From: Butyrivibrio fibrisolvens 16/4
GTDB taxonomy: Bacteria; Bacillota; Clostridia; Lachnospirales; Lachnospiraceae
Length of the DNA: 56,342 bases
Direction of reading: 5' to 3'
NCBI GenBank assembly: GCA_000209815.1
Contig: FP929036.1
Location: 1,586,513 to 1,642,854, forward strand
In this document: piece by piece, positions 1-56,342 of the stretch
Layout of the letters: the number at the start of each line of letters is the position of its first letter
Position numbering within the stretch: the first letter of the stretch is position 1
Notes under the pieces: model-generated
Databases searched by the model: none
Seen by the model: the letters and a program-made list of their open reading frames with translations, nothing else
Told to the model about the DNA's origin: nothing
Program-made: the position numbers and the translations under genes

Positions 1-78
1 ATTAATGAAGCGATGGATCAGAATAATGATGTAACCAAGCAATTGAATGCTAGCACTCAGAAGTTTGAGATAGTATAA
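1..78 (+). CDS. C-terminal end of a probable methyl-accepting chemotaxis protein (5' truncated)
   Basis: An open frame enters from the left edge and stops at TAA 76-78. The 25 residues are helical and polar, with spaced Asn/Gln/Thr and a final KFEIV. This resembles the last turns of the signalling hairpin of chemoreceptors, which often end in a short Lys/Phe-rich tail. Only the tail is visible, so the family call is an inference from composition and rests on very little sequence. No terminator follows before the next promoter at 106. Confidence 0.35.
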   Translation: MNEAMDQNNDVTKQLNASTQKFEIV

Positions 79-105
79 TCCCTTTAGAACTTAATAATAT
101 TATAG

Positions 106-144
106 TTGACAGTGCCTCCTGGTATGTTTATACTAGGAGGTACT
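106..144 (+). promoter_or_regulatory. Sigma-A promoter overlapped by a palindromic operator-like repeat
   Basis: TTGACA (106-111), a 17-base spacer and TATACT (129-134) form a near-consensus vegetative promoter for the aldolase gene at 186. An inverted repeat lies over it: arm 111-125 (AGTGCCTCCTGGTAT) and arm 130-144 (ATACTAGGAGGTACT) pair over 15 positions with two G-T wobbles. The right arm contains most of the -10 box. Transcription should start near 141, so most of the repeat would not be in the RNA. That favours a DNA operator over a terminator, although a T-rich stretch follows. Confidence 0.6.
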
Positions 145-185
145 TTAATACTTTTAAGCACTAAAGCAACCGGAGGACCACATAA

Positions 186-1163
186 ATGAAAAAAGAAATA
201 TCTAAGCTTTTAGAGGTAAGAGAGAGCGTCAGAGTTGTTGATGCAACTTTACGTGATGGAGGTCTTGTAAATGATTTTTATTTTACAGATGAATTTGCAA
301 AGGCTCTTTATCTTACAAATGTAAAGGCTGGAGTTGATTATATGGAAATGGGCTACAGAGCCGATAAAGAGCAGTTTGATGAGGATAAATTTGGTCCTTG
401 GAAGTTTTCATCTGATGATTATATTAGAAAAATCGTTGGTGATAACGATACAGATTTAAAGCTTGCTATTATGGCTGATGTAGGAAGATGTAATTACAAG
501 GAAGATATTCGTCCAAAGGCTGAAAGCCCTGTGGATTTAATTAGAGTTGCTACATATCTTCATCAGCTTCCAGGAGCTGTTCAGATGATTGAGGATGCAT
601 ATAATAAGGGCTACGAGACTACCTGTAATATTATGGCTATTTCTACAGCCTCTATGGAAGACATCAAATCAGCCCTTGATATTGTTTGTCAGACACCAAT
701 TTCATGTATTTATATTGTAGATAGTTATGGTTCTCTTTATCCAGAACAGACAGAGCGTATAGCTGATATGTACTATGAAATAGCTTCTAAATATGGCAAG
801 CGTGTGGGAATACATGCACATGACAATCAAAAGCTTGCATTTGCAAATACTATTGAGGCAGTTGGCGATAATGTTGATTATCTTGATGCTACATATTGCA
901 GCATGGGACGTGGTGCAGGAAACTGTGCAATGGAGCTTCTTTTAGGATTTTTAAAGAATCCTAAGTATAAAGAAAGATATGCCATCAAGTTTGTAGAGGA
1001 CTTTATGCTTCCTCTAAAAGAGCAGGGAGTTGTATGGGGCTACGATATGCAGTACCTTACAACTGGTCTTTTAAATCAGCATCCTAGAACTGCTATAGAG
1101 TTTACTAAGCAAGGGAGAAAGGATTACTTTGCTTTCTACCAGGAGATGCTAAATTTAGATTAA
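186..1163 (+). CDS. DRE-TIM metallolyase family aldolase (HMGL-like catalytic domain)
   Basis: A 325-residue TIM-barrel enzyme of the HMG-CoA lyase / 4-hydroxy-2-oxovalerate aldolase superfamily. Near residue 20 it has DATLRDGG, the metal and substrate motif of the family. HAHDNQ near residue 214 supplies the HxH metal ligands, and GRGAGN near residue 242 is the conserved glycine loop. Such enzymes cleave or form C-C bonds next to a 2-oxo acid using a divalent metal; the substrate cannot be told from the sequence. It lacks the leucine-binding domain of isopropylmalate synthase and the communication domain of DmpG, so it is a stand-alone catalytic domain. GGAGGA at 172-177 sets the ATG. It is convergent with the glycosyltransferase, four bases away. 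The operator-like palindrome upstream suggests repressible expression. Confidence 0.75.
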   Translation: MKKEISKLLEVRESVRVVDATLRDGGLVNDFYFTDEFAKALYLTNVKAGVDYMEMGYRADKEQFDEDKFGPWKFSSDDYIRKIVGDNDTDLKLAIMADVGRCNYKEDIRPKAESPVDLIRVATYLHQLPGAVQMIEDAYNKGYETTCNIMAISTASMEDIKSALDIVCQTPISCIYIVDSYGSLYPEQTERIADMYYEIASKYGKRVGIHAHDNQKLAFANTIEAVGDNVDYLDATYCSMGRGAGNCAMELLLGFLKNPKYKERYAIKFVEDFMLPLKEQGVVWGYDMQYLTTGLLNQHPRTAIEFTKQGRKDYFAFYQEMLNLD

Positions 1164-1167
1164 TAAT

Positions 1168-2319
1168 TTATAGTGCGCTTAATAGCTTTTTTGCTATTTC
1201 AGTCCAGGTGTGGTTTTTTGAAGCTACTTCATAACCGGCCTGGGCAATTTTTTTTAGCTTATCCAAATCTCTTAGGCTTTCATCAACTATGCTGGTTGAT
1301 TCTGCTATGTTATTTAAATCAAAGAAGAGTATGTTTTCTTTATTCTTATATTCCTTTTGTAGTAGAATGGTTGGGTCGGTAAGAGAAACTGCACCATTCA
1401 GCTGTGATGAAAAGACTCTATCATGACTTCCTGCTTTGAAATTAGGCATAATATTTACAGAGATTTTAGCCTTCGTAAATACGGTGAAGGTTAGATTAAA
1501 AGGAAGTTCTCTGTGTATTGTGGCATGCTTTAAAGGCAGTTCTTCCCATAGCGCACCGAATAAATGAAGTTCATGCTCGCATCTGTCCAGAGCCTCAACT
1601 AGTTTTTTCTATTAAGACAACGCACATAGGCATCAGCTAAATAAAATGTTTGGGTGTGTAGTGGCTTGTCTAAATTTATATAATCATATATTTCTGTCTC
1701 TGAAAGAGTATCTACAGCTTCTTCAATAGTAAGGCTATTATCTGCTTTTAACATTTCTATAAGTTCATAAACGGTTTCTACTATGGAATCCGGCATTTCT
1801 TTTATAGCTTTTTCCAGTCTGGCTGGGGCAGTATAAGTCCCTGAAAATAAAATATCGTATTTACGATTCTCAAATTGATCCCACTCTATTTTTCTTTTCC
1901 AAAGGCTAATTCACCTGTCATTGGTGTGACGGTAACAGATTTAATATGAGGATAGTATTTTTGTATATAGTTTTTGTGATATTCATCCAGACAGATTACA
2001 TGGAAATTAGATAATTTATTTTTAAAGAATCATGATGATAGAGAGGGTGGTCTAATATTATATCAAAAAAAGGCGCATCCACATGATCAAGGAAAAATGA
2101 ATCATCATCCATAAGTGCTTTTGGCAAATCGGAATTGAAATCTATAAGAGCGTCATAATGCTTCCCGCAATATTTTTCTAATTCATCAAGATCATTTTCA
2201 TCAACCTTGAAATATTCCACATTATGTCCTAAATTAGTAAGAGCGCTGCCAAGTGAGTCGCCAAAATAGAGATATGAATTGTAACAGACAGTCCTCATTT
2301 CGAAAATAAGAAAGTTCAT
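1168..2319 (-). CDS. CgeB-type glycosyltransferase (three frame breaks in this assembly)
   Basis: Read through three breaks, this is one protein of about 384 residues of the CgeB-like group of glycosyltransferases. The N-terminal half has a Rossmann-like start (MNFLIFEMRT), a DHPLYHHD segment and the phrase LFSGTYTAPARLEKA. The C-terminal part (KISVNIMPNFKAGSHDRVFS) matches the nucleotide-sugar-binding end of the family. Each break is restored by adding one A to a run on the coding strand, at plus-strand T runs 2019-2023, 1889-1893 and 1603-1608. The start at 2319 follows GGGGGTGAG; an in-frame upstream extension to 2367 has no better site. It probably glycosylates a surface polymer, and the acceptor is unknown. 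It is divergent from the phosphopantetheinyl transferase. Confidence 0.7.
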
Positions 2320-2403
2320 AATCTCACCCCCTATGTTTAACCAAATTTTAACATACTTTTTACTCACTATGGTATACTTTGTATTAAGAAGAAAGGGGAG
2401 CCT

Positions 2404-3060
2404 ATGATAAAAGCGGCAGCATATAATTGTGAACCACTACAAAATCCGTTTATTTTTGATGAAGTCTACGACATGATTAGTCCTCAGCGCAGGGCTCATG
2501 TTGACGAGGCTAAAACACTCAAGGGTAAGTGTGAGAGACTAGGTGCTTCTCATCTTTTAGAAAAACTTTTGTGGGAGAATCATATTCAAAGGCCCTACGT
2601 TTATACGAATACATCTCAGGGCAAGCCTATTTTCATTCAACCTAAAAATGTAGATTTTAGTATAAGTCATGCGGATTTCTTTGCGGTGGCAGCTATATCT
2701 GATAAACCAGTGGGAATTGATGTGGAAAGAATCCGCCCTTATGATAAAGACTTAGTAAAAAGATTTTTTACTAAATATGATTTGGAATTTTTAGAATCAA
2801 CAAAGAAATCCGAAGTAAATAAGAAATTTACGGAGGTATGGACCTTTAAGGAAGCCACCTGCAAGATGATGGACAGGCCATTGATGCAGGTATTGCAGTG
2901 GGTTGATTACAGTGAATACTGTGATTGCGAAAAGGGGAAGATAGAGTGGACAAAGCAAGGGTTTGAGTTTAGAGATTATTACATAACCCTTTGTTATGAA
3001 GACAAAAGACAGCCTATTCAGATGGGACTTTACAATCCATATGATGGAAAATACTATTAA
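2404..3060 (+). CDS. 4'-phosphopantetheinyl transferase, Sfp type
   Basis: A 218-residue Sfp/HetI-type enzyme that moves phosphopantetheine from CoA onto a carrier-protein serine. The family signatures are in order: GKP near residue 74 leading to FSISHAD; GIDVER near residue 98 with the Mg-binding Asp and Glu; and WTFKEATCK near residue 146 with the catalytic Glu and Lys. The length is typical for the two-domain Sfp form rather than the short AcpS. The start follows GGGGAG seven bases upstream. No polyketide or peptide synthetase lies nearby, so the partner carrier protein is elsewhere. A hairpin terminator follows directly. Confidence 0.85.
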   Translation: MIKAAAYNCEPLQNPFIFDEVYDMISPQRRAHVDEAKTLKGKCERLGASHLLEKLLWENHIQRPYVYTNTSQGKPIFIQPKNVDFSISHADFFAVAAISDKPVGIDVERIRPYDKDLVKRFFTKYDLEFLESTKKSEVNKKFTEVWTFKEATCKMMDRPLMQVLQWVDYSEYCDCEKGKIEWTKQGFEFRDYYITLCYEDKRQPIQMGLYNPYDGKYY

Positions 3061-3105
3061 CACCTCATCAGCTTCTTAAACTTTGATGAGGTGTATTTGT
3101 TTGTT
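3060..3105 (+). terminator. Rho-independent terminator after the phosphopantetheinyl transferase
   Basis: ACACCTCATCA (3060-3070) pairs with TGATGAGGTGT (3084-3094), a perfect 11-base stem with a 13-base loop, followed by a T-rich tract. It overlaps the last base of the stop codon and separates this gene from ilvN. Confidence 0.8.
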
Positions 3106-3137
3106 AAATCCTAATTTCTTAAATTCATATTTTTCTG

Positions 3138-3165
3138 TTGACATATCAACTGTTTGTGATAGAAT
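3138..3165 (+). promoter_or_regulatory. Probable promoter of ilvN-ilvC
   Basis: TTGACA (3138-3143), a 16-base spacer and TAGAAT (3160-3165) form a good vegetative promoter about 50 bases before ilvN. The leader is too short for a T-box, and I see no T-box signature or leader peptide rich in Ile/Leu/Val codons. Confidence 0.55.
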
Positions 3166-3180
3166 TTTATTTAGTTTCAT

Positions 3181-3198
3181 ACTTCACAGTAGTGAAGT
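3181..3198 (+). promoter_or_regulatory. Perfect short palindrome in the ilvN leader, just upstream of the ribosome site
   Basis: ACTTCAC (3181-3187), loop AGTA and GTGAAGT (3192-3198) form a perfect 7-base inverted repeat near the start of the transcript. It lies five bases before AAGGAG. It may be an operator or a 5' hairpin that affects ilvN translation; there is no T-tract, so it is not a terminator. Confidence 0.4.
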
Positions 3199-3216
3199 AA
3201 TAAAGGAGTATATATT

Positions 3217-3717
3217 ATGGAATCTACAAAAGTTCTATCAATTTTAGTTGAAAACACACCAGGTCTTACAAGCCGCATTTCCGGTTTATTTTCAAGAAGA
3301 GGATACAATATAGACAGCTTTTCGGCTGGAGTTACTGCAGACCCTCGTTATACACGAGTGACAATTGTTACTCATGGAGATGAGATGGTATTAGAGCAGA
3401 TTGAAAAGCAGGTATCTAAGCTTACAGATGTAGTTGATCTTAAGGTGCTTGAACACGATACTTCAGTTACCAGAGAGCTTATGCTTGTAAAAATTTCTGC
3501 TAGAAGTACAGATAGACAGGATGTCCTTACAATAGTAGAGATTTTCCATGGTAAGGTTGTAGATGTTACTCACGATTCAATGGTGCTTGAGATTACAGGT
3601 GGTGCCAGAAAGCTTGAAGCTTTCTTAGATATGCTTGGAGATTACGATATTTTAGAGCTTGCCAGAACAGGACTTACAGGACTTACAAGAGGCAGCGACG
3701 ATGTTGTAATTCTTTAA
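3217..3717 (+). CDS. ilvN: Acetolactate synthase small (regulatory) subunit
   Basis: A 166-residue protein with an N-terminal ACT domain (SILVENTPGLTSRISGLFSR, residues 8-27, with NIDSF soon after) and the C-terminal ALS_ss_C domain (KISARSTDRQDV onward). It binds valine and activates and feedback-controls the catalytic subunit in branched-chain amino acid synthesis. The length equals the E. coli IlvH type. AAGGAG lies eight bases before the ATG. It is followed 28 bases later by ilvC. The catalytic subunit gene ilvB, usually directly upstream, is not in the window; a phosphopantetheinyl transferase and a terminator are there instead, so ilvB must be elsewhere. Confidence 0.92.
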   Translation: MESTKVLSILVENTPGLTSRISGLFSRRGYNIDSFSAGVTADPRYTRVTIVTHGDEMVLEQIEKQVSKLTDVVDLKVLEHDTSVTRELMLVKISARSTDRQDVLTIVEIFHGKVVDVTHDSMVLEITGGARKLEAFLDMLGDYDILELARTGLTGLTRGSDDVVIL

Positions 3718-3724
3718 TAAATAG

Positions 3725-4774
<1,050 letters not shown>

Positions 4775-4784
4775 ATAAAAATAA

Positions 4785-4814
4785 TTCGCGAGGCTAAGCC
4801 TCGCGAAAATTTTT
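4785..4814 (+). terminator. Bidirectional terminator between ilvC and the AP2-like gene
   Basis: TTCGCGAGGC (4785-4794), loop TAA and GCCTCGCGAA (4798-4807) form a perfect 10-base stem. Upstream there is an A-run and downstream AATTTTTAT, so it can end transcription from both strands. The right arm also encodes the last residues (NFREA) of the convergent gene. Confidence 0.85.
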
Positions 4815-5601
4815 ATTACGGAAAAATTTATATAAATGAGGAGAAATCTTTATTTCGGTATAGATATCAGCATATTCACGTGGAGAATATTCCGACACAA
4901 AGTTGGTAGGGAATTTTTTAGACATTCCCCTTGATTTACATAAATCCACAGCTTTGTTATAAGCTATGGCAGCTTTTGCTTCTGAAGAATATCTACCCAC
5001 AATGAAGTCTCCGTTTAAATGTATTTTGGCAACGTATTTAACCTTGCCTTTCTTTTCTTCTTTAGATACTCCGTGATATTTGTTTACAAGTATGATGTTG
5101 GAATATCGCAAATCCGTTTCATCACCATTTGCAAACTTATAATCACGATCTTTTACACTATAAGGCTTGATTCCGTATCGACCAAGGATGTTATATTGCA
5201 TTCCATAGTCACTTACAAACATATGCCCACCACGATTTTGTATTTTATGGGTGGAATAATAGAACAAATCATCATTATCAAATTTTAGAACAATAGCTGG
5301 ATCCAAATAATAAACGAAGTAATTTTTGAACAGGTAGATTGGATTCTTGATATAGATATTGTTATCTCTGAAATTAATCAGGGTAACACATTTTTCAAAT
5401 GGAAGATTCTTAATATTGTTTTGATAGGAAAGAAGATTTATTTTTATCCTTTAAGATTTTCCAGGCTTCCTTATAGGCACGGTTGCACTGTGCTTCGGTA
5501 TTAAAGCTTCCGATGCTGATGTGTTTTCCGTTGTAGGTTATGTTTCCACGGTAATAAGGTTCACCATTTTTTCGAGTTGCTTTATATACTCCTGGTTTCA
5601 T
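4794..5601 (-). CDS. Tandem AP2-like DNA-binding domain protein with an HNH-like core (one frame break)
   Basis: Two open frames (5601-5410 and a frame ending at 4794) join into one protein of about 268 residues if one T is removed near 5429-5431. The N-terminal domain (PYYRGNITYNGKHISIGSFN) and the C-terminal domain (KYVAKIHLNGDFIVGRYSSE) both show the AP2/ERF pattern: strands, a G-x-F/Y step, then a helix with a conserved alanine-tyrosine pair. Between them, FANGDETDLRYSNIILVNK resembles the frame around HNH motifs of homing-type endonucleases, but I do not see the catalytic histidines. AP2 domains in bacteria usually belong to such nucleases. The start at 5601 follows GGGGGG on the coding strand. 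The stop falls inside the ilvC terminator. It is either one gene broken by error or two neighbouring genes; function unknown. Confidence 0.6.
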
Positions 5602-5668
5602 GATTTTGCCCCCCAATCATTCTAATTATGATTTTACACTTCTGAGAAAGTGAAAGTATTAAAAAACT

Positions 5669-6400
5669 ATGAATAATATTTATCAAAATTCTAAAAAAAC
5701 AATTATAAAAGAGGGTATTAGAGATGGCTTTCCCATTGCTTTAGGTTATTTTGCTGTGGCCTTTTCTCTTGGAATAATAGCTCGAAAAGCAAATTTTACG
5801 CCTCTGCAGGGCTTTATTAATTCTTTTTTGAACCATGCCAGTGCAGGAGAGTATGCCGTATATACGGTAGCTTCTGCTAATTCTGCCTATGTAGTTATGG
5901 CTGTTATGACTATTGTGGTCAATGCAAGATATTTGCTGATGTCTACAGCGTTAAGCCAAAAATTTGATGAGGCGACTTCTATGTTGCACAGAATTCTTGT
6001 GGGCTTTACTGTTACAGATGAATTATTCGCAATTACGATAAAGCGGCCGGGTGTCATTGAGCCATTGTACAATTACGCTGCCTTTCTTATTGCTGCTTTT
6101 TGCTGGTCTTTAGGTACTGCTTGCGGAATTGTGGCAGGAGAGCTGATGCCCTTAAGACTTGTAAGTGCATTATCTGTTGCTTTGTATGGTATGTTTTTAG
6201 CCTGCATTATGCCAGAGGCTAGAAAACATAGAATAGTGGCTGTTCTTATTGCTGTAAGCTTTGTGTTAAGCTATTTTGCTTCCAGATTAACCGTTTTTTC
6301 AGGAATATCTGCTGGCACAAAAACAATAATTCTCACTGTGGTAATTGCATCTGTTGCTGCTATATTATTCCCACATCCGGAGGTAGAGGACGATGACTAA
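5669..6400 (+). CDS. azlC: AzlC family branched-chain amino acid exporter, large subunit
   Basis: A 243-residue membrane protein. The N-terminal phrase GIRDGFPIALGYFAVAFSLG (residues 17-36) and the NARYLLMSTALSQK segment near residue 91 are characteristic of AzlC. About five or six hydrophobic segments are visible. With AzlD it exports branched-chain amino acids or their analogues. azlD overlaps its end by eight bases, which is typical translational coupling. The ribosome site is weak: only AAAGTG is found about ten bases before the ATG, unlike the strong sites around it. Placement beside ilvN-ilvC fits a role in balancing branched-chain amino acid pools. Confidence 0.9.
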   Translation: MNNIYQNSKKTIIKEGIRDGFPIALGYFAVAFSLGIIARKANFTPLQGFINSFLNHASAGEYAVYTVASANSAYVVMAVMTIVVNARYLLMSTALSQKFDEATSMLHRILVGFTVTDELFAITIKRPGVIEPLYNYAAFLIAAFCWSLGTACGIVAGELMPLRLVSALSVALYGMFLACIMPEARKHRIVAVLIAVSFVLSYFASRLTVFSGISAGTKTIILTVVIASVAAILFPHPEVEDDD

Positions 6401-6698
6401 TATATACATTTACATACTTGTTGCTGGTATTGTGAGCACTATTATCAGAGTGCTTCCGGTTACAGTATTCAGAAAACCTATTAAGAGTCGCTTTGTAAAG
6501 TCGTTCCTTTACTATGTTCCTTATGTGACACTTGCTGTGATGACTTTCCCGGCGATTATCGATGCTACCCAAAATAAAATTGCAGGCATCCTGGCATTAA
6601 TTTGCGGCACCGTGGCAGCATGGTTTAACCAAAGTCTTTTCAGGGTTGCAATTATTTGTTGCGTAGTAGTTTTTGCGGTTGAAATTATTTTGGTATAG
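6393..6698 (+). CDS. azlD: AzlD family branched-chain amino acid exporter, small subunit
   Basis: A 101-residue protein with three or four hydrophobic segments, starting with YILVAGIVSTIIRVLPVTVF and followed by a conserved SFLYYVPYVTLAVMTFP stretch typical of AzlD. Length and position right after azlC are as expected for the two-subunit exporter. The ATG overlaps the azlC stop, and the Shine-Dalgarno GGAGG lies inside the azlC coding sequence at 6379-6383. Confidence 0.88.
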   Translation: MTNIYIYILVAGIVSTIIRVLPVTVFRKPIKSRFVKSFLYYVPYVTLAVMTFPAIIDATQNKIAGILALICGTVAAWFNQSLFRVAIICCVVVFAVEIILV

Positions 6699-6712
6699 CT
6701 AACTGTAACATA

Positions 6713-6853
6713 TTGCTGATATTAATAATTCCTTCAAGAATTCTTGTGGGATATTTTTCGAAGTATGTTAGAAAGCTTTTGCTTACTGCACTGATTGCTT
6801 TTATCCTGTCAATCATTTCAGTAGTAATTCTTAATACAAAGAAGATACATTAG
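6713..6853 (+). other. Short hydrophobic open frame, possible gene remnant
   Basis: An open stretch of about 46 codons (possible TTG start at 6713, stop TAG 6851-6853) would encode a basic segment, one clear transmembrane helix (LLLTALIAFILSIISVVIL) and a lysine-rich end. It has no ribosome site and no recognisable family. It could be the tail of a decayed membrane protein gene or chance. The rest of 6699-7027 holds a terminator, a candidate promoter and the chvE leader. Confidence 0.2.
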
Positions 6854-6868
6854 CATATTTTGATTATC

Positions 6869-6899
6869 GAAAATTGGGTCGTAACTGGCCCAATTTTTT
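6869..6899 (+). terminator. Rho-independent terminator after azlCD
   Basis: AAATTGGG (6871-6878) pairs with CCCAATTT (6889-6896) around a short loop with an extra G-C closure, followed by TTTT. It isolates the sugar transporter operon from azlCD. Confidence 0.8.
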
Positions 6900-6918
6900 G
6901 TGTAGATTTTTTTAGGTT

Positions 6919-7023
6919 TTGAATAGAATTTTATATTTATGTAGAAAATGTGAATTGGTAATATTTATATAGATAAAAGAGACGCAGCCGGGGGGCTGCA
7001 TAAACACAAAATTAGGAGGAGAA
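6919..7023 (+). promoter_or_regulatory. Candidate promoter and leader of the chvE operon with a GC-rich hairpin
   Basis: TTGAAT (6919-6924), 17 bases and TAGAAA (6942-6947) is a moderate promoter match. About 35 bases into the predicted RNA, GCAGCC GGGG GGCTGC (6984-6999) forms a compact 6-base-pair hairpin, notable in such an AT-rich leader. A very strong AGGAGGAGAAGGA ribosome site follows before the chvE ATG. The hairpin could stabilise the 5' end of an abundant mRNA; I recognise no riboswitch. Confidence 0.4.
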
Positions 7024-7027
7024 GGAA

Positions 7028-8167
7028 ATGAAAAAAAGAGTTCTAAGTTTATTGCTCACAGCACTTATGACTATGGGTATCGCAGTGGGATGCGGCCCTG
7101 CTGATACAGGTGCTCCAGCGGACACTACAGCTGATTCAGCTACAGAGACAACAGATGACAGCGCACCAGCAGCTTCTACAGGAAAGAAGGTTGCAGTTGC
7201 AATGCCTACACAGTCTTCTGAAAGATGGATTAATGATGGTGCCAATATGAAGACAAAGCTTGAGGCTCTTGGCTATGAAGTAGATCTTCAGTATGCTGAG
7301 GATGATGTTCAGGCTCAGGTTTCTCAGATTGAGAACATGATTGCAGCTGGCGCTGATTGCTTGGTTATCGCAGCTGTTGACTCATCAGCTCTAGTAAATG
7401 TAGAGGCACAGGCTAAGGAAGCTGGTATTCCTATTATCGCTTATGACCGTCTTCTTATGGACACAGATGCTGTTAGCTACTACGCAACATTCGATAACAA
7501 GGGTGTTGGTACAGCAATCGGTAAGTACATTGAGGAGGCAAAAGACCTTAAGAATGCAACAGATTCTTATACAATCGAGTTCTTTATGGGCTCTCCAGAT
7601 GATAACAACGCAGTAATGCTTTACAACGGTCTTATGGAAGTTCTTCAGCCATATCTTGATAATGGCACATTAGTATGTAAGTCAGGTAGAACATCATTCG
7701 AAGATACTTGTATTCTTAGATGGTCTCAGGAAACAGCTCAGCAGAACTGTGAGAACTACCTTACAGGTTTCTATGCAAATGATAAGTTAGATATCTGCGC
7801 AACAGCTTTCGATGGATTTGCTTATGGATGTAAGGCAGCTCTTGAAGGTGCTGGATATAAGGTAGGCGAGGATTGGCCACTTATTACAGGACAGGATGCA
7901 GAGCTTATGGCTACAAAGAACATCATTGCTGGTTCACAGACAATGTCTATCTACAAGGATACACGTCTCCTTGCTGACAAGTGCGTAACAATGGTTCAGG
8001 CAGTTCTTGAAGGTGCAGAGCCAGAAATCAACGATACAGAGCAGTACGACAATGGTAAGCTTGTTGTTCCTTCATACCTTTGCACACCAGTTGCAGTTGA
8101 TAAGGATAACTACAAGGAAATCATTGTTGATGGTGGCTACTATACAGAAGAGCAGCTCGCTGAATAA
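7028..8167 (+). CDS. chvE: Multiple-monosaccharide ABC transporter substrate-binding lipoprotein (ChvE type)
   Basis: A 379-residue secreted lipoprotein: basic start MKKRVLSLLLTALMTMGIAV, lipobox ending at Cys22, then an Ala/Thr/Asp-rich linker to about residue 55. The mature domain is a Peripla_BP_4 sugar-binding fold. KVAVAMPTQSSERWINDGAN opens lobe 1, and PIIAYDRLLMDTDAVSYY near residue 140 is the ChvE-type signature. ITGQDAE with the following residues forms part of the sugar pocket. ChvE proteins bind galactose, glucose, arabinose and xylose. It is the first gene of an operon with mmsA and mmsB, separated from them by a hairpin that would leave extra chvE message. Codon use suggests high expression. 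Confidence 0.9.
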   Translation: MKKRVLSLLLTALMTMGIAVGCGPADTGAPADTTADSATETTDDSAPAASTGKKVAVAMPTQSSERWINDGANMKTKLEALGYEVDLQYAEDDVQAQVSQIENMIAAGADCLVIAAVDSSALVNVEAQAKEAGIPIIAYDRLLMDTDAVSYYATFDNKGVGTAIGKYIEEAKDLKNATDSYTIEFFMGSPDDNNAVMLYNGLMEVLQPYLDNGTLVCKSGRTSFEDTCILRWSQETAQQNCENYLTGFYANDKLDICATAFDGFAYGCKAALEGAGYKVGEDWPLITGQDAELMATKNIIAGSQTMSIYKDTRLLADKCVTMVQAVLEGAEPEINDTEQYDNGKLVVPSYLCTPVAVDKDNYKEIIVDGGYYTEEQLAE

Positions 8168-8182
8168 TTAGTTTATAAGTTG

Positions 8183-8214
8183 TAGTGGCGACTGAATTAA
8201 GTCGCCACTATTTA
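8183..8214 (+). terminator. Intercistronic hairpin (partial terminator / stabiliser) between chvE and mmsA
   Basis: TAGTGGCGACT (8183-8193) and AGTCGCCACTA (8200-8210) form a perfect 11-base stem with loop GAATTA, followed by only TTTATA. A weak T-tract suggests incomplete termination or protection of the chvE 3' end. Either would give more binding protein than transporter, as is common in sugar ABC operons. Confidence 0.75.
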
Positions 8215-8232
8215 TAAGAAGGAGAAGTTAAT

Positions 8233-9795
8233 ATGTCAGATTACATCTTGGAAATGAAACATATCACAAAAGAGTTTTCTGGGGTGAAGGCTCTTGATGA
8301 TGTAAATCTGCAGGTGAAAAAGGGAGAAATCCATGCTCTTTGTGGAGAAAATGGAGCTGGTAAGTCTACACTGATGAACGTTCTTTCTGGAGTGTATCCT
8401 TACGGTACCTATGAAGGTGACGTTGAATACCATGGGGAGGTTTGTAAATTCCATAGCCTCAGGGATTCAGAAGCCAAGGGCATTGTTATTATTCATCAGG
8501 AGCTTGCGTTAAGTCCCCTTCTATCAATTGCAGAAAATGTATTTTTAGGTAACGAACAGCTTTCTATGAAGGGCGTTATAGATTGGACCAAAACAAGACA
8601 GCGAGCACAGGAGATGCTGGCAAGGGTTGGTCTTGAAAATGAAAATGTCAATGCACCGGTTAATTCTCTCGGCGTTGGAAAACAACAGCTGATTGAAATT
8701 GCTAAAGCAATGGCAAAAAAAGTAGAGCTTTTGATTTTGGATGAGCCTACAGCCGCTTTAAATGATGAGGAGTCCAGAAAGCTTCTTGATATTATGCTTG
8801 AGCTGAAAAAACAGGGGATTACCTGCATCATTATTTCTCATAAGTTGAATGAGATTAGTTATGTAGCAGATGCAGTTACTATTATTCGAGATGGTAAAAC
8901 AATTGAAACTCTTGTAAAGGGAGTAGATGATTTCTCAGAGGATAGAGTTATCAAGGCCATGGTTGGTCGTGAGCTTACAAACAGATATCCTGTTAGAGAA
9001 GGTGTTACCATTGGTGATACTATTTTTGAGGTTAAGAACTGGAATGTTTATCATCCAGATGATCCAGATAGACAGGTTCTTAAAAACATTAATATTGAAG
9101 TTAGAGCAGGAGAGGTAGTTGGTCTGGCAGGACTTATGGGAGCAGGACGTACAGAGTTTGCCATGAGTGTGTTTGGACACAGCTACGGACAGAAAATCTC
9201 TGGAACTGTAAAGATTAATGGAAAAGAGGTAAATCTTCACACAGTTAAGGATGCCATTGATAACAAGCTTGCTTATGTTACTGAGGACAGAAAGACTAAT
9301 GGTTTGATTTTGATTGGTGATATTAAGGAGAATATGACCATTGCAGCTCGTCCAAAGTTTTTCTCAAAGCATGGTGTTATAAATGGAAATGAGGAGATTT
9401 TAGCTGCTGAAGAATATAGAAAGAAAATTAACGTAAAAGCGAATTCCATCAATCAGGTGGTTGGTTCACTTTCAGGTGGAAACCAGCAAAAGGTTGTACT
9501 GGCAAAATGGATGCTTACACAGCCTGATGTTTTGATTTTGGATGAGCCAACACGAGGCATCGATGTAGGTGCCAAATACGAGATTTATTGCGTCATTAAT
9601 GAATTGGCGAAGCAGGGTAAGGCGGTTATCGTAATTTCTTCGGAAATGCCTGAAATTATTGGTACCTGCGATAGAATTTATGTCATTAATGAGGGAGAGA
9701 TTGCGGGCGAACTTTCTAAGGAAGAAGTTTCTCAGGAAAGAATCATGCAATTTGTAATGGCCCACAATAGAAAGGATGATGGAAATGGAAAATAA
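8233..9795 (+). CDS. mmsA: Multiple-monosaccharide ABC transporter ATP-binding protein (CUT2 family)
   Basis: A 520-residue double ATPase of the CUT2 class (XylG/RbsA/GguA type). The first half has Walker A GENGAGKS near residue 39, signature-like [15 protein letters not shown] and Walker [12 protein letters not shown]. The second half has a degenerate Walker [10 protein letters not shown] near residue 303, a full signature [14 protein letters not shown] and [14 protein letters not shown]. The degenerate second P-loop is usual for the family. It powers uptake of the sugars bound by ChvE. AAGGAG lies seven bases before the ATG. Its 3' end overlaps the start of mmsB. Confidence 0.92.
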
Positions 9796-10952
9796 GAGAG
9801 TTAATCTTGATATGAAACAATATGGCATGTTCATTGCCCTTATTGTCATTTATTTAATATTTGCACTTCTTACTGGTGGCAAAAACCTTACACCAATGAA
9901 TATTAACAACCTGGTTATGCAAAACGGATACGTTGTTATCTTGGCAATTGGTATGTTACTTTGCGTATTAACAGGTAACGTTGATCTTGGTGTTGGTTCA
10001 GTAGTTGCACTTTGTGGTGCCACAGCCGGCATTATGATGATGGACTACAAAATGAATATGTGGGTTGCTATTATTGCAGCTCTTGCAATTGGACTATTAG
10101 TTGGTATGTTTGCTGGATTTTTCATTGCATATCTTAGCATCCCTCCATTCGTAGTTACACTTGCAACTATGCTTATGGGCCGTGGTCTTACATATACACT
10201 TTTTACAGGCTCAGACAAAGGGACCTCTTCCAACAGAGTACAATTTTATTGGTGCAGGATTTTTACCTACTTATAAGATTTTCTTTGGTGATGGAATACT
10301 TGATTTAGTTTCAATTGCTGTTGCCATAATTGCTTCAGTTGCACTTATCTGGGCTGAGCTTAAAGGAATTAAGACAAAGAAGAAATATAATTTTGCTCTT
10401 GCTCCAGCTTGGCAGACAATCCTTAAGGTTGTAATCGAATTATTCATTATTTGGTTCTTCCTTTGCAAACTTGCTCTTTACAATGGACTTCCATTTGTAC
10501 TTCTTATAATGGTTGTTCTTATTGCAATTTATGCTTTCATTACTACAAAGACAGTAGCTGGTCGCCAGATTTATGCTCTTGGTGGAAATAGAAAAGCTGC
10601 AAACCTTTCTGGTATCGATACAAACAAAGTATTTTTCTGGGTATATACAAATATGGGTGTTCTTGCAGCTATTGCAGGTATTGTACTTTCAGCAAGAAAC
10701 GGATCATCTACACCTAAGGCCGGTGACGGTTTCGAGATGGATGCCATTGCATCCTGCTACATTGGTGGTGCTGCTGTAGCTGGTGGTTCTGGTACAATCC
10801 TTGGAGCAGTTGTAGGTGCCTTTGTAATGGGTGTTCTTAACAACGGAATGTCCCTCTTTGGATGGTCAACAGATATCCAAAAAATCGTAAAAGGAGCCGT
10901 ACTTCTGGGCGCCGTTACAGTAGACGTTATGTCTAAACGTAAAAAGAACTAA
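9776..10952 (+). CDS. mmsB: Multiple-monosaccharide ABC transporter permease (one frame break)
   Basis: Two overlapping frames join into one permease of about 391 residues of the BPD_transp_2 (XylH/GguB) family with roughly ten membrane segments. The break lies at AAAGGG 10217-10222. Removing one base there gives the continuous phrase [20 protein letters not shown]. Family marks include [15 protein letters not shown] near residue 65 and [14 protein letters not shown] in the second half. Three in-frame ATG codons lie at 9776, 9779 and 9785; AAAGGA at 9771-9776 best serves the last, so the start may be 9785. It overlaps mmsA, consistent with coupling. The break is most likely an error, because every other part of the operon is intact. 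Confidence 0.85.
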
Positions 10953-10976
10953 TTCTCACATTCATAGACTAGGATT

Positions 10977-11070
10977 AAGCTGGTAAGCAACAAGCTCTTA
11001 GGTTTCTCAAGCGAAGCATTTTACGCTGAGCGGAGAAACACTAAGGCTTGTAGCTGTGACCAGCTTTTTG
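10977..11070 (+). terminator. Long nested hairpin ending the mms operon
   Basis: Four nested helices can form over 90 bases: AAGCTGGT/ACCAGCTT (10977-10984 with 11059-11066), CAAGC+CTTAG/CTAAG+GCTTG (10991-11001 with 11041-11050, one bulged T), GTTTCTC/GAGAAAC (11002-11008 with 11033-11039), and an inner AGCG/CGCT. A T-run follows. It works as a terminator by design but is far longer than the others here, so it may also be a stable 3' element or a small RNA. Confidence 0.65.
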
Positions 11071-11108
11071 TTATACTAGGGTTAGGGTTTTTATTGGGAG
11101 AATTAGGT

Positions 11109-11884
11109 ATGTATAATGTTATGTTAGTTGATGACGAGGAAGAAGTTCGCCTGGCCATCGAAAAGAAAATTAATTGGGAAGAATTGGGGTTTAAGGTTGT
11201 TGGTACAGCTGAAAATGGCTATGAGGCACTTGATATGGCCTTAGAGCGCCGTCCAGATGTGGTGATGACCGATATTAATATGCCTTTTATGAATGGCTTA
11301 GAATTTTCTAAGCAACTAAAGGCAGAACTTCCTGCTACAAAATTCATTATTTTATCAGGCTATGATGAATTTGAATATGCCAAGGAGGCTATAGAGCTTG
11401 CTGTGGTGGAATATGTTCTAAAGCCTGTTAATTCTGATGAGCTGTATCAGCTTTTTTCACGTCTAAAGGTGCGTCTTGATGATGAAGAAGAGCAGAGACG
11501 TAATCTTGAAAATCTAGAGAAGTATTACCAGGAAACATTTTCACAATTTAAAGATATTAATACCCATGACCTTGTAGAAAAGCCAAGGCCTATATTTCAG
11601 AGCACTTTAATGAACGTGATTTATCGGTAGACACTTTAGCTAATTATCTTAATGTTACTCCTAATTATTTTTCTACTTTATTTAGGAAAAAGACAGGGTA
11701 TACCTTTGTGACTTATCTTACTAATCTTAGAATGGAAAAGGCTAAATGGCTTTTAGATAATACTGATGAAAAGGCCTATATTATTGCAGGCCTGGTTGGT
11801 ATAGATGAGCCTAATTATTTTAGTTACGTTTTTAAGAAAGCTTATGGTATTTCGCCATCAAAGTATAGACTGAAAAAGGAATAA
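11109..11884 (+). CDS. YesN-type response regulator: receiver plus AraC DNA-binding domain (one frame break)
   Basis: Restored, this is about 258 residues. It has a CheY-like receiver with acidic residues LVDDEEE, phospho-acceptor DVVMTDINMPFMNG (Asp near 55) and the conserved Lys in YVLKPVN near residue 105. A short coiled linker follows, then a C-terminal AraC HTH domain (DTLANYLNVTPNYFSTLFRK and the second helix pair ending SPSKYR). The break lies near 11582: adding one G there gives EKAKAYISEHFNERD, which leads directly into the HTH. GGGAG precedes the ATG at 11109; an upstream in-frame TTG at 11094 has no ribosome site. It sits directly before its kinase and is expected to activate the nearby chvE-mmsAB operon. 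Confidence 0.88.
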
Positions 11885-11887
11885 TCA

Positions 11888-13704
11888 ATGAAGGAATGGG
11901 ATGTTAAAAGGCAGTTTGCAAGGGTCAAAAGAGCCTCCAAGAGACGAAGCATTCAGTTGATTATTTCGCTTTCTTTTACTATTGTTTCGATTCTTAGTAT
12001 GGCATTTATGACCTTTGCTTTTTATACAAATTACACTAATACAGCAAAAGCTACTGCCATTGAAAATAACATACAGGTAATAGACCAGATTAGCTGGAAT
12101 CTTAATTCATACCTGAAAAATATGATGAGAATTTCAGATGGTATGTATTACAACGTAATCAAAAATCTTGATCTAACAAGCGACAGCATGAACAAAGAAA
12201 TGGATCTTCTTTATGAGGCAAACAAGGATAATCTTATTAGTATTGCCTGCATTTCTCAGGATGGTGCCCTTATTTCTGCTGCACCAATTGCCACTAGAAA
12301 AGCTGGAGTAGATTTTACAGAGCAATCTTGGTTTACAAGTAACGAAGAGCGCATGGAAAATTTTCATTTTTCTACCCCACACGTTCAAAATATGTTTGAA
12401 AGTAGTAATTACAGATATTACTGGGTTGTTTCTCTTAGCAGAAGTGTAGATCTAAATTACATGGGATATAACAGGCGCGGTATCCTTCTTGTTGACATGA
12501 ATTATTCTGCAATAGAGCAGATGTTTTCAAGGGTAAATGAGGGAGGTACAGGATATGTTTATCTTATAGATTCCGAAGGGGAGATAATATATCATCCAAA
12601 ACAAAAGGCCATCTATACAGGGCTTGTAGAAGAAAATAATTTAGCTGCTGCAAATTATGATGATGGCAATTATATAGAAAATTTCAATGGAAGCAAGCGG
12701 TCCATTATCGTAAAGACGGTAGGATATACAGGCTGGAAGATAGTGTCCGTAGTTCCAATGAAGGATTTGGCTGCTCCTTTTAATCAGCTAAGGGCTTATA
12801 TGATGATAATCATAACAGTTACCATTTTCCTAATTGTTTTTGGAAATATTTTTATTTCTAAAATTGTGACTGATCCTATAAGACGACTTGAAGAATCCTT
12901 GAATTATATTGATGACGGGAAATTTGATGAGGAAAAGATTTATATTGGTGGTTCACATGAGATAAGGCATCTAGGAAGAACCATAAAATCCCTTGTAGCA
13001 CAGATGCACAAACTTATGGAAGAGCGCGTCAAGGAACAAAAAGAAAACGTAAATCCGAATTAAATGCATTGCAGGCCCAGATAAATCCTCACTTTTTATA
13101 TAATACCTTGGATTCGGTTATTTGGATGATTGAGGCTGAGAAATATCCAGAGGCTATTTCTATGATTAAAAGCCTTGCATCTCTATTTAGAATCAGTCTT
13201 AGCAAAGGAAACAATATAATTACTATTAAGGACGAGATTACTCACGCCAGAAACTATTTAGCTATTCAAAAGGTGCGCTATAAGAATCGTTTTGAAGCAA
13301 ATATTGATATTGATCCTGCAATCGAAAACTGTATTACCATCAAACTTATCATTCAGCCCCTTATTGAGAATGCCATTTATCATGCAGTAGGGGAAATGGA
13401 GGATGATGGGCAGATTGACATTAAAGGCTATGAGAAGGACGGAGATGTTTATATCGAGGTCATTGATAATGGTATGGGTATTCCTCAGGATGTTTTAGAT
13501 AATCTTCTTAAGGAAAAGAGTGAGTCCCATGGAAAAGGATCTGGAATAGGACTTTGGAATATTAATCAACGAATCAATCTGTATTTCAAAGAAGACTATG
13601 GTCTTAGCTTATATAGTGAACTGGATGAGGGAACCAGAGCAGTTATTCGTTTGCCAAAGCTTACTATGGAAGAATATTTAGGAGGTGAAGCCGATGCGAA
13701 ATAA
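11888..13704 (+). CDS. Sensor histidine kinase, dCache-HAMP-HisKA_LytS/YesM type (one frame break)
   Basis: About 605 residues once one A is added in the A run 13044-13047. There is an N-terminal transmembrane helix (residues 19-45) and a large extracellular dCache-like domain (about 46-300). A second helix (MMIIITVTIFLIVFGNIFIS), HAMP, and a YesM-type kinase core with phospho-acceptor QINPHFLYNTLD follow. The N-box is IQPLIENAIYHAV, and the G-box is SHGKGSGIGLWNI. The restored bridge reads KEKRKSELNALQAQINPHF. The pair is like YesM/YesN and LytS/YesN, which respond to extracellular carbohydrates. It is followed by two sugar-binding proteins that may present ligand to its outer domain. Its last codons overlap the next gene. 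Confidence 0.9.
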
Positions 13705-14641
13705 AAAGTTATTTATTGGCTTTGCTATAGCCGTTGTTTTTCTTTTGACAGCTGAGTTATATATTTATTTGGACTACACTAGAGTCTCAAAGGAAGAAGT
13801 AAAGATTTCTTTTATAGTCACCGGAGATAACCTGGATAGATGGGAAAATATGAAAGCAGGTGCGGAAACCGCTGCAATGGATAATGACTGCATTGTTGAT
13901 TTTATAAATTCTCCTGTGGAATACGGTGTGGATGGAGAAATAGAGGCATTAAGTAAGCAGCTAAAAGATGGTGCTGACTATGTTGTTGTAGCATCTGTCG
14001 ATTATGAAGCCATGAAGGAATTCGTAAATACGAATTATCTTTCAGACAAGGTTATATTTGTAAAAAATGGTTCACTAGCAGATTTTAAAGATTCTATCAT
14101 GACAGATGATTATAGACTGGGCGCAGATTTTGCTCAGTATATTAAGGCTGATGGAAAGGCAGATAAACTGGTATTAGTTAGTACCATAGAGGATTTGGAT
14201 ACTATGGAACTAATGGAAGGCTTGAATGATACCTTTAAAGATTCAAATGTAAAGATTGAATACAGAAAGCTTTCTGCTACCTCTGGAACTATAAATCAAA
14301 GCATGTATAATCTTGGCCAATCAGGTTTGTTTGATGGCTTTATCACCTTGGATTTTGCCACTCTTGAGGCTGCCGCAAGGGCTCAGGGGAAATTGAAAAA
14401 GCCGGTGCTTATTTATTCCATTGATAATAGCAAGGAAGCTGTTTATTATCTGGATTCTAATGTTATTAATGCTTTGGCATTTAAGGATGATTATTCCATG
14501 GGCTATTTAGCTGTAGAGCAGGCACTCTTAGGGAATAATAAATCGCCTGATAATAAAAATGAGAGTCTATATTATATTTCAGACAAGGAAACTATACATT
14601 CAGATAAGCTAGAAAAGGTTTTGTTTCCATTTGTTAAGTAA
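13694..14641 (+). CDS. Membrane-anchored sugar-binding protein, probable co-sensor of the adjacent kinase
   Basis: 315 residues. An uncleaved N-terminal signal anchor (residues 6-24, LFIGFAIAVVFLLTAELYIY region) precedes a Peripla_BP_4 domain opening with KISFIVTGDNLDRWENMKAG. There is no lipobox Cys, so the domain should stay tethered outside the membrane. GGAGGTGA at 13681 fits ATG 13694, which overlaps the kinase stop by eleven bases; an in-frame GTG at 13685 is too close to that site. Gene order matches XylFII-LytS systems of clostridia, in which a tethered binding protein relays sugar occupancy to a kinase. The ligand pocket is too divergent to name the sugar. Confidence 0.75.
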   Translation: MRNKKLFIGFAIAVVFLLTAELYIYLDYTRVSKEEVKISFIVTGDNLDRWENMKAGAETAAMDNDCIVDFINSPVEYGVDGEIEALSKQLKDGADYVVVASVDYEAMKEFVNTNYLSDKVIFVKNGSLADFKDSIMTDDYRLGADFAQYIKADGKADKLVLVSTIEDLDTMELMEGLNDTFKDSNVKIEYRKLSATSGTINQSMYNLGQSGLFDGFITLDFATLEAAARAQGKLKKPVLIYSIDNSKEAVYYLDSNVINALAFKDDYSMGYLAVEQALLGNNKSPDNKNESLYYISDKETIHSDKLEKVLFPFVK

Positions 14642-14655
14642 TTCGGAGAAGTATT

Positions 14656-15691
14656 ATGAAAAAAGTTTTTACGATGCTTTTATGCTTTGTGACAATAGTG
14701 TCGATTTGCGGGTGTAAATCATCCAATGATAAAGCTGTAAAGGAAAGCATAAAAGTGGGGATTACCATGTACAATGAGTTTGACCCATTTACAGAAGATA
14801 TAAGGCACAATATTGAGGAATACTTAATAGAATATCAGACAAGATACGGAGTAGAGATTTCTACATCTGTAGTTTATTCAGGCAAGAATCAACTGCTACA
14901 AAATGATCAGGTTCAGGATTTTATTGATAAGGATTACGATGTTATATGTGTAAATCTTGTAGATAGAACGGATCCTTCTGTGATTATAGAGGCTGCCAAG
15001 GCAGCAGATAAGCCTATTATTTTTTAATCGAGAGCTTGTTGAGGATGATTTAAAGCGGTTTGATAAGCTTTATTATGTTGGAGCCAGACCTGAAGAAAGC
15101 GGAAAGCTGCAAGGGAGAATTATCGTAGAAGCCCTTCGGGAGAGGATGGATGAAATCGATTTAAATCAGGATGGCATAATCCAATATGTAATGCTTGAAG
15201 GGGAACCTGGACATCAGGATGCTATTGTTAGAAGTAGAGTTTCTGTTGAGACAATTACAGGCTGTGGAATAAAATTAGAACGTCTTGGAGACGAAATTGC
15301 AAACTGGGATAGACAACAGGCTCAAACAAAAATCACATCACTTTTAGCTGGTTATCCTCGTCAAATAGAGCTTATCATAGCAAATGATGATAATATGGCT
15401 TTGGGGGCAGTTGATGCTCTTACTAATTTCGGCGTTCAGACTATGCCTCTTATAGTGGGGGTTAATGGTCAGGAAGAAGCCCTGGAAATGGTAAATGAGG
15501 GGATGATAGAAGGAACAGTCCTTAATAATTCAAAGGAGAAGGGGAAAATCATCGCAAAATTAGCGTTATTTTTAGGTGTGGATGGTAAACCGCCAAAGGA
15601 CCTTCCACTTGTTGATGGAAAATATTATTATATATCCTATGAATTAATCAATAAGAAGAATATTAATGATTATTTTACGGAAGAGAATTGA
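14656..15691 (+). CDS. MglB-like galactose/glucose-binding lipoprotein (one frame break)
   Basis: About 344 residues when one T is removed from the T run 15020-15025, giving PIIFNRELVEDDL across the join. It has a signal peptide with lipobox ending at Cys20. The sugar-binding domain shows the EF-hand-like calcium loop DLNQDGIIQ, then YVMLEGEPGHQDAI, LIIANDDNMALGAVDAL and EGTVLNNSKEKG. All of these are strong MglB (D-galactose/D-glucose-binding protein) signatures, including the calcium site. No second ABC transporter accompanies it. It follows the tethered sensor protein by 14 bases, so it may supply the kinase or the MmsAB transporter rather than a transporter of its own. Confidence 0.82.
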
Positions 15692-15722
15692 GTCTAATAT
15701 TTATAAAAAATCTTGCTAGAAT

Positions 15723-15760
15723 AGGCTTTAAAGGTTTATAATCTTTAAAGTCTATATTTA
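15723..15760 (+). terminator. Probable terminator after the sugar-sensor operon
   Basis: AGGCTTTAAAG (15723-15733) pairs with CTTTAAAGTCT (15743-15753) with one G-T pair, followed by ATATTTAT. The stem is AT-rich and the T-tract is poor, so termination may be leaky. Confidence 0.5.
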
Positions 15761-15789
15761 TGTCTTAAAGTACTTACGGAGGGTCAGCT

Positions 15790-16653
15790 TTGCTAGATAA
15801 ATTAGAAAAGAAAATTGGTAAATACGCCATTTCAAATCTTATAGTTTACTTATTATTAGGCTATGCAATCGGCTATTTACTGCAGTTTGGACAAAGATTT
15901 ACAGGGATTCCATATCTTAATTATTTGATGTTGGAGCCATATTATATTTTTAGAGGACAGATTTGGAGATTAGTTACCTGGGTAGTTATTCCACCTAGTA
16001 ACACAAACATTCTCTTTGCGGTTATTATGTTCTTCTTGTATTACCAGTTAGGTACTACTTTAGAGAGAACTTGGGGAGCTTTCCGTTTTAATGTTTATAT
16101 TTTTGGCGGTATGCTCTTTACAGTTATAGGTGCATTTATCACTTATGTCATTTATGGACCTACAGTTCCTATTGGTTCATTTATCAGCACTTATTACATT
16201 AATTTATCAATATTCCTTGCATTTTCTACTTGTTTTCCAGATATGCAGGTGCTTTTATATTTCATCATACCTATTAAAATGAAATGGATGTCAATTTTCT
16301 ATTTAGTGATTATTGGCTATTCAGTTTTTGATTATTTGATGTCAGGCTATTTATTTGCAGCTATGCCTATCATAGCATCACTTTTAAATTGGTTCATTTT
16401 CTTTATGATGACCAGAAATCTTCAGCGCTACAATCCTAAGGATATTCACAGACGCGCGGAGTTTAGAAGACAGGTGACACCACCTCGTACTCAGTACAGA
16501 GATGGAACACCTATTGCAAGACATAAATGTGCTGTTTGCGGACGTACAGAAATCACAAATCCAGAGCTTGATTTCAGATTCTGTAGCAAGTGCAGTGGTA
16601 ATTATGAGTATTGCTCAGAGCATTTATTTACTCATCAGCACATTCAAAATTAA
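15790..16653 (+). CDS. Rhomboid-like membrane protein lacking the catalytic serine, with C-terminal zinc ribbon
   Basis: 287 residues with about six membrane segments. GQIWRLVTWVVIPP near residue 56 and LERTWGAFRFNVYIFGGML near residue 97 match the rhomboid WR and LE-W-G positions. Where rhomboid proteases have GxSG, this protein has SFISTYYINLSIF, and no membrane histidine is apparent. It is therefore probably an inactive rhomboid or Derlin-like protein. The soluble tail carries HKCAVCG, FCSKCSG and YCSEHLFTHQH, enough Cys and His for one or two zinc sites. The start is TTG, chosen because GGAGG lies seven bases upstream and no ATG fits. Lachnospiraceae relatives are usually called rhomboid or hypothetical. 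Confidence 0.65.
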   Translation: MLDKLEKKIGKYAISNLIVYLLLGYAIGYLLQFGQRFTGIPYLNYLMLEPYYIFRGQIWRLVTWVVIPPSNTNILFAVIMFFLYYQLGTTLERTWGAFRFNVYIFGGMLFTVIGAFITYVIYGPTVPIGSFISTYYINLSIFLAFSTCFPDMQVLLYFIIPIKMKWMSIFYLVIIGYSVFDYLMSGYLFAAMPIIASLLNWFIFFMMTRNLQRYNPKDIHRRAEFRRQVTPPRTQYRDGTPIARHKCAVCGRTEITNPELDFRFCSKCSGNYEYCSEHLFTHQHIQN

Positions 16654-16688
16654 TTAGAAAGTAATTTATAGAAGGGACTATATAAATA

Positions 16689-18356
16689 ATGAGTGAAGAA
16701 GTAGTAAGCAAAAATTTTATCGAGCTTGAAATCGATAAGGACTTAAGGGAAGGGGTTTACGATCACGTTTGTACACGTTTCCCTCCAGAGCCTAATGGAT
16801 ATTTACATATAGGACATGCAAAATCTATCATCTTAAACTATGGCCTTGCCAAGAAATACAATGGTGAGTTCCATATGAGATTTGATGATACAAATCCTAC
16901 AAAAGAAAAGGTAGAGTTTGTTGATTCTATCAAGGCTGATATTCAGTGGCTTGGTGCTGATTGGGGCGAGCATCTTTATTTTGCATCTAATTACTTTGAT
17001 AAGATGTACGAGGTCGCAGTAGACCTTATTAAGAAGGGTCTTGCATATGTTTCTGATCTTACAGCAGAGGAAATGAGAGAGTATCGTGGTGACTTTGAGC
17101 ATCCAGGTAAGGAAGATCCTAATCGCAATCGTTCCGTAGAAGAGAATCTTCAGATGTTTGAGGATATGAAGAACGGCAAATACGAGGATGGAAGCCATAC
17201 ACTCCGTGCTAAGATTGATATGGCATCACCTAACATCAACATGCGTGATCCAATCCTTTACAGAGTTGCACATATGACTCATCACAACACAGGTGATAAG
17301 TGGTGCATCTATCCTATGTACGATTTTGCACATCCACTTGAGGATGCCTTCGAAAATATTACACATTCTATTTGTACACTAGAGTTTGAAGATCATAGAC
17401 CTCTTTATGACTGGGTAGTTAAGTCAGCTGGCTTCAAGAATCCACCACGTCAGATTGAGTTTGCTAAGATGTATCTTACAAATGTTGTTACAGGTAAGCG
17501 TTATATTAAGAAGCTTGTTGAGGACGGTATTGTTGATGGATGGGATGATCCACGTCTTGTATCTATTGCAGCGCTTCGTCGTCGTGGCTTTACACCAGAG
17601 TCATTAAGAAAGTTTGTTGAGCTTTCTGGTGTATCAAAGGCTAATTCATCATCAGATTATGCAATGCTTGAGTACTGCATCCGTGAGGATCTTAAGACTA
17701 GCCGTAGCCGTGTAATGGCAGTACTTGATCCTGTAAAGCTTGTTATTGATAATTATGATAGTGATGATGTAGAGTGGCTTGAGGCTCCTAATAACTTAGA
17801 AAATCCAGAGCTTGGAAGTCGTCAGGTTCCATTTGGTAAGGAGCTTTACATCGATAGAGAGGACTTTATGATTGAGCCTCCTAAGAAATACTTCAGACTT
17901 TATCCAGGAAACGAAGTACGCCTTATGAATGCTTACTTTGTTACTTGTACATCATATGAGACTGATGAAAATGGCAATGTTACTTGCATTCACTGTACTT
18001 ATGACCCAGCTACAAAGGGTGGAGATGCTCCTGATGGCCGCAAGGTAAAGGGAACAATTCATTGGGTGGCAGCAAAGACTGCTCTTAATGCGGAGGTTCG
18101 TCTCTACGAAAATATTGTAGACGAGGAAAAAGGAGTGTATAATGAAGATGGTAGTTTGAATCTCAATCCAAACTCACTAACAGTTCTTAAAAACTGTCTT
18201 GTGGAGCCATCTTTAAAGGATGCAAAGGCCTACGACAGTTTCCAATTTGTAAGACAGGGATTTTTCTGTGTTGATGCAAAAGATTCTAAGGAAGGTGCAT
18301 TAGTATTTAACAGAATTGTATCTTTGAAGAGTTCATTTAAGTTACCAAATAACTAA
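16689..18356 (+). CDS. glnS: Glutaminyl-tRNA synthetase
   Basis: A 555-residue class I synthetase, the same length as the E. coli enzyme. [16 protein letters not shown] near residue 33 holds the HIGH motif. The GlnRS region [11 protein letters not shown] follows, and WDDPRL with [11 protein letters not shown] marks the end of the catalytic core. A two-barrel anticodon-binding domain fills the rest. The KMSKS-equivalent is VVTGKRY instead of the usual VMSKR, so the loop keeps Lys-Arg but loses the Met-Ser. It charges tRNA-Gln directly. Codon bias is strong and there is no frame break. It probably stands in one transcript with the DUF2225 gene 29 bases downstream. No T-box is visible upstream. 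Confidence 0.95.
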
Positions 18357-18384
18357 TTGTTAACCAACAAGAAAAGGACGAGTT

Positions 18385-19266
18385 ATGAATTTACTTTCTG
18401 GAATGGAAAAGTTCGGCTTTTCGATGGACGGAGAGCTGGATATTTTGGCTGATGAAAAGCCAAAAGCAGGGGACAAAGCTGGAGCAAAGGCTGCAGCACC
18501 AGTGGTTAAGCAGGAAAAGGACTTTGTCATTGATAAGAAGATTCGATGTCCAGTATGCGACAAGGAATTTCCAATTAAGGCAGTCCTTGCTACAAAGCTC
18601 AAAAGATTAGAACCAGATTTTGATTTGAGGCCTAATTATGAGCATATTGACAAGATTAAATACGATTTTAATTCTTGCCCTAATTGCGGATTCTCCGCTT
18701 TGGATACTACATTCTCAAAGATTGATACAGCTCGTGTGAAGCTTATCAGAGCTGAGTTTTGCCCAAGTTTCAAGCCTCAGCCTAATGAGACCCTTCCAGA
18801 GACATATTCCTATGAATATGCTATAGAGAAATTTAAGCTAGCTCTTATATGCACTATGAAAAAGAAGGCTAAGATGTCTGAAAAGGCTTATGTTTGTCTT
18901 AAGATTGCATGGCTTAGACGTGCACAGCTAAAAGAGCTTGAAGGTGATAAAGAAGCTGATCCTAAGATTATCGAAATGGTTAAAAAGGAGTATGATGGCT
19001 TTTATAGTCAGGCCTATGAAGGTTTTATGAAGGCTATTTCTTCAGAAACTCCACCTTATTGTGGAATGGCTTCAGAGGCAGTTGATTTTATGCTGGCTAA
19101 TATGTCTATCTACTACAAGAAATATGATGCCGCTATGAAATTAGTTGCCAGACTTATTCAATCACCTAGTACATCCCGAAAGCTTAAGGATAAATGCGTA
19201 GACTTGAAGGATGAAATAACAGCAAAAGCTGCGGCAGCCAAAGCGGCAGCGGCAAAGAGCGAATAA
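18385..19266 (+). CDS. DUF2225 family protein with zinc-ribbon N-terminus
   Basis: 293 residues. The region from about residue 52 has IRCPVCDKEF and, 45 residues on, NSCPNCGFSA: two CxxC pairs that define the DUF2225 zinc module. A helical, TPR-like C-terminal half follows (about 130-270), and a low-complexity Ala/Lys tail (KAAAAKAAAAK) ends the protein. The family is widespread in Clostridia and Bacilli and has no settled function. The start ATG follows AAAGGACGAG. It lies downstream of glnS and is closed by a hairpin. Confidence 0.8.
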   Translation: MNLLSGMEKFGFSMDGELDILADEKPKAGDKAGAKAAAPVVKQEKDFVIDKKIRCPVCDKEFPIKAVLATKLKRLEPDFDLRPNYEHIDKIKYDFNSCPNCGFSALDTTFSKIDTARVKLIRAEFCPSFKPQPNETLPETYSYEYAIEKFKLALICTMKKKAKMSEKAYVCLKIAWLRRAQLKELEGDKEADPKIIEMVKKEYDGFYSQAYEGFMKAISSETPPYCGMASEAVDFMLANMSIYYKKYDAAMKLVARLIQSPSTSRKLKDKCVDLKDEITAKAAAAKAAAAKSE

Positions 19267-19275
19267 AGACGTAGG

Positions 19276-19306
19276 GACCACATATCATTTCGATATGTGG
19301 TCTTAA
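19276..19306 (+). terminator. Perfect hairpin between the DUF2225 gene and prmA
   Basis: GACCACATATC (19276-19286), loop ATTTC and GATATGTGGTC (19292-19302) form a perfect 11-base stem, followed by TTAAAATG. The T-tract is almost absent, so it may act as an attenuator or mRNA end-protector rather than a full terminator. Confidence 0.6.
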
Positions 19307-19324
19307 AATGTATAGAGGTACACT

Positions 19325-20284
19325 ATGAATTGGATTAAATATTCCATTAATACAACTACAGATGCAGAGGATTTTGTTGGTGCAGCTCTTATGGAGCTTG
19401 GCATCCTCTCTATCGAAATCGAAAATAACATTCCTGTTGACGATGGAGATAGACAGGGTGGGGTTTTTGAAGAGCTTCAGCCAGACTTACCAGAGGACGA
19501 AGGCCTTTCAAAGGTTTCTTTTTATTTAGGTGAGGATGATGATCACGAGTCCCTTCTTTTACAGGTTAAGGCAGCACTTGAAGAACTGAAGGAGACTATG
19601 GATATCGGCGAAGGTACCATCGATACTTCAGTTACAAAGCAGGAGGATTGGATCAATAATTGGAAACAGTTTTTTAAATCCTTCTATATTGATGATATCC
19701 TTATTAAGCCAACTTGGGAGGAGATTGCTGACAAGGATAAAGGCAAGATTTTCGTTGAGATTGACCCGGGAGTTTCTTTTGGTACAGGAAAGCACGAGAC
19801 TACACAGCTTTGTATACACCAGCTAAAGAAATATCTTAAGCCTGGGGATGAAATACTTGATGTAGGCTGTGGCTCAGGTATTCTTTCAATTATTGCCAAT
19901 AAATTATTAGATGGGAAATGCCATTTAGTAGGTACCGATATTGATGAGGATTGTATTACATCAACCTATGAAAACTTCCAGGTAAATCATATTGATAAAG
20001 CTGCAGGAGATTTTTATGTTGGAAATCTTATTGATGATAAGGAACTGCAGGATAAAGTTGGCTATGGAAAGTATGATGTTGTTGTAGCAAATATTCTTGC
20101 TGATATAATTATTGCTATGGCACCAGCTATTCCTCCAACAATGAAGGATGGAGCATACTTCATCACTTCAGGAATCATTGATTTCAAGGAAAATGAAGTT
20201 AAAAAAGCACTTGAGTCAGTTGGACTTAAGATTTTGGAGATTAATCATCAAGGCGAGTGGGTTAATATTACTGCTCAGAAATAA
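19325..20284 (+). CDS. prmA: Ribosomal protein L11 methyltransferase
   Basis: 319 residues. The N-terminal PrmA recognition domain (about 1-110, acidic) is followed by a Rossmann methyltransferase: GTGKHETTQLC near residue 153, SAM loop LDVGCGSGILSI near 177, and VVANILADIIIAMAP with the family's NILA motif near 251. It trimethylates L11 amino groups using SAM. It starts a tight group with rsmE (8-base gap) and iscS (2-base gap). Confidence 0.93.
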   Translation: MNWIKYSINTTTDAEDFVGAALMELGILSIEIENNIPVDDGDRQGGVFEELQPDLPEDEGLSKVSFYLGEDDDHESLLLQVKAALEELKETMDIGEGTIDTSVTKQEDWINNWKQFFKSFYIDDILIKPTWEEIADKDKGKIFVEIDPGVSFGTGKHETTQLCIHQLKKYLKPGDEILDVGCGSGILSIIANKLLDGKCHLVGTDIDEDCITSTYENFQVNHIDKAAGDFYVGNLIDDKELQDKVGYGKYDVVVANILADIIIAMAPAIPPTMKDGAYFITSGIIDFKENEVKKALESVGLKILEINHQGEWVNITAQK

Positions 20285-20292
20285 GAGAGATT

Positions 20293-21024
20293 ATGCAACA
20301 GGTATTTGTTAATGAACAGCCCATAGATGGCAAATTTAATATAACAGGTCAGGACGCACATCATCTCACTAAGGTTGTACGTTTGCGTCCAGGAGAAAAG
20401 ATTCGTGTTTCTGTTTCTGATGGTTCTAATTACATTTGTGAAGTATCGGATTACATAGAAAAGGATTTGGTAGCCACTGTTGTTGAGGAGGTTCCATCCA
20501 CAGAGCTTCCCAACAAGATATATCTCTTTCAGGCTATTCCTAAAGGAGATAGGATGGAGACCATCATTGAAAAATGTGTGGAGCTCGGGGCTTACGAGAT
20601 TATTCCAGTAGAGATGAAGAATTGTATAGTCAAGCTGGATGATAAGAAAAAGAAATCTAAGGTGGAGCGTTATCAATCTATTGCCAAATCAGCAGCAGAA
20701 CAGTCTAAACGTTCAATTATACCTGGCATTCACTCTGTAATGTCCTTTAAGGAAGCCTTTGAATATGCAAAGGCTTTGGATGTAATATTACTTCCTTTTG
20801 AAAGCAAAAATGGTATGAAGGACACCTATGATTGTCTTGCTGGTTTGAAAAAAGGCCAAAGCATAGGAGTGTTTATTGGACCAGAAGGTGGATTTGCTCC
20901 AAATGAAATAGAAATGGTAGAAGATTCAGTTCAGCTTATATCGCTTGGACATAGAATACTTAGAACTGATACAGCAGCAATATGCTCACTTAGTATGTTG
21001 ATGCTTAAATGTGAGGAATTTTAG
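20293..21024 (+). CDS. rsmE: 16S rRNA (uracil-1498-N3)-methyltransferase
   Basis: 243 residues. The N-terminal PUA-like domain (VVRLRPGEKIRVSV region) is followed by a SPOUT methyltransferase. Its trefoil-knot motifs are GPEGGFAPNEIE near residue 197 and LGHRILRTDTAAIC near residue 217, both diagnostic for RsmE. The enzyme acts on the small-subunit decoding region. The usual prmA-rsmE pairing of Firmicutes is kept. Confidence 0.93.
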   Translation: MQQVFVNEQPIDGKFNITGQDAHHLTKVVRLRPGEKIRVSVSDGSNYICEVSDYIEKDLVATVVEEVPSTELPNKIYLFQAIPKGDRMETIIEKCVELGAYEIIPVEMKNCIVKLDDKKKKSKVERYQSIAKSAAEQSKRSIIPGIHSVMSFKEAFEYAKALDVILLPFESKNGMKDTYDCLAGLKKGQSIGVFIGPEGGFAPNEIEMVEDSVQLISLGHRILRTDTAAICSLSMLMLKCEEF

Positions 21025-21026
21025 AA

Positions 21027-22180
21027 ATGATATATTTTGACAATTCAGCCACTACAAGATGCGCTGATGAAGCAGTTGCTATTATGAATAAATGCCTTTT
21101 GGAGGATTTTGGAAATCCTTCTTCTCTACATAATATGGGGGCAAAGGGCAAGGATTATCTAAAAGAATCTAGAGAAATAATTGCTGGTATTTTAAAAGTG
21201 CAGCCTAAGGAGATTTATTTTACATCAGGTGGTACAGAAGGAAATAATCTTGCTATCAAGGGCGGCGTTAATGCAAAAAAAGACGCGGTAATCACATTAT
21301 AACTACTAAAATAGAGCATGCGTCTGTACTTAATCCAATGAAGGCCTTTGAAAAAGAGGGCTTTGATGTTACTTATCTAGGGACGGATGAATACGGCGTT
21401 ATTAATTTGGATGAATTAAAATCAGCATTACGTGAGGATACAATCTTTGTTTCCATTATGATGGTAAATAATGAGATTGGTGCTTTACAGCCTATCGAAG
21501 AGGCAGCAAAGATCGTTAAGTCATTTAATAAAGACATTATTTTCCATGTAGATGCTATTCAGGCTTTTGGCAAGCTTCGTATTTTACCTAAGAAGTTAAA
21601 TATTGATCTTCTTACTGTTAGCGGTCATAAAATTCACGGTCCTAAGGGCTCGGGATTTATTTATATTAATGAGGCTATATACAATATTATGGTTCCTCAG
21701 ATTCTTGGTGGAGGTCACGAGAGGGGAATGCGTTCTGGCACAGAAAACGTTCCGGCTATTGCAGCTCTTGGTGTGGCAGCTAAAATGGCATATGAAAACC
21801 TTGACGAGAATCAAAATCATATGTATGCTATGAGACATCGTTTGATTGAAGGTGTTTCTGCTATAGAGGGTGTCAGTGTAAACGGACATCTAGATAATAA
21901 TAGTGCTCCACAGATAGTTAGTGTTTCCATAAAAGGAAATCGTACTAGAGCCCAGGTTATATTAAATGCGCTTCAGGATAATTATGGGATATATGTATCA
22001 GCGGGTTCTGCTTGCTCCTCTAATAAGCCAGCTATCAGTGAGACACTTAAATCTATTGGCCTTGAAAAGGATTTATTAGAGCGTACAATTCGCTTTAGTT
22101 TTTGTCCTGAAAATACAATGGAAGAGGTTGAAGCAGCCATAAAGGCGCTTACAGAATTAGTTCCAATGATGACATTATAA
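21027..22180 (+). CDS. iscS: Cysteine desulfurase (one frame break)
   Basis: A PLP enzyme of about 384 residues after restoring one A in the A run 21275-21281; the join then reads NAKKRRGNHIITTKIEHASV, a canonical NifS/IscS stretch. MIYFDNSATT opens the protein. LTVSGHKIHGPKG carries the PLP lysine, and YVSAGSACSSNKP holds the catalytic cysteine. It removes sulfur from cysteine as a persulfide. It is directly upstream of thiI and is probably its dedicated sulfur donor (NifZ-like role), although use for Fe-S assembly cannot be excluded. The gene starts two bases after rsmE. Confidence 0.9.
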
Positions 22181-22205
22181 TTATTATATACATAGAAAGG
22201 ATATT

Positions 22206-23387
22206 ATGACTTACCAGGCATTTTTAATTAAGTATTCAGAAATTGGTGTTAAGGGAAAGAATCGTTTTATGTTCGAGGATGCCCTTGTACGCCAGATAAA
22301 GAGAGCTCTCTATGAGGTAGAGGGTAAATTTGTTGTTAAGAAGCAGAGTGGTCGTATTTTTATCTCTGTTGAGGGAGAGTACGATTATGATGAGGCTGTT
22401 AAGGCACTTCAGCATGTATTTGGTATTAGTGCTATTTGTCCTACAGTAGTAGTTCCTGATGAGGGATTTGATGCTCTTGCAGATGCTGTTATCAAATATG
22501 TAGACGAAGAGTTTGAAGATAAGAACTTTAGCTTTAAGGTTATGGGACGTCGTGCTAACAAGCAGTATCCAATGACTTCTATGGAGGTTGCTGCTGAAGT
22601 AGGTGCTCGTCTTCTTGCTGCATTCCCAGAGATGCGTGTTGATGTTCACAATCCAGATAAAATCATTTACGTTGAAGTAAGAGAGAACATGGCAATTTAC
22701 TCTACAGAGATTCCAGGTCCTTGCGGAATGCCTGTTGGTACAGCTGGAAAGGCTATGCTTCTTCTTTCAGGTGGTATTGATTCACCTGTTGCAGGTTATA
22801 TGATTTCAAAGCGTGGTGTTTCGCTTTCGGCTACATATTTCCATGCACCACCTTATACCTCAGAGCAGGCTAAGCAGAAGGTTGTTGATCTTGCAAAGCT
22901 TGTTGCAAAGTATTCTGGTCCTATCGATTTACATATTGTAAACTTTACAGATATCCAGCTTTATATTTATCAGCAGTGCGCACATGAGGAGCTTACTATT
23001 ATCATGCGTCGCTATATGATGAGAATAGCAGAGCATTTCGCTAAAGAGAACGATTGTCTTGGACTTGTTACTGGAGAGTCTATCGGTCAGGTTGCATCAC
23101 AGACAATGCAGTCACTTAATTGCACAAATGCAGTATGTTCGCTTCCTGTTTACCGTCCACTTATTGCTTTTGACAAGCAGGACATCGTGGATATTTCAGA
23201 GAAGATTGATACTTATGAGACTTCAATTCTTCCTTATGAAGATTGTTGTACAATTTTCGTTGCTAAACATCCTGTTACAAAGCCAAAGCTTGAGGCTATC
23301 GAAAAGCACGAGCATAATCTTGATGAGAAGATTGATGAGCTTATGAAGCAGGCTATTGAGTCAGTAGAGATTATAAAAGTAAAATAG
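22206..23387 (+). CDS. thiI: tRNA uracil 4-sulfurtransferase
   Basis: 393 residues without a rhodanese tail, the short Firmicute form. It has an N-terminal ferredoxin-like part and a THUMP domain (about 60-165), then the PP-loop MLLLSGGIDSPVAGYM near residue 182. CSLPVYRPLIAFDKQDI near residue 311 contains the catalytic-site Cys region of ThiI. It adenylates U8 of tRNA and receives sulfur from the adjacent cysteine desulfurase to form 4-thiouridine; it can also serve thiazole synthesis. AAAGG lies seven bases before the ATG. A bidirectional terminator follows. Confidence 0.95.
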   Translation: MTYQAFLIKYSEIGVKGKNRFMFEDALVRQIKRALYEVEGKFVVKKQSGRIFISVEGEYDYDEAVKALQHVFGISAICPTVVVPDEGFDALADAVIKYVDEEFEDKNFSFKVMGRRANKQYPMTSMEVAAEVGARLLAAFPEMRVDVHNPDKIIYVEVRENMAIYSTEIPGPCGMPVGTAGKAMLLLSGGIDSPVAGYMISKRGVSLSATYFHAPPYTSEQAKQKVVDLAKLVAKYSGPIDLHIVNFTDIQLYIYQQCAHEELTIIMRRYMMRIAEHFAKENDCLGLVTGESIGQVASQTMQSLNCTNAVCSLPVYRPLIAFDKQDIVDISEKIDTYETSILPYEDCCTIFVAKHPVTKPKLEAIEKHEHNLDEKIDELMKQAIESVEIIKVK

Positions 23388-23389
23388 TA

Positions 23390-23424
23390 CAAAAAAAGAC
23401 CAGACATTAAGTCTGGTCTTTAGA
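23390..23424 (+). terminator. Bidirectional terminator between thiI and the HPr-like gene
   Basis: AAAGACCAGAC (23395-23405), loop ATTAA and GTCTGGTCTTT (23411-23421) form a perfect 11-base stem. An A-run lies on the left and T-rich bases on the right, so it can stop both convergent transcripts. Confidence 0.85.
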
Positions 23425-23447
23425 ATTACTTTTTAAGGTAAAAAGGA

Positions 23448-23678
23448 TTAAACGATATAATCCTTTAATGTAGACATTACATCTTCTGCATCGCCATCAG
23501 CGTGAACAGTAAGATCGATTGGCTTAGAAAGATCAAGAGAAAAAATTCCCATGATAGACTTAGCATCAATTACATAACGTCCGCTAACAAGATCAAAGTC
23601 ATAATCGAACTGGCTGATAGTATTAACAAATGACTTTACCTTGTCAATTGAATTAAGAGAAATCTGAACTGTTTTCAT
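23448..23678 (-). CDS. HPr-like domain protein lacking the phosphorylatable histidine
   Basis: 76 residues with HPr-family length and pattern. The regulatory-serine region is clear: DAKSIMGIFSLDL, with Ser41 at the place of HPr Ser46. Where HPr has GLHARP with His15, this protein has NSIDKVK and no histidine, so it cannot be a PTS phosphocarrier. It is comparable to Crh, which also lost the His but kept the Ser, though the two may have arisen separately. A role in catabolite control through HPr kinase is possible but unproven. Start ATG with GGAGGAGG upstream and its own promoter. It is flanked by convergent thiI and divergent mtaB. Confidence 0.75.
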   Translation of the reverse strand: MKTVQISLNSIDKVKSFVNTISQFDYDFDLVSGRYVIDAKSIMGIFSLDLSKPIDLTVHADGDAEDVMSTLKDYIV

Positions 23679-23720
23679 CTTATGTGCCTCCTCCGTAAAT
23701 TTATGTTGAATACAGTTTTT

Positions 23721-23749
23721 ATACTATAGCAATGGTACTCAAAAGTCAA
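23721..23749 (-). promoter_or_regulatory. Promoter of the HPr-like gene
   Basis: On the minus strand TTGACT (23749-23744), a 17-base spacer and TAGTAT (23726-23721) precede the HPr-like gene by about 40 bases, a good vegetative promoter. Confidence 0.55.
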
Positions 23750-23793
23750 CAAACTCTTGTACTTTTAAATGATTTAGAAAGGTTTTTAATACA

Positions 23794-25118
23794 ATGAAGA
23801 AGGCTGCTTTACACAACCTTGGATGTAAGGTTAACGCATATGAAACAGAGGCCATGGAAGAGCTTCTAAAAAGGATGGTTTTACCATCGTTGGATTTGAT
23901 GAAATCGCTGATGTGTATGTTATTAATACATGTTCAGTTACAAATATAGCTGATAGAAAATCTCGCCAGATGATTCATAAATGTAAAAAGCTTAACCCTA
24001 CTTCTTGCGTAGTTGCTGCTGGGTGCTATGTCCAAAATTTTGGTAAAGAAGTAGCAGATGAGCTGGGGGCAGATATTATTCTTGGAAATAATAAAAAGAA
24101 TGAATTAGTAGAGAAAATTCACCAGTACTTTGAAGGGCTTGATTCTTCTGATGGCCCTATCCTAGACTGGATTGATATAAATGAAGGCAATGTATCATAC
24201 GAAAACATGCATATTGAGAAGGATTCAGAGCACACTAGAGCTTTTGTAAAAGTTCAGGATGGGTGTAATCAGTTTTGTAGCTATTGCATCATACCTTTTG
24301 CACGTGGTCGTATCAGAAGCCGTGATATTGAAGACGTGGTAGAAGAGGTTACAGGTCTTGCTACAAATGGCTACAAGGAAGTGGTTATTACTGGAATTCA
24401 CCTTAGCTCATATGGCAACGGTACAGATTATAATCTTGCTGATTTACTTGAAGCCATTGAAAAGATTGATGGAGTGGAAAGAATTAGACTTGGTTCACTT
24501 GAGCCTCAGATTGTTACAGAGGAGTTTGCGAAAAGAGTATCAGCTCTTTCGAAGATGTGTCCTCATTTCCATCTTTCTCTTCAGTCAGGTTGCGATTCGG
24601 TTTTAGTTAGAATGAACAGAAAATACACAATTGAAGAGTATACTAGAGGAGTAGAAATTCTTAGAAAGTATTTCGAAAATCCCGCTATTACTACGGATAT
24701 AATCGTTGGATTCCCTGGAGAAACAGAAGAAGAATTCAATATTACTGCATCTTACGTTAAGGATATAGCTTTTTATGAATTACATGTTTTTGCATATTCA
24801 AAGCGTAAAGGAACAAAGGCTGCAACAATGCCGGGACAGCTTACAAATGCTGTTAAAAAGGAGAGAAGCGCAAAGCTTATTTCTATTGGAAATGAAACAA
24901 CTGAAAGCTATAGAATGTCTTTTGTTGGAAAAGAGCTTGATATTCTTTTTGAAGAAAAAGCTGTAATAGATGGCAAAGAATATTTTATTGGATTTTCTAG
25001 AGAGTACATTAAATGTGCTATTTTAGCGGAAGATTCAAAGGACTTTACAAATGTTATTTTAAAGGCAAAAGGTACTGTTTTATCAAAGGATAAGCAATAC
25101 TTGATTGTTGAAATCTAA
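23794..25118 (+). CDS. mtaB: tRNA N6-threonylcarbamoyladenosine (t6A) methylthiotransferase (one frame break)
   Basis: About 441 residues once one A is added to the A run 23868-23872. The restored N-terminus reads HNLGCKVNAYETEAMEELL then DGFTIVGF. UPF0004 domain cysteines are LGCKVN, NTCSVT and AGCYVQN. The radical-SAM cluster is CNQFCSYC near residue 151, followed by IIPFARGRIRSR. A TRAM domain closes the protein. It carries two 4Fe-4S clusters and makes ms2t6A37 in tRNAs decoding ANN codons. LGCKVNAYE identifies the MtaB group rather than MiaB or RimO. The intact part alone, from 23913, would miss the first cluster ligand, so the break is almost surely an error. Confidence 0.92.
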
Positions 25119-25184
25119 GACTTTCTATATTACAATTAAGTTGAAAATTTTTATAGTTGTGCGGTTTTAGGAGACGAGGTATAT

Positions 25185-25451
25185 ATGGCAGATTTAAGTA
25201 ACACACAATATTTTAAGGTTCAAAAGGATAATCCTGTTGGTGTAAAAGAAGTGATAGAGCAGGTATACAGTGCACTTACGGAAAAGGGATACAATCCTGT
25301 GAATCAGATAGTAGGATATATTATGTCCGGAGATCCTACATACATCACCAGCCATAATAATGCCCGTAGTCTTATTATGAAAGTTGAACGTGATGAGCTC
25401 GTAGAGGAGCTTCTTAAGGAATATATTACTAGTGAGAGCTGGAGTAAGTAA
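25185..25451 (+). CDS. ireB: IreB family regulatory phosphoprotein (UPF0297)
   Basis: An 88-residue protein with the family body [20 protein letters not shown] and [20 protein letters not shown]. In Enterococcus, IreB is phosphorylated by the PASTA kinase IreK and affects cephalosporin tolerance. Its N-terminus has Ser5/Thr7 near the site used there. It begins the conserved Firmicute block ireB-ruvX-DUF1292 (yrzL-yrrK-yrzB in B. subtilis) and abuts ruvX directly: the stop is followed at once by the next ATG. alaS, the usual upstream neighbour in B. subtilis, is not here. Confidence 0.9.
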
Positions 25452-25880
25452 ATGAGCAGGATTCTTGGTCTTGATTATGGGACAAAAACAGTAGGGGTCG
25501 CTATTAGTGACCCTTTACTTTTGACTGCGCAGGAATTTGAAACTATCACTCGTGAAAGGGCCAGCGCACTTCGTCATACCCTTGTTAGAATCAAAGAGAT
25601 ATGCGAAGAATATCAGGTTGAAAAGATTATTTTAGGTTATCCTCGCAATATGGACGACAGCGAGGGCTTTCGTTGTGAAGATACACTTGAATTTAAAAAG
25701 CTTTTAGAAAAGCGTGTAGATATTCCAATAGAACTTGTTGATGAGCGACTTACTACCGTATATGCGGATGAGATTCTTGAGGAATCTGGTGTTGCAAAAA
25801 AGGATCGCAAAAAGGTTATCGATCAAATTGCAGCCGCGATAATACTTCAAGATTACTTGGATAATAAAATTAGCCAGTAG
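25452..25880 (+). CDS. ruvX: RuvX/YqgF family putative Holliday junction resolvase
   Basis: 142 residues with an RNase H-like fold. ILGLDYGTKTVGVAISDP carries the first catalytic Asp, GYPRNMDDSEG follows strand 4, and LVDERLTTVYADE holds the second acidic site. DQIAAAIILQDYL with Asp near residue 127 completes the triad. Orthologues are linked to 16S rRNA 5' processing and to recombination. It begins immediately after ireB. Its last codons (AGC CAG TAG) form one arm of the predicted RNA structure before the next gene. Confidence 0.9.
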   Translation: MSRILGLDYGTKTVGVAISDPLLLTAQEFETITRERASALRHTLVRIKEICEEYQVEKIILGYPRNMDDSEGFRCEDTLEFKKLLEKRVDIPIELVDERLTTVYADEILEESGVAKKDRKKVIDQIAAAIILQDYLDNKISQ

Positions 25881-25970
25881 ATATCAAGCTCATATAATTG
25901 TCAAGCGAGACATCTAGTCCAGGGGACAATTAAATGGCTTGATAGGGTAACTGGCGGACTAGGAGTAAGC
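25873..25970 (+). ncRNA. Candidate pseudoknotted cis-regulatory RNA in front of the DUF1292 gene
   Basis: Four helices are seen by eye. P1: GCCAGT 25873-25878 with ACTGGC 25950-25955. P2: TATCAAGC 25882-25889 with GCTTGATA 25937-25944, continued by CAT/ATG. P3: TAATTGTC 25895-25902 with GACAATTA 25925-25932. The 22-base P3 loop contains CTAGTCC 25914-25920, complementary to GGACTAG 25956-25962, which directly abuts P1 and runs into the AGGAG ribosome site 25961-25965. The loop-to-downstream pairing makes it a pseudoknot touching the Shine-Dalgarno of the gene at 25971. I do not recognise it as a known riboswitch class. The helix positions are direct observation; a regulatory role is inference. 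Confidence 0.6.
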
Positions 25971-26234
25971 ATGGAAAAGATTATTTTATCCGGAGAAGAT
26001 GGAGAGGATATTGAGTTTTTTTTATTAGAAGAAACTGTAGTATCTGGAAATAAATATCTTCTTGTATGTGACAGTGAAGATGAAAATGAAGATGCAGAAG
26101 CAGCTATTTTGAAAGAGGTTTCTGCTGATGGCGATGATGTTATCTACGAATTTGTTGAAGATGATGTTGAGTTTGATGCTGTTGCAAAATTATTTGGAGA
26201 ATTAGTTGGCGACGAAGCTGACATTGAAATGTAG
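25971..26234 (+). CDS. DUF1292 family protein (YrzB / UPF0473)
   Basis: A strongly acidic 87-residue protein: KIILSGEDGEDIEFFLLEET, then YLLVCDSEDENEDAEAAIL and YEFVEDDVEFDAVAKLF, the standard DUF1292 layout of beta strands around acidic turns. Function is unknown; it is conserved next to ireB and ruvX across Firmicutes. AGGAG lies five bases before the ATG and is partly involved in the predicted pseudoknot. The rnj gene follows after 36 bases. Confidence 0.85.
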   Translation: MEKIILSGEDGEDIEFFLLEETVVSGNKYLLVCDSEDENEDAEAAILKEVSADGDDVIYEFVEDDVEFDAVAKLFGELVGDEADIEM

Positions 26235-26270
26235 ACTATTAATAATGCACTTGAATTAGGAGGTTATTTT

Positions 26271-27947
26271 TTGAAAAAGAAAACTGAAAAGCCAGCTGAA
26301 AGGCTGAAGATTATTCCACTTGGTGGTCTTGAGCAAATCGGCATGAATATTACTGCTTTCGAGTATGGAGACAGTATTATTGTTGTGGATTGCGGACTTT
26401 CATTTCCTGAGGATGATATGTTGGGCGTGGATCTGGTTATTCCAGATATATCATATCTGAAAGACAATCAGGATAAACTCAAGGGATTCTTTATTACTCA
26501 TGGTCACGAGGACCATATTGGCGCTATTCCTTATGTTTTTAAGGATTTAAACGTATGCCCAATTTATTCAACAAAGCTAACCAATGGTCTTATCGAGCAT
26601 AAGTTAGAAGAGCACAAGATGCTCACTAAGGTAAAGCGTAAGGTTGTAAAATATGGTACACATATTAATGCAGGAGATTTTAGAGTAGAGTTCATTCGTA
26701 CGAATCACTCTATTCAGGATGCGGCAGCGCTCGCCATTTATTCACCTGCTGGTATCGTTGTTCATACAGGCGACTTTAAGGTTGATTACACACCAGTTTA
26801 TGGTGATCCTATCGACCTACAGCGACTTGGTGAAATAGGCAAGAAGGGTGTTCTTGCTCTTATGTGCGATTCTACAAACGCAGAGCGTCCAGGCTTTACT
26901 GCCTCAGAAAAGACAGTAGGTAAGACTATTGATTCTATTTTTGCTGATAATACAACTAGCCGTATTATCATTGCTACATTTGCGTCAAATGTAGACCGCG
27001 TTCAGCAGATTATTAATTCTGCTGATAAATATGGACGTAAGGTTTGTGTGGAAGGTCGTTCTATGGTTAATACCATTGATACAGCTCAAAAGCTTGGCTA
27101 TCTTCACATTCCGGACAATACACTTATTGATATCGAATCATTAAAGGCATACCCAGATGAGAAGATTGTTCTTGTTACAACAGGTTCTCAGGGCGAGTCT
27201 ATGGCAGCACTTTCCAGAATGGCTAATGGTACTCACAAAAAGGTACAGATTAAGCCTGGCGATATGATTGTATTTTCATCTCATCCAATTCCTGGAAATG
27301 AGAAGGCTGTTTCAAATGTTATTAATGATTTGACAATGCGTGGTGCTCAGATTGTTATGCAGGATGTTCACGTATCTGGACATGCTTGTGCTGAGGAGAT
27401 TAAGCTTATTTATTCCCTTGTTCGCCCTCAGTTTGCAATTCCAGTTCATGGAGAGTTCAAGCATCTTACAGCTCAGGCTAGAATTGCCGAGTCACTTGGA
27501 TGGGATCACGACCACATCAAAATCATTCGTTCAGGTGATGTTTTAGAGCTTGGAGACAATTACTCTAAGATTGCAGGACATGTTCACACTGGTGCTATTA
27601 TGGTTGATGGTATCGGTGTCGGTGATGTTGGCAATATCGTACTTCGTGATAGACAGAAGCTTGCAGAAGATGGAATTATTATCGTAGTTCTTACTTTGGA
27701 TAGTGCTTCTGGAACAGTTCTTGCTGGACCTGATATTGTATCACGTGGTTTCGTATATGTTAGAGATTCTGAGGATCTTATGGACAGTGCCAGAGCGGTA
27801 CTTTCTGATACTGTGGAGGTTCTTCAGGAAAAGAATATTACAGATTGGAACAAGATTAAATCAGATATCAGGGATAACCTTTCTGATTTTGTATGGCACG
27901 AGACACAGAGACGTCCTATGATTATTCCAATCATAATGGAAGTATAA
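26271..27947 (+). CDS. rnjA: Ribonuclease J
   Basis: A 558-residue metallo-beta-lactamase / beta-CASP nuclease. The metal motif HGHEDHIGAIPY lies near residue 75, HTGDFKVD near 165, and the beta-CASP part includes GSQGESMAALSRM, HVSGHACAEEIKL and PVHGEFKHL. A C-terminal dimer domain ends the protein. RNase J acts as endonuclease and 5'-3' exonuclease in mRNA decay and rRNA maturation. The start is TTG, fixed by AGGAGG nine bases upstream; the N-terminus is Lys-rich. It occupies the place that mltG has between yrzB and yrrM in B. subtilis. Whether it is rnjA or rnjB cannot be decided here. Confidence 0.92.
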   Translation: MKKKTEKPAERLKIIPLGGLEQIGMNITAFEYGDSIIVVDCGLSFPEDDMLGVDLVIPDISYLKDNQDKLKGFFITHGHEDHIGAIPYVFKDLNVCPIYSTKLTNGLIEHKLEEHKMLTKVKRKVVKYGTHINAGDFRVEFIRTNHSIQDAAALAIYSPAGIVVHTGDFKVDYTPVYGDPIDLQRLGEIGKKGVLALMCDSTNAERPGFTASEKTVGKTIDSIFADNTTSRIIIATFASNVDRVQQIINSADKYGRKVCVEGRSMVNTIDTAQKLGYLHIPDNTLIDIESLKAYPDEKIVLVTTGSQGESMAALSRMANGTHKKVQIKPGDMIVFSSHPIPGNEKAVSNVINDLTMRGAQIVMQDVHVSGHACAEEIKLIYSLVRPQFAIPVHGEFKHLTAQARIAESLGWDHDHIKIIRSGDVLELGDNYSKIAGHVHTGAIMVDGIGVGDVGNIVLRDRQKLAEDGIIIVVLTLDSASGTVLAGPDIVSRGFVYVRDSEDLMDSARAVLSDTVEVLQEKNITDWNKIKSDIRDNLSDFVWHETQRRPMIIPIIMEV

Positions 27948-27948
27948 A

Positions 27949-28596
27949 ATGATAGTTGACGAGAGATATACTACTTATCTGAATAGCCTTTATCCGGAGC
28001 TTAGCCCTGTGTTAAAGGACATTCAGAAGGAAGCTTTAGAAAATTTTGTGCCTATCATCAGAACTGAGACTGTTAATTTACTACAGCTTCTTGTTAGGAT
28101 GAATAGACCAAAACGTATCTTGGAAGTAGGGGCTGCAGTTGGTTTTTCTGCAAATGTTATTGCGGAGGCAGCTGGTGATGATTGTGTTATTACAACCATC
28201 GAAAATTACGAGCCTCGAATTCCTATCGCAAATGCGAATTTCAAAAGAACCGGAAGAGATAACCAAATCACTTTGTTAGAAGGTGATGCTATGGATATAC
28301 TTCCTACCTTGGAAGGTCCTTTTGATTTTATATTTATGGATGCAGCAAAAGGTCAGTACATTAATTTCTGGCCTGAAATAAAAAGGCTTATTGCTGATGA
28401 TGGCATTATTGTTACTGATAATGTATTACAGGATGGGGATATTATTGAGTCCAGGTACGCAATTACAAGACGTAATCGTACCATTCATAAGCGAATGAGA
28501 GATTATCTCTATGAGCTGACTCACGATGAAGGTTTTACTACTACGATTCTTCCTTTGGGAGATGGCGTTAGTATCAGCGTGAAAGGAAAGAAATGA
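27949..28596 (+). CDS. trmR: tRNA 5-hydroxyuridine methyltransferase
   Basis: 215 residues, class I O-methyltransferase of the YrrM group. The SAM loop is ILEVGAAVGFSANVI near residue 56, and DFIFMDAAKGQY near residue 125 carries the catechol-O-methyltransferase-like metal Asp. DNVLQDGDI follows. In B. subtilis, TrmR methylates 5-hydroxyuridine-34 to 5-methoxyuridine. The gene starts one base after rnj and overlaps trhP by four bases; the neighbouring hydroxylase makes its substrate. The family contains other small-molecule methyltransferases, but the neighbourhood supports the tRNA role. Confidence 0.85.
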   Translation: MIVDERYTTYLNSLYPELSPVLKDIQKEALENFVPIIRTETVNLLQLLVRMNRPKRILEVGAAVGFSANVIAEAAGDDCVITTIENYEPRIPIANANFKRTGRDNQITLLEGDAMDILPTLEGPFDFIFMDAAKGQYINFWPEIKRLIADDGIIVTDNVLQDGDIIESRYAITRRNRTIHKRMRDYLYELTHDEGFTTTILPLGDGVSISVKGKK

Positions 28597-29819
28597 GAGA
28601 AACAGAATTATTAGTTCCTGCAAGCAGTCTTGAGGTACTTAAGGTTGCTGTTATTTATGGAGCAGATGCAGTTTACATTGGTGGTGAGGTTTATGGTCTT
28701 CGTGCAAAGGCTAAGAACTTCTCAAAAGAGGATATGATTGAGGGCATTAAGTTTGCTCACGCCCATGGTGTTAAGGTTTATGTTACAGCAAATATTCTTG
28801 CTCATAACGAAGACCTTGCTGGAGTTAGAGAGTATTTTGAAGAGCTTAAGGAAATTGGTCCTGATGCACTTATTATTGCTGATCCTGCAGTATTTATGCT
28901 TGCGAAAGAGATTTGCCCAAATATTGAGCGTCACGTTAGTACTCAGGCTAATAATACAAATTATGGCACATACAAATTCTGGTATGATCTTGGGGCTACA
29001 AGAGTAGTTTCAGCCAGAGAGCTTTCTCTTAAAGAGATTAAAGAAATTAGAGCAAATATTCCTGATGATTTAGAAATTGAAACATTCATTCATGGTGCAA
29101 TGTGTATTTCTTACTCAGGCCGTTGCCTTCTTTCAAATTACTTTACCGGAAGAGATGCAAACCACGGAGAGTGTACACACCCTTGCCGTTGGAAGTATGC
29201 TGTTGTTGAGGAGCAGCGTCCAGGCGAATATCTTCCTGTAGAGGAAAATGAGAGAGGTACATACATCTTCAATTCAAAGGATCTTTGCATGATTGAGCAT
29301 GTTCCTGATTTATTAGATTCTGGTATCGACAGCTTCAAAATCGAAGGTCGTATGAAAACAGCTCTTTATGTTGCTACTGTAGCACGTACTTATCGCAAGG
29401 CTATTGATGATTGCAAGGAATCAGAGGAAAAATATCTTGCTAATTTAGATTGGTACAAGGAGCAGATTGCAGCTTGCACATATAGACAGTTTACAACTGG
29501 ATTCTTCTATGGCAAACCATCTGAAGAATCACAGATTTATGATAATAATACATACAATATCGGTTATACCTATTTGGGTATCTGCGGCGCTGCTGATAAT
29601 CAGGGATACTTTGAGATTGAGCAGAGAAATAAATTTTCAGTAGGCGAAACTATTGAAATTATGAAGCCAAACGGAGATAATGTAGAAGTGGAAGTACTAG
29701 GAATTAAGAATGAGGAAGGTGAGGATATGGAGAGTTGTCCACATCCAAAACAGAAGCTTTTCATTAAGCTTAGCGTTACACCTGATGAGTTCGATCTTCT
29801 TAGACGAAAAGAAGCATAA
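28593..29819 (+). CDS. trhP: U32-family tRNA uridine-34 hydroxylase
   Basis: 408 residues of the U32 peptidase-like family, YegQ/YrrO group. ELLVPASSLEVLKVAVIYGA opens the TIM-barrel-like domain. HGAMCISYSGRCLLS near residue 168 and GECTHPCRWKY near 190 carry the cluster-type cysteines, and FKIEGRMK is typical of the U32 core. TrhP makes 5-hydroxyuridine at tRNA position 34 in a prephenate-dependent reaction; trmR, overlapping upstream by four bases, methylates it. B. subtilis has two such genes in tandem, but here there is only one. Chorismate synthase lies two genes downstream, a suggestive link to prephenate supply. Confidence 0.88.
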   Translation: MRETELLVPASSLEVLKVAVIYGADAVYIGGEVYGLRAKAKNFSKEDMIEGIKFAHAHGVKVYVTANILAHNEDLAGVREYFEELKEIGPDALIIADPAVFMLAKEICPNIERHVSTQANNTNYGTYKFWYDLGATRVVSARELSLKEIKEIRANIPDDLEIETFIHGAMCISYSGRCLLSNYFTGRDANHGECTHPCRWKYAVVEEQRPGEYLPVEENERGTYIFNSKDLCMIEHVPDLLDSGIDSFKIEGRMKTALYVATVARTYRKAIDDCKESEEKYLANLDWYKEQIAACTYRQFTTGFFYGKPSEESQIYDNNTYNIGYTYLGICGAADNQGYFEIEQRNKFSVGETIEIMKPNGDNVEVEVLGIKNEEGEDMESCPHPKQKLFIKLSVTPDEFDLLRRKEA

Positions 29820-29839
29820 ATTATTACGAGGAGAATACA

Positions 29840-30892
29840 ATGGCAGAAAAATATGTTGCTTATGTGGGTACTTACACTCATGAAACAAGCGTCGGTATCT
29901 ATGTATATGATGTTAATCCTGACACAGGAGTTCTTACAGAGCAGAGCGTTGCTCCAATCAACAATCCTTCAGATATTATGAATTCAAAGGATGGCAAGTT
30001 CCTTTATTCAATAGCTGATGAAGGTGTTGCAGCCTTCAAAATTCTTGAGAATGGTGATCTTGAGAAGATGAATCAGGAATGGGTTGGCGGTATGCGTGGC
30101 TGCAATCTTTGCGTTGATTCTCAGAACAGATATTTATTTGTAGCTGGCTATCACGATGGTCGTGTTACTATGATGAAGCTTAATGAGGATGGAAGCATCG
30201 GTGGTATTGCTGATGGTATTTTCCACCAGGGTATTGGTAAGTCAGTAGCAGACAGACCTTTATATCCACATGTTACCTGCGTAGAGCTTACTCCAGATGA
30301 GAAGTATCTTTGTGCAGTAGAGAATGGTCTTCATCAGATCAAAATCTACGAGGTAGATTACGAGGCTGGTAAGCTTCACCTTGCAGATATTATCAGATGT
30401 CCAATGGGTTCAGCTCCACTTAAGATGAAGTTTTCTCACGATGGACAGTACGCATATGTTGTTACAGAGATGTCAAACGAGATTTTAGTTTATGATTATC
30501 ACATTATCGGGGATCGTCCAGATTTCGAAAACATCCAGACAGTTTCACTTCTTGTAGGCGTAGATGAAGAAATCTCTACAGGAACAAATATTAAATTTGG
30601 TGATGATGATAAGTTCTTATATGCAAGCGTTGATGGTCTTAATGCTGTATGTATGTACAAGAGAAATCCAAAGTCTGGTAAGATTGAATATTTCTCACAC
30701 AACTTTATAAGTGGTGATTATCCAAAGAGTTTTGCAGTATTACCTAAGGATAAATATTTTGTTTCTCTTAACCACGACACAAACGAAATTCGTAGCTTTA
30801 TAATCGATAAAAAGGAAGGTCATTCTTTGATGCAGAATCCACCTATTAAGATTGCAAAGCCAAACAGTATTGTTGTTGTGAAGATTAAATAG
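29840..30892 (+). CDS. Lactonase family protein (YkgB-type seven-bladed propeller)
   Basis: 350 residues in beta-propeller repeats: YVGTYTHETSVGIYVYDVNP at the start, then recurring blades such as MNSKDGKFLYSIADEGVAAF, LTPDEKYLCAVENGLHQIKI and FSHDGQYAYVVTEMSNEI. This fits PF10282, which includes 6-phosphogluconolactonases (Pgl type) and muconate-lactonising relatives. It could serve the oxidative pentose phosphate path, but no zwf or gnd is in the window, so the substrate is open. GAGGAG precedes the ATG. It ends one codon before a terminator. Confidence 0.8.
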   Translation: MAEKYVAYVGTYTHETSVGIYVYDVNPDTGVLTEQSVAPINNPSDIMNSKDGKFLYSIADEGVAAFKILENGDLEKMNQEWVGGMRGCNLCVDSQNRYLFVAGYHDGRVTMMKLNEDGSIGGIADGIFHQGIGKSVADRPLYPHVTCVELTPDEKYLCAVENGLHQIKIYEVDYEAGKLHLADIIRCPMGSAPLKMKFSHDGQYAYVVTEMSNEILVYDYHIIGDRPDFENIQTVSLLVGVDEEISTGTNIKFGDDDKFLYASVDGLNAVCMYKRNPKSGKIEYFSHNFISGDYPKSFAVLPKDKYFVSLNHDTNEIRSFIIDKKEGHSLMQNPPIKIAKPNSIVVVKIK

Positions 30893-30902
30893 TTGATTTT
30901 TC

Positions 30903-30930
30903 AGGGGCTGTTAAGCACAGCCCCTTTCTT
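30903..30930 (+). terminator. Terminator after the lactonase gene
   Basis: AGGGGCTGT (30903-30911), loop TAAGC and ACAGCCCCT (30917-30925) form a 9-base GC-rich stem followed by TTCTT. It separates the trhP-lactonase transcript from aroC. Confidence 0.8.
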
Positions 30931-30949
30931 ACTACATAGGAGGGCATAT

Positions 30950-32044
30950 ATGGCAGGTTCAACATTTGGCAATAGAATTTCAATTACTACCTGGGGTGAG
31001 TCTCATGGCGCAGCTCTTGGTGTTGTAATAGATGGTTTCCCAGCAGGGCTGAGACTATGCGAGACTGATATTCAGATGTATCTGGATAGAAGAAAGCCAG
31101 GGCAGTCTAAATTTACTACAGCCCGTGCCGAAGGAGATGAGGTTGAGATTCTTTCTGGTGTGTTTGAAGGCTATACTACAGGCACTCCTATATCTCTAAT
31201 GGTTAGAAACAAGGATCAGCATTCAAAGGACTATGGAAATATTGCAAATACATTCCGTCCAGGTCATGCTGATTATGGCTTTATAGAAAAATTCGGTAGA
31301 AGAGATTATCGTGGAGGCGGACGTTCATCTGGACGCGAGACTATTGGTAGAGTTGCGGCAGGTGCAATTTGTGCCAAGCTTCTTAGAGAGCTTGGTATCG
31401 AGGTGTTCGCATATACGAAATCTATTAGTGATATAGCTATTTCCGATTTCGAACTTGGAGAGAGGGATAATAATCCTCTTGCTATGCCAGATTCAAAGGC
31501 TGCAAAAGAAGCAGAGGAATTCTTAGAGGCTTGCATCTTAAACCAGGATAGCGCAGGTGGAGTGATTGAATGTGTTATTTCAGGTGTTCCTGCTGGAATA
31601 GGTGATCCTGTTTTTGATAAGCTTGATGCTAAGCTTGCTCAGGCGGTTGTTTCTATAGGTGCTGTAAAGGGCGTGGAGATTGGCGATGGTTTTGCTGCTG
31701 CTAAAAATGTAGGCAGTCTTAACAATGATGAATTTGAAATAGAAGATGGCAAGATTGTAAAGTCTACCAATCACAGTGGAGGTATTCTTGGCGGTATTTC
31801 AGATGGAGATGATATTATTTTAAGAGCTGCTATAAAGCCTACTCCATCTATTTCAAAAAAGCAGTACACAGTTAATGAGGCTGGAGAGGAAGTAGAGATT
31901 GAAATTCACGGCCGTCACGACCCAATCATTGTTCCGCGAGCCGTTGTTGTTGTAGAAGCTATGTGTGCTATCACAGTTTGTGATGCTATGCTTAGTCATA
32001 TGACTGATAGAGTTGATTATATTAAGGAGTTTTATAAGAATTGA
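30950..32044 (+). CDS. aroC: Chorismate synthase
   Basis: 364 residues. All three family signatures are present: GESHGAALGVVIDGFPAG near residue 15, GGGRSSGRETIGRVAAG near residue 122 and GRHDPIIVPRAVVV near residue 322. It converts EPSP to chorismate with reduced FMN as the last shikimate step. The start is ATG 30950, eight bases after AGGAGG; an upstream in-frame extension to 30893 crosses the terminator and is not used. Its TGA stop overlaps the TTG start of tgt. No other aro genes are in the window. Confidence 0.95.
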   Translation: MAGSTFGNRISITTWGESHGAALGVVIDGFPAGLRLCETDIQMYLDRRKPGQSKFTTARAEGDEVEILSGVFEGYTTGTPISLMVRNKDQHSKDYGNIANTFRPGHADYGFIEKFGRRDYRGGGRSSGRETIGRVAAGAICAKLLRELGIEVFAYTKSISDIAISDFELGERDNNPLAMPDSKAAKEAEEFLEACILNQDSAGGVIECVISGVPAGIGDPVFDKLDAKLAQAVVSIGAVKGVEIGDGFAAAKNVGSLNNDEFEIEDGKIVKSTNHSGGILGGISDGDDIILRAAIKPTPSISKKQYTVNEAGEEVEIEIHGRHDPIIVPRAVVVVEAMCAITVCDAMLSHMTDRVDYIKEFYKN

Positions 32045-33177
32045 AGTACGAGTTATTAAAAACTGAAGGAAGGGCAAAAAGGGGACGTTTTCATACTGTA
32101 CATGGTGTTATCGAGACACCAGTATTTATGAATGTTGGAACAGTTGCAGCTATTAAGGGTGCTGTTTCTACAGATGATTTACGTGCGATTAAATGTCAGG
32201 TAGAGCTTTCTAATACTTATCATCTTCATGTTCGTACAGGTGATAAGACTATCAAGGAGCTTGGAGGTCTTCACAAATTCATGAATTGGGACAGACCTAT
32301 TCTTACTGATTCGGGTGGGTTCCAGGTATTTTCATTAGCTGGAATCAGAAAAATCAAAGAAGAGGGTGTTACCTTCAATTCCCATATCGATGGTAGAAAG
32401 ATTTTCATGGGTCCTGAAGAATCTATGCAGATTCAGTCCAACCTTGGCTCTACTATAGCTATGGCATTTGATGAGTGTCCTCCTGCACTTGCAGAACGTA
32501 AATACGTTGAAGATTCTGTTGCCAGAACTACCAGATGGCTTCACAGATGTAAGGAAGAGATGGCTCGTCTAAATGGTTTAGATGACACTATCAATAAGGA
32601 ACAGCTTTTATTCGGTATTAATCAGGGTGCTATTTATAATGACATTAGAATTGAGCATGCAAAGATTATTTCAGAGCTTGATTTACCTGGATATGCTGTT
32701 GGCGGTCTTGCTGTAGGCGAGAGTCACGAGCAGATGTACGATGTTTTGGATAATGTTGTTCCATATTTACCACAGAACAAGCCTACATATCTTATGGGCG
32801 TGGGTACTCCAGCTAACATTCTTGAGGCAGTAGATAGAGGTGTAGATTTCTTTGACTGCGTTTATCCTAGCCGTAATGGTCGTCACGGTCACGTATATAC
32901 AAATCATGGAAAGCTTAACCTTTTCAATCAAAAGTTTGAAAAAGATATGCGTCCAATAGAAGAAGGCTGCGGATGCCCTACATGTAAGAGTTATTCTAGA
33001 GCTTATGTACGTCACCTTCTTAAAGCAAAGGAAATGCTTGGCATGAGACTTTGTGTATTACATAATCTTTATTTCTATAACACTATGATGGAAGAAATAA
33101 GAGCTGCTCTTGATGCAGGTGAATTTGCTGCTTACAAAAAACGCAAATTAGAATCTATGGAGAGCGGCGAAGAGTAA
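32041..33177 (+). CDS. tgt: tRNA-guanine (queuine) transglycosylase
   Basis: 378 residues. ILTDSGGFQVFSLAGIRKI near residue 88 holds the substrate-binding Asp, and MGVGTPANILEAVDRGVDFF leads to DCVYPSRNGRHGHVY with the catalytic Asp. Zinc is held by CGCPTCKSYSRAYVRHL and a later His. It swaps guanine-34 for preQ1 or queuine in tRNAs for Asn, Asp, His and Tyr. The start is TTG at 32041, overlapping the aroC stop, with AAGGAG eleven bases upstream. queA is not adjacent, unlike in many bacteria; yajC follows as usual. Confidence 0.95.
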   Translation: MKYELLKTEGRAKRGRFHTVHGVIETPVFMNVGTVAAIKGAVSTDDLRAIKCQVELSNTYHLHVRTGDKTIKELGGLHKFMNWDRPILTDSGGFQVFSLAGIRKIKEEGVTFNSHIDGRKIFMGPEESMQIQSNLGSTIAMAFDECPPALAERKYVEDSVARTTRWLHRCKEEMARLNGLDDTINKEQLLFGINQGAIYNDIRIEHAKIISELDLPGYAVGGLAVGESHEQMYDVLDNVVPYLPQNKPTYLMGVGTPANILEAVDRGVDFFDCVYPSRNGRHGHVYTNHGKLNLFNQKFEKDMRPIEEGCGCPTCKSYSRAYVRHLLKAKEMLGMRLCVLHNLYFYNTMMEEIRAALDAGEFAAYKKRKLESMESGEE

Positions 33178-33281
33178 TATTAATTTTTTATTAATTAGAG
33201 GTTAATACTTGCCTTAAATTAAATTATTTTATACAATTAGTTTCAGTGATTTGGCTTTTAGCCTAGTAGGAGGATAATTAG

Positions 33282-33587
33282 ATGAATAGTTCAATTAGCT
33301 TAATTATTTGGGTTGTAGTACTTTTTGTATTCATGTATTTCTTCATGATTCGCCCACAGCAGAAGGAGCAGAAGGAAAAGACAGCTATGATGTCTTCACT
33401 TGCAATTGGCGATACAGTACTTACAACAAGTGGTTTTTATGGTGTTATTATTGCTATTCCTGATGATTCTACAGTTATCGTAGAGTTTGGAAGCAACAAG
33501 AATTGCCGTATTCCAATGACAAAGAATGCTATTGCACAGGTTGAGAAGCCTGAAGATGCAGTTAAAGCTGAAAAAGAATCTAAGTAA
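33282..33587 (+). CDS. yajC: Preprotein translocase subunit YajC
   Basis: 101 residues. One N-terminal transmembrane helix (residues 4-23) runs directly into FMIRPQQKEQKEK, the YajC signature. A soluble beta domain follows (IGDTVLTTSGFYGVI and VIVEFGSNKNCRIPMTKNAI), with a charged tail. It assists SecYEG-SecDF; secD/secF are not in the window. The ATG follows TAGGAGG by eight bases. A small GGCT/AGCC hairpin lies just before that site. Confidence 0.93.
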   Translation: MNSSISLIIWVVVLFVFMYFFMIRPQQKEQKEKTAMMSSLAIGDTVLTTSGFYGVIIAIPDDSTVIVEFGSNKNCRIPMTKNAIAQVEKPEDAVKAEKESK

Positions 33588-33592
33588 AAATT

Positions 33593-33623
33593 AAGGATTT
33601 GGCGTTTGCCAAATCCTTTTTTA
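33593..33623 (+). terminator. Terminator between yajC and the CmpB-type gene
   Basis: AAGGATTTGGC (33593-33603), loop GTTT and GCCAAATCCTT (33608-33618) form a perfect 11-base stem followed by TTTT. An A-run on the left makes it usable by the convergent gene too. Confidence 0.88.
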
Positions 33624-33626
33624 TAA

Positions 33627-34485
33627 TCATTTCTTTCGTTTTCTTCCAAGAAATTCTGAACCCTTTTCCATCAGTGCTTTTGTGGAAGCTACAGGATGGG
33701 TGAACTGCGCTATATGTCTAAGCTGTCCTCGTTGAGTTTCCGTTGCATTTAATATCCATTGCTTTACAGCCTCAGTAGAAAGCTGTTCTTTAATTTCGGC
33801 AAGTCGCTCCGCATTTAATTCTTTCTTTACAAAGGCTGCTTCCTTTTTATAGCTGCTTTTTCTAAACGAGCAATTTTTGCATCTTCTAAATTGGATTGAA
33901 GGGTTGCTACTCGTTCTGCCATTTGATTATTTATCTGTTCGTTTATTCTTTCAAATTCTTTTGCGAATGTGGTAAGAGCGGAAATTGTAAGGGCCATATC
34001 CATTCCAAAAAGGAACATGAAAAGTAAAGCCATAAGCTCGATTACTACAACAGGAATAAGAGCAATAAATTGAACTATTGGTGGAATAATAATTTGGGTT
34101 ACAATTATGCCTGCAAATCCAAAGCATATTGTAAATATGAGACAAACTCTGCCATTGATATTTAAAGGTAAATCAGAGTAATCCCACCATCTGGCGTGGA
34201 ATTTTTTTCTAACAAATAAGAAGTAGAGTACTCTAAGAAGAAAGAACCAATAGCACATCCTAGAAATATCATTAAATATGTTGGCTCTTTGGAATAATAA
34301 ATGGGTAAATCTACAAATAGAATCTGAGCTAGAGTGGCACCAACACCATAAAGTGGAATACAGGGGCCATATAGAAAGCCGCGATTTTCCCAAGCTTTTT
34401 CGTGGACTGTACAATAGAAGGTCTCATAAATCCAACCTAAGAAAGAATATATAATAAAGTAAACAAAATATCTGCATATAATCAT
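33627..34485 (-). CDS. CmpB-type putative ABC transporter permease (two frame breaks)
   Basis: About 286 residues when one A is restored in each of two runs on the coding strand, at plus-strand T runs 34202-34208 and 33844-33848. The N-terminal half (YFIIYSFLGWIYETFYC, RGFLYGPCIPLYGVGA, FLEYSTSYLLE) matches PF06541 membrane proteins. Between the breaks come ARWWDYSDLPLNINGR and two more helices. The C-terminal part is a charged coiled coil ending in Arg/Lys (LGRKRKK). No ATPase partner is nearby, and the permease name of this family is not experimentally founded. Neither break has support as biology; both fall in A/T runs. Confidence 0.72.
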
Positions 34486-34624
34486 AACAAAACCCTCCGT
34501 TTAATTAGTATAGAATATATGGCAAAAAAATAAAAGGATTAAGGCTGCGTTCATAATAATTTACGATTTTGATGATAAAATAATACTATCTATAAACATG
34601 TATTGGTTTAGGTGGTGATTATAG

Positions 34625-35191
34625 ATGTTAGGTATTAATTCTATGGGGCAAAATCAGATATACAACAGCCCATCTTTAGGTTTTTCTAACAAAAGTCCAT
34701 CTACTGCTGATTTAGCTAATAACGGATTATCAAGAACAGGCACATCAGCACTTGAAAAAGAACTTAAAGCTGAAGGAAAAAGTACCGATCTGGCGAAAAA
34801 CTATGCTTCAGAACGGGCTGCTAAAAGAGCTGGAGTCATTGAATGCGAGACATGTGCTTCCAGGAAATATCAGGATGGCAGCGACGAGCAGGTTTCATTT
34901 AAATCAGCACAGCATATATCACCTCAGGCAGCTGCTGCTAGAGTTAGAGGACATGAGCAGGAACATGTAAGCAATGCTTATGACAAGGCTAAGGAGGCTG
35001 GCGGAAAGGTTTTAAATGCAACGGTATCTATTCACACTGCAGTGTGCCCTGAGTGTGGAAGGACATATGTTTCAGGAGGAACAACACATACTCAGATAAG
35101 ATATCCAAATGAGGATAATCCTTATCAAAAGAATAGAAAAAAGGCGGATGGCGGCTTGCTTGCTGGTATGAACTTTGATGCAGGAGTTTAA
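34625..35191 (+). CDS. Small SprA-like putative zinc metalloprotease
   Basis: 188 residues of the SprA-related / CJM1_0395 family. The active-site motif GHEQEHVSNAYDKA gives HExxH with His110, Glu111 and His114. Two Cys pairs (CETC at 74-77, CPEC at 141-144) may bind metal or form bonds. The first 60 residues are Asn/Ser-rich and low in structure, and there is no signal peptide. GGTGGTGA lies six bases before the ATG. Substrate unknown. It stands alone, divergent from the CmpB-type gene and ahead of secG's own promoter. Confidence 0.7.
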   Translation: MLGINSMGQNQIYNSPSLGFSNKSPSTADLANNGLSRTGTSALEKELKAEGKSTDLAKNYASERAAKRAGVIECETCASRKYQDGSDEQVSFKSAQHISPQAAAARVRGHEQEHVSNAYDKAKEAGGKVLNATVSIHTAVCPECGRTYVSGGTTHTQIRYPNEDNPYQKNRKKADGGLLAGMNFDAGV

Positions 35192-35226
35192 TCACACCTT
35201 TTTTATACAAAAGTGAGTATAAACTC

Positions 35227-35255
35227 TTGAAAACAGCATATTCCTATGATATACT
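35227..35255 (+). promoter_or_regulatory. Promoter of the secG-rnr-smpB-maf operon
   Basis: TTGAAA (35227-35232), exactly 17 bases and TATACT (35250-35255) lie 46 bases before the secG ATG. A small imperfect GTTGCG/CGTAAC hairpin follows in the leader. Confidence 0.65.
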
Positions 35256-35301
35256 TCGATTGTTGCGTGAAGCGTAACACTTTCATTTTTAGGAGGAAAT
35301 T

Positions 35302-35544
35302 ATGCAAGCATTAAAGTATGTTCTTATTATATTATTAATCGTCATTTGTGTGGCACTTACAGTTATCATTCTTTTCCAGGAGGGCAAGCAGAACGGACTT
35401 GGTTCATTATCAGGCCAGCAGTTCGATTCATACTGGAGCCGTAATAAGGGTCGTTCACGCGAGGGCTTATTAGTTAAGCTTACAAGCGTATGTGTTATCC
35501 TTTTCTTCGTGCTTTCTGCTGTTCTTAATATTGGTAGCTTCTAA
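35302..35544 (+). CDS. secG: Preprotein translocase subunit SecG
   Basis: 80 residues with two transmembrane helices (about 4-22 and 58-78) joined by a polar loop, LFQEGKQNGLGSLSGQQFDS, that carries the SecG pattern of glycine and glutamine. It is the small accessory subunit of the SecYEG channel. The order secG-rnr-smpB-ssrA is conserved in Firmicutes. AGGAGG lies six bases before the ATG. A hairpin terminator or attenuator follows before rnr. Confidence 0.9.
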   Translation: MQALKYVLIILLIVICVALTVIILFQEGKQNGLGSLSGQQFDSYWSRNKGRSREGLLVKLTSVCVILFFVLSAVLNIGSF

Positions 35545-35561
35545 GGATTATGATTTTTAAT

Positions 35562-35584
35562 GCCACCCGTATGGGTGGCTTTTC
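35562..35584 (+). terminator. Hairpin between secG and rnr
   Basis: GCCACCC (35562-35568), loop GTAT and GGGTGGC (35573-35579) with TTTT after it form a compact GC-rich terminator. rnr has no obvious promoter in the 30 bases that remain, so read-through is likely and the hairpin would set a lower level of rnr. Confidence 0.75.
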
Positions 35585-35613
35585 GTATTTTATACAAGTT
35601 TTCTAGGAGGAAT

Positions 35614-37869
35614 ATGAAGGATTTAGATAAACAAAGACACTTTTTAATGGACGTATTTAAAAGTCCAGCTTATATACCTATGAAGAAGAAAGACCTTGAG
35701 ATTCTTTTAGATGTTGAAAAGGATAAAAGGGCTGAATTCGCAGCTGTTCTTCAGGATTTGGTAGATGATGGCCAGGTGGAAATTACAAAGCGTGGCAAAT
35801 ATCAGATTCCAGAGAATAGACCAAAGTTTATTAAGACTAAGGATCATAGAACAAAAAAGCCTACAAAAGCAGAGGCGGCAGCGAAGAAACAATCGCTTAA
35901 TCAGGTCGCAAAGCGAGCTAACAGACCTTCCAATGAAAATGTTGAACCTGATATTATAGGTAGATTTATTTCTCATAAGGATGGATTCGGCTTTATCGAG
36001 GTAGAAGGCCAGGAAGAGGATTATTTTGTATCAAGAGATAATACCGGGTTTGCGATGCAGGATGATACTGTTGCGGCTGTTCTTACTTTTGGTGCCCCTG
36101 GAAAACGTCAAGAGGCACGTGTTGTAAAAATAATTACACATGGATTTTCGGATGTTGTAGGTACTTATGAGGATAGTGGTACTTTTGGCTTTGTAGTTGC
36201 TGATAGCCAGAAGATGCTTAGAGATATTTTTATTCCATCTGGTAAGAGTATGGGTGCGGTATCTGGTCACAAGGTTGTATGTCACATAGATGATTATGGT
36301 GACGATGATCACAAGCCGGAGGGACACATCACAGAGATATTAGGTCATAAAAATGATCCTGGAGTAGATATTTTATCAATTGTAAAATCCTTTGGTATCA
36401 CTACAGAATTTCCTGAGAAGGTGATTAAGCAGGCATCCACTGTAGCAAAGCCAGTTTCTGAGGCTGATATGGCAGGCAGAAATGATTTGCGAGACCTTTG
36501 TGTTGTAACAATTGATGGAGAGGACACAAAGGATATAGATGATGGTGTGTCTCTTGTTATGGACGGGGATAACTATATTCTTGGTGTTCATATTGCGGAT
36601 GTTACAAACTATGTTCAGGAATCATCTGCTCTTGATGTTGAGGCTCTAAAGCGTGGCACATCAGTATATCTTGCAGATAGGGTTATTCCTATGCTTCCTC
36701 ATACTTTATCAAATGGTATGTGCTCATTAAATGAGGGCGAGGATAGGTTAGCATTATCTTGCATTATGACTTTTGATAAAAAAGGCAATTTAATAGATCA
36801 CGATATTTGTGAATCTGTTATTCATAGTAATCATCGAATGACTTATACTAGTGTTTATGCCATTATGACTGGTGATGAAGAAGAAAGAGAACGATACTCG
36901 GATGTTGCTGATATGATTGACAATATGTATTCTCTTTCTAAGATTCTTCGTAACAAACGTAAGAAGAGAGGGGCAATTGATTTTGATTTCCCTGAGACAC
37001 ATATTCTTATAGATGAAAATGGTAAGGTTGTAGGGCTTGCTCCTTATGAGAGAAACGATGCTCATAAGCTTATCGAAGACTTTATGTTAGCTGCTAATGA
37101 AACAGTAGCTGAACATTTTAATCTTATGGAGTCACCTTTTGTTTATCGTGTTCATGGGGCTCCCGATCCAGAAAAGATTCAGTCTCTTGGCAAGTTCCTG
37201 GGTGCTTGTGGTTATTCTCTTAAGGGTAATAAGGACAGTATACATCCTAAGGAAATTCAGAAGATGCTAGAATCCTTGAAGGGACATGAGGACGAGGCTG
37301 TTATTACAAAAATGACTCTTCGCAGTATGCAACAGGCTAAGTATGATACAGAATGTAAGGGACATTTTGGACTTGCAGCAAAGTACTATTGTCACTTTAC
37401 TTCACCTATCAGACGTTATCCGGATTTACAGATACATCGAATCATAAAGGATCATCTGCGCGGACGAATGAACGAAAGAAAATTGTCTCATTATGAATCG
37501 ATTCTTCCAGAGGTTGCTATTGAAACCAGTAAATTAGAGCGAAGAGCTGAGGACTGCGAGCGTGAGGTAGACAAACTTAATATGGTTCAGTTTATGAAGG
37601 AATATATTGGTGAACAGTTTGTAGGAAATATTTCTTCTATTACTGGATGGGGAATGTACGTCGAGCTTGAAAACACAGTAGAAGGACTCGTTCATATATC
37701 TACTCTTTATGATGATCACTATGATTTCATAGAGGATAATCTTACACTTGTAGGCGAGAGAACAGGCCGTACATTTAAGCTTGGTCAGCAGGTGAATGTC
37801 ATTGTAGATTCTGTGGATGAACAGGCTCGTACAATAGACTTTATACTAGAAGAATTTCAGAGGTTTTAG
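35614..37869 (+). CDS. rnr: Ribonuclease R
   Basis: 751 residues. N-terminal winged-helix region (1-65), Lys-rich linker, cold-shock domains (IGRFISHKDGFGFIEVEGQE near 115 and VGTYEDSGTFGFVVADSQKM near 185). The RNB catalytic domain has DGEDTKDIDDGVSL with the metal-binding Asp cluster near residue 305. FTSPIRRYPDLQIHR near 594 is followed by a C-terminal S1 domain (GNISSITGWGMYVELENTVE). It degrades structured RNA 3'-5', including messages freed by trans-translation. The start is ATG 35614 after AGGAGG; the upstream in-frame extension crosses the terminator. smpB begins two bases later. Confidence 0.95.
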   Translation: MKDLDKQRHFLMDVFKSPAYIPMKKKDLEILLDVEKDKRAEFAAVLQDLVDDGQVEITKRGKYQIPENRPKFIKTKDHRTKKPTKAEAAAKKQSLNQVAKRANRPSNENVEPDIIGRFISHKDGFGFIEVEGQEEDYFVSRDNTGFAMQDDTVAAVLTFGAPGKRQEARVVKIITHGFSDVVGTYEDSGTFGFVVADSQKMLRDIFIPSGKSMGAVSGHKVVCHIDDYGDDDHKPEGHITEILGHKNDPGVDILSIVKSFGITTEFPEKVIKQASTVAKPVSEADMAGRNDLRDLCVVTIDGEDTKDIDDGVSLVMDGDNYILGVHIADVTNYVQESSALDVEALKRGTSVYLADRVIPMLPHTLSNGMCSLNEGEDRLALSCIMTFDKKGNLIDHDICESVIHSNHRMTYTSVYAIMTGDEEERERYSDVADMIDNMYSLSKILRNKRKKRGAIDFDFPETHILIDENGKVVGLAPYERNDAHKLIEDFMLAANETVAEHFNLMESPFVYRVHGAPDPEKIQSLGKFLGACGYSLKGNKDSIHPKEIQKMLESLKGHEDEAVITKMTLRSMQQAKYDTECKGHFGLAAKYYCHFTSPIRRYPDLQIHRIIKDHLRGRMNERKLSHYESILPEVAIETSKLERRAEDCEREVDKLNMVQFMKEYIGEQFVGNISSITGWGMYVELENTVEGLVHISTLYDDHYDFIEDNLTLVGERTGRTFKLGQQVNVIVDSVDEQARTIDFILEEFQRF

Positions 37870-37871
37870 AC

Positions 37872-38339
37872 ATGAATAAAGAAGGCAGAAAACTTATTGC
37901 AAATAATAAAAAAGCCTACCATGAATATTTCATGGAGGAGGAGTACGAGGCTGGCATCGAGCTTCATGGTACTGAGGTTAAATCAATGAGACTTGGCCAA
38001 TGCTCAATAAAAGAGGCCTTTGTCAGAATTGATAATGGTGAGATGTTCATCTATCAGATGCATGTTAATCCTTATGAAAAGGGTAATATTTTTAATAGAG
38101 ATCCGCTTCGTCCTAGAAAGCTTCTATTGCACAAATCTGAAATCAATAGACTTCTTAGTAAAATTAAAGAGAGTGGATATACAATCGTACCCCTTGAGGT
38201 TTATTTGAATAATGGTCTTGTAAAAGTAAAGATAGCTTTGGCTAAAGGTAAAAAGCTTTATGACAAGAGAGCCGATATCCAAAAGAAGGATATGAAACGT
38301 GAAGCAGAGAGAGACTTTAAGATAAGGAATTTAGGATAA
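37872..38339 (+). CDS. smpB: SsrA-binding protein
   Basis: 155 residues. NKKAYHEYFMEEEYEAGIEL is the classic opening, followed by GTEVKSMRLGQCSIKEAF. The basic C-terminal tail KLYDKRADIQKKDMKREAER enters the mRNA channel. It delivers tmRNA to stalled ribosomes. The tmRNA gene itself lies 568 bases downstream with only maf between. Two bases separate it from rnr, and it overlaps maf by one base (TAATG). Confidence 0.97.
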   Translation: MNKEGRKLIANNKKAYHEYFMEEEYEAGIELHGTEVKSMRLGQCSIKEAFVRIDNGEMFIYQMHVNPYEKGNIFNRDPLRPRKLLLHKSEINRLLSKIKESGYTIVPLEVYLNNGLVKVKIALAKGKKLYDKRADIQKKDMKREAERDFKIRNLG

Positions 38340-38890
38340 TGAAAATAGTACTTGCATCAGGATCACCACGTAGAAAAGAATTGTTATCTCAGGCTGGAAT
38401 TGATTTTATAGTAGACCCAGCGGATATTGAGGAAAATACAAAAGAGATTCTTCCAAACAAGGTTGTGGAAGATCTTAGCAGACAAAAGGCCTTGGCAGTT
38501 TACAAAAAGCATGAAGGTGAAATAGTACTTGCTGCTGATACAGTAGTAGCTTTTGATGATAAAATCCTTGGAAAACCAAAGGATGAAGATGATGCCCTTA
38601 AGATGCTTTTAGAGCTTTCAGGGAGAGAGCATCAGGTTTATACAGGAGTTACTATTGTTAGAGAAGATGGCAGTATTACAACTTTTTCTGAATGTACCAC
38701 TGTTTTTATGTATCAAAATACAGAGGCTGCCATTAGAGATTATATTGCATCAAAAGAGCCTATGGATAAGGCGGGTGCATATGGGATACAGGGCCTTGGA
38801 GCTGTGCTTGTAAAGGGTATCAAAGGAGATTACAACAATGTTGTAGGATTGCCTCTTGCGAAAGTATATCGTGTACTATATAATTTGTAG
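38339..38890 (+). CDS. maf: Maf family nucleotide pyrophosphatase
   Basis: 183 residues. IVLASGSPRRKELLSQAGI at the N-terminus is the Maf signature. LAADTVVAFDDKILGKPKDE holds the catalytic Asp, and DKAGAYGIQGLGAVLVKGIKGDYNNVVGLP (described here by its parts: KAGAYGIQG and GDYNNVVGLP) completes the fold. Such enzymes hydrolyse non-canonical dTTP/UTP-like nucleotides and so clean the nucleotide pool. Its ATG overlaps the smpB stop. Seventeen bases separate it from the tmRNA 5' end. Confidence 0.92.
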   Translation: MKIVLASGSPRRKELLSQAGIDFIVDPADIEENTKEILPNKVVEDLSRQKALAVYKKHEGEIVLAADTVVAFDDKILGKPKDEDDALKMLLELSGREHQVYTGVTIVREDGSITTFSECTTVFMYQNTEAAIRDYIASKEPMDKAGAYGIQGLGAVLVKGIKGDYNNVVGLPLAKVYRVLYNL

Positions 38891-38906
38891 TGCACGTTAG
38901 AAATAA

Positions 38907-39245
38907 GGGCTAGTCATGGTTTCGACAGGGGTCATGCAGCGGAAGAAGCGAGTCCCACGGCGATGGGTTAAATGGCCAAACTTAAAATTAAACGCTAACG
39001 ATAATTTAGCATACGCTGCCTAGTTGCGGCAGTCTGACCTAGAGCACCTACACTTTAGGATCCAGACTTCGACTCTGTAGGAAACGACGTTATCAAAGCT
39101 TTGCGATGACGGGCGTATTATGAAGCTACTAAAGCATAAAACCTGTTTGTGGGTGTTATGTGGAGGGAATGTAAAAATACAAACTACACTCGTAGAAGGG
39201 CCGGGAATTGGCTTTTGGACACGGGTTCGACTCCCGTCTAGTCCA
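38907..39245 (+). ncRNA. ssrA: Transfer-messenger RNA
   Basis: The tRNA-like ends pair as the acceptor stem: GGGCTAG (38907-38913) with CTAGTCC (39238-39244, one G-U). TGGTTTCGACAGG near the 5' end and ACACGGGTTCGACTCCCGT at the 3' end (T-arm with TTCGA loop) are diagnostic. CCA is not encoded: after the discriminator A39245 comes CTA. About 339 bases is normal for one-piece tmRNA. The tag frame starts at GCT 38994. It rescues stalled ribosomes with SmpB, encoded just upstream. Confidence 0.95.
38994..39023 (+). CDS. tmRNA-encoded proteolysis tag ANDNLAYAA
   Basis: Within tmRNA, GCT AAC GAT AAT TTA GCA TAC GCT GCC TAG gives Ala-Asn-Asp-Asn-Leu-Ala-Tyr-Ala-Ala then stop. It resembles the E. 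coli ANDENYALAA tag and ends in the Ala-Ala degron read by ClpXP-type proteases. The resume codon GCT is placed by this likeness; the frame continues upstream (AAA TTA AAC), so a start one or two codons earlier cannot be excluded. Confidence 0.75.
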   Translation, partial: ANDNLAYAA

Positions 39246-39253
39246 CTAATTTG

Positions 39254-39290
39254 ATCCAATTGGAGCGAAAAGCTTCAGTTGGATTTTTTT
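39254..39290 (+). terminator. Terminator after tmRNA
   Basis: ATCCAATTGGAGC (39254-39266), loop GAAA and a right arm GCTTCAGTTGGAT (39271-39283) pair over 13 positions with two wobbles, followed by seven T. Nothing else is evident in 39291-39389 apart from the leader of the next gene. Confidence 0.85.
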
Positions 39291-39389
39291 ATTTGGACAA
39301 TAGTTACGAAATGTTTGTTCTGAATTGTATAGAGGATGTATGTTTGTTAAACTTTTTGTATCGGTATTGGGGAGATGGAGTATATTGTT

Positions 39390-40520
39390 ATGAGTAGTAA
39401 TTATCGTAATAGAAATATGTCTATGGAGGAGCGCAAGGCTTATCGTAGACGCAAAAAATTAATTCGTAGAATTCAGGTATATTCTGAAATGGCCTTAATA
39501 GTTATCGTGATTATACTTACGGCCACTCTTATTGTTTCCCATATAAAAGGTAAAGATGATACGATGAAGGTTGCTGCAGAGGAAAAGGTAGCTACCGAAG
39601 AAAAAAATATAGAAAAGAAATCAAATGGGCTGAAGGTTTCATCAAAGGCAGCTGAAGAAGAACCTGTAGAAGAGGAAATAAAAGGGGAGGAAACTCCTAA
39701 AGGTGCTATTTATTCTGCTAAGGAAACTGCTGATACTGTATCAATTGGCGGAGATGTTGTAAGCGAATACGGTATTCTTATAAATAACAAAACAAAAGAT
39801 ATTATCGCTTCAAGAAATGCTACTGAGCGAATAGTTCCAGCTTCTATGACCAAGGTTCTTACAGTTCTTACTGCTGCAAATCATATTACAGCAGAACAGC
39901 TTGATGATAAGGTTATATTAAGCCATGAAGCAGTAGATTATTCGTATGCTGGTGGTGGTTCTACATCAGGCTTTGTTGAAGATGAAGAGGTGACAGTAAA
40001 GGATTTATTTTACGGAACAATCCTTCCTTCAGGTGGTGATGCGGCAGCTCAGCTTGCTATTTATGTGGCAGGGGATATCGACAGTTTTGTAAAGATGATG
40101 AACGAACAGGCTAAAGAACTTGGAATCAGTGAGACCTCACATTTTACTAATCCTGTTGGTTTCCATAATAAAGAACACTACAGCACCCCTTATGATATTG
40201 CTATCATAATGATGGCTGCACTTGATAATGATATTTGCAAGGAAGTTATTTCTACTAAGGTTTATAATTCCACAGCTACAAATGTAAATCCTGAGGGAAT
40301 AACAATTTCAAACTGGTTCCTTAGAAGAATAGAAGATAAGGAATTTGGTGGGGAAATTGAAGGTGCCAAAACTGGATATGTGGATGAATCCGGAAGCTGC
40401 GCAGTTAGTGCTATGATTTCCAATTCTGGCACAGAGTACATCTGCTGCACAGCTAAATCCTCATCATCCTGGAGATGCATCAATGATCATGTAGATATTT
40501 ACAAAACCTATGCTAAATAA
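39390..40520 (+). CDS. D-alanyl-D-alanine carboxypeptidase (peptidase S11)
   Basis: 376 residues. A cytoplasmic Arg/Lys-rich start and one transmembrane helix (MALIVIVIILTATLIVSHI) lead to a charged linker, then the penicillin-binding carboxypeptidase domain. SxxK is in PASMTKVLTVL, the SxN-type motif is PSGGDAA, and the third motif is KTGYVDESG. It trims the terminal D-Ala of peptidoglycan stem peptides on the outer face. ATG 39390 is chosen because GGAG lies nine bases upstream; an in-frame ATG at 39375 touches its GGGGAG and lacks spacing. Its stop codon overlaps the stop of the convergent phosphatase gene. Confidence 0.9.
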   Translation: MSSNYRNRNMSMEERKAYRRRKKLIRRIQVYSEMALIVIVIILTATLIVSHIKGKDDTMKVAAEEKVATEEKNIEKKSNGLKVSSKAAEEEPVEEEIKGEETPKGAIYSAKETADTVSIGGDVVSEYGILINNKTKDIIASRNATERIVPASMTKVLTVLTAANHITAEQLDDKVILSHEAVDYSYAGGGSTSGFVEDEEVTVKDLFYGTILPSGGDAAAQLAIYVAGDIDSFVKMMNEQAKELGISETSHFTNPVGFHNKEHYSTPYDIAIIMMAALDNDICKEVISTKVYNSTATNVNPEGITISNWFLRRIEDKEFGGEIEGAKTGYVDESGSCAVSAMISNSGTEYICCTAKSSSSWRCINDHVDIYKTYAK

Positions 40521-41160
40521 CATCAAGGATTTTACTAAATGAATCTACATATGCTACGGGATTAAAATGTTTCAAAACATCCATATCCCTGAAACCGTAG
40601 GTGCAAAGCACATAATCTAATCCAGCATTTTCAGCTGTGGTGGCATCTACTTCGGAATCACCTACGTATAATACCTTGGATTTATCTGTAATTTCGAGAC
40701 GATTAAGTGCTATTTCTATAGGCTCTGGATCGGGCTTTCTTTTGTGTTTACCATCATCACCTACAACAATAGTGATGTTTGGTGCAAAAAAATCATCTAT
40801 AAGAGAATCACTGGCTGTCTGACCTTTGTTGGTTACGATAGCCATTTTTATATCCATTTCGGCAAGCTTTTCTGTGGTTTCTATAACACCATCATAAGGT
40901 TTTGTTTTTATAAGATTATGACAGTTGTAATATGCTATAAACTCTGCAAGAAATTCCTCGAAATGCTCATAATTAGCACCATCTGGAAGGGCATGCTCTA
41001 CAAGCTTTCTGAGACCATTTCCTACAAATCTGCGGACATCATCTATGGAATGAGTTTCAAATCCATATTTTGCAAGCATATTGTTTATGGAATCAGTTAA
41101 ATCTTCAAGGGTATATAAAAGTGTTCCATCCAAGTCGAATAAGATAGCCTCGTATTTCAT
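40513..41160 (-). CDS. HAD hydrolase, phosphoglycolate phosphatase-like
   Basis: 215 residues, HAD subclass with an alpha-helical cap. ILFDLDGTLLYTLEDLTDSI holds the nucleophile Asp and the general-acid Asp, MAIVTNKGQ is motif II, and YVGDSEVDATTAENAG gives motif IV. This is the Gph/PGPase pattern; the true substrate may be phosphoglycolate or another small phosphate ester. The start ATG follows GGAGAT on the coding strand. The gene converges on the carboxypeptidase, with their stops sharing 40513-40520. Confidence 0.85.
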   Translation of the reverse strand: MKYEAILFDLDGTLLYTLEDLTDSINNMLAKYGFETHSIDDVRRFVGNGLRKLVEHALPDGANYEHFEEFLAEFIAYYNCHNLIKTKPYDGVIETTEKLAEMDIKMAIVTNKGQTASDSLIDDFFAPNITIVVGDDGKHKRKPDPEPIEIALNRLEITDKSKVLYVGDSEVDATTAENAGLDYVLCTYGFRDMDVLKHFNPVAYVDSFSKILDVI

Positions 41161-41264
41161 ATAAAAATCTCCTGATAATCATTTGTTATTCAAGTTTAAG
41201 TTATAGGTTAAATTAAGACTTTTGTAAAGACTAAATATTTATTGCTACATAACAGTATTATTCG

Positions 41265-41293
41265 TTGAATTTCTCAGCTGGCTTTGTTATTAT
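41265..41293 (+). promoter_or_regulatory. Probable promoter of the GNAT-muramidase pair
   Basis: TTGAAT (41265-41270), 17 bases and TATTAT (41288-41293) lie 32 bases before the GNAT ATG. The remaining intergenic bases from 41161 carry the divergent promoter of the HAD gene, without further structure I can support. Confidence 0.4.
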
Positions 41294-41324
41294 TCTATTT
41301 ATATTAGTTTACAGGAGAAATGCT

Positions 41325-41852
41325 ATGAATATTACTATCAGAGATGCGCAGGTTAGCGATGCTGCAGCTATTTGTGAGATTTACGGATATTATGCAGCGC
41401 ATACTTTTGTTACCTTTACTGAGGATAATCCTTCAGTGGAGGCATACGAGAGAAGTATCCTTGAAACTAAGAAAGCTTATCCATACATAGTTGCCTGTGA
41501 TGAAACAGGTAAGGTGGTGGGAATGGCTTACGCAGGCAGAGTTAGACAACACGATGCTTACAGATTCTCGGTTGAATCTACCATTTACACTGCAGTTGAT
41601 GCTCCTAAGCAGCAGGGAATAGGTACCCTTTTATATGACGAGCTAGAAAAACGTCTTTCTGATATGGGATATAAATTTATGTATGGTGTTATTACAGATG
41701 ATAACGAGCCTAGTATTCAGTTCCACAAGGCTAGAGGCTTTGAGGAAGTAGGGCATTTTGAGAATATTGGATACAAATTTGGACAATGGAAAGGAATAGT
41801 GTGGTATCGCAAACAAATCGGTTCTTTAGATGATATGACACTTAATATATAA
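41325..41852 (+). CDS. GNAT family N-acetyltransferase (phosphinothricin-acetyltransferase-like)
   Basis: 175 residues. Motif A of the fold, AVDAPKQQGIGTLLYDELEK, carries the acetyl-CoA pyrophosphate loop (Q-x-x-G-I-G). SVESTIYTAVD and GVITDDNEPSIQFHKARGFE are typical of the Pat/YncA group, which acetylates methionine sulfone, phosphinothricin and related amino acids. The start is ATG 41325 after AGGAG; a longer in-frame reading from 41265 overlaps the promoter and has no ribosome site. The muramidase gene begins two bases after its stop. Confidence 0.82.
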   Translation: MNITIRDAQVSDAAAICEIYGYYAAHTFVTFTEDNPSVEAYERSILETKKAYPYIVACDETGKVVGMAYAGRVRQHDAYRFSVESTIYTAVDAPKQQGIGTLLYDELEKRLSDMGYKFMYGVITDDNEPSIQFHKARGFEEVGHFENIGYKFGQWKGIVWYRKQIGSLDDMTLNI

Positions 41853-41853
41853 A

Positions 41854-42851
41854 ATGAAAAAAGCGTTTAGATATTTCTTTATTTCTATACTATCAATTAT
41901 AGTTACCCTTCTTGTAGTTGGGGTTATTTATATAGTTATTGATACTAAAAATCGTGTAAGTATAGAGGAAGGCCAGACCTATTCTTCAGAAGAGGTAGAG
42001 GCTCTTGTAGATGAAGCAAAAGAAGAGGGGCGTATCTCTGTTTTGGATTCTATAAAAGAATCCTTAGAGAACGGCAGCACTATCATTTCTGTGCTAAAGT
42101 CCTTCTATCCAGAATATATTGTTGTAGCAGCTAATCAGAAATATAATTTCGTCCCAATCAATGAGGATTTAGCAAAGAATCAGTTCAATATTGATAATCT
42201 TGTTGAGGATGAAAAAACAGGCAGATTCAGCTATGTGGAAGATGGAAATGTTACATCTAAATTTGGTATAGATGTTTCTTCACATCAAGGGGATATTGAT
42301 TGGCAGGCCGTTGCAGATGATGGTGTTCAGTTCGCCTTTATTCGTGCAGTATATAGAGGCTATGGCACAGGAAAGCTTGTTGTAGATGAGAAGTGTATTC
42401 AGAACATAGAAGGTGCTCAGGCGGCTGGTATTGATGTCGGTGTATATGTTTTTCTCAGGCTGTTTCTGAGGAAGAAGTTATGGAAGAGGCATCTACAGTT
42501 TTCAATCTTATTGATGGATATGAACTACAGCTTCCTATAGTTTTTGATGTAGAGAAGGTTAGTGATAACGAGGCTCGTACAAATGCTCTTTCAGTAGAGG
42601 ATAGAACAAATCTTACAATTAAATTTCTAGATGCCGTTGAGGCAGCTGGTTATGAAGGTATGATTTATCACAATACTGAAATGGGTGCTATGCTTATAGA
42701 CTTGACCCAGCTTACTGATTATCCAAAGTGGTTTGCTGGATATAACAAAGAATTCTATTGGCCATATGAATATCAGCTTTGGCAATATTCTGAAAGTGGA
42801 ACTGTAAATGGAATAAAAGGAAATGTTGATTTAGACATTTGGTTACAATAA
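41854..42851 (+). CDS. GH25 muramidase (lysozyme), membrane anchored (one frame break)
   Basis: About 332 residues after adding one T to the T run 42449-42453, which gives VGVYVFSQAVSEEEVMEEA. One N-terminal transmembrane helix (about 7-30) and a stalk (30-140) lead to a GH25 domain opening with FGIDVSSHQGDIDW, where the Asp near the N-terminal strand is catalytic. QLPIVFDVEKV supplies the second acidic region, and WFAGYNKEFYWPYEYQLWQY closes the barrel. It cleaves MurNAc-GlcNAc bonds in the cell wall. Without the correction the enzyme would lose half its barrel. It is translated closely behind the GNAT gene. Confidence 0.85.
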
Positions 42852-42856
42852 TAAAG

Positions 42857-42893
42857 ATCCCTCTAGTGATTACTAGAGGGATTCTTTTATTTT
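42857..42893 (+). terminator. Bidirectional terminator between muramidase and aminotransferase
   Basis: ATCCCTCTAGT (42857-42867), loop GATT and ACTAGAGGGAT (42872-42882) form a perfect 11-base stem followed by TCTTTTATTTT, with AATAAAG on the other side. It serves both convergent genes. Confidence 0.88.
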
Positions 42894-43971
42894 AAGAGTA
42901 ATTCTGCTAAACGGGTATTATCTTCTGGATTCATAAAACAGAATCGAATATATTTTTCATCAAGATAAGGGAAGGTAGAACAGTCGCGTATCATTAGACC
43001 TTGCTTAATACAACGGTCAAATAGCTCCTGGCTGGTTAATTTATCATCAAGTATTTTTAAAAGCATAAAATTGCCATGTGGCCAGAAAGCTTTAAAACGA
43101 GTGCTGTTAGAAAAATATCATATAAACGTTTTCTTTCTGAAGTAATTAAGCCTCGGGTTTTTTCTATATATTCTGTATCAGAAAACATAAGCTTTCCGGC
43201 AACAACGGCGATAGAATTTATAGTCCAAGGGTCCTTACGCTGATTGATTGTCTGCATTAAATCTGTATTAGAACAGATTGCATATCCAAGTCTAAGACCT
43301 GGAGCAGCAAAAAACTTTGAGGTTCCTCGCAATATTGCTATATTTGTATATGTGCGGGTAAGGATAACTGAAGAAATTTCATTTATATTTTCTGCGAATT
43401 CAACATATGTTTCATCCACCATTACAAAAATATCGCATTCCTTGCAGGCATCAAGAATCTTTCTCATGTCGTGATTATTGATGGCTGTACCTGTAGGATT
43501 GTTAGGATTGCAAATCACAAGCATATCAATATCTTCTGAAAGCTTACTGATAAAGTGATCTACATCCAGGACGAAATCATTTTCTTCTCGGAGAGGATAG
43601 TATATACTTTTTCCTCCCTGTAAAGCAATTTCTCTTTCATATTCTGAATATGTAGGGCCTAGAATTAAGGCCTTGGATGGTTTCTCAATCTGAATAAAAA
43701 GAGAAATAAGCTCTGTAGAACCGTTGCCAACAATTATATTTTCAGTCTCTGTATTACAGTAGCTGGCAATACATTTTCTGAGCTCTACATAATCTCTATC
43801 AGGATAAGTGGTGATGCAGTCAATGTTTTCTGCAATTCCGTTTTTAATTTTGGAGAAATACCAAGAGGATTAACATTGGCAGAAAAACTTATAATGTCTT
43901 CCTTTTTATTCCATATATCTGTTCTATTTTTCTAAATCACTTCCGTGAAAATGATCTTTATGTTTAATCAT
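42887..43971 (-). CDS. PLP-dependent class I aminotransferase, HisC/CobD-like (four frame breaks)
   Basis: About 362 residues when one base is added at each of four five-base runs: plus-strand T runs 43927-43931, 43903-43907 and 43841-43845, and A run 43111-43115. With four additions the length is an exact multiple of three. It reads HFHGSDLEKIEQIYGI, IISFSANVNPLGISP, then ICNPNNPTGTAI, MVDETYVEF and RGTSKFFAAPGLRLGYAI with the PLP lysine. The HGSD...N-PLG start is shared by threonine-phosphate decarboxylases and some histidinol-phosphate aminotransferases. No cobalamin or histidine genes are nearby, so the substrate stays open. The density of breaks is the highest in the window. Confidence 0.75.
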
Positions 43972-44072
43972 CGTAAGCCTCCTTAAAGCCCATAATTATC
44001 TTGCTTTATATAATAACATTCGTATTTGGTTTTAGCTATATATTTGGTAACTATTTTTGTTGCTGTATAAGT

Positions 44073-44100
44073 TTGAAAACACTATATGTTGTGCTATACT
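44073..44100 (+). promoter_or_regulatory. Promoter of the DUF5717-Hsp70-like cassette
   Basis: TTGAAA (44073-44078), 16 bases and TATACT (44095-44100) precede the cassette by about 55 bases. The rest of the 185-base gap (from 43972) is AT-rich with no other structure I can support. Confidence 0.55.
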
Positions 44101-44156
44101 AATAAATAATATGCTTAGGTTAGTATTGTGTGGCCTAAGGTTTAGAGGAGAATGTT

Positions 44157-47100
44157 TTGAGAAAAAGAATCTATCGAATCTCGGAAGATAAATTCGACGA
44201 CTTAAAACCGGATATAGAATTTGATTATGAGCAGATTGAAGAGACCTGCTTTGTTAATGATGCTTTTTCTGGCAGTATATATTTTAGAAGCACTAATGAA
44301 ATCAAGGTAAGAGGTGTTGTCTATTGCGACAATCCATATGTAAAAATTTCTAATCCATTATTCGATGGTGTTAACAATCGAATTGATTATCTGGTTGATG
44401 ATTATAATTTCAAGGTTTCCGAGACGCTTACAGGTAATTTTATATTCGTTGCAGTTGGGATAGAAAAGTATATTCCATTTACCATTACTTATGTGGCTCG
44501 TCCTCTGATTTCTTCTATAGGCGAAATTCATTCTCTTCAGGAATATACTGAGTTTGCACAGTCTCATTTTGCAGAAGCGGTTTCTTTATTCTATTCTGAT
44601 AGATTTGCGGAATTCATTTCATATCAGGATAAGCGTACTCGTCTTTTATATAGAGGCTTTAAGGCTGCGCCTATTGCCGCTGTTAATGTAGACGAATTCT
44701 TGGTGGCTTGCGGACTAAAAGCCAAGATGACATTCGATTTAAATGAGAGACAGGATTCTTATTATGAAGTAAATGAGAATATAAAGGGCGAAATAGAAAT
44801 TAGTCGTTCTACTTGGGGATATATCGATATCGAAGTTACCTGTGATGCTGATTTTGTCTCTGTAGAGAAGGATCATATTACCGGTGATTTTTTCCTTGGC
44901 TCTATTTTCAATATGAGCTACTACATTCACAAAGATAAAATGCATGCAGGCATTAACTATGCAAAGATTTCTTTTGATTACAGGAATTTACATAAAGAAA
45001 TCACTATTCTTGCTACAGCAGACAAAGAGGGGATAACCTTAGAATCTGATGAGTACATGCAAAACAGAAAATTCCTTAAGGCATTTCGTCTTTACGAAGA
45101 TTTTAGATTGCGCAGAGTAACTACCAGTCAGTGGTGTAACGATACTCTTGATATTATTAATAGTCTGTCAGAAGAGACTATAAATGAGAATTTCATCCAG
45201 CTTGCAAAGGCTTTCCTTTATGTTACTAATAATCAAAAACAGGAAGCCTTATGGATTATTCAGGATTTGAAACGCAGCATAGAAGATAAGGGAAGTTCCC
45301 AGTGGGCATTCCTTCTTTATGTATGCACACTTATAGAAAGAGAAGAGGATTATGTAGATCGTCTTACAGAAAATATCGAGGCTATTTTCAGAGAGCATCC
45401 CGATGATGTTCATATTTTCTGGTTTCTTCTTTTCCTTCGGAAAGAATATATAAAGAATCCTACAGCGAAGCTTAGAGATATTTCTAAGTGGGTTGATAAT
45501 GGTTGGGATACACCTCTTTTATACATAGAGGCTTATTATATTTTCCTTCAGGATCCATATCTTATTTCTACATTTGATGAACTTACAATCAAGGTGCTGA
45601 ATTGGGCGAAAAAGAAAAAGGCTATTACAAAAGATATGGCTATACAGATGATTCATCTTTTAGAGACTGAAAGAAGTTTCAATCCTAAGGCAGTTCCTAT
45701 TTTAGAAGAGTGTTATGAAGTATATCCAGATATGCAGCTTTTGCTTTCTATTGTTACATATCTTCTTAAGGCACCTTACATTGATGAGACATTCCTTAAG
45801 TGGTTCAAGCTAGCAATAGAAGCAAACCTTCATGTTTCTGGTATTTTTGAGGCATATATGGAGGCATTACCTGCTTATTCTGTAGACAAGCTTCCACAGC
45901 TTCTTACAATGTTTTTAAATATAATAGCAATCTTTCTTACGAGAAGAAGGCATTACTTTATGCAAATATTATTCTTCATAAGGATGAGGATTACGATACC
46001 TACGAGCATTATGAAAGCATCATTGAATCCTTTGCATTAGAGCAGCTAAAGCTTGGAAGACTAGATGATAATCTTGCAGTGTGCTATCAGAGACTTATGG
46101 AACTTGGTCTTTTTGATAAAGAGGTGGCAAGACTTATTTCAGAACTTTCTTTTAAGAAGAAGCTGGCTGTCATTAGCCCAGATATTAGAAGAGTGTTTCT
46201 TTATCAGGAGGAGTTTAAAACACCTACAATTGCAAACATTTCAGAGCACAGAGCATATATAAATTACATTGGTAGCAAGGGTGTCATTTTATTTGAAGAT
46301 AACAATGGCTATTTATTTGCTGATGACGATGCATATTTCACTGAAGAAATCATTAATACAGAAGGCTACACAGAAAAGCTCAAAGAACTTTCATCGTTAA
46401 ATCTTTCTTATGCTTTAATGCGTATGTCATCGGAAAATTATTCAAAGGATTATTCCTCTACAGATGCTGAGGCTGCTGAATTAATATTAGAATCCAAGCA
46501 GATATCTTCGGAATACTTAGAAGGTTTATACCCTAGAATTATTGAAATTCTTAGATTTAACAATAGGGAAGCCTTACTTGAAAAGCATTTTATGCAGGAT
46601 GCAGATTTAAAGGCATTAAACGCACAGGTTATTGCTGCTGTACTAGAGGTATTTATTCAACGTAGCAAATATGAAGAAGCATATTATATGCTAAAACACA
46701 CTAATGCATCTTTGCTAAAGCCTGCTGCAGCTGTTAAGTTGTGCCAGTTTATGATTAATAAGGATACAGAAAAATCCGATGATTTCTTAATTTTGTTTAC
46801 TGCAAAATTGATATCGCTAGGATTCATTCATTCAGATATGATAAGATACCTGCTTAAATTCTTTGTGGGTCCTACAAAGCTTATGCTTTCAATTTATAAC
46901 AGCGCTTTTGAAAAAGGTGAAGATGTTGTTGAATTTGGGGAGAGAATTCTTACACAGGTTCTTTATAGAGATTTCTTATGTCCTGAGATAATGGATGTTT
47001 TTGATACCTATATATCCAGAAGAAATAATAAGATGATTGTGGAGGCCTTCCTGAATTATGAGGCTCACGATTATCTTACTAATCAGGCAGAGACCCCTGA

Positions 47101-47689
47101 AAAGATTTTCGCATATATCTACAATAGATTTAAGAAAGGCCTCAATGTAAGTGAAAGTATGAGAATAGCTCTTCTTAAATACTTATGTACAAAAGAAGAT
47201 TTGGATGAGGATGATTTTAATCTCCTTGATATTCTTCTTGCAGATGCCATTCTTAGAAATCAATATTTTGGATTTTTTGCAAAATGTGATACTCGATTAA
47301 AGATTAAATATCATTTATATGATAAATACTTTATCGAATTTAATACTGATAAGAGAAAGGCAGTTGATATTACATACTCTATTAATGGTGCATGTGCTGT
47401 TAATGAGGATATGATAGAAATGTATGATGGTCTCTATGTTAAGCAATTCATTCTTTTCTTTGGAGATGAGTTGAGATATGAGATTTATAGGGAGGATATA
47501 AGCAGTGAGCCTCTTAAGGCAGAGACTTTTGTTCTTAGTCAGGAAATTGAGTCTAAGCGTGGAAGATATGGTCTTATGAATAAGATTGCTCGTCACACCC
47601 TATACAATGAGCCTTATGAGCTTGCAGAGGCCGTAAAGACTTATCAAGGACTAGATACAGTTACTAAAGATTTGTTTTCAGTTATTTAA
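44157..47689 (+). CDS. DUF5717 family protein (one frame break)
   Basis: About 1178 residues once one base is added in the T5/A3 stretch 45912-45919, joining the frame that ends at 46040 to the one ending at 47689. The first 270 residues are beta-rich with two repeated Ig-like units (SGSIYFRSTNEIKVRGVVYC and KGEIEISRSTWGYIDIEVTC). The remainder is a long alpha-helical solenoid with TPR-like pairs (residues 300-1100), and the last 130 residues turn beta again. There is no signal peptide or membrane helix, so it should be cytoplasmic. I recognise it as the DUF5717 type of Lachnospiraceae; its function is unknown. The start is TTG, fixed by AGAGGAGA nine bases upstream. It leads the cassette with the Hsp70-like gene 21 bases downstream. 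Confidence 0.75.
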
Positions 47690-47710
47690 TTTGGAGTGAG
47701 TTAGAAGATT

Positions 47711-48946
47711 ATGGGAAGTACAGATGGTGCTTATGTAGGCATTGATATTAGTTCTAGAAATACAGTGCTGAGCATTTACAATTCAAATATGGAGGAGCCT
47801 GCTACAATAAGCACTATTCTTGGGGAGGAAAATTATTCTATTCCTACTGTGCTTGCTAAACGCCTTGGTATGGGACAATGGTTTTTCGGGGATGATGCTC
47901 TCAGGATGAGTCGCCTGAAAGAGGCTGTTCTTGTTGAGGAGCTTTATAATCTTGCTCTTAGAGATGGTCAGGTCGTTATAGATGCCGAGACCTATGGGGC
48001 GAGAGATTTGTTAGTTATTTTCTTTAAGAAATTGTTTTCTATTCCTGGCCCTATGGCGGCCCTTGGGGATATAGAGAAGCTTGTGATTTGTGTAGAACAG
48101 ATCAGCTTAGAAGTAATGGAGCTTATGAATTACGTAGCTTCAAAACTTGGCATAGACCAGAATCACGTAACTCTCATTGATAGAAGCGAATGTTTTTATT
48201 ATTACGCTCTTTCTCAGAAGCCTGAATTATTTTTATATAATGTGGCATTGTTTGATTATAGTGGCAACAATATGGTTTCTTGTACTTTAAATCGAAATCA
48301 GTCCACCAGGCCACAGCTCATTACATTAAATGTAATTAATCATGGAGAAATTACTGATAACAGAGATGAAATGTTTGATGAAGTAATTACTACAGCATTT
48401 GGCAGTTCATTATTTTCATCTGTTTATTTGGTGGGAGATGGCTTTGACGGAGAATGGATGAAGGTAAGTCTTTCTCATCTCTGCAAAGGCAGGAAGGTTT
48501 TCCTAGGCAAAAATCTTTATTCTAAGGGAGCCTGCTATGGTGGCTATATAAAGGACGGAAAAAGGGATTGGCCATTTATTTATATTGGAGATAATGATTT
48601 AAAGCTTAACCTATCAATCAAAATATTAGATAATAATGTTATGAAATTCTTTACTTTAATAGACGCCGGTGAAAGTTGGTATGATGTAAAGGGAGAATGC
48701 GAGGTTATTTTAGACGGAGAGCCTGAAATAGAATTTTTTATCCAGCGCCCAGAGTCGAGAGAGGCTCACTCGGAGGTTTTAGAGCTTACTGACATGCCTA
48801 AAAGAGAAAATCGTACAACTAGGCTTCGAATTGAGGCAAGACCAGTTTCTGACGTGGCAGTAGCTATCACCATTACTGATCTTGGATTTGGAGAAATATC
48901 AGCAGCCTCAGGCAAAAGCTGGGAACATACTATTACAACAAAGTAG
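47711..48946 (+). CDS. Hsp70-like actin-fold ATPase (DUF5716 type)
   Basis: 411 residues. The nucleotide-binding elements of the actin/Hsp70 fold are visible: phosphate-1 YVGIDISSRNTVLSIY (residues 8-23), connect-1 VTLIDRSECFYYYALS, phosphate-2 VALFDYSGNNMVSCTL, and adenosine motif SVYLVGDGFDGEWM. A C-terminal beta segment of about 110 residues follows; the helical lid of DnaK is absent. The overall size is shorter than DnaK (about 640). It is probably a dedicated chaperone-like switch for its cassette partners rather than a general chaperone. I believe it matches the DUF5716 family found beside DUF5717. There is no frame break. The TPR-like gene follows six bases later. Confidence 0.7.
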   Translation: MGSTDGAYVGIDISSRNTVLSIYNSNMEEPATISTILGEENYSIPTVLAKRLGMGQWFFGDDALRMSRLKEAVLVEELYNLALRDGQVVIDAETYGARDLLVIFFKKLFSIPGPMAALGDIEKLVICVEQISLEVMELMNYVASKLGIDQNHVTLIDRSECFYYYALSQKPELFLYNVALFDYSGNNMVSCTLNRNQSTRPQLITLNVINHGEITDNRDEMFDEVITTAFGSSLFSSVYLVGDGFDGEWMKVSLSHLCKGRKVFLGKNLYSKGACYGGYIKDGKRDWPFIYIGDNDLKLNLSIKILDNNVMKFFTLIDAGESWYDVKGECEVILDGEPEIEFFIQRPESREAHSEVLELTDMPKRENRTTRLRIEARPVSDVAVAITITDLGFGEISAASGKSWEHTITTK

Positions 48947-48952
48947 GTATAT

Positions 48953-49785
48953 ATGAGCACATTAATTTACTGTAAAAATGCGTTATCAGCAACGCCATAT
49001 TATATCGAAGAAACTTCCTTAAACGTGTATTCATTGGAGGAGCTTAGTTATTTTATTCTTAATAATGTTTATTTGCTTTCTTCCAAATTTATGAATCCAG
49101 AGCTTTGTAATTGGATTGGCAGGGAGTTAAAACAAACTAAGCTTGCTTCTGAGCTTTTAGGCCTGGTTCAAAGTAGTGCGCCACTGCATATATTTGTAGG
49201 ACATATTCTTGGAGCAAATGGATATGCATCTAACAAAGAAATAAAGGATACACTTGCTATTATTTCTACATTTGAAAATAAGTCCGAAGCAGAACGCAAA
49301 AAAATGAGAGCAGACCGACTAATCTCAAATAACAAGCTGGTTGATGCTATTTATGAATACGAAACACTTTTAGCTGATGACATAGCAAAGACTATGCCAA
49401 AGATTGTTGAAGGGGATGTTTACCACAATTTAGGAGTTGCTTTTTCGAGACTGTTTTTCTTTGATGAAGCAATTAAATGTTTTGATGAAGCCTACAAACG
49501 TAATCAAAAAAACAAAGTCTTCATTGTTTGTTATATGCGGCCAGATGCTCAAAAAACAAGATAGCCTTTGATGAATATGTAACCAAATATCTTGTTTCAA
49601 AGGATGAGGTAGATCAGGTTCTTCATACTGTTTCAGCAGCAACTGGAAAAGAATCTATTATCGAATTTGATAAAGCCATTAATGATCTCGTGAATGATGA
49701 TTTTAAAAGAGAAAGTGCTTGTTCGGTTATTAATGGAGTAGTAAAGGATTGGAAAGACGAGTATATTAAATATTGTAAAATCTAA
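48953..49785 (+). CDS. TPR-like helical protein of the Hsp70-like cassette (one frame break)
   Basis: About 277 residues after adding one A to the A run 49551-49556, giving DAQKNKIAFDEYVTKYL across the join. The first 60 residues are beta/alpha (MSTLIYCKNALSATPYYIEE). From about 110 on, helical pairs look like TPR units: KLVDAIYEYETLLADDIAKT and DVYHNLGVAFSRLFFFDEAI. There is no membrane segment. TPR proteins often dock on Hsp70 tails, which fits its position directly behind the Hsp70-like gene (six-base gap). It has no assigned family that I can name. Confidence 0.65.
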
Positions 49786-49833
49786 ATAGTGTAATTGGGA
49801 ATCTGTTATTAGTAATGATTGGGGAGACTTACT

Positions 49834-51042
49834 ATGGGATTTTTTACAAGAAAAAGAAAAAAGAGAATTAAGGGCAGCAAAGATTGATGATGCTTTTAAC
49901 AGAGTCTATTCTCAGATTGAGGATATTGATAATTGGGAAGATCCTAAAAAGTTAGAGCATTATATTCTTGATTCTTGCGAACAAATCATAGCTTCTACAA
50001 AGGCTATGGAGCGCCAGAAAATGGAATATAGAATTGTTACCCGCTATCTTAATGATATAAAAGCTCTGGAAAATCTACCCAAAGAGACTGCTAAGGATTT
50101 ACGTACAACTGCATCACGTATATGCGAATTAGAGCAGAATATTTTGGAATCTAGAGCCATCACTAGAAATATTACAGATGAGCAGTATTCTGTTATTTCT
50201 GATGAAGAAGAGGATATGCCTGAGATTATAAACAGATTTGCATCTGATGAAATATATCAGGCAAAGCTGAAAAGAAGCTTGTCTTATCTCGAAGGCGAAA
50301 AAAGTCGTTGGGAAATAGAACGTGAAGAGTTATTAGCTCAAGGCAAACTTTTTAGAAGAATGGCAATAGCTGTTTTAGTATCTTTCACAACTTTGCTGAT
50401 TCTTTTATATGTTATGTATCAAACTTCCGATGTGGATATTTCACTTTGGATTTTTGGTGTCTTATTTATTTGCGCTGTTAGTGGCTTTGTAATTTTCCTT
50501 AGACAAAACACTTTGACAAAAGAATCCAGAGGCGCACTTATCAGACTTAATCAAGCTATTAGTATGCTTAATGTAGAAAGAATGAAATATGTTAATGTAA
50601 CTAATAGTATCGAATATTCTAAGGATAAATATTTTGTAAAATCTGCTGCTGAGCTTCAATATATTTGGGAACAGTATCAGGACAAAGTTCGTGATCAACA
50701 GCGCTTTATGCAAAATAATGACGATTTGGAATTTTACAATGACAAGTTAGAGAGATTGTTAGGAAGCATAGGCCTTGCAGATGATAAAATCTGGCTTAAT
50801 CAGGTTAATGCTTTGATTAACAAACAGGATATGTCTGATTGTAGGCATAGACTTGTAGTCAGAAGAAAAAGATTAGAGACAGACTTGAGGATCATAGAAG
50901 AATAGTTCAGGAAGAAAGAGATGAGATAGATAGGCTCATGACTCGCCATGAGCACTATCTACCAGAAATTCAAGAAATAATAAAATCAGTTGATAAGTTG
51001 TGTGGCACCAGTGCTAGTCCTAAAGCAAAAATTAAAGCATAG
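49834..51042 (+). CDS. Coiled-coil membrane protein of the Hsp70-like cassette (two frame breaks)
   Basis: About 402 residues if one A is removed from the A run 49857-49862 and one base is added near 50884. It has a basic start (MGFFTRKRK), a long coiled coil (about 40-165), and two adjacent transmembrane helices (MAIAVLVSFTTLLILLYVMY and ISLWIFGVLFICAVSGFVIF). A second coiled coil runs to the end and finishes in a basic tail. Both ends should face the cytoplasm. GGGGAG precedes the ATG. It probably tethers the soluble DUF5717, Hsp70-like and TPR proteins to the membrane; this is inferred from order only. It ends five bases from the convergent EEP gene. Confidence 0.6.
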
Positions 51043-51047
51043 GATTT

Positions 51048-52133
51048 TTATTTCAAAATGAAGTCCATAAATACAGGATTATGATCTGAATATTTGAATC
51101 CTGTATTAACTACATTTGATTCTGTCACTTCAACATTTGATGAAACAATGAATCCATCGATTGTAATAACGAAGGAATCTTTTGTATATGCGGTATCAGC
51201 GTTTCTTGCTGATGGAACTGGATCATTTTCATCAACTGGCTTTACTACAGAGAAATCATCATCAAGTAATTCAACTGGGAATGGCTTAGCCCAAAGCTGA
51301 TCCTGTGCGGATGTATTAAAATACTTTGTTGAATCACCTAGTACATCCTTATTCATATCACCAGCGGCTATAATGTAATTTCCAGCAGCAAATTCATTTC
51401 TCATATCTTCGTTAAGCATTACTACCTGATTCTGAGCAGTCGCAGGATCTGTAGTATAGGCTGAAAGATGTACATTATAAAGAACCAGTTTCTTTCCGTT
51501 ATCTACGTCAATATAGTTTTTACAGTAGCAACGGTCCAGGTCGATTAACTTTGACATTCCTTCCTCAATTGGAAGAGAACGTCTTGTTGCACTATTAATC
51601 TGAACAGAAGATATAGTATATATACCAGCATATGATTTTCCGTGAGGCTGAGTTATAGGATAGAGTAAAAATGGACTATCATAGTTTATAGCAAATGTTC
51701 TAGAGCTATTTCCAAAGGACGAAGAACTTATTCTATCATATATAAGTTTGCTTTCATCAACCTTATAGCTTCTTGTAGATTTTAAATCTACCTCCTGTAA
51801 GGCGATAAAATCAGGCGAGAGTCCTAAGATGGCATCCATAGATCCGTTTAGATTTGTTTTTACGGCATCCTTTGAATATGCCCAGGATTCTGTACCGCCA
51901 TCCATAAAGAATGAATAATCATCTGAGTACGCACCGAAACCTAAATTTGCAGATATTATACGATATTTTTTATTTGCTTGTGCGGTGGTATTTTCTGCTG
52001 TTCCCTCTACATCAATAGACTGATTATCTTCTATACGATGGTAAGAAATTAGGACATAAGCTGCATATACTGCTAGAAAAACTATTATAATGATAATTAA
52101 AGTAAGTATGAATTTAAAAAGTTTTTTTAACAT
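51048..52133 (-). CDS. Membrane-anchored endonuclease/exonuclease/phosphatase (EEP) family protein
   Basis: 361 residues. One N-terminal transmembrane helix (about 6-28) is followed by an extracellular EEP domain: IISANLGFGAY, ALQEVDLKSTRSY with the metal Glu, NVHLSAY with the catalytic His region, IIAAGDMNKD, IDGFIVSS and FKYSDHNPVFMD at the end. All steps of the DNase I-like fold are present, so it should be active. Substrates in this family range from nucleic acids to phospholipids and inositol phosphates; an outside location favours lipid or extracellular nucleotide hydrolysis. There is no frame break. The MFS gene is divergent. Confidence 0.82.
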   Translation of the reverse strand: MLKKLFKFILTLIIIIIVFLAVYAAYVLISYHRIEDNQSIDVEGTAENTTAQANKKYRIISANLGFGAYSDDYSFFMDGGTESWAYSKDAVKTNLNGSMDAILGLSPDFIALQEVDLKSTRSYKVDESKLIYDRISSSSFGNSSRTFAINYDSPFLLYPITQPHGKSYAGIYTISSVQINSATRRSLPIEEGMSKLIDLDRCYCKNYIDVDNGKKLVLYNVHLSAYTTDPATAQNQVVMLNEDMRNEFAAGNYIIAAGDMNKDVLGDSTKYFNTSAQDQLWAKPFPVELLDDDFSVVKPVDENDPVPSARNADTAYTKDSFVITIDGFIVSSNVEVTESNVVNTGFKYSDHNPVFMDFILK

Positions 52134-52222
52134 ATTGGTTCTTCCTTTCTTTTAATATGCGGTTGTATATTACCACAATACTGTGTTTTTTTGATTAAAA
52201 AAATATAAAGGAGAGACATTTA

Positions 52223-53454
52223 ATGACTGAATTAATTAAAAAGAATAGAGCCTACAGAATGAATCTGTTATATATAGCATTACAGGGATGCTATTGGATG
52301 ATGGTATGCTGTACTGTCAGTATGGGTAGTGCTTATCTTTCAAACAGAGGTTACTCTACATTTTCTATCGGGTTATTATTTGCTATTGCATATCTTTTTG
52401 CTGCAGTTATTCAGCAGGTAGTATCTGTTGCTACTGACAATTCAATTAAATTTGATGTTATAGATGTTTTACGTATTTTGGGAAGCATAATTACCTTGGA
52501 TCTATTAATAGCTTTAGGCACTCATGAAAAAGGTTTTGTGACAGGAATAACATTTTTAATTGGTGCAATGATTGCCACTGTGATTCAGCCATTTTTAAAT
52601 GCTCTTAATTTTCATATTCAAAGATGCGGTATAAAGATGAATTATGGTGTTGCCAGAGCCAGTGGTTCATTTTTCTTCTTTATCATGAGTCTTGTTGTAG
52701 GATTCTTTATGAAAGTTACAACTGAAAAGGCTACTGTTGCATTGGGATTTTTGGTATCCATATTATTCGTTATTATCATATTTTGGATCAATGAAGATTT
52801 AAAGGACAAGAATCTTAATGTAAAAAAAGATTACGATCCTTTTGAGGAAAAGAAATCTATTGATTTTGAGTTTGATGGCATTAATGCTTTTGTTTCAAAA
52901 TATAAGATGTTTTTATTTATCTTATTGGTGTAGTTTGCTTTTTCTTTGGACATATTGTTGTAAATAATTTTATGTATCAGATTGCTGTCAACGTTGGTGG
53001 AAACGAGAGTACTAATGGAGGACTTTTGGCTTTGCAGGCTATTGTAGAACTGCCAGCTATGATTTTTTTCACTAAGCTAAAAGATAGATTTGATTCAAAA
53101 ATTTTGCTTAGCGTGTCGGCCGTTTTTTATCTATTAAAGATATTTTTCACTGCAATAGCAAGTTCCATTGGCATGCTATATTTCAGTATGCTGTTTCAAT
53201 CACTTGCCTTTGCCCTTTTCATTCCGGCATCTGTTCATTTTGTAGATGAGATTATGTCTGAGAAGGATGCAGTAAAGGGGCAAGCCTTTGTGACAATTGC
53301 TATGACATTCAGTAGTCTCATAGGAAGTATATTAGGCGGTTTGATCATAAATTTACTGGGAGTTTCAGCTTCATTATACTTTGCTACACTCATCACATTT
53401 GTTGGTGTAATTGTTTCTATTTCAGCACTTGTCAGAATAAATATACAAAAATAG
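52223..53454 (+). CDS. Major facilitator superfamily transporter (one frame break)
   Basis: About 410 residues with twelve hydrophobic segments after adding one base near 52915-52925, where the joined sequence continues as GVVCFFFGHIVVNNFMYQ. The N-terminal half starts ALQGCYWMMVCCTVSMGSAY. The second half has LKDRFDSKILLSVSAVFYLL and FALFIPASVHFVDEIMSEKD, similar to the nucleoside/lactose-permease-like MFS group. Substrate unknown. AAGGAGAG lies about eight bases before the ATG. It lies opposite the EEP gene, and the two may share a control region. Confidence 0.75.
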
Positions 53455-53521
53455 TGATAAAAGATAGATTTTTTGATTACAAATTGCTAAAATAACTATA
53501 TACATATAGTGAGAGAAAGAT

Positions 53522-54189
53522 ATGGCTAAATATAATATTGGTGGATATATCTTTAACGATGAGAATAGTGCGAAGAAAGCTGCCAAGGAATTAAAGGCAG
53601 TAGAGTATATTCTTGGGCAGATTAAAGTTGCCGACGAACAAGAAGTACTTAAAATCTACAAAAAGATTTTAAATCAACGACTATTTTCTACACAGGTGGG
53701 TATGGATTTCCTGAATCAGCTTAGACAAAACTTGGTTGGTTCTGGAGTATTTCAAGAACAGGATGTTCCTAATGTTTATTCTTTGGAGGAGCCAGTAAAA
53801 GAACAGGAGCCTGTCTTAAAAGAAGATACCCCGGTTACTTCTGAAGAACCAGTGATTCAGAAGAAAGAAAAAAGACAAAAAAGGATTCTAGGGAAAAGAA
53901 ACAGGAACGAGAAAATTCCTCTGAGTCCGATAATGGGGTAATCAAAAGACTTCGTTTGATTAATAGTTTTTTGATTATATGCGTTTTTACACTTTTACTT
54001 TGTGTTGGCGGAATGTTTTATGTAAGCACTACTATTAACAGTCCTACAATACTTAATTACAAAGAGTCTATTACTGACGAATTCTCTGCCTGGAAGCAGG
54101 AGCTTGACGAGCGAGAGAAAGAACTTAACGAACGTGAAGCTGCCCTTGAAGAAAGAGAAGCAAAAGTCAGTGAGATAGAAGGTAACTAA
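53522..54189 (+). CDS. Unknown protein with helical N-terminal domain, one membrane helix and coiled-coil tail (one frame break)
   Basis: About 222 residues if one A is added in either A6 run (53868-53873 or 53877-53882). Residues 1-80 form a helical domain (YNIGGYIFNDENSAKKAAKE, then QEVLKIYKKILNQRLFSTQV). Next come a Glu/Pro-rich then Lys-rich linker (90-145), one transmembrane helix (LINSFLIICVFTLLLCVGGM) and an extracellular coiled coil of ELDEREKELNEREAALEERE heptads. I know no named family. It precedes a two-component pair by 28 bases and may share its transcript. Confidence 0.55.
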
Positions 54190-54217
54190 AAAATAATTCA
54201 AGGATGGGGTTGGTGTT

Positions 54218-54907
54218 ATGTCTAAAAACAAAATTCTTGTGGCTGACGATGAAAGCCGAATGAGAAAACTTATCAGAGACTATTTGGTAAGAGAAGATTA
54301 CGAAGTTGTAGAAGCAGAGAACGGTGAACAGGCTCTCGATATGTTCTATATGGATAGTGAGATTTCGCTTATCATTTTGGACGTAATGATGCCTAAAGTT
54401 GATGGGTTTGCAGTTTTAAAAGAGATCCGAGAGACATCATCAATTCCGGTTCTTATGCTCACAGCTAAAGGAGAAGAAAATGATGTTTTAAACGGCTTCG
54501 AATTAGGAGCTGATGAATACATCAATAAACCATTCTCTCCAAAGATTCTTATGGCAAGAGTAAATGCAGTACTTCGCAGAAGCACTGATGATTCTCTTGG
54601 CAAGAAAGTTGTTGAGGCAGGCGGTATTCAGTTAGATGTAGATGCTCACGTTGCTACCAATGATGGAAATCCAGTTGAGTTATCAGTTAAAGAATTTGAA
54701 CTCCTTTATTACTTCATCAATAATGAAGGTATTGCTCTTTCCAGAGAAAAAATTCTTAATCACGTTTGGGATTATGATTATTTTGGAGATGCAAGAACAA
54801 TTGATACTCACGTAAAGAAACTTCGTAGTAAGTTAGACGATAAGGGAAATTACATCAAGACTATTTGGGGCATGGGGTATAAATTTGAAGTTGACGCAAA
54901 GGCCTAG
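54218..54907 (+). CDS. OmpR/PhoB family response regulator
   Basis: 229 residues. The receiver has acidic pocket VADDESRMRK, phospho-acceptor LIILDVMMPKVDGFAVL (Asp near 51), switch Thr in MLTAKG and Lys in INKPFSP. The winged-helix output domain is LSVKEFELLYYFINNEGIAL through TIDTHVKKLRSKLDD and TIWGMGYKFE. It binds DNA when phosphorylated by the kinase encoded immediately downstream, whose start overlaps its end. There is no frame break. Confidence 0.93.
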   Translation: MSKNKILVADDESRMRKLIRDYLVREDYEVVEAENGEQALDMFYMDSEISLIILDVMMPKVDGFAVLKEIRETSSIPVLMLTAKGEENDVLNGFELGADEYINKPFSPKILMARVNAVLRRSTDDSLGKKVVEAGGIQLDVDAHVATNDGNPVELSVKEFELLYYFINNEGIALSREKILNHVWDYDYFGDARTIDTHVKKLRSKLDDKGNYIKTIWGMGYKFEVDAKA

Positions 54908-56342
54908 TAAAATTAATCGCCAAATTGTAGGATCGTTAGGTTTTTAGTAGTTTTATCATTAATATTGGTAAGCATCCTAACATCCTGCTTTTTAGGCGAT
55001 TATTATATTTATGAAAAAAGAAATGACATGAAAGAGCTTTTCTCTTTGTTGTCTCAAAAATGCTTAGATGGCACTCTATATGGTAAAGATAATCTTCCTG
55101 AGAATCTTGACCTTTTCGATAAAAATCTGTTTCGGTTATTATTACTGATGCCGGAGGAGATTCTCTTTTAACTTCTTCAGCTGATTCAGAAACTATGATT
55201 GAGCAGCTTAATTATACGTTGCTTTCTAATAATGAAGAGAATCAGCTTGTTAAAACTGCTGAGGACTACAAGATTTTTAAGCAGAAGTTTCCTGATTATG
55301 AAGATACCTATTTGGTTTTGGTAGGAGTACTGCCAGACGGGAATATTGTCTTTATAAAAGCGCCTATTTCATCATTAGAGTTTAATGCAAATATTACCTA
55401 TAAGTTTTTATTTATAGTATTTCTTATTAACTGCATTATTGTGATCTTTATTGTGAGAGCGATAATTGGCAGATTTACAATGCCATTATTTAAGCTCATT
55501 AATATCACCAAACGTATTTCTAATTTTGATTTTTGAGGCTACATATCATCCACAAAAGCTATACAACGAGATGGATGATTTAGGTGAGCATGTAAATGAA
55601 ATGTCTACCACATTAAAACGTGCAATTGAGCAGCTAAGATTTGCTAATGAAAACTTAAAGCATGATTTGGAGTTAAAGGAAGAAACTGAGAACATGAGAA
55701 AAGAGTTCGTTTCAAATGTTTCTCACGAGCTTAAAACTCCAATAGCCTTAATACAGGGATATGCAGAGGGACTTCAGGAAGGTATTATGGATGATGAGGT
55801 AAGTCGAAAGATTTACCTAGATATCATAATTGATGAGGCTAACAAAATGAACCGTCTTGTTCGTGAAATGCTGATATTGAATCAGCTTGAGGCGGGACAG
55901 ATGAACCTGGATCTTGTTGATTTTAACCTGACAGAAATGATTGATGGAGTTGTTGATAGCAACAAGATTAATTTTGAGGCTCAAAATATAGTTTATACCT
56001 TCATTAATAAAGAGGATTGCTATGTTCACGCTGATGAATTTTTGGTAGAACAGGTTGTTACCAATTTCATTAGTAATGCAATTCATTATGTCATGAATGA
56101 AAACGTCATTAATGTTAGGTATGATTTTTTAAAAAAGGAAAAGTTCGAATTAGTGTATTCAATTCAGGCAATAATATTGGAAAGAGGGATATTAAGCATA
56201 TTTGGGAAAAATTCTACAAAGCAGATAAAGCCAGAAGTCGTGAGTATGGCGGAAGTGGTATAGGTCTTTCGGTTGTCAAGGCAACAATGGATTTATTACA
56301 CGAAAAATATGGTGTAGAAAACCTTCCAGATGGAGTTGAATT
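54891..56342 (+). CDS. Sensor histidine kinase, partner of the OmpR-type regulator (four frame breaks, 3' truncated by window end)
   Basis: At least 480 residues after four corrections: add T at 54941-54945, add T at 55130-55132, remove T at 55530-55534, add A at 56131-56136. A first membrane helix (VVLSLILVSILTSCFLGDYY) and an extracellular domain of about 150 residues are followed by a second helix (FLFIVFLINCIIVIFIVRAI) and HAMP. HisKA is FVSNVSHELKTPIALIQGY, the N-box VVTNFISNAIHYV and the G-box YGGSGIGLSVV. The start is uncertain: TTG 54891 or TTG 54885, overlapping the regulator gene. The last residues of the ATPase domain lie beyond the window. The signal is unknown. Confidence 0.85.

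Follow-up and report, generated by a model that had tools for sequence, protein, structure and literature searches.

A REP-like, genus-restricted family of dispersed stem-loops in Pseudobutyrivibrio, encountered between ruvX and a DUF1292 gene

The window analysed here, a whole stretch of 56,342 nucleotides from the genome deposited as Butyrivibrio fibrisolvens 16/4, carries a group of genes whose order, by Pfam, is IreB, RuvX, DUF1292 and then RNase J. It is in the 90 bases between the ruvX stop and the DUF1292 start that an original prediction, made from the letters of the DNA, had placed a pseudoknotted RNA reaching into the ribosome site of the DUF1292 gene; the distance and the identity of the three neighbours (IreB, RuvX and DUF1292) are as it had described them, and the segments of which it had built its structure, namely P1, P2, P3, the loop heptamer, GGACTAG and AGGAG, are all present where it had put them (Table 1). 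The element and its neighbours are closely interlocked, the final T of the P1 5' arm being the first base of the ruvX stop codon, and the Shine-Dalgarno sequence of DUF1292 sitting just outside P1; the string TAGGAG is found in many ruvX-DUF1292 gaps without the element too. P2 is formed by TATCAAGC (25882-25889) with GCTTGATA (25937-25944), plus CAT (25891-25893) with ATG (25934-25936).

Table 1. Features of the ruvX-DUF1292 gap, and a second copy of the element, in window coordinates
Feature	Position	Strand	Basis
ruvX	25452..25880	+	Pfam PF03652
DUF1292 gene, ATG at 25971	25971..26234	+	Pfam PF06949
Dispersed stem-loop element, copy c1 (G000:C1:1612383-1612469)	25871..25957	+	covariance model R1 79.9 bits, R2 77.9 bits
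P1 5' arm GCCAGT, pairs with 25950-25955	25873..25878	+	segment check in sequence
P1 3' arm ACTGGC	25950..25955	+	segment check, family alignment
ruvX stop codon TAG, from the element's GTAG	25878..25880	+	ORF list; G301 also has the stop cagTAG
Conserved unpaired A of the asymmetric internal loop, facing GUA 25947-25949	25879	+	alignments
Conserved GUA, rarely GUG, opposite the unpaired A of the internal loop	25947..25949	+	alignments
P2 5' arm, bulged U at 25890	25882..25893	+	sequence, fold, family alignment
P2 3' arm	25934..25944	+	sequence, fold, family alignment
P3 5' arm TAATTGTC	25895..25902	+	sequence, fold
P3 3' arm GACAATTA	25925..25932	+	sequence, fold
Apical stem GAC/GTC (25909-25911 with 25917-25919), family-conserved	25909..25919	+	fold, family alignment
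CTAGTCC, heptamer of the loop in the proposed pseudoknot; found here, not conserved	25914..25920	+	pairing-run counts, orthologs
GGACTAG, proposed partner of the heptamer; covers first two Shine-Dalgarno bases	25956..25962	+	sequence
AGGAG, Shine-Dalgarno of DUF1292	25961..25965	+	sequence
Second element copy in the window (G000:C1:1597489-1597578)	10977..11066	+	R1 76.7 bits

The minimum-energy fold of positions 25860-25990 (RNAfold; the centroid is the same) consists of P1-P3 and has an energy of -35.7 kcal/mol, against a mean of -21.6 (sd 3.4) for shuffled sequences, none of which, among 200, was as stable (z -4.18); the expectation that so much pairing would be unlikely by chance is thus borne out for the hairpin, which is more than a chance structure. 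Nor is it confined to this gap. A search of the genome with a stretch of 131 bases returned, besides the query itself, seven diverged copies (69-78% identity) and three short matches; the covariance model R1, built from eight copies of this genome and one of G153, a genome of the same genus, gave 51 matches in it (150 of 455 candidates scored), with E-values down to 1e-22 and only three matches below 45 bits. A second model, R2, built from the copies of this genome, returned 64 rows (150 candidates scored), made up of 51 sense places, a further short place known beforehand and 12 rows reading known places in antisense; one of its sense places was new with respect to R1, and the two models together give 52 places in a genome of 3.16 Mb. 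In 50 of these copies the element measures 85-93 nt, about 88 nt being usual; four partial copies were met in the same genome by pattern.

The range of the family is narrow. With 38 candidates scored per genome, R1 matches 28 of 29 Pseudobutyrivibrio genomes and none of 87 genomes from the family's other genera; with 11 candidates scored per genome, R2 matches two of 397 family genomes, both Pseudobutyrivibrio, and none of the remaining 395; and a consensus pattern run over 84,980 named genomes found at least 111 stretches, all 80 among the matches listed being from Pseudobutyrivibrio. Within the genus, copy numbers (150 candidates scored per genome) run from 65 in G299 and 20 in G314, both of which counts contain a few weak rows, through 6 in G302 and 1 in G305, to 0 in G317. 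Plasmid and phage records searched with one copy as query gave no match, and the same holds for viral contigs searched with the consensus pattern. An Rfam search, which the original prediction had proposed, found no class at the cut-off either at the gap or in seven further copies: Rfam 15 at gathering score returned for the window solely a tmRNA elsewhere and nothing at the element, the three matches at the gap up to E 10 remain well short of gathering, and the seven copies, also taken up to E 10, gave none near the cut-off. Among the papers listed, judged by titles and the opening parts of abstracts, with supplements and subscription journals outside that coverage, no prior description of the element was found, and none joining Pseudobutyrivibrio with miniature inverted-repeat elements. 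Over the material covered, the element is confined to one genus, Pseudobutyrivibrio, and the family is an undescribed one.

What the aligned copies have in common is the fold more than the sequence. In this common fold, P1 (about six pairs) is followed by an asymmetric internal loop, in which a conserved A lies opposite GUA; beyond it come P2, which is long and has a bulged U, and then P3, and the whole is capped by an apical stem-loop. The copies also share primary sequence outside the variable stems. The alignment of copies from the window genome (A4) has 53 rows, two of which repeat a copy and one of which is an antisense reading; its 50 own copies serve for the counts of context, its 51 distinct rows, the antisense one included, for covariation, and all 53 for the pseudoknot. 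In the 51 rows, standard pairs fill 91.1% of cells and 30 of the 34 pairs have changed on both sides; the score for covariation, 0.627, compares with 0.174 after shuffling and no more than 0.109 when partners are slid, figures that come from an alignment fitted to the covariance model and hence favouring structure; an alignment of nine sequences by MAFFT, not fitted to a model although the structure was drawn from one of the nine, gives 0.422 compared with 0.156 and at most 0.104, respectively. P1 is paired in 99.3% of the cells of the 51 rows, with changes on both sides in five of its six pairs, and the apical GAC/GTC stem in 84.6% of cells. The stems for which the original prediction had proposed a covariation check thus covary, and heavily so, and the alignments point to a structure that is under selection. 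At least two types of apical loop, GCGAGACATCTAGTCGAGCGG and AAGGAGCCAATCTCGCGACGG, are carried on the same stems in A4, and a third type is AAAGGAACATCTAGTGACTGAAA.

The same gap in related genomes bears directly on the reading given in the original prediction, a cis-acting translational riboswitch or protein operator of DUF1292 whose loop pairs with the Shine-Dalgarno region. The DUF1292 gene is detected in 28 of the 29 genomes of the genus, and the gap before it is readable in 27, the contig of G317 starting at the DUF1292 gene; a full element is present in five of these gaps (the window genome, G153, G310, G313 and G301) and missing from the other 22, with a damaged copy of 18 bits in G308 and remnants, seen by eye, in G304 and G299. 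No model match was obtained at 28 DUF1292 loci of other genera (gap readable in 27). Homologous gaps without the paired segments, which the prediction itself had named as evidence against it, are accordingly frequent in the genus, and a device made for DUF1292 is further contradicted by the occurrence of the element at 52 places. In 12 of the 27 gaps, all of them without the element, the ruvX stop lies just 1-2 bases ahead of the DUF1292 start; in the window genome and in G301, the stop TAG of ruvX is given by the element's GTAG. We infer that an insertion would break an overlapping and probably coupled ruvX-DUF1292 junction. The further suggestion that the RNA uncouples DUF1292 from the genes before it survives in part, as the physical separation is there to be seen; a loosened translational coupling of DUF1292 to ruvX would be its expected effect at this site.

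The 7-base match of CTAGTCC with GGACTAG, which the riboswitch or operator reading invokes, is real, and so is the structure around it, both overlapping the ribosome site of a DUF1292 gene that lies directly downstream; what is not found is conservation. In the window copy this is the second longest loop-to-downstream match among the 53 rows of its own genome. Over 192 copies (those above 95 nt were left out), however, runs of at least seven occur three times against 3.3 expected with shuffled partners, and the mean run is 4.10 against 4.13; in the 53 own rows there are two such runs against 0.8 expected, and the mean is 4.26 against 4.27. The other four full-length copies at the same gap have longest runs of 3, 5, 4 and 3, compared with 7 in the window, and the pseudoknot would need the GTC of the conserved apical GAC/GTC stem, so that the two pairings are mutually exclusive. 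As a feature of the family, the pseudoknot is rejected for these three reasons, namely its chance level over the copies, its absence from the orthologous ones and its clash with the apical stem; it may form in the RNA of the window alone, and selection for the pairing is not visible in these data.

The surroundings of the copies were taken from 190 of them, orthologs included and thus not independent, with neighbouring genes called by a home-made program based on codon usage; here, as in the ortholog, identity and G-U/A-C counts given below, copies longer than 100 nt (one, with an extra insert in its loop) were left out. Among the 181 copies with both neighbours called, 118 are sense copies with co-directional genes on both sides, 33 have convergent neighbours, 29 are antisense and a single one has divergent neighbours, compared with about 20 expected from the share of divergent pairs in the gaps of at least 60 nt in stretches of G303 (58 of 536). 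Placement is thus behind genes, co-directional or convergent, for 180 of the 181; half of the sense copies (59/118) are at most 30 bases from the upstream stop, and for 24 of the 29 antisense copies the gene on the opposite flank has its stop at most 35 bases away. A string AGGA or GGAG, similar to a Shine-Dalgarno sequence, follows within 12 nt in 38 of the 118 sense copies, which counts in favour of a translational device. Against this, the genes behind 37 sense copies, the window one included, look unrelated (six of them, by Pfam, are DapA, DHFR, Ham1/RdgB, GpsA, MraY and SMC), and no coherent regulon is visible among the downstream genes. The element resembles the cis-regulatory riboswitches and leaders of Rfam as an mRNA structure whose stems covary while its internal core is conserved, and differs from them in this lack of a coherent downstream gene set and in the missing gathering-score match at the copies tested; taken with the many gaps that lack the element and the fate of the loop pairing, this makes a riboswitch or operator of DUF1292 very improbable.

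A T-rich tail is found in 35 of 180 copies, that is in 16 of 118 sense, 5 of 29 antisense and, most often, 14 of 33 convergent ones. Some copies thus resemble intrinsic terminators, in that they end in a U-run at the 3' ends of genes or occupy the place of a relative's ordinary terminator, as identified by eye; at some places the element ends genes, and some copies may double as terminators. Unlike intrinsic terminators, most copies are without a U-run, including the window copy, which continues as ACTAGGAG directly behind the stem, and all share sequence motifs; since the tail occurs in only 16 of the 118 co-directional sense copies, termination cannot be their general job. That we are dealing with chance hairpins or ordinary terminators that merely look similar, a reading to which these tails would lend some colour, has next to no probability: the sequence held in common outside the variable stems, the low E-values of the model matches, the restriction to one genus and the missing U-run of the window copy are contrary to it, and the 51 R1 matches, together with that restriction and the covariation, refute it.

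Between related species the element is present or absent at the same site. Of the 50 own copies, 16 have a site that could be matched in the 1.175 Mb of G303 (P. ruminis CF1b) used for comparison: 11 of these sites, the window site among them, have no element in G303, one has P1 arms only, and four keep the element, with P1 the same or nearly the same and with divergent inner stems in which pairing is mostly preserved. Between G303 and G319 (0.7 Mb), 7 of 21 sites were matched, three without the element, three with it and one with a remnant; of the three shared copies, one is 98% identical, one has a different inner part and one a foreign palindrome in the loop. A larger set of 69 ortholog pairs, reduced to 53 by dropping long elements and distant flank matches, comes largely from loci met by the consensus pattern and is therefore biased and not independent, some pairs sharing genomes. 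Flank identity is about 87% or higher in 18 of these pairs; among them the two elements agree at 96-100% in 11 (three of them from one trio of genomes) and at 75-89% in seven, which suggests that copies tend to be retained with hardly any change or else replaced; one pair at 96-100% lies between near-flanks of only 54% and 56%. The near-identity in 11 of the 18 close pairs looks more like a kept function than like a selfish repeat. Within the window genome, no two of the 50 copies are 90% alike (median pairwise identity 65%, maximum 89%), and this absence of near-identical copies speaks against a recent burst of copying.

Dispersed palindromes of this kind invite comparison with REP elements, which are described as palindromes of 20-40 bp, of GTAG and CGTC families, lying behind genes (PMC3733652). 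The likeness to that description extends to the many dispersed palindromic copies, mainly behind genes with co-directional or convergent neighbours and plausibly transcribed, and to a GTAG that can donate the TAG stop of a flanking gene, as it does for ruvX (PMC3733652). Unlike REP elements as portrayed there, ours is 85-93 nt long rather than 20-40, is strongly sense-oriented, and has its GTA internally, between P1 and P2 and with the GT paired with AC in P1, the REP tag being unpaired and basal. A Y1 transposase (PF01797) is present in only 10 of the 29 genomes of the genus, so that the RAYT expected to accompany REP elements is not generally there, and RAYT/IS200 is rejected as the general mobiliser. 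Failing in size, tag and RAYT, the element is not filed as a REP; the family is a REP-like, genus-restricted stem-loop family.

With MITEs of prokaryotes (PMC10969869), the element shares that it is short, non-coding, dispersed, and present or absent between relatives; unlike them it has no recent near-identical copies and a strongly conserved structure, and neither a parent transposon or other mobilising enzyme nor a secure target duplication was found in the genomes compared. One clean empty site (G303/G319, L170) allows a duplication ATTTA, the DNA being AT-rich there. A search of the window genome with the pattern of the element's ends met no transposon in the non-copy matches viewed (9 of 9 and 7 of 13, about 200 bases each), which are remnants of the element (e.g., bare P1) and sites inside genes; among the matches viewed there were only these and known copies, and none of them speaks for the ends of the element being those of a larger transposon. 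Integron attC sites and known ribozymes, to which the end motifs do not appear to fit, were set aside.

From these comparisons a plain non-autonomous transposable repeat (of MITE or REP type), without function and with its pairing kept only for mobilisation, comes out as unlikely. It would account for the dispersed copies, for the presence and absence at orthologous sites, for the partial copies left behind and for a placement like that of REP elements (PMC3733652); set against it are the patchy occurrence of the Y1 transposase, the lack of near-identical copies, and the small proportion of weak matches in the window genome, where only three of 51 fall below 45 bits even though four partial copies were met by pattern. 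The strand on which the pairing is maintained gives this reading further weight. Over all 34 pairs and all copies together, G-U cells outnumber A-C cells by 264 to 79, and in 25 pairs, picked after that count by dropping those with many other mismatches, the ratio is 72 to 8 for sense copies, 26 to 1 for those between convergent genes and 14 to 5 for antisense copies. This excess of G-U over A-C shows that it is the sense strand of the element that folds. Where a copy is antisense, the message contains the complementary strand, and selection acting on that message should favour A-C; G-U nevertheless leads. Selection in place in every message explains this less well than a property of the strand of the element itself, whether inherited or used in some other way, and a role in the mRNA becomes slightly less probable, the plain repeat more so.

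A recognition module, in which an RNA-binding protein or RNase specific to the genus would read the A/GUA and apical loops and control the processing or stability of about 50 mRNAs, with copies kept by selection and exchanged between sites, is in our estimate unlikely. The conservation of the internal features while the stems covary, the strong sense orientation, and the elements of 96-100% identity in 11 of 18 close ortholog pairs, including the one between dissimilar near-flanks, would be in its favour; the high turnover, with 11 of 16 matched sites lacking the element in P. ruminis CF1b, is not, and the ortholog counts are in part biased by the pattern by which loci were fetched, the trio of genomes supplying three of the 11 pairs included.

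The reading that we consider probable is that the feature in the window is one copy of a genus-restricted, REP-like dispersed stem-loop that acts as an intercistronic or 3'-end structure of mRNA. Copies directly behind stop codons would lie in transcribed DNA, and the hairpin would work in the message, between cistrons or at its 3' end, where it may protect or mark the upstream message with respect to exonucleases or processing, and may, if followed by a U-run, act as the stem of a terminator; the element itself would behave as a mobile or replaceable module. On a bolder and rather unlikely reading, the family would be an undescribed structured RNA class of Pseudobutyrivibrio whose A/GUA and apical loops are read by a genus-specific protein or nuclease, some fifty interchangeable hairpins forming one post-transcriptional layer over operons, with copies exchanged and pairing kept. 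With 52 places, 30 of 34 pairs covarying, a single genus and no Rfam entry, the family lends itself well, as a natural system, to the study of how the dispersed palindromes of bacteria originate, spread and gain work in mRNA; it also illustrates how a gene-by-gene reading of a single copy can mistake a dispersed element for a dedicated riboswitch.

A few individual copies deserve mention. The second copy in the window is followed by a T-rich stretch; the orthologous site has an ordinary terminator, as judged by eye, in G303 and an 88% identical element in G319. The sole copy of G305 (L095) lies between genes which, from a reading of their proteins, resemble those of glucose-1-phosphate thymidylyltransferase and RmlC, and perhaps arrived with the sugar operon. 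At L358 (G319:C10), orthologous to L153:215-304, the place of the element is taken by a different insert, roughly 200 nt long, that contains palindromes and has inverted ends (CAGCAACTT...AAGTTGCTG); it has no Rfam match at gathering score and is probably another dispersed structured element. At L162:12950-13116 (G303) a further palindromic insert occupies the apical loop, the orthologous copy of G319 being without it. In the window genome, a type-B copy at L104:1501-1585 has immediately behind it the 3' half of a further element, which gives the impression of one copy inserted into another. Three tandem copies about 130 nt apart are found at L236:4407-4761 (P. xylanivorans MZ8), and tandem pairs in L222, L225 and L276 as well; finally, the copy at L230:5085-5173 (MAG RGIG7542), whose P1 arms are unmatched (GCAAGT with ACAGGC) where those of the MZ8 ortholog match, looks like a recombinant of two copies.
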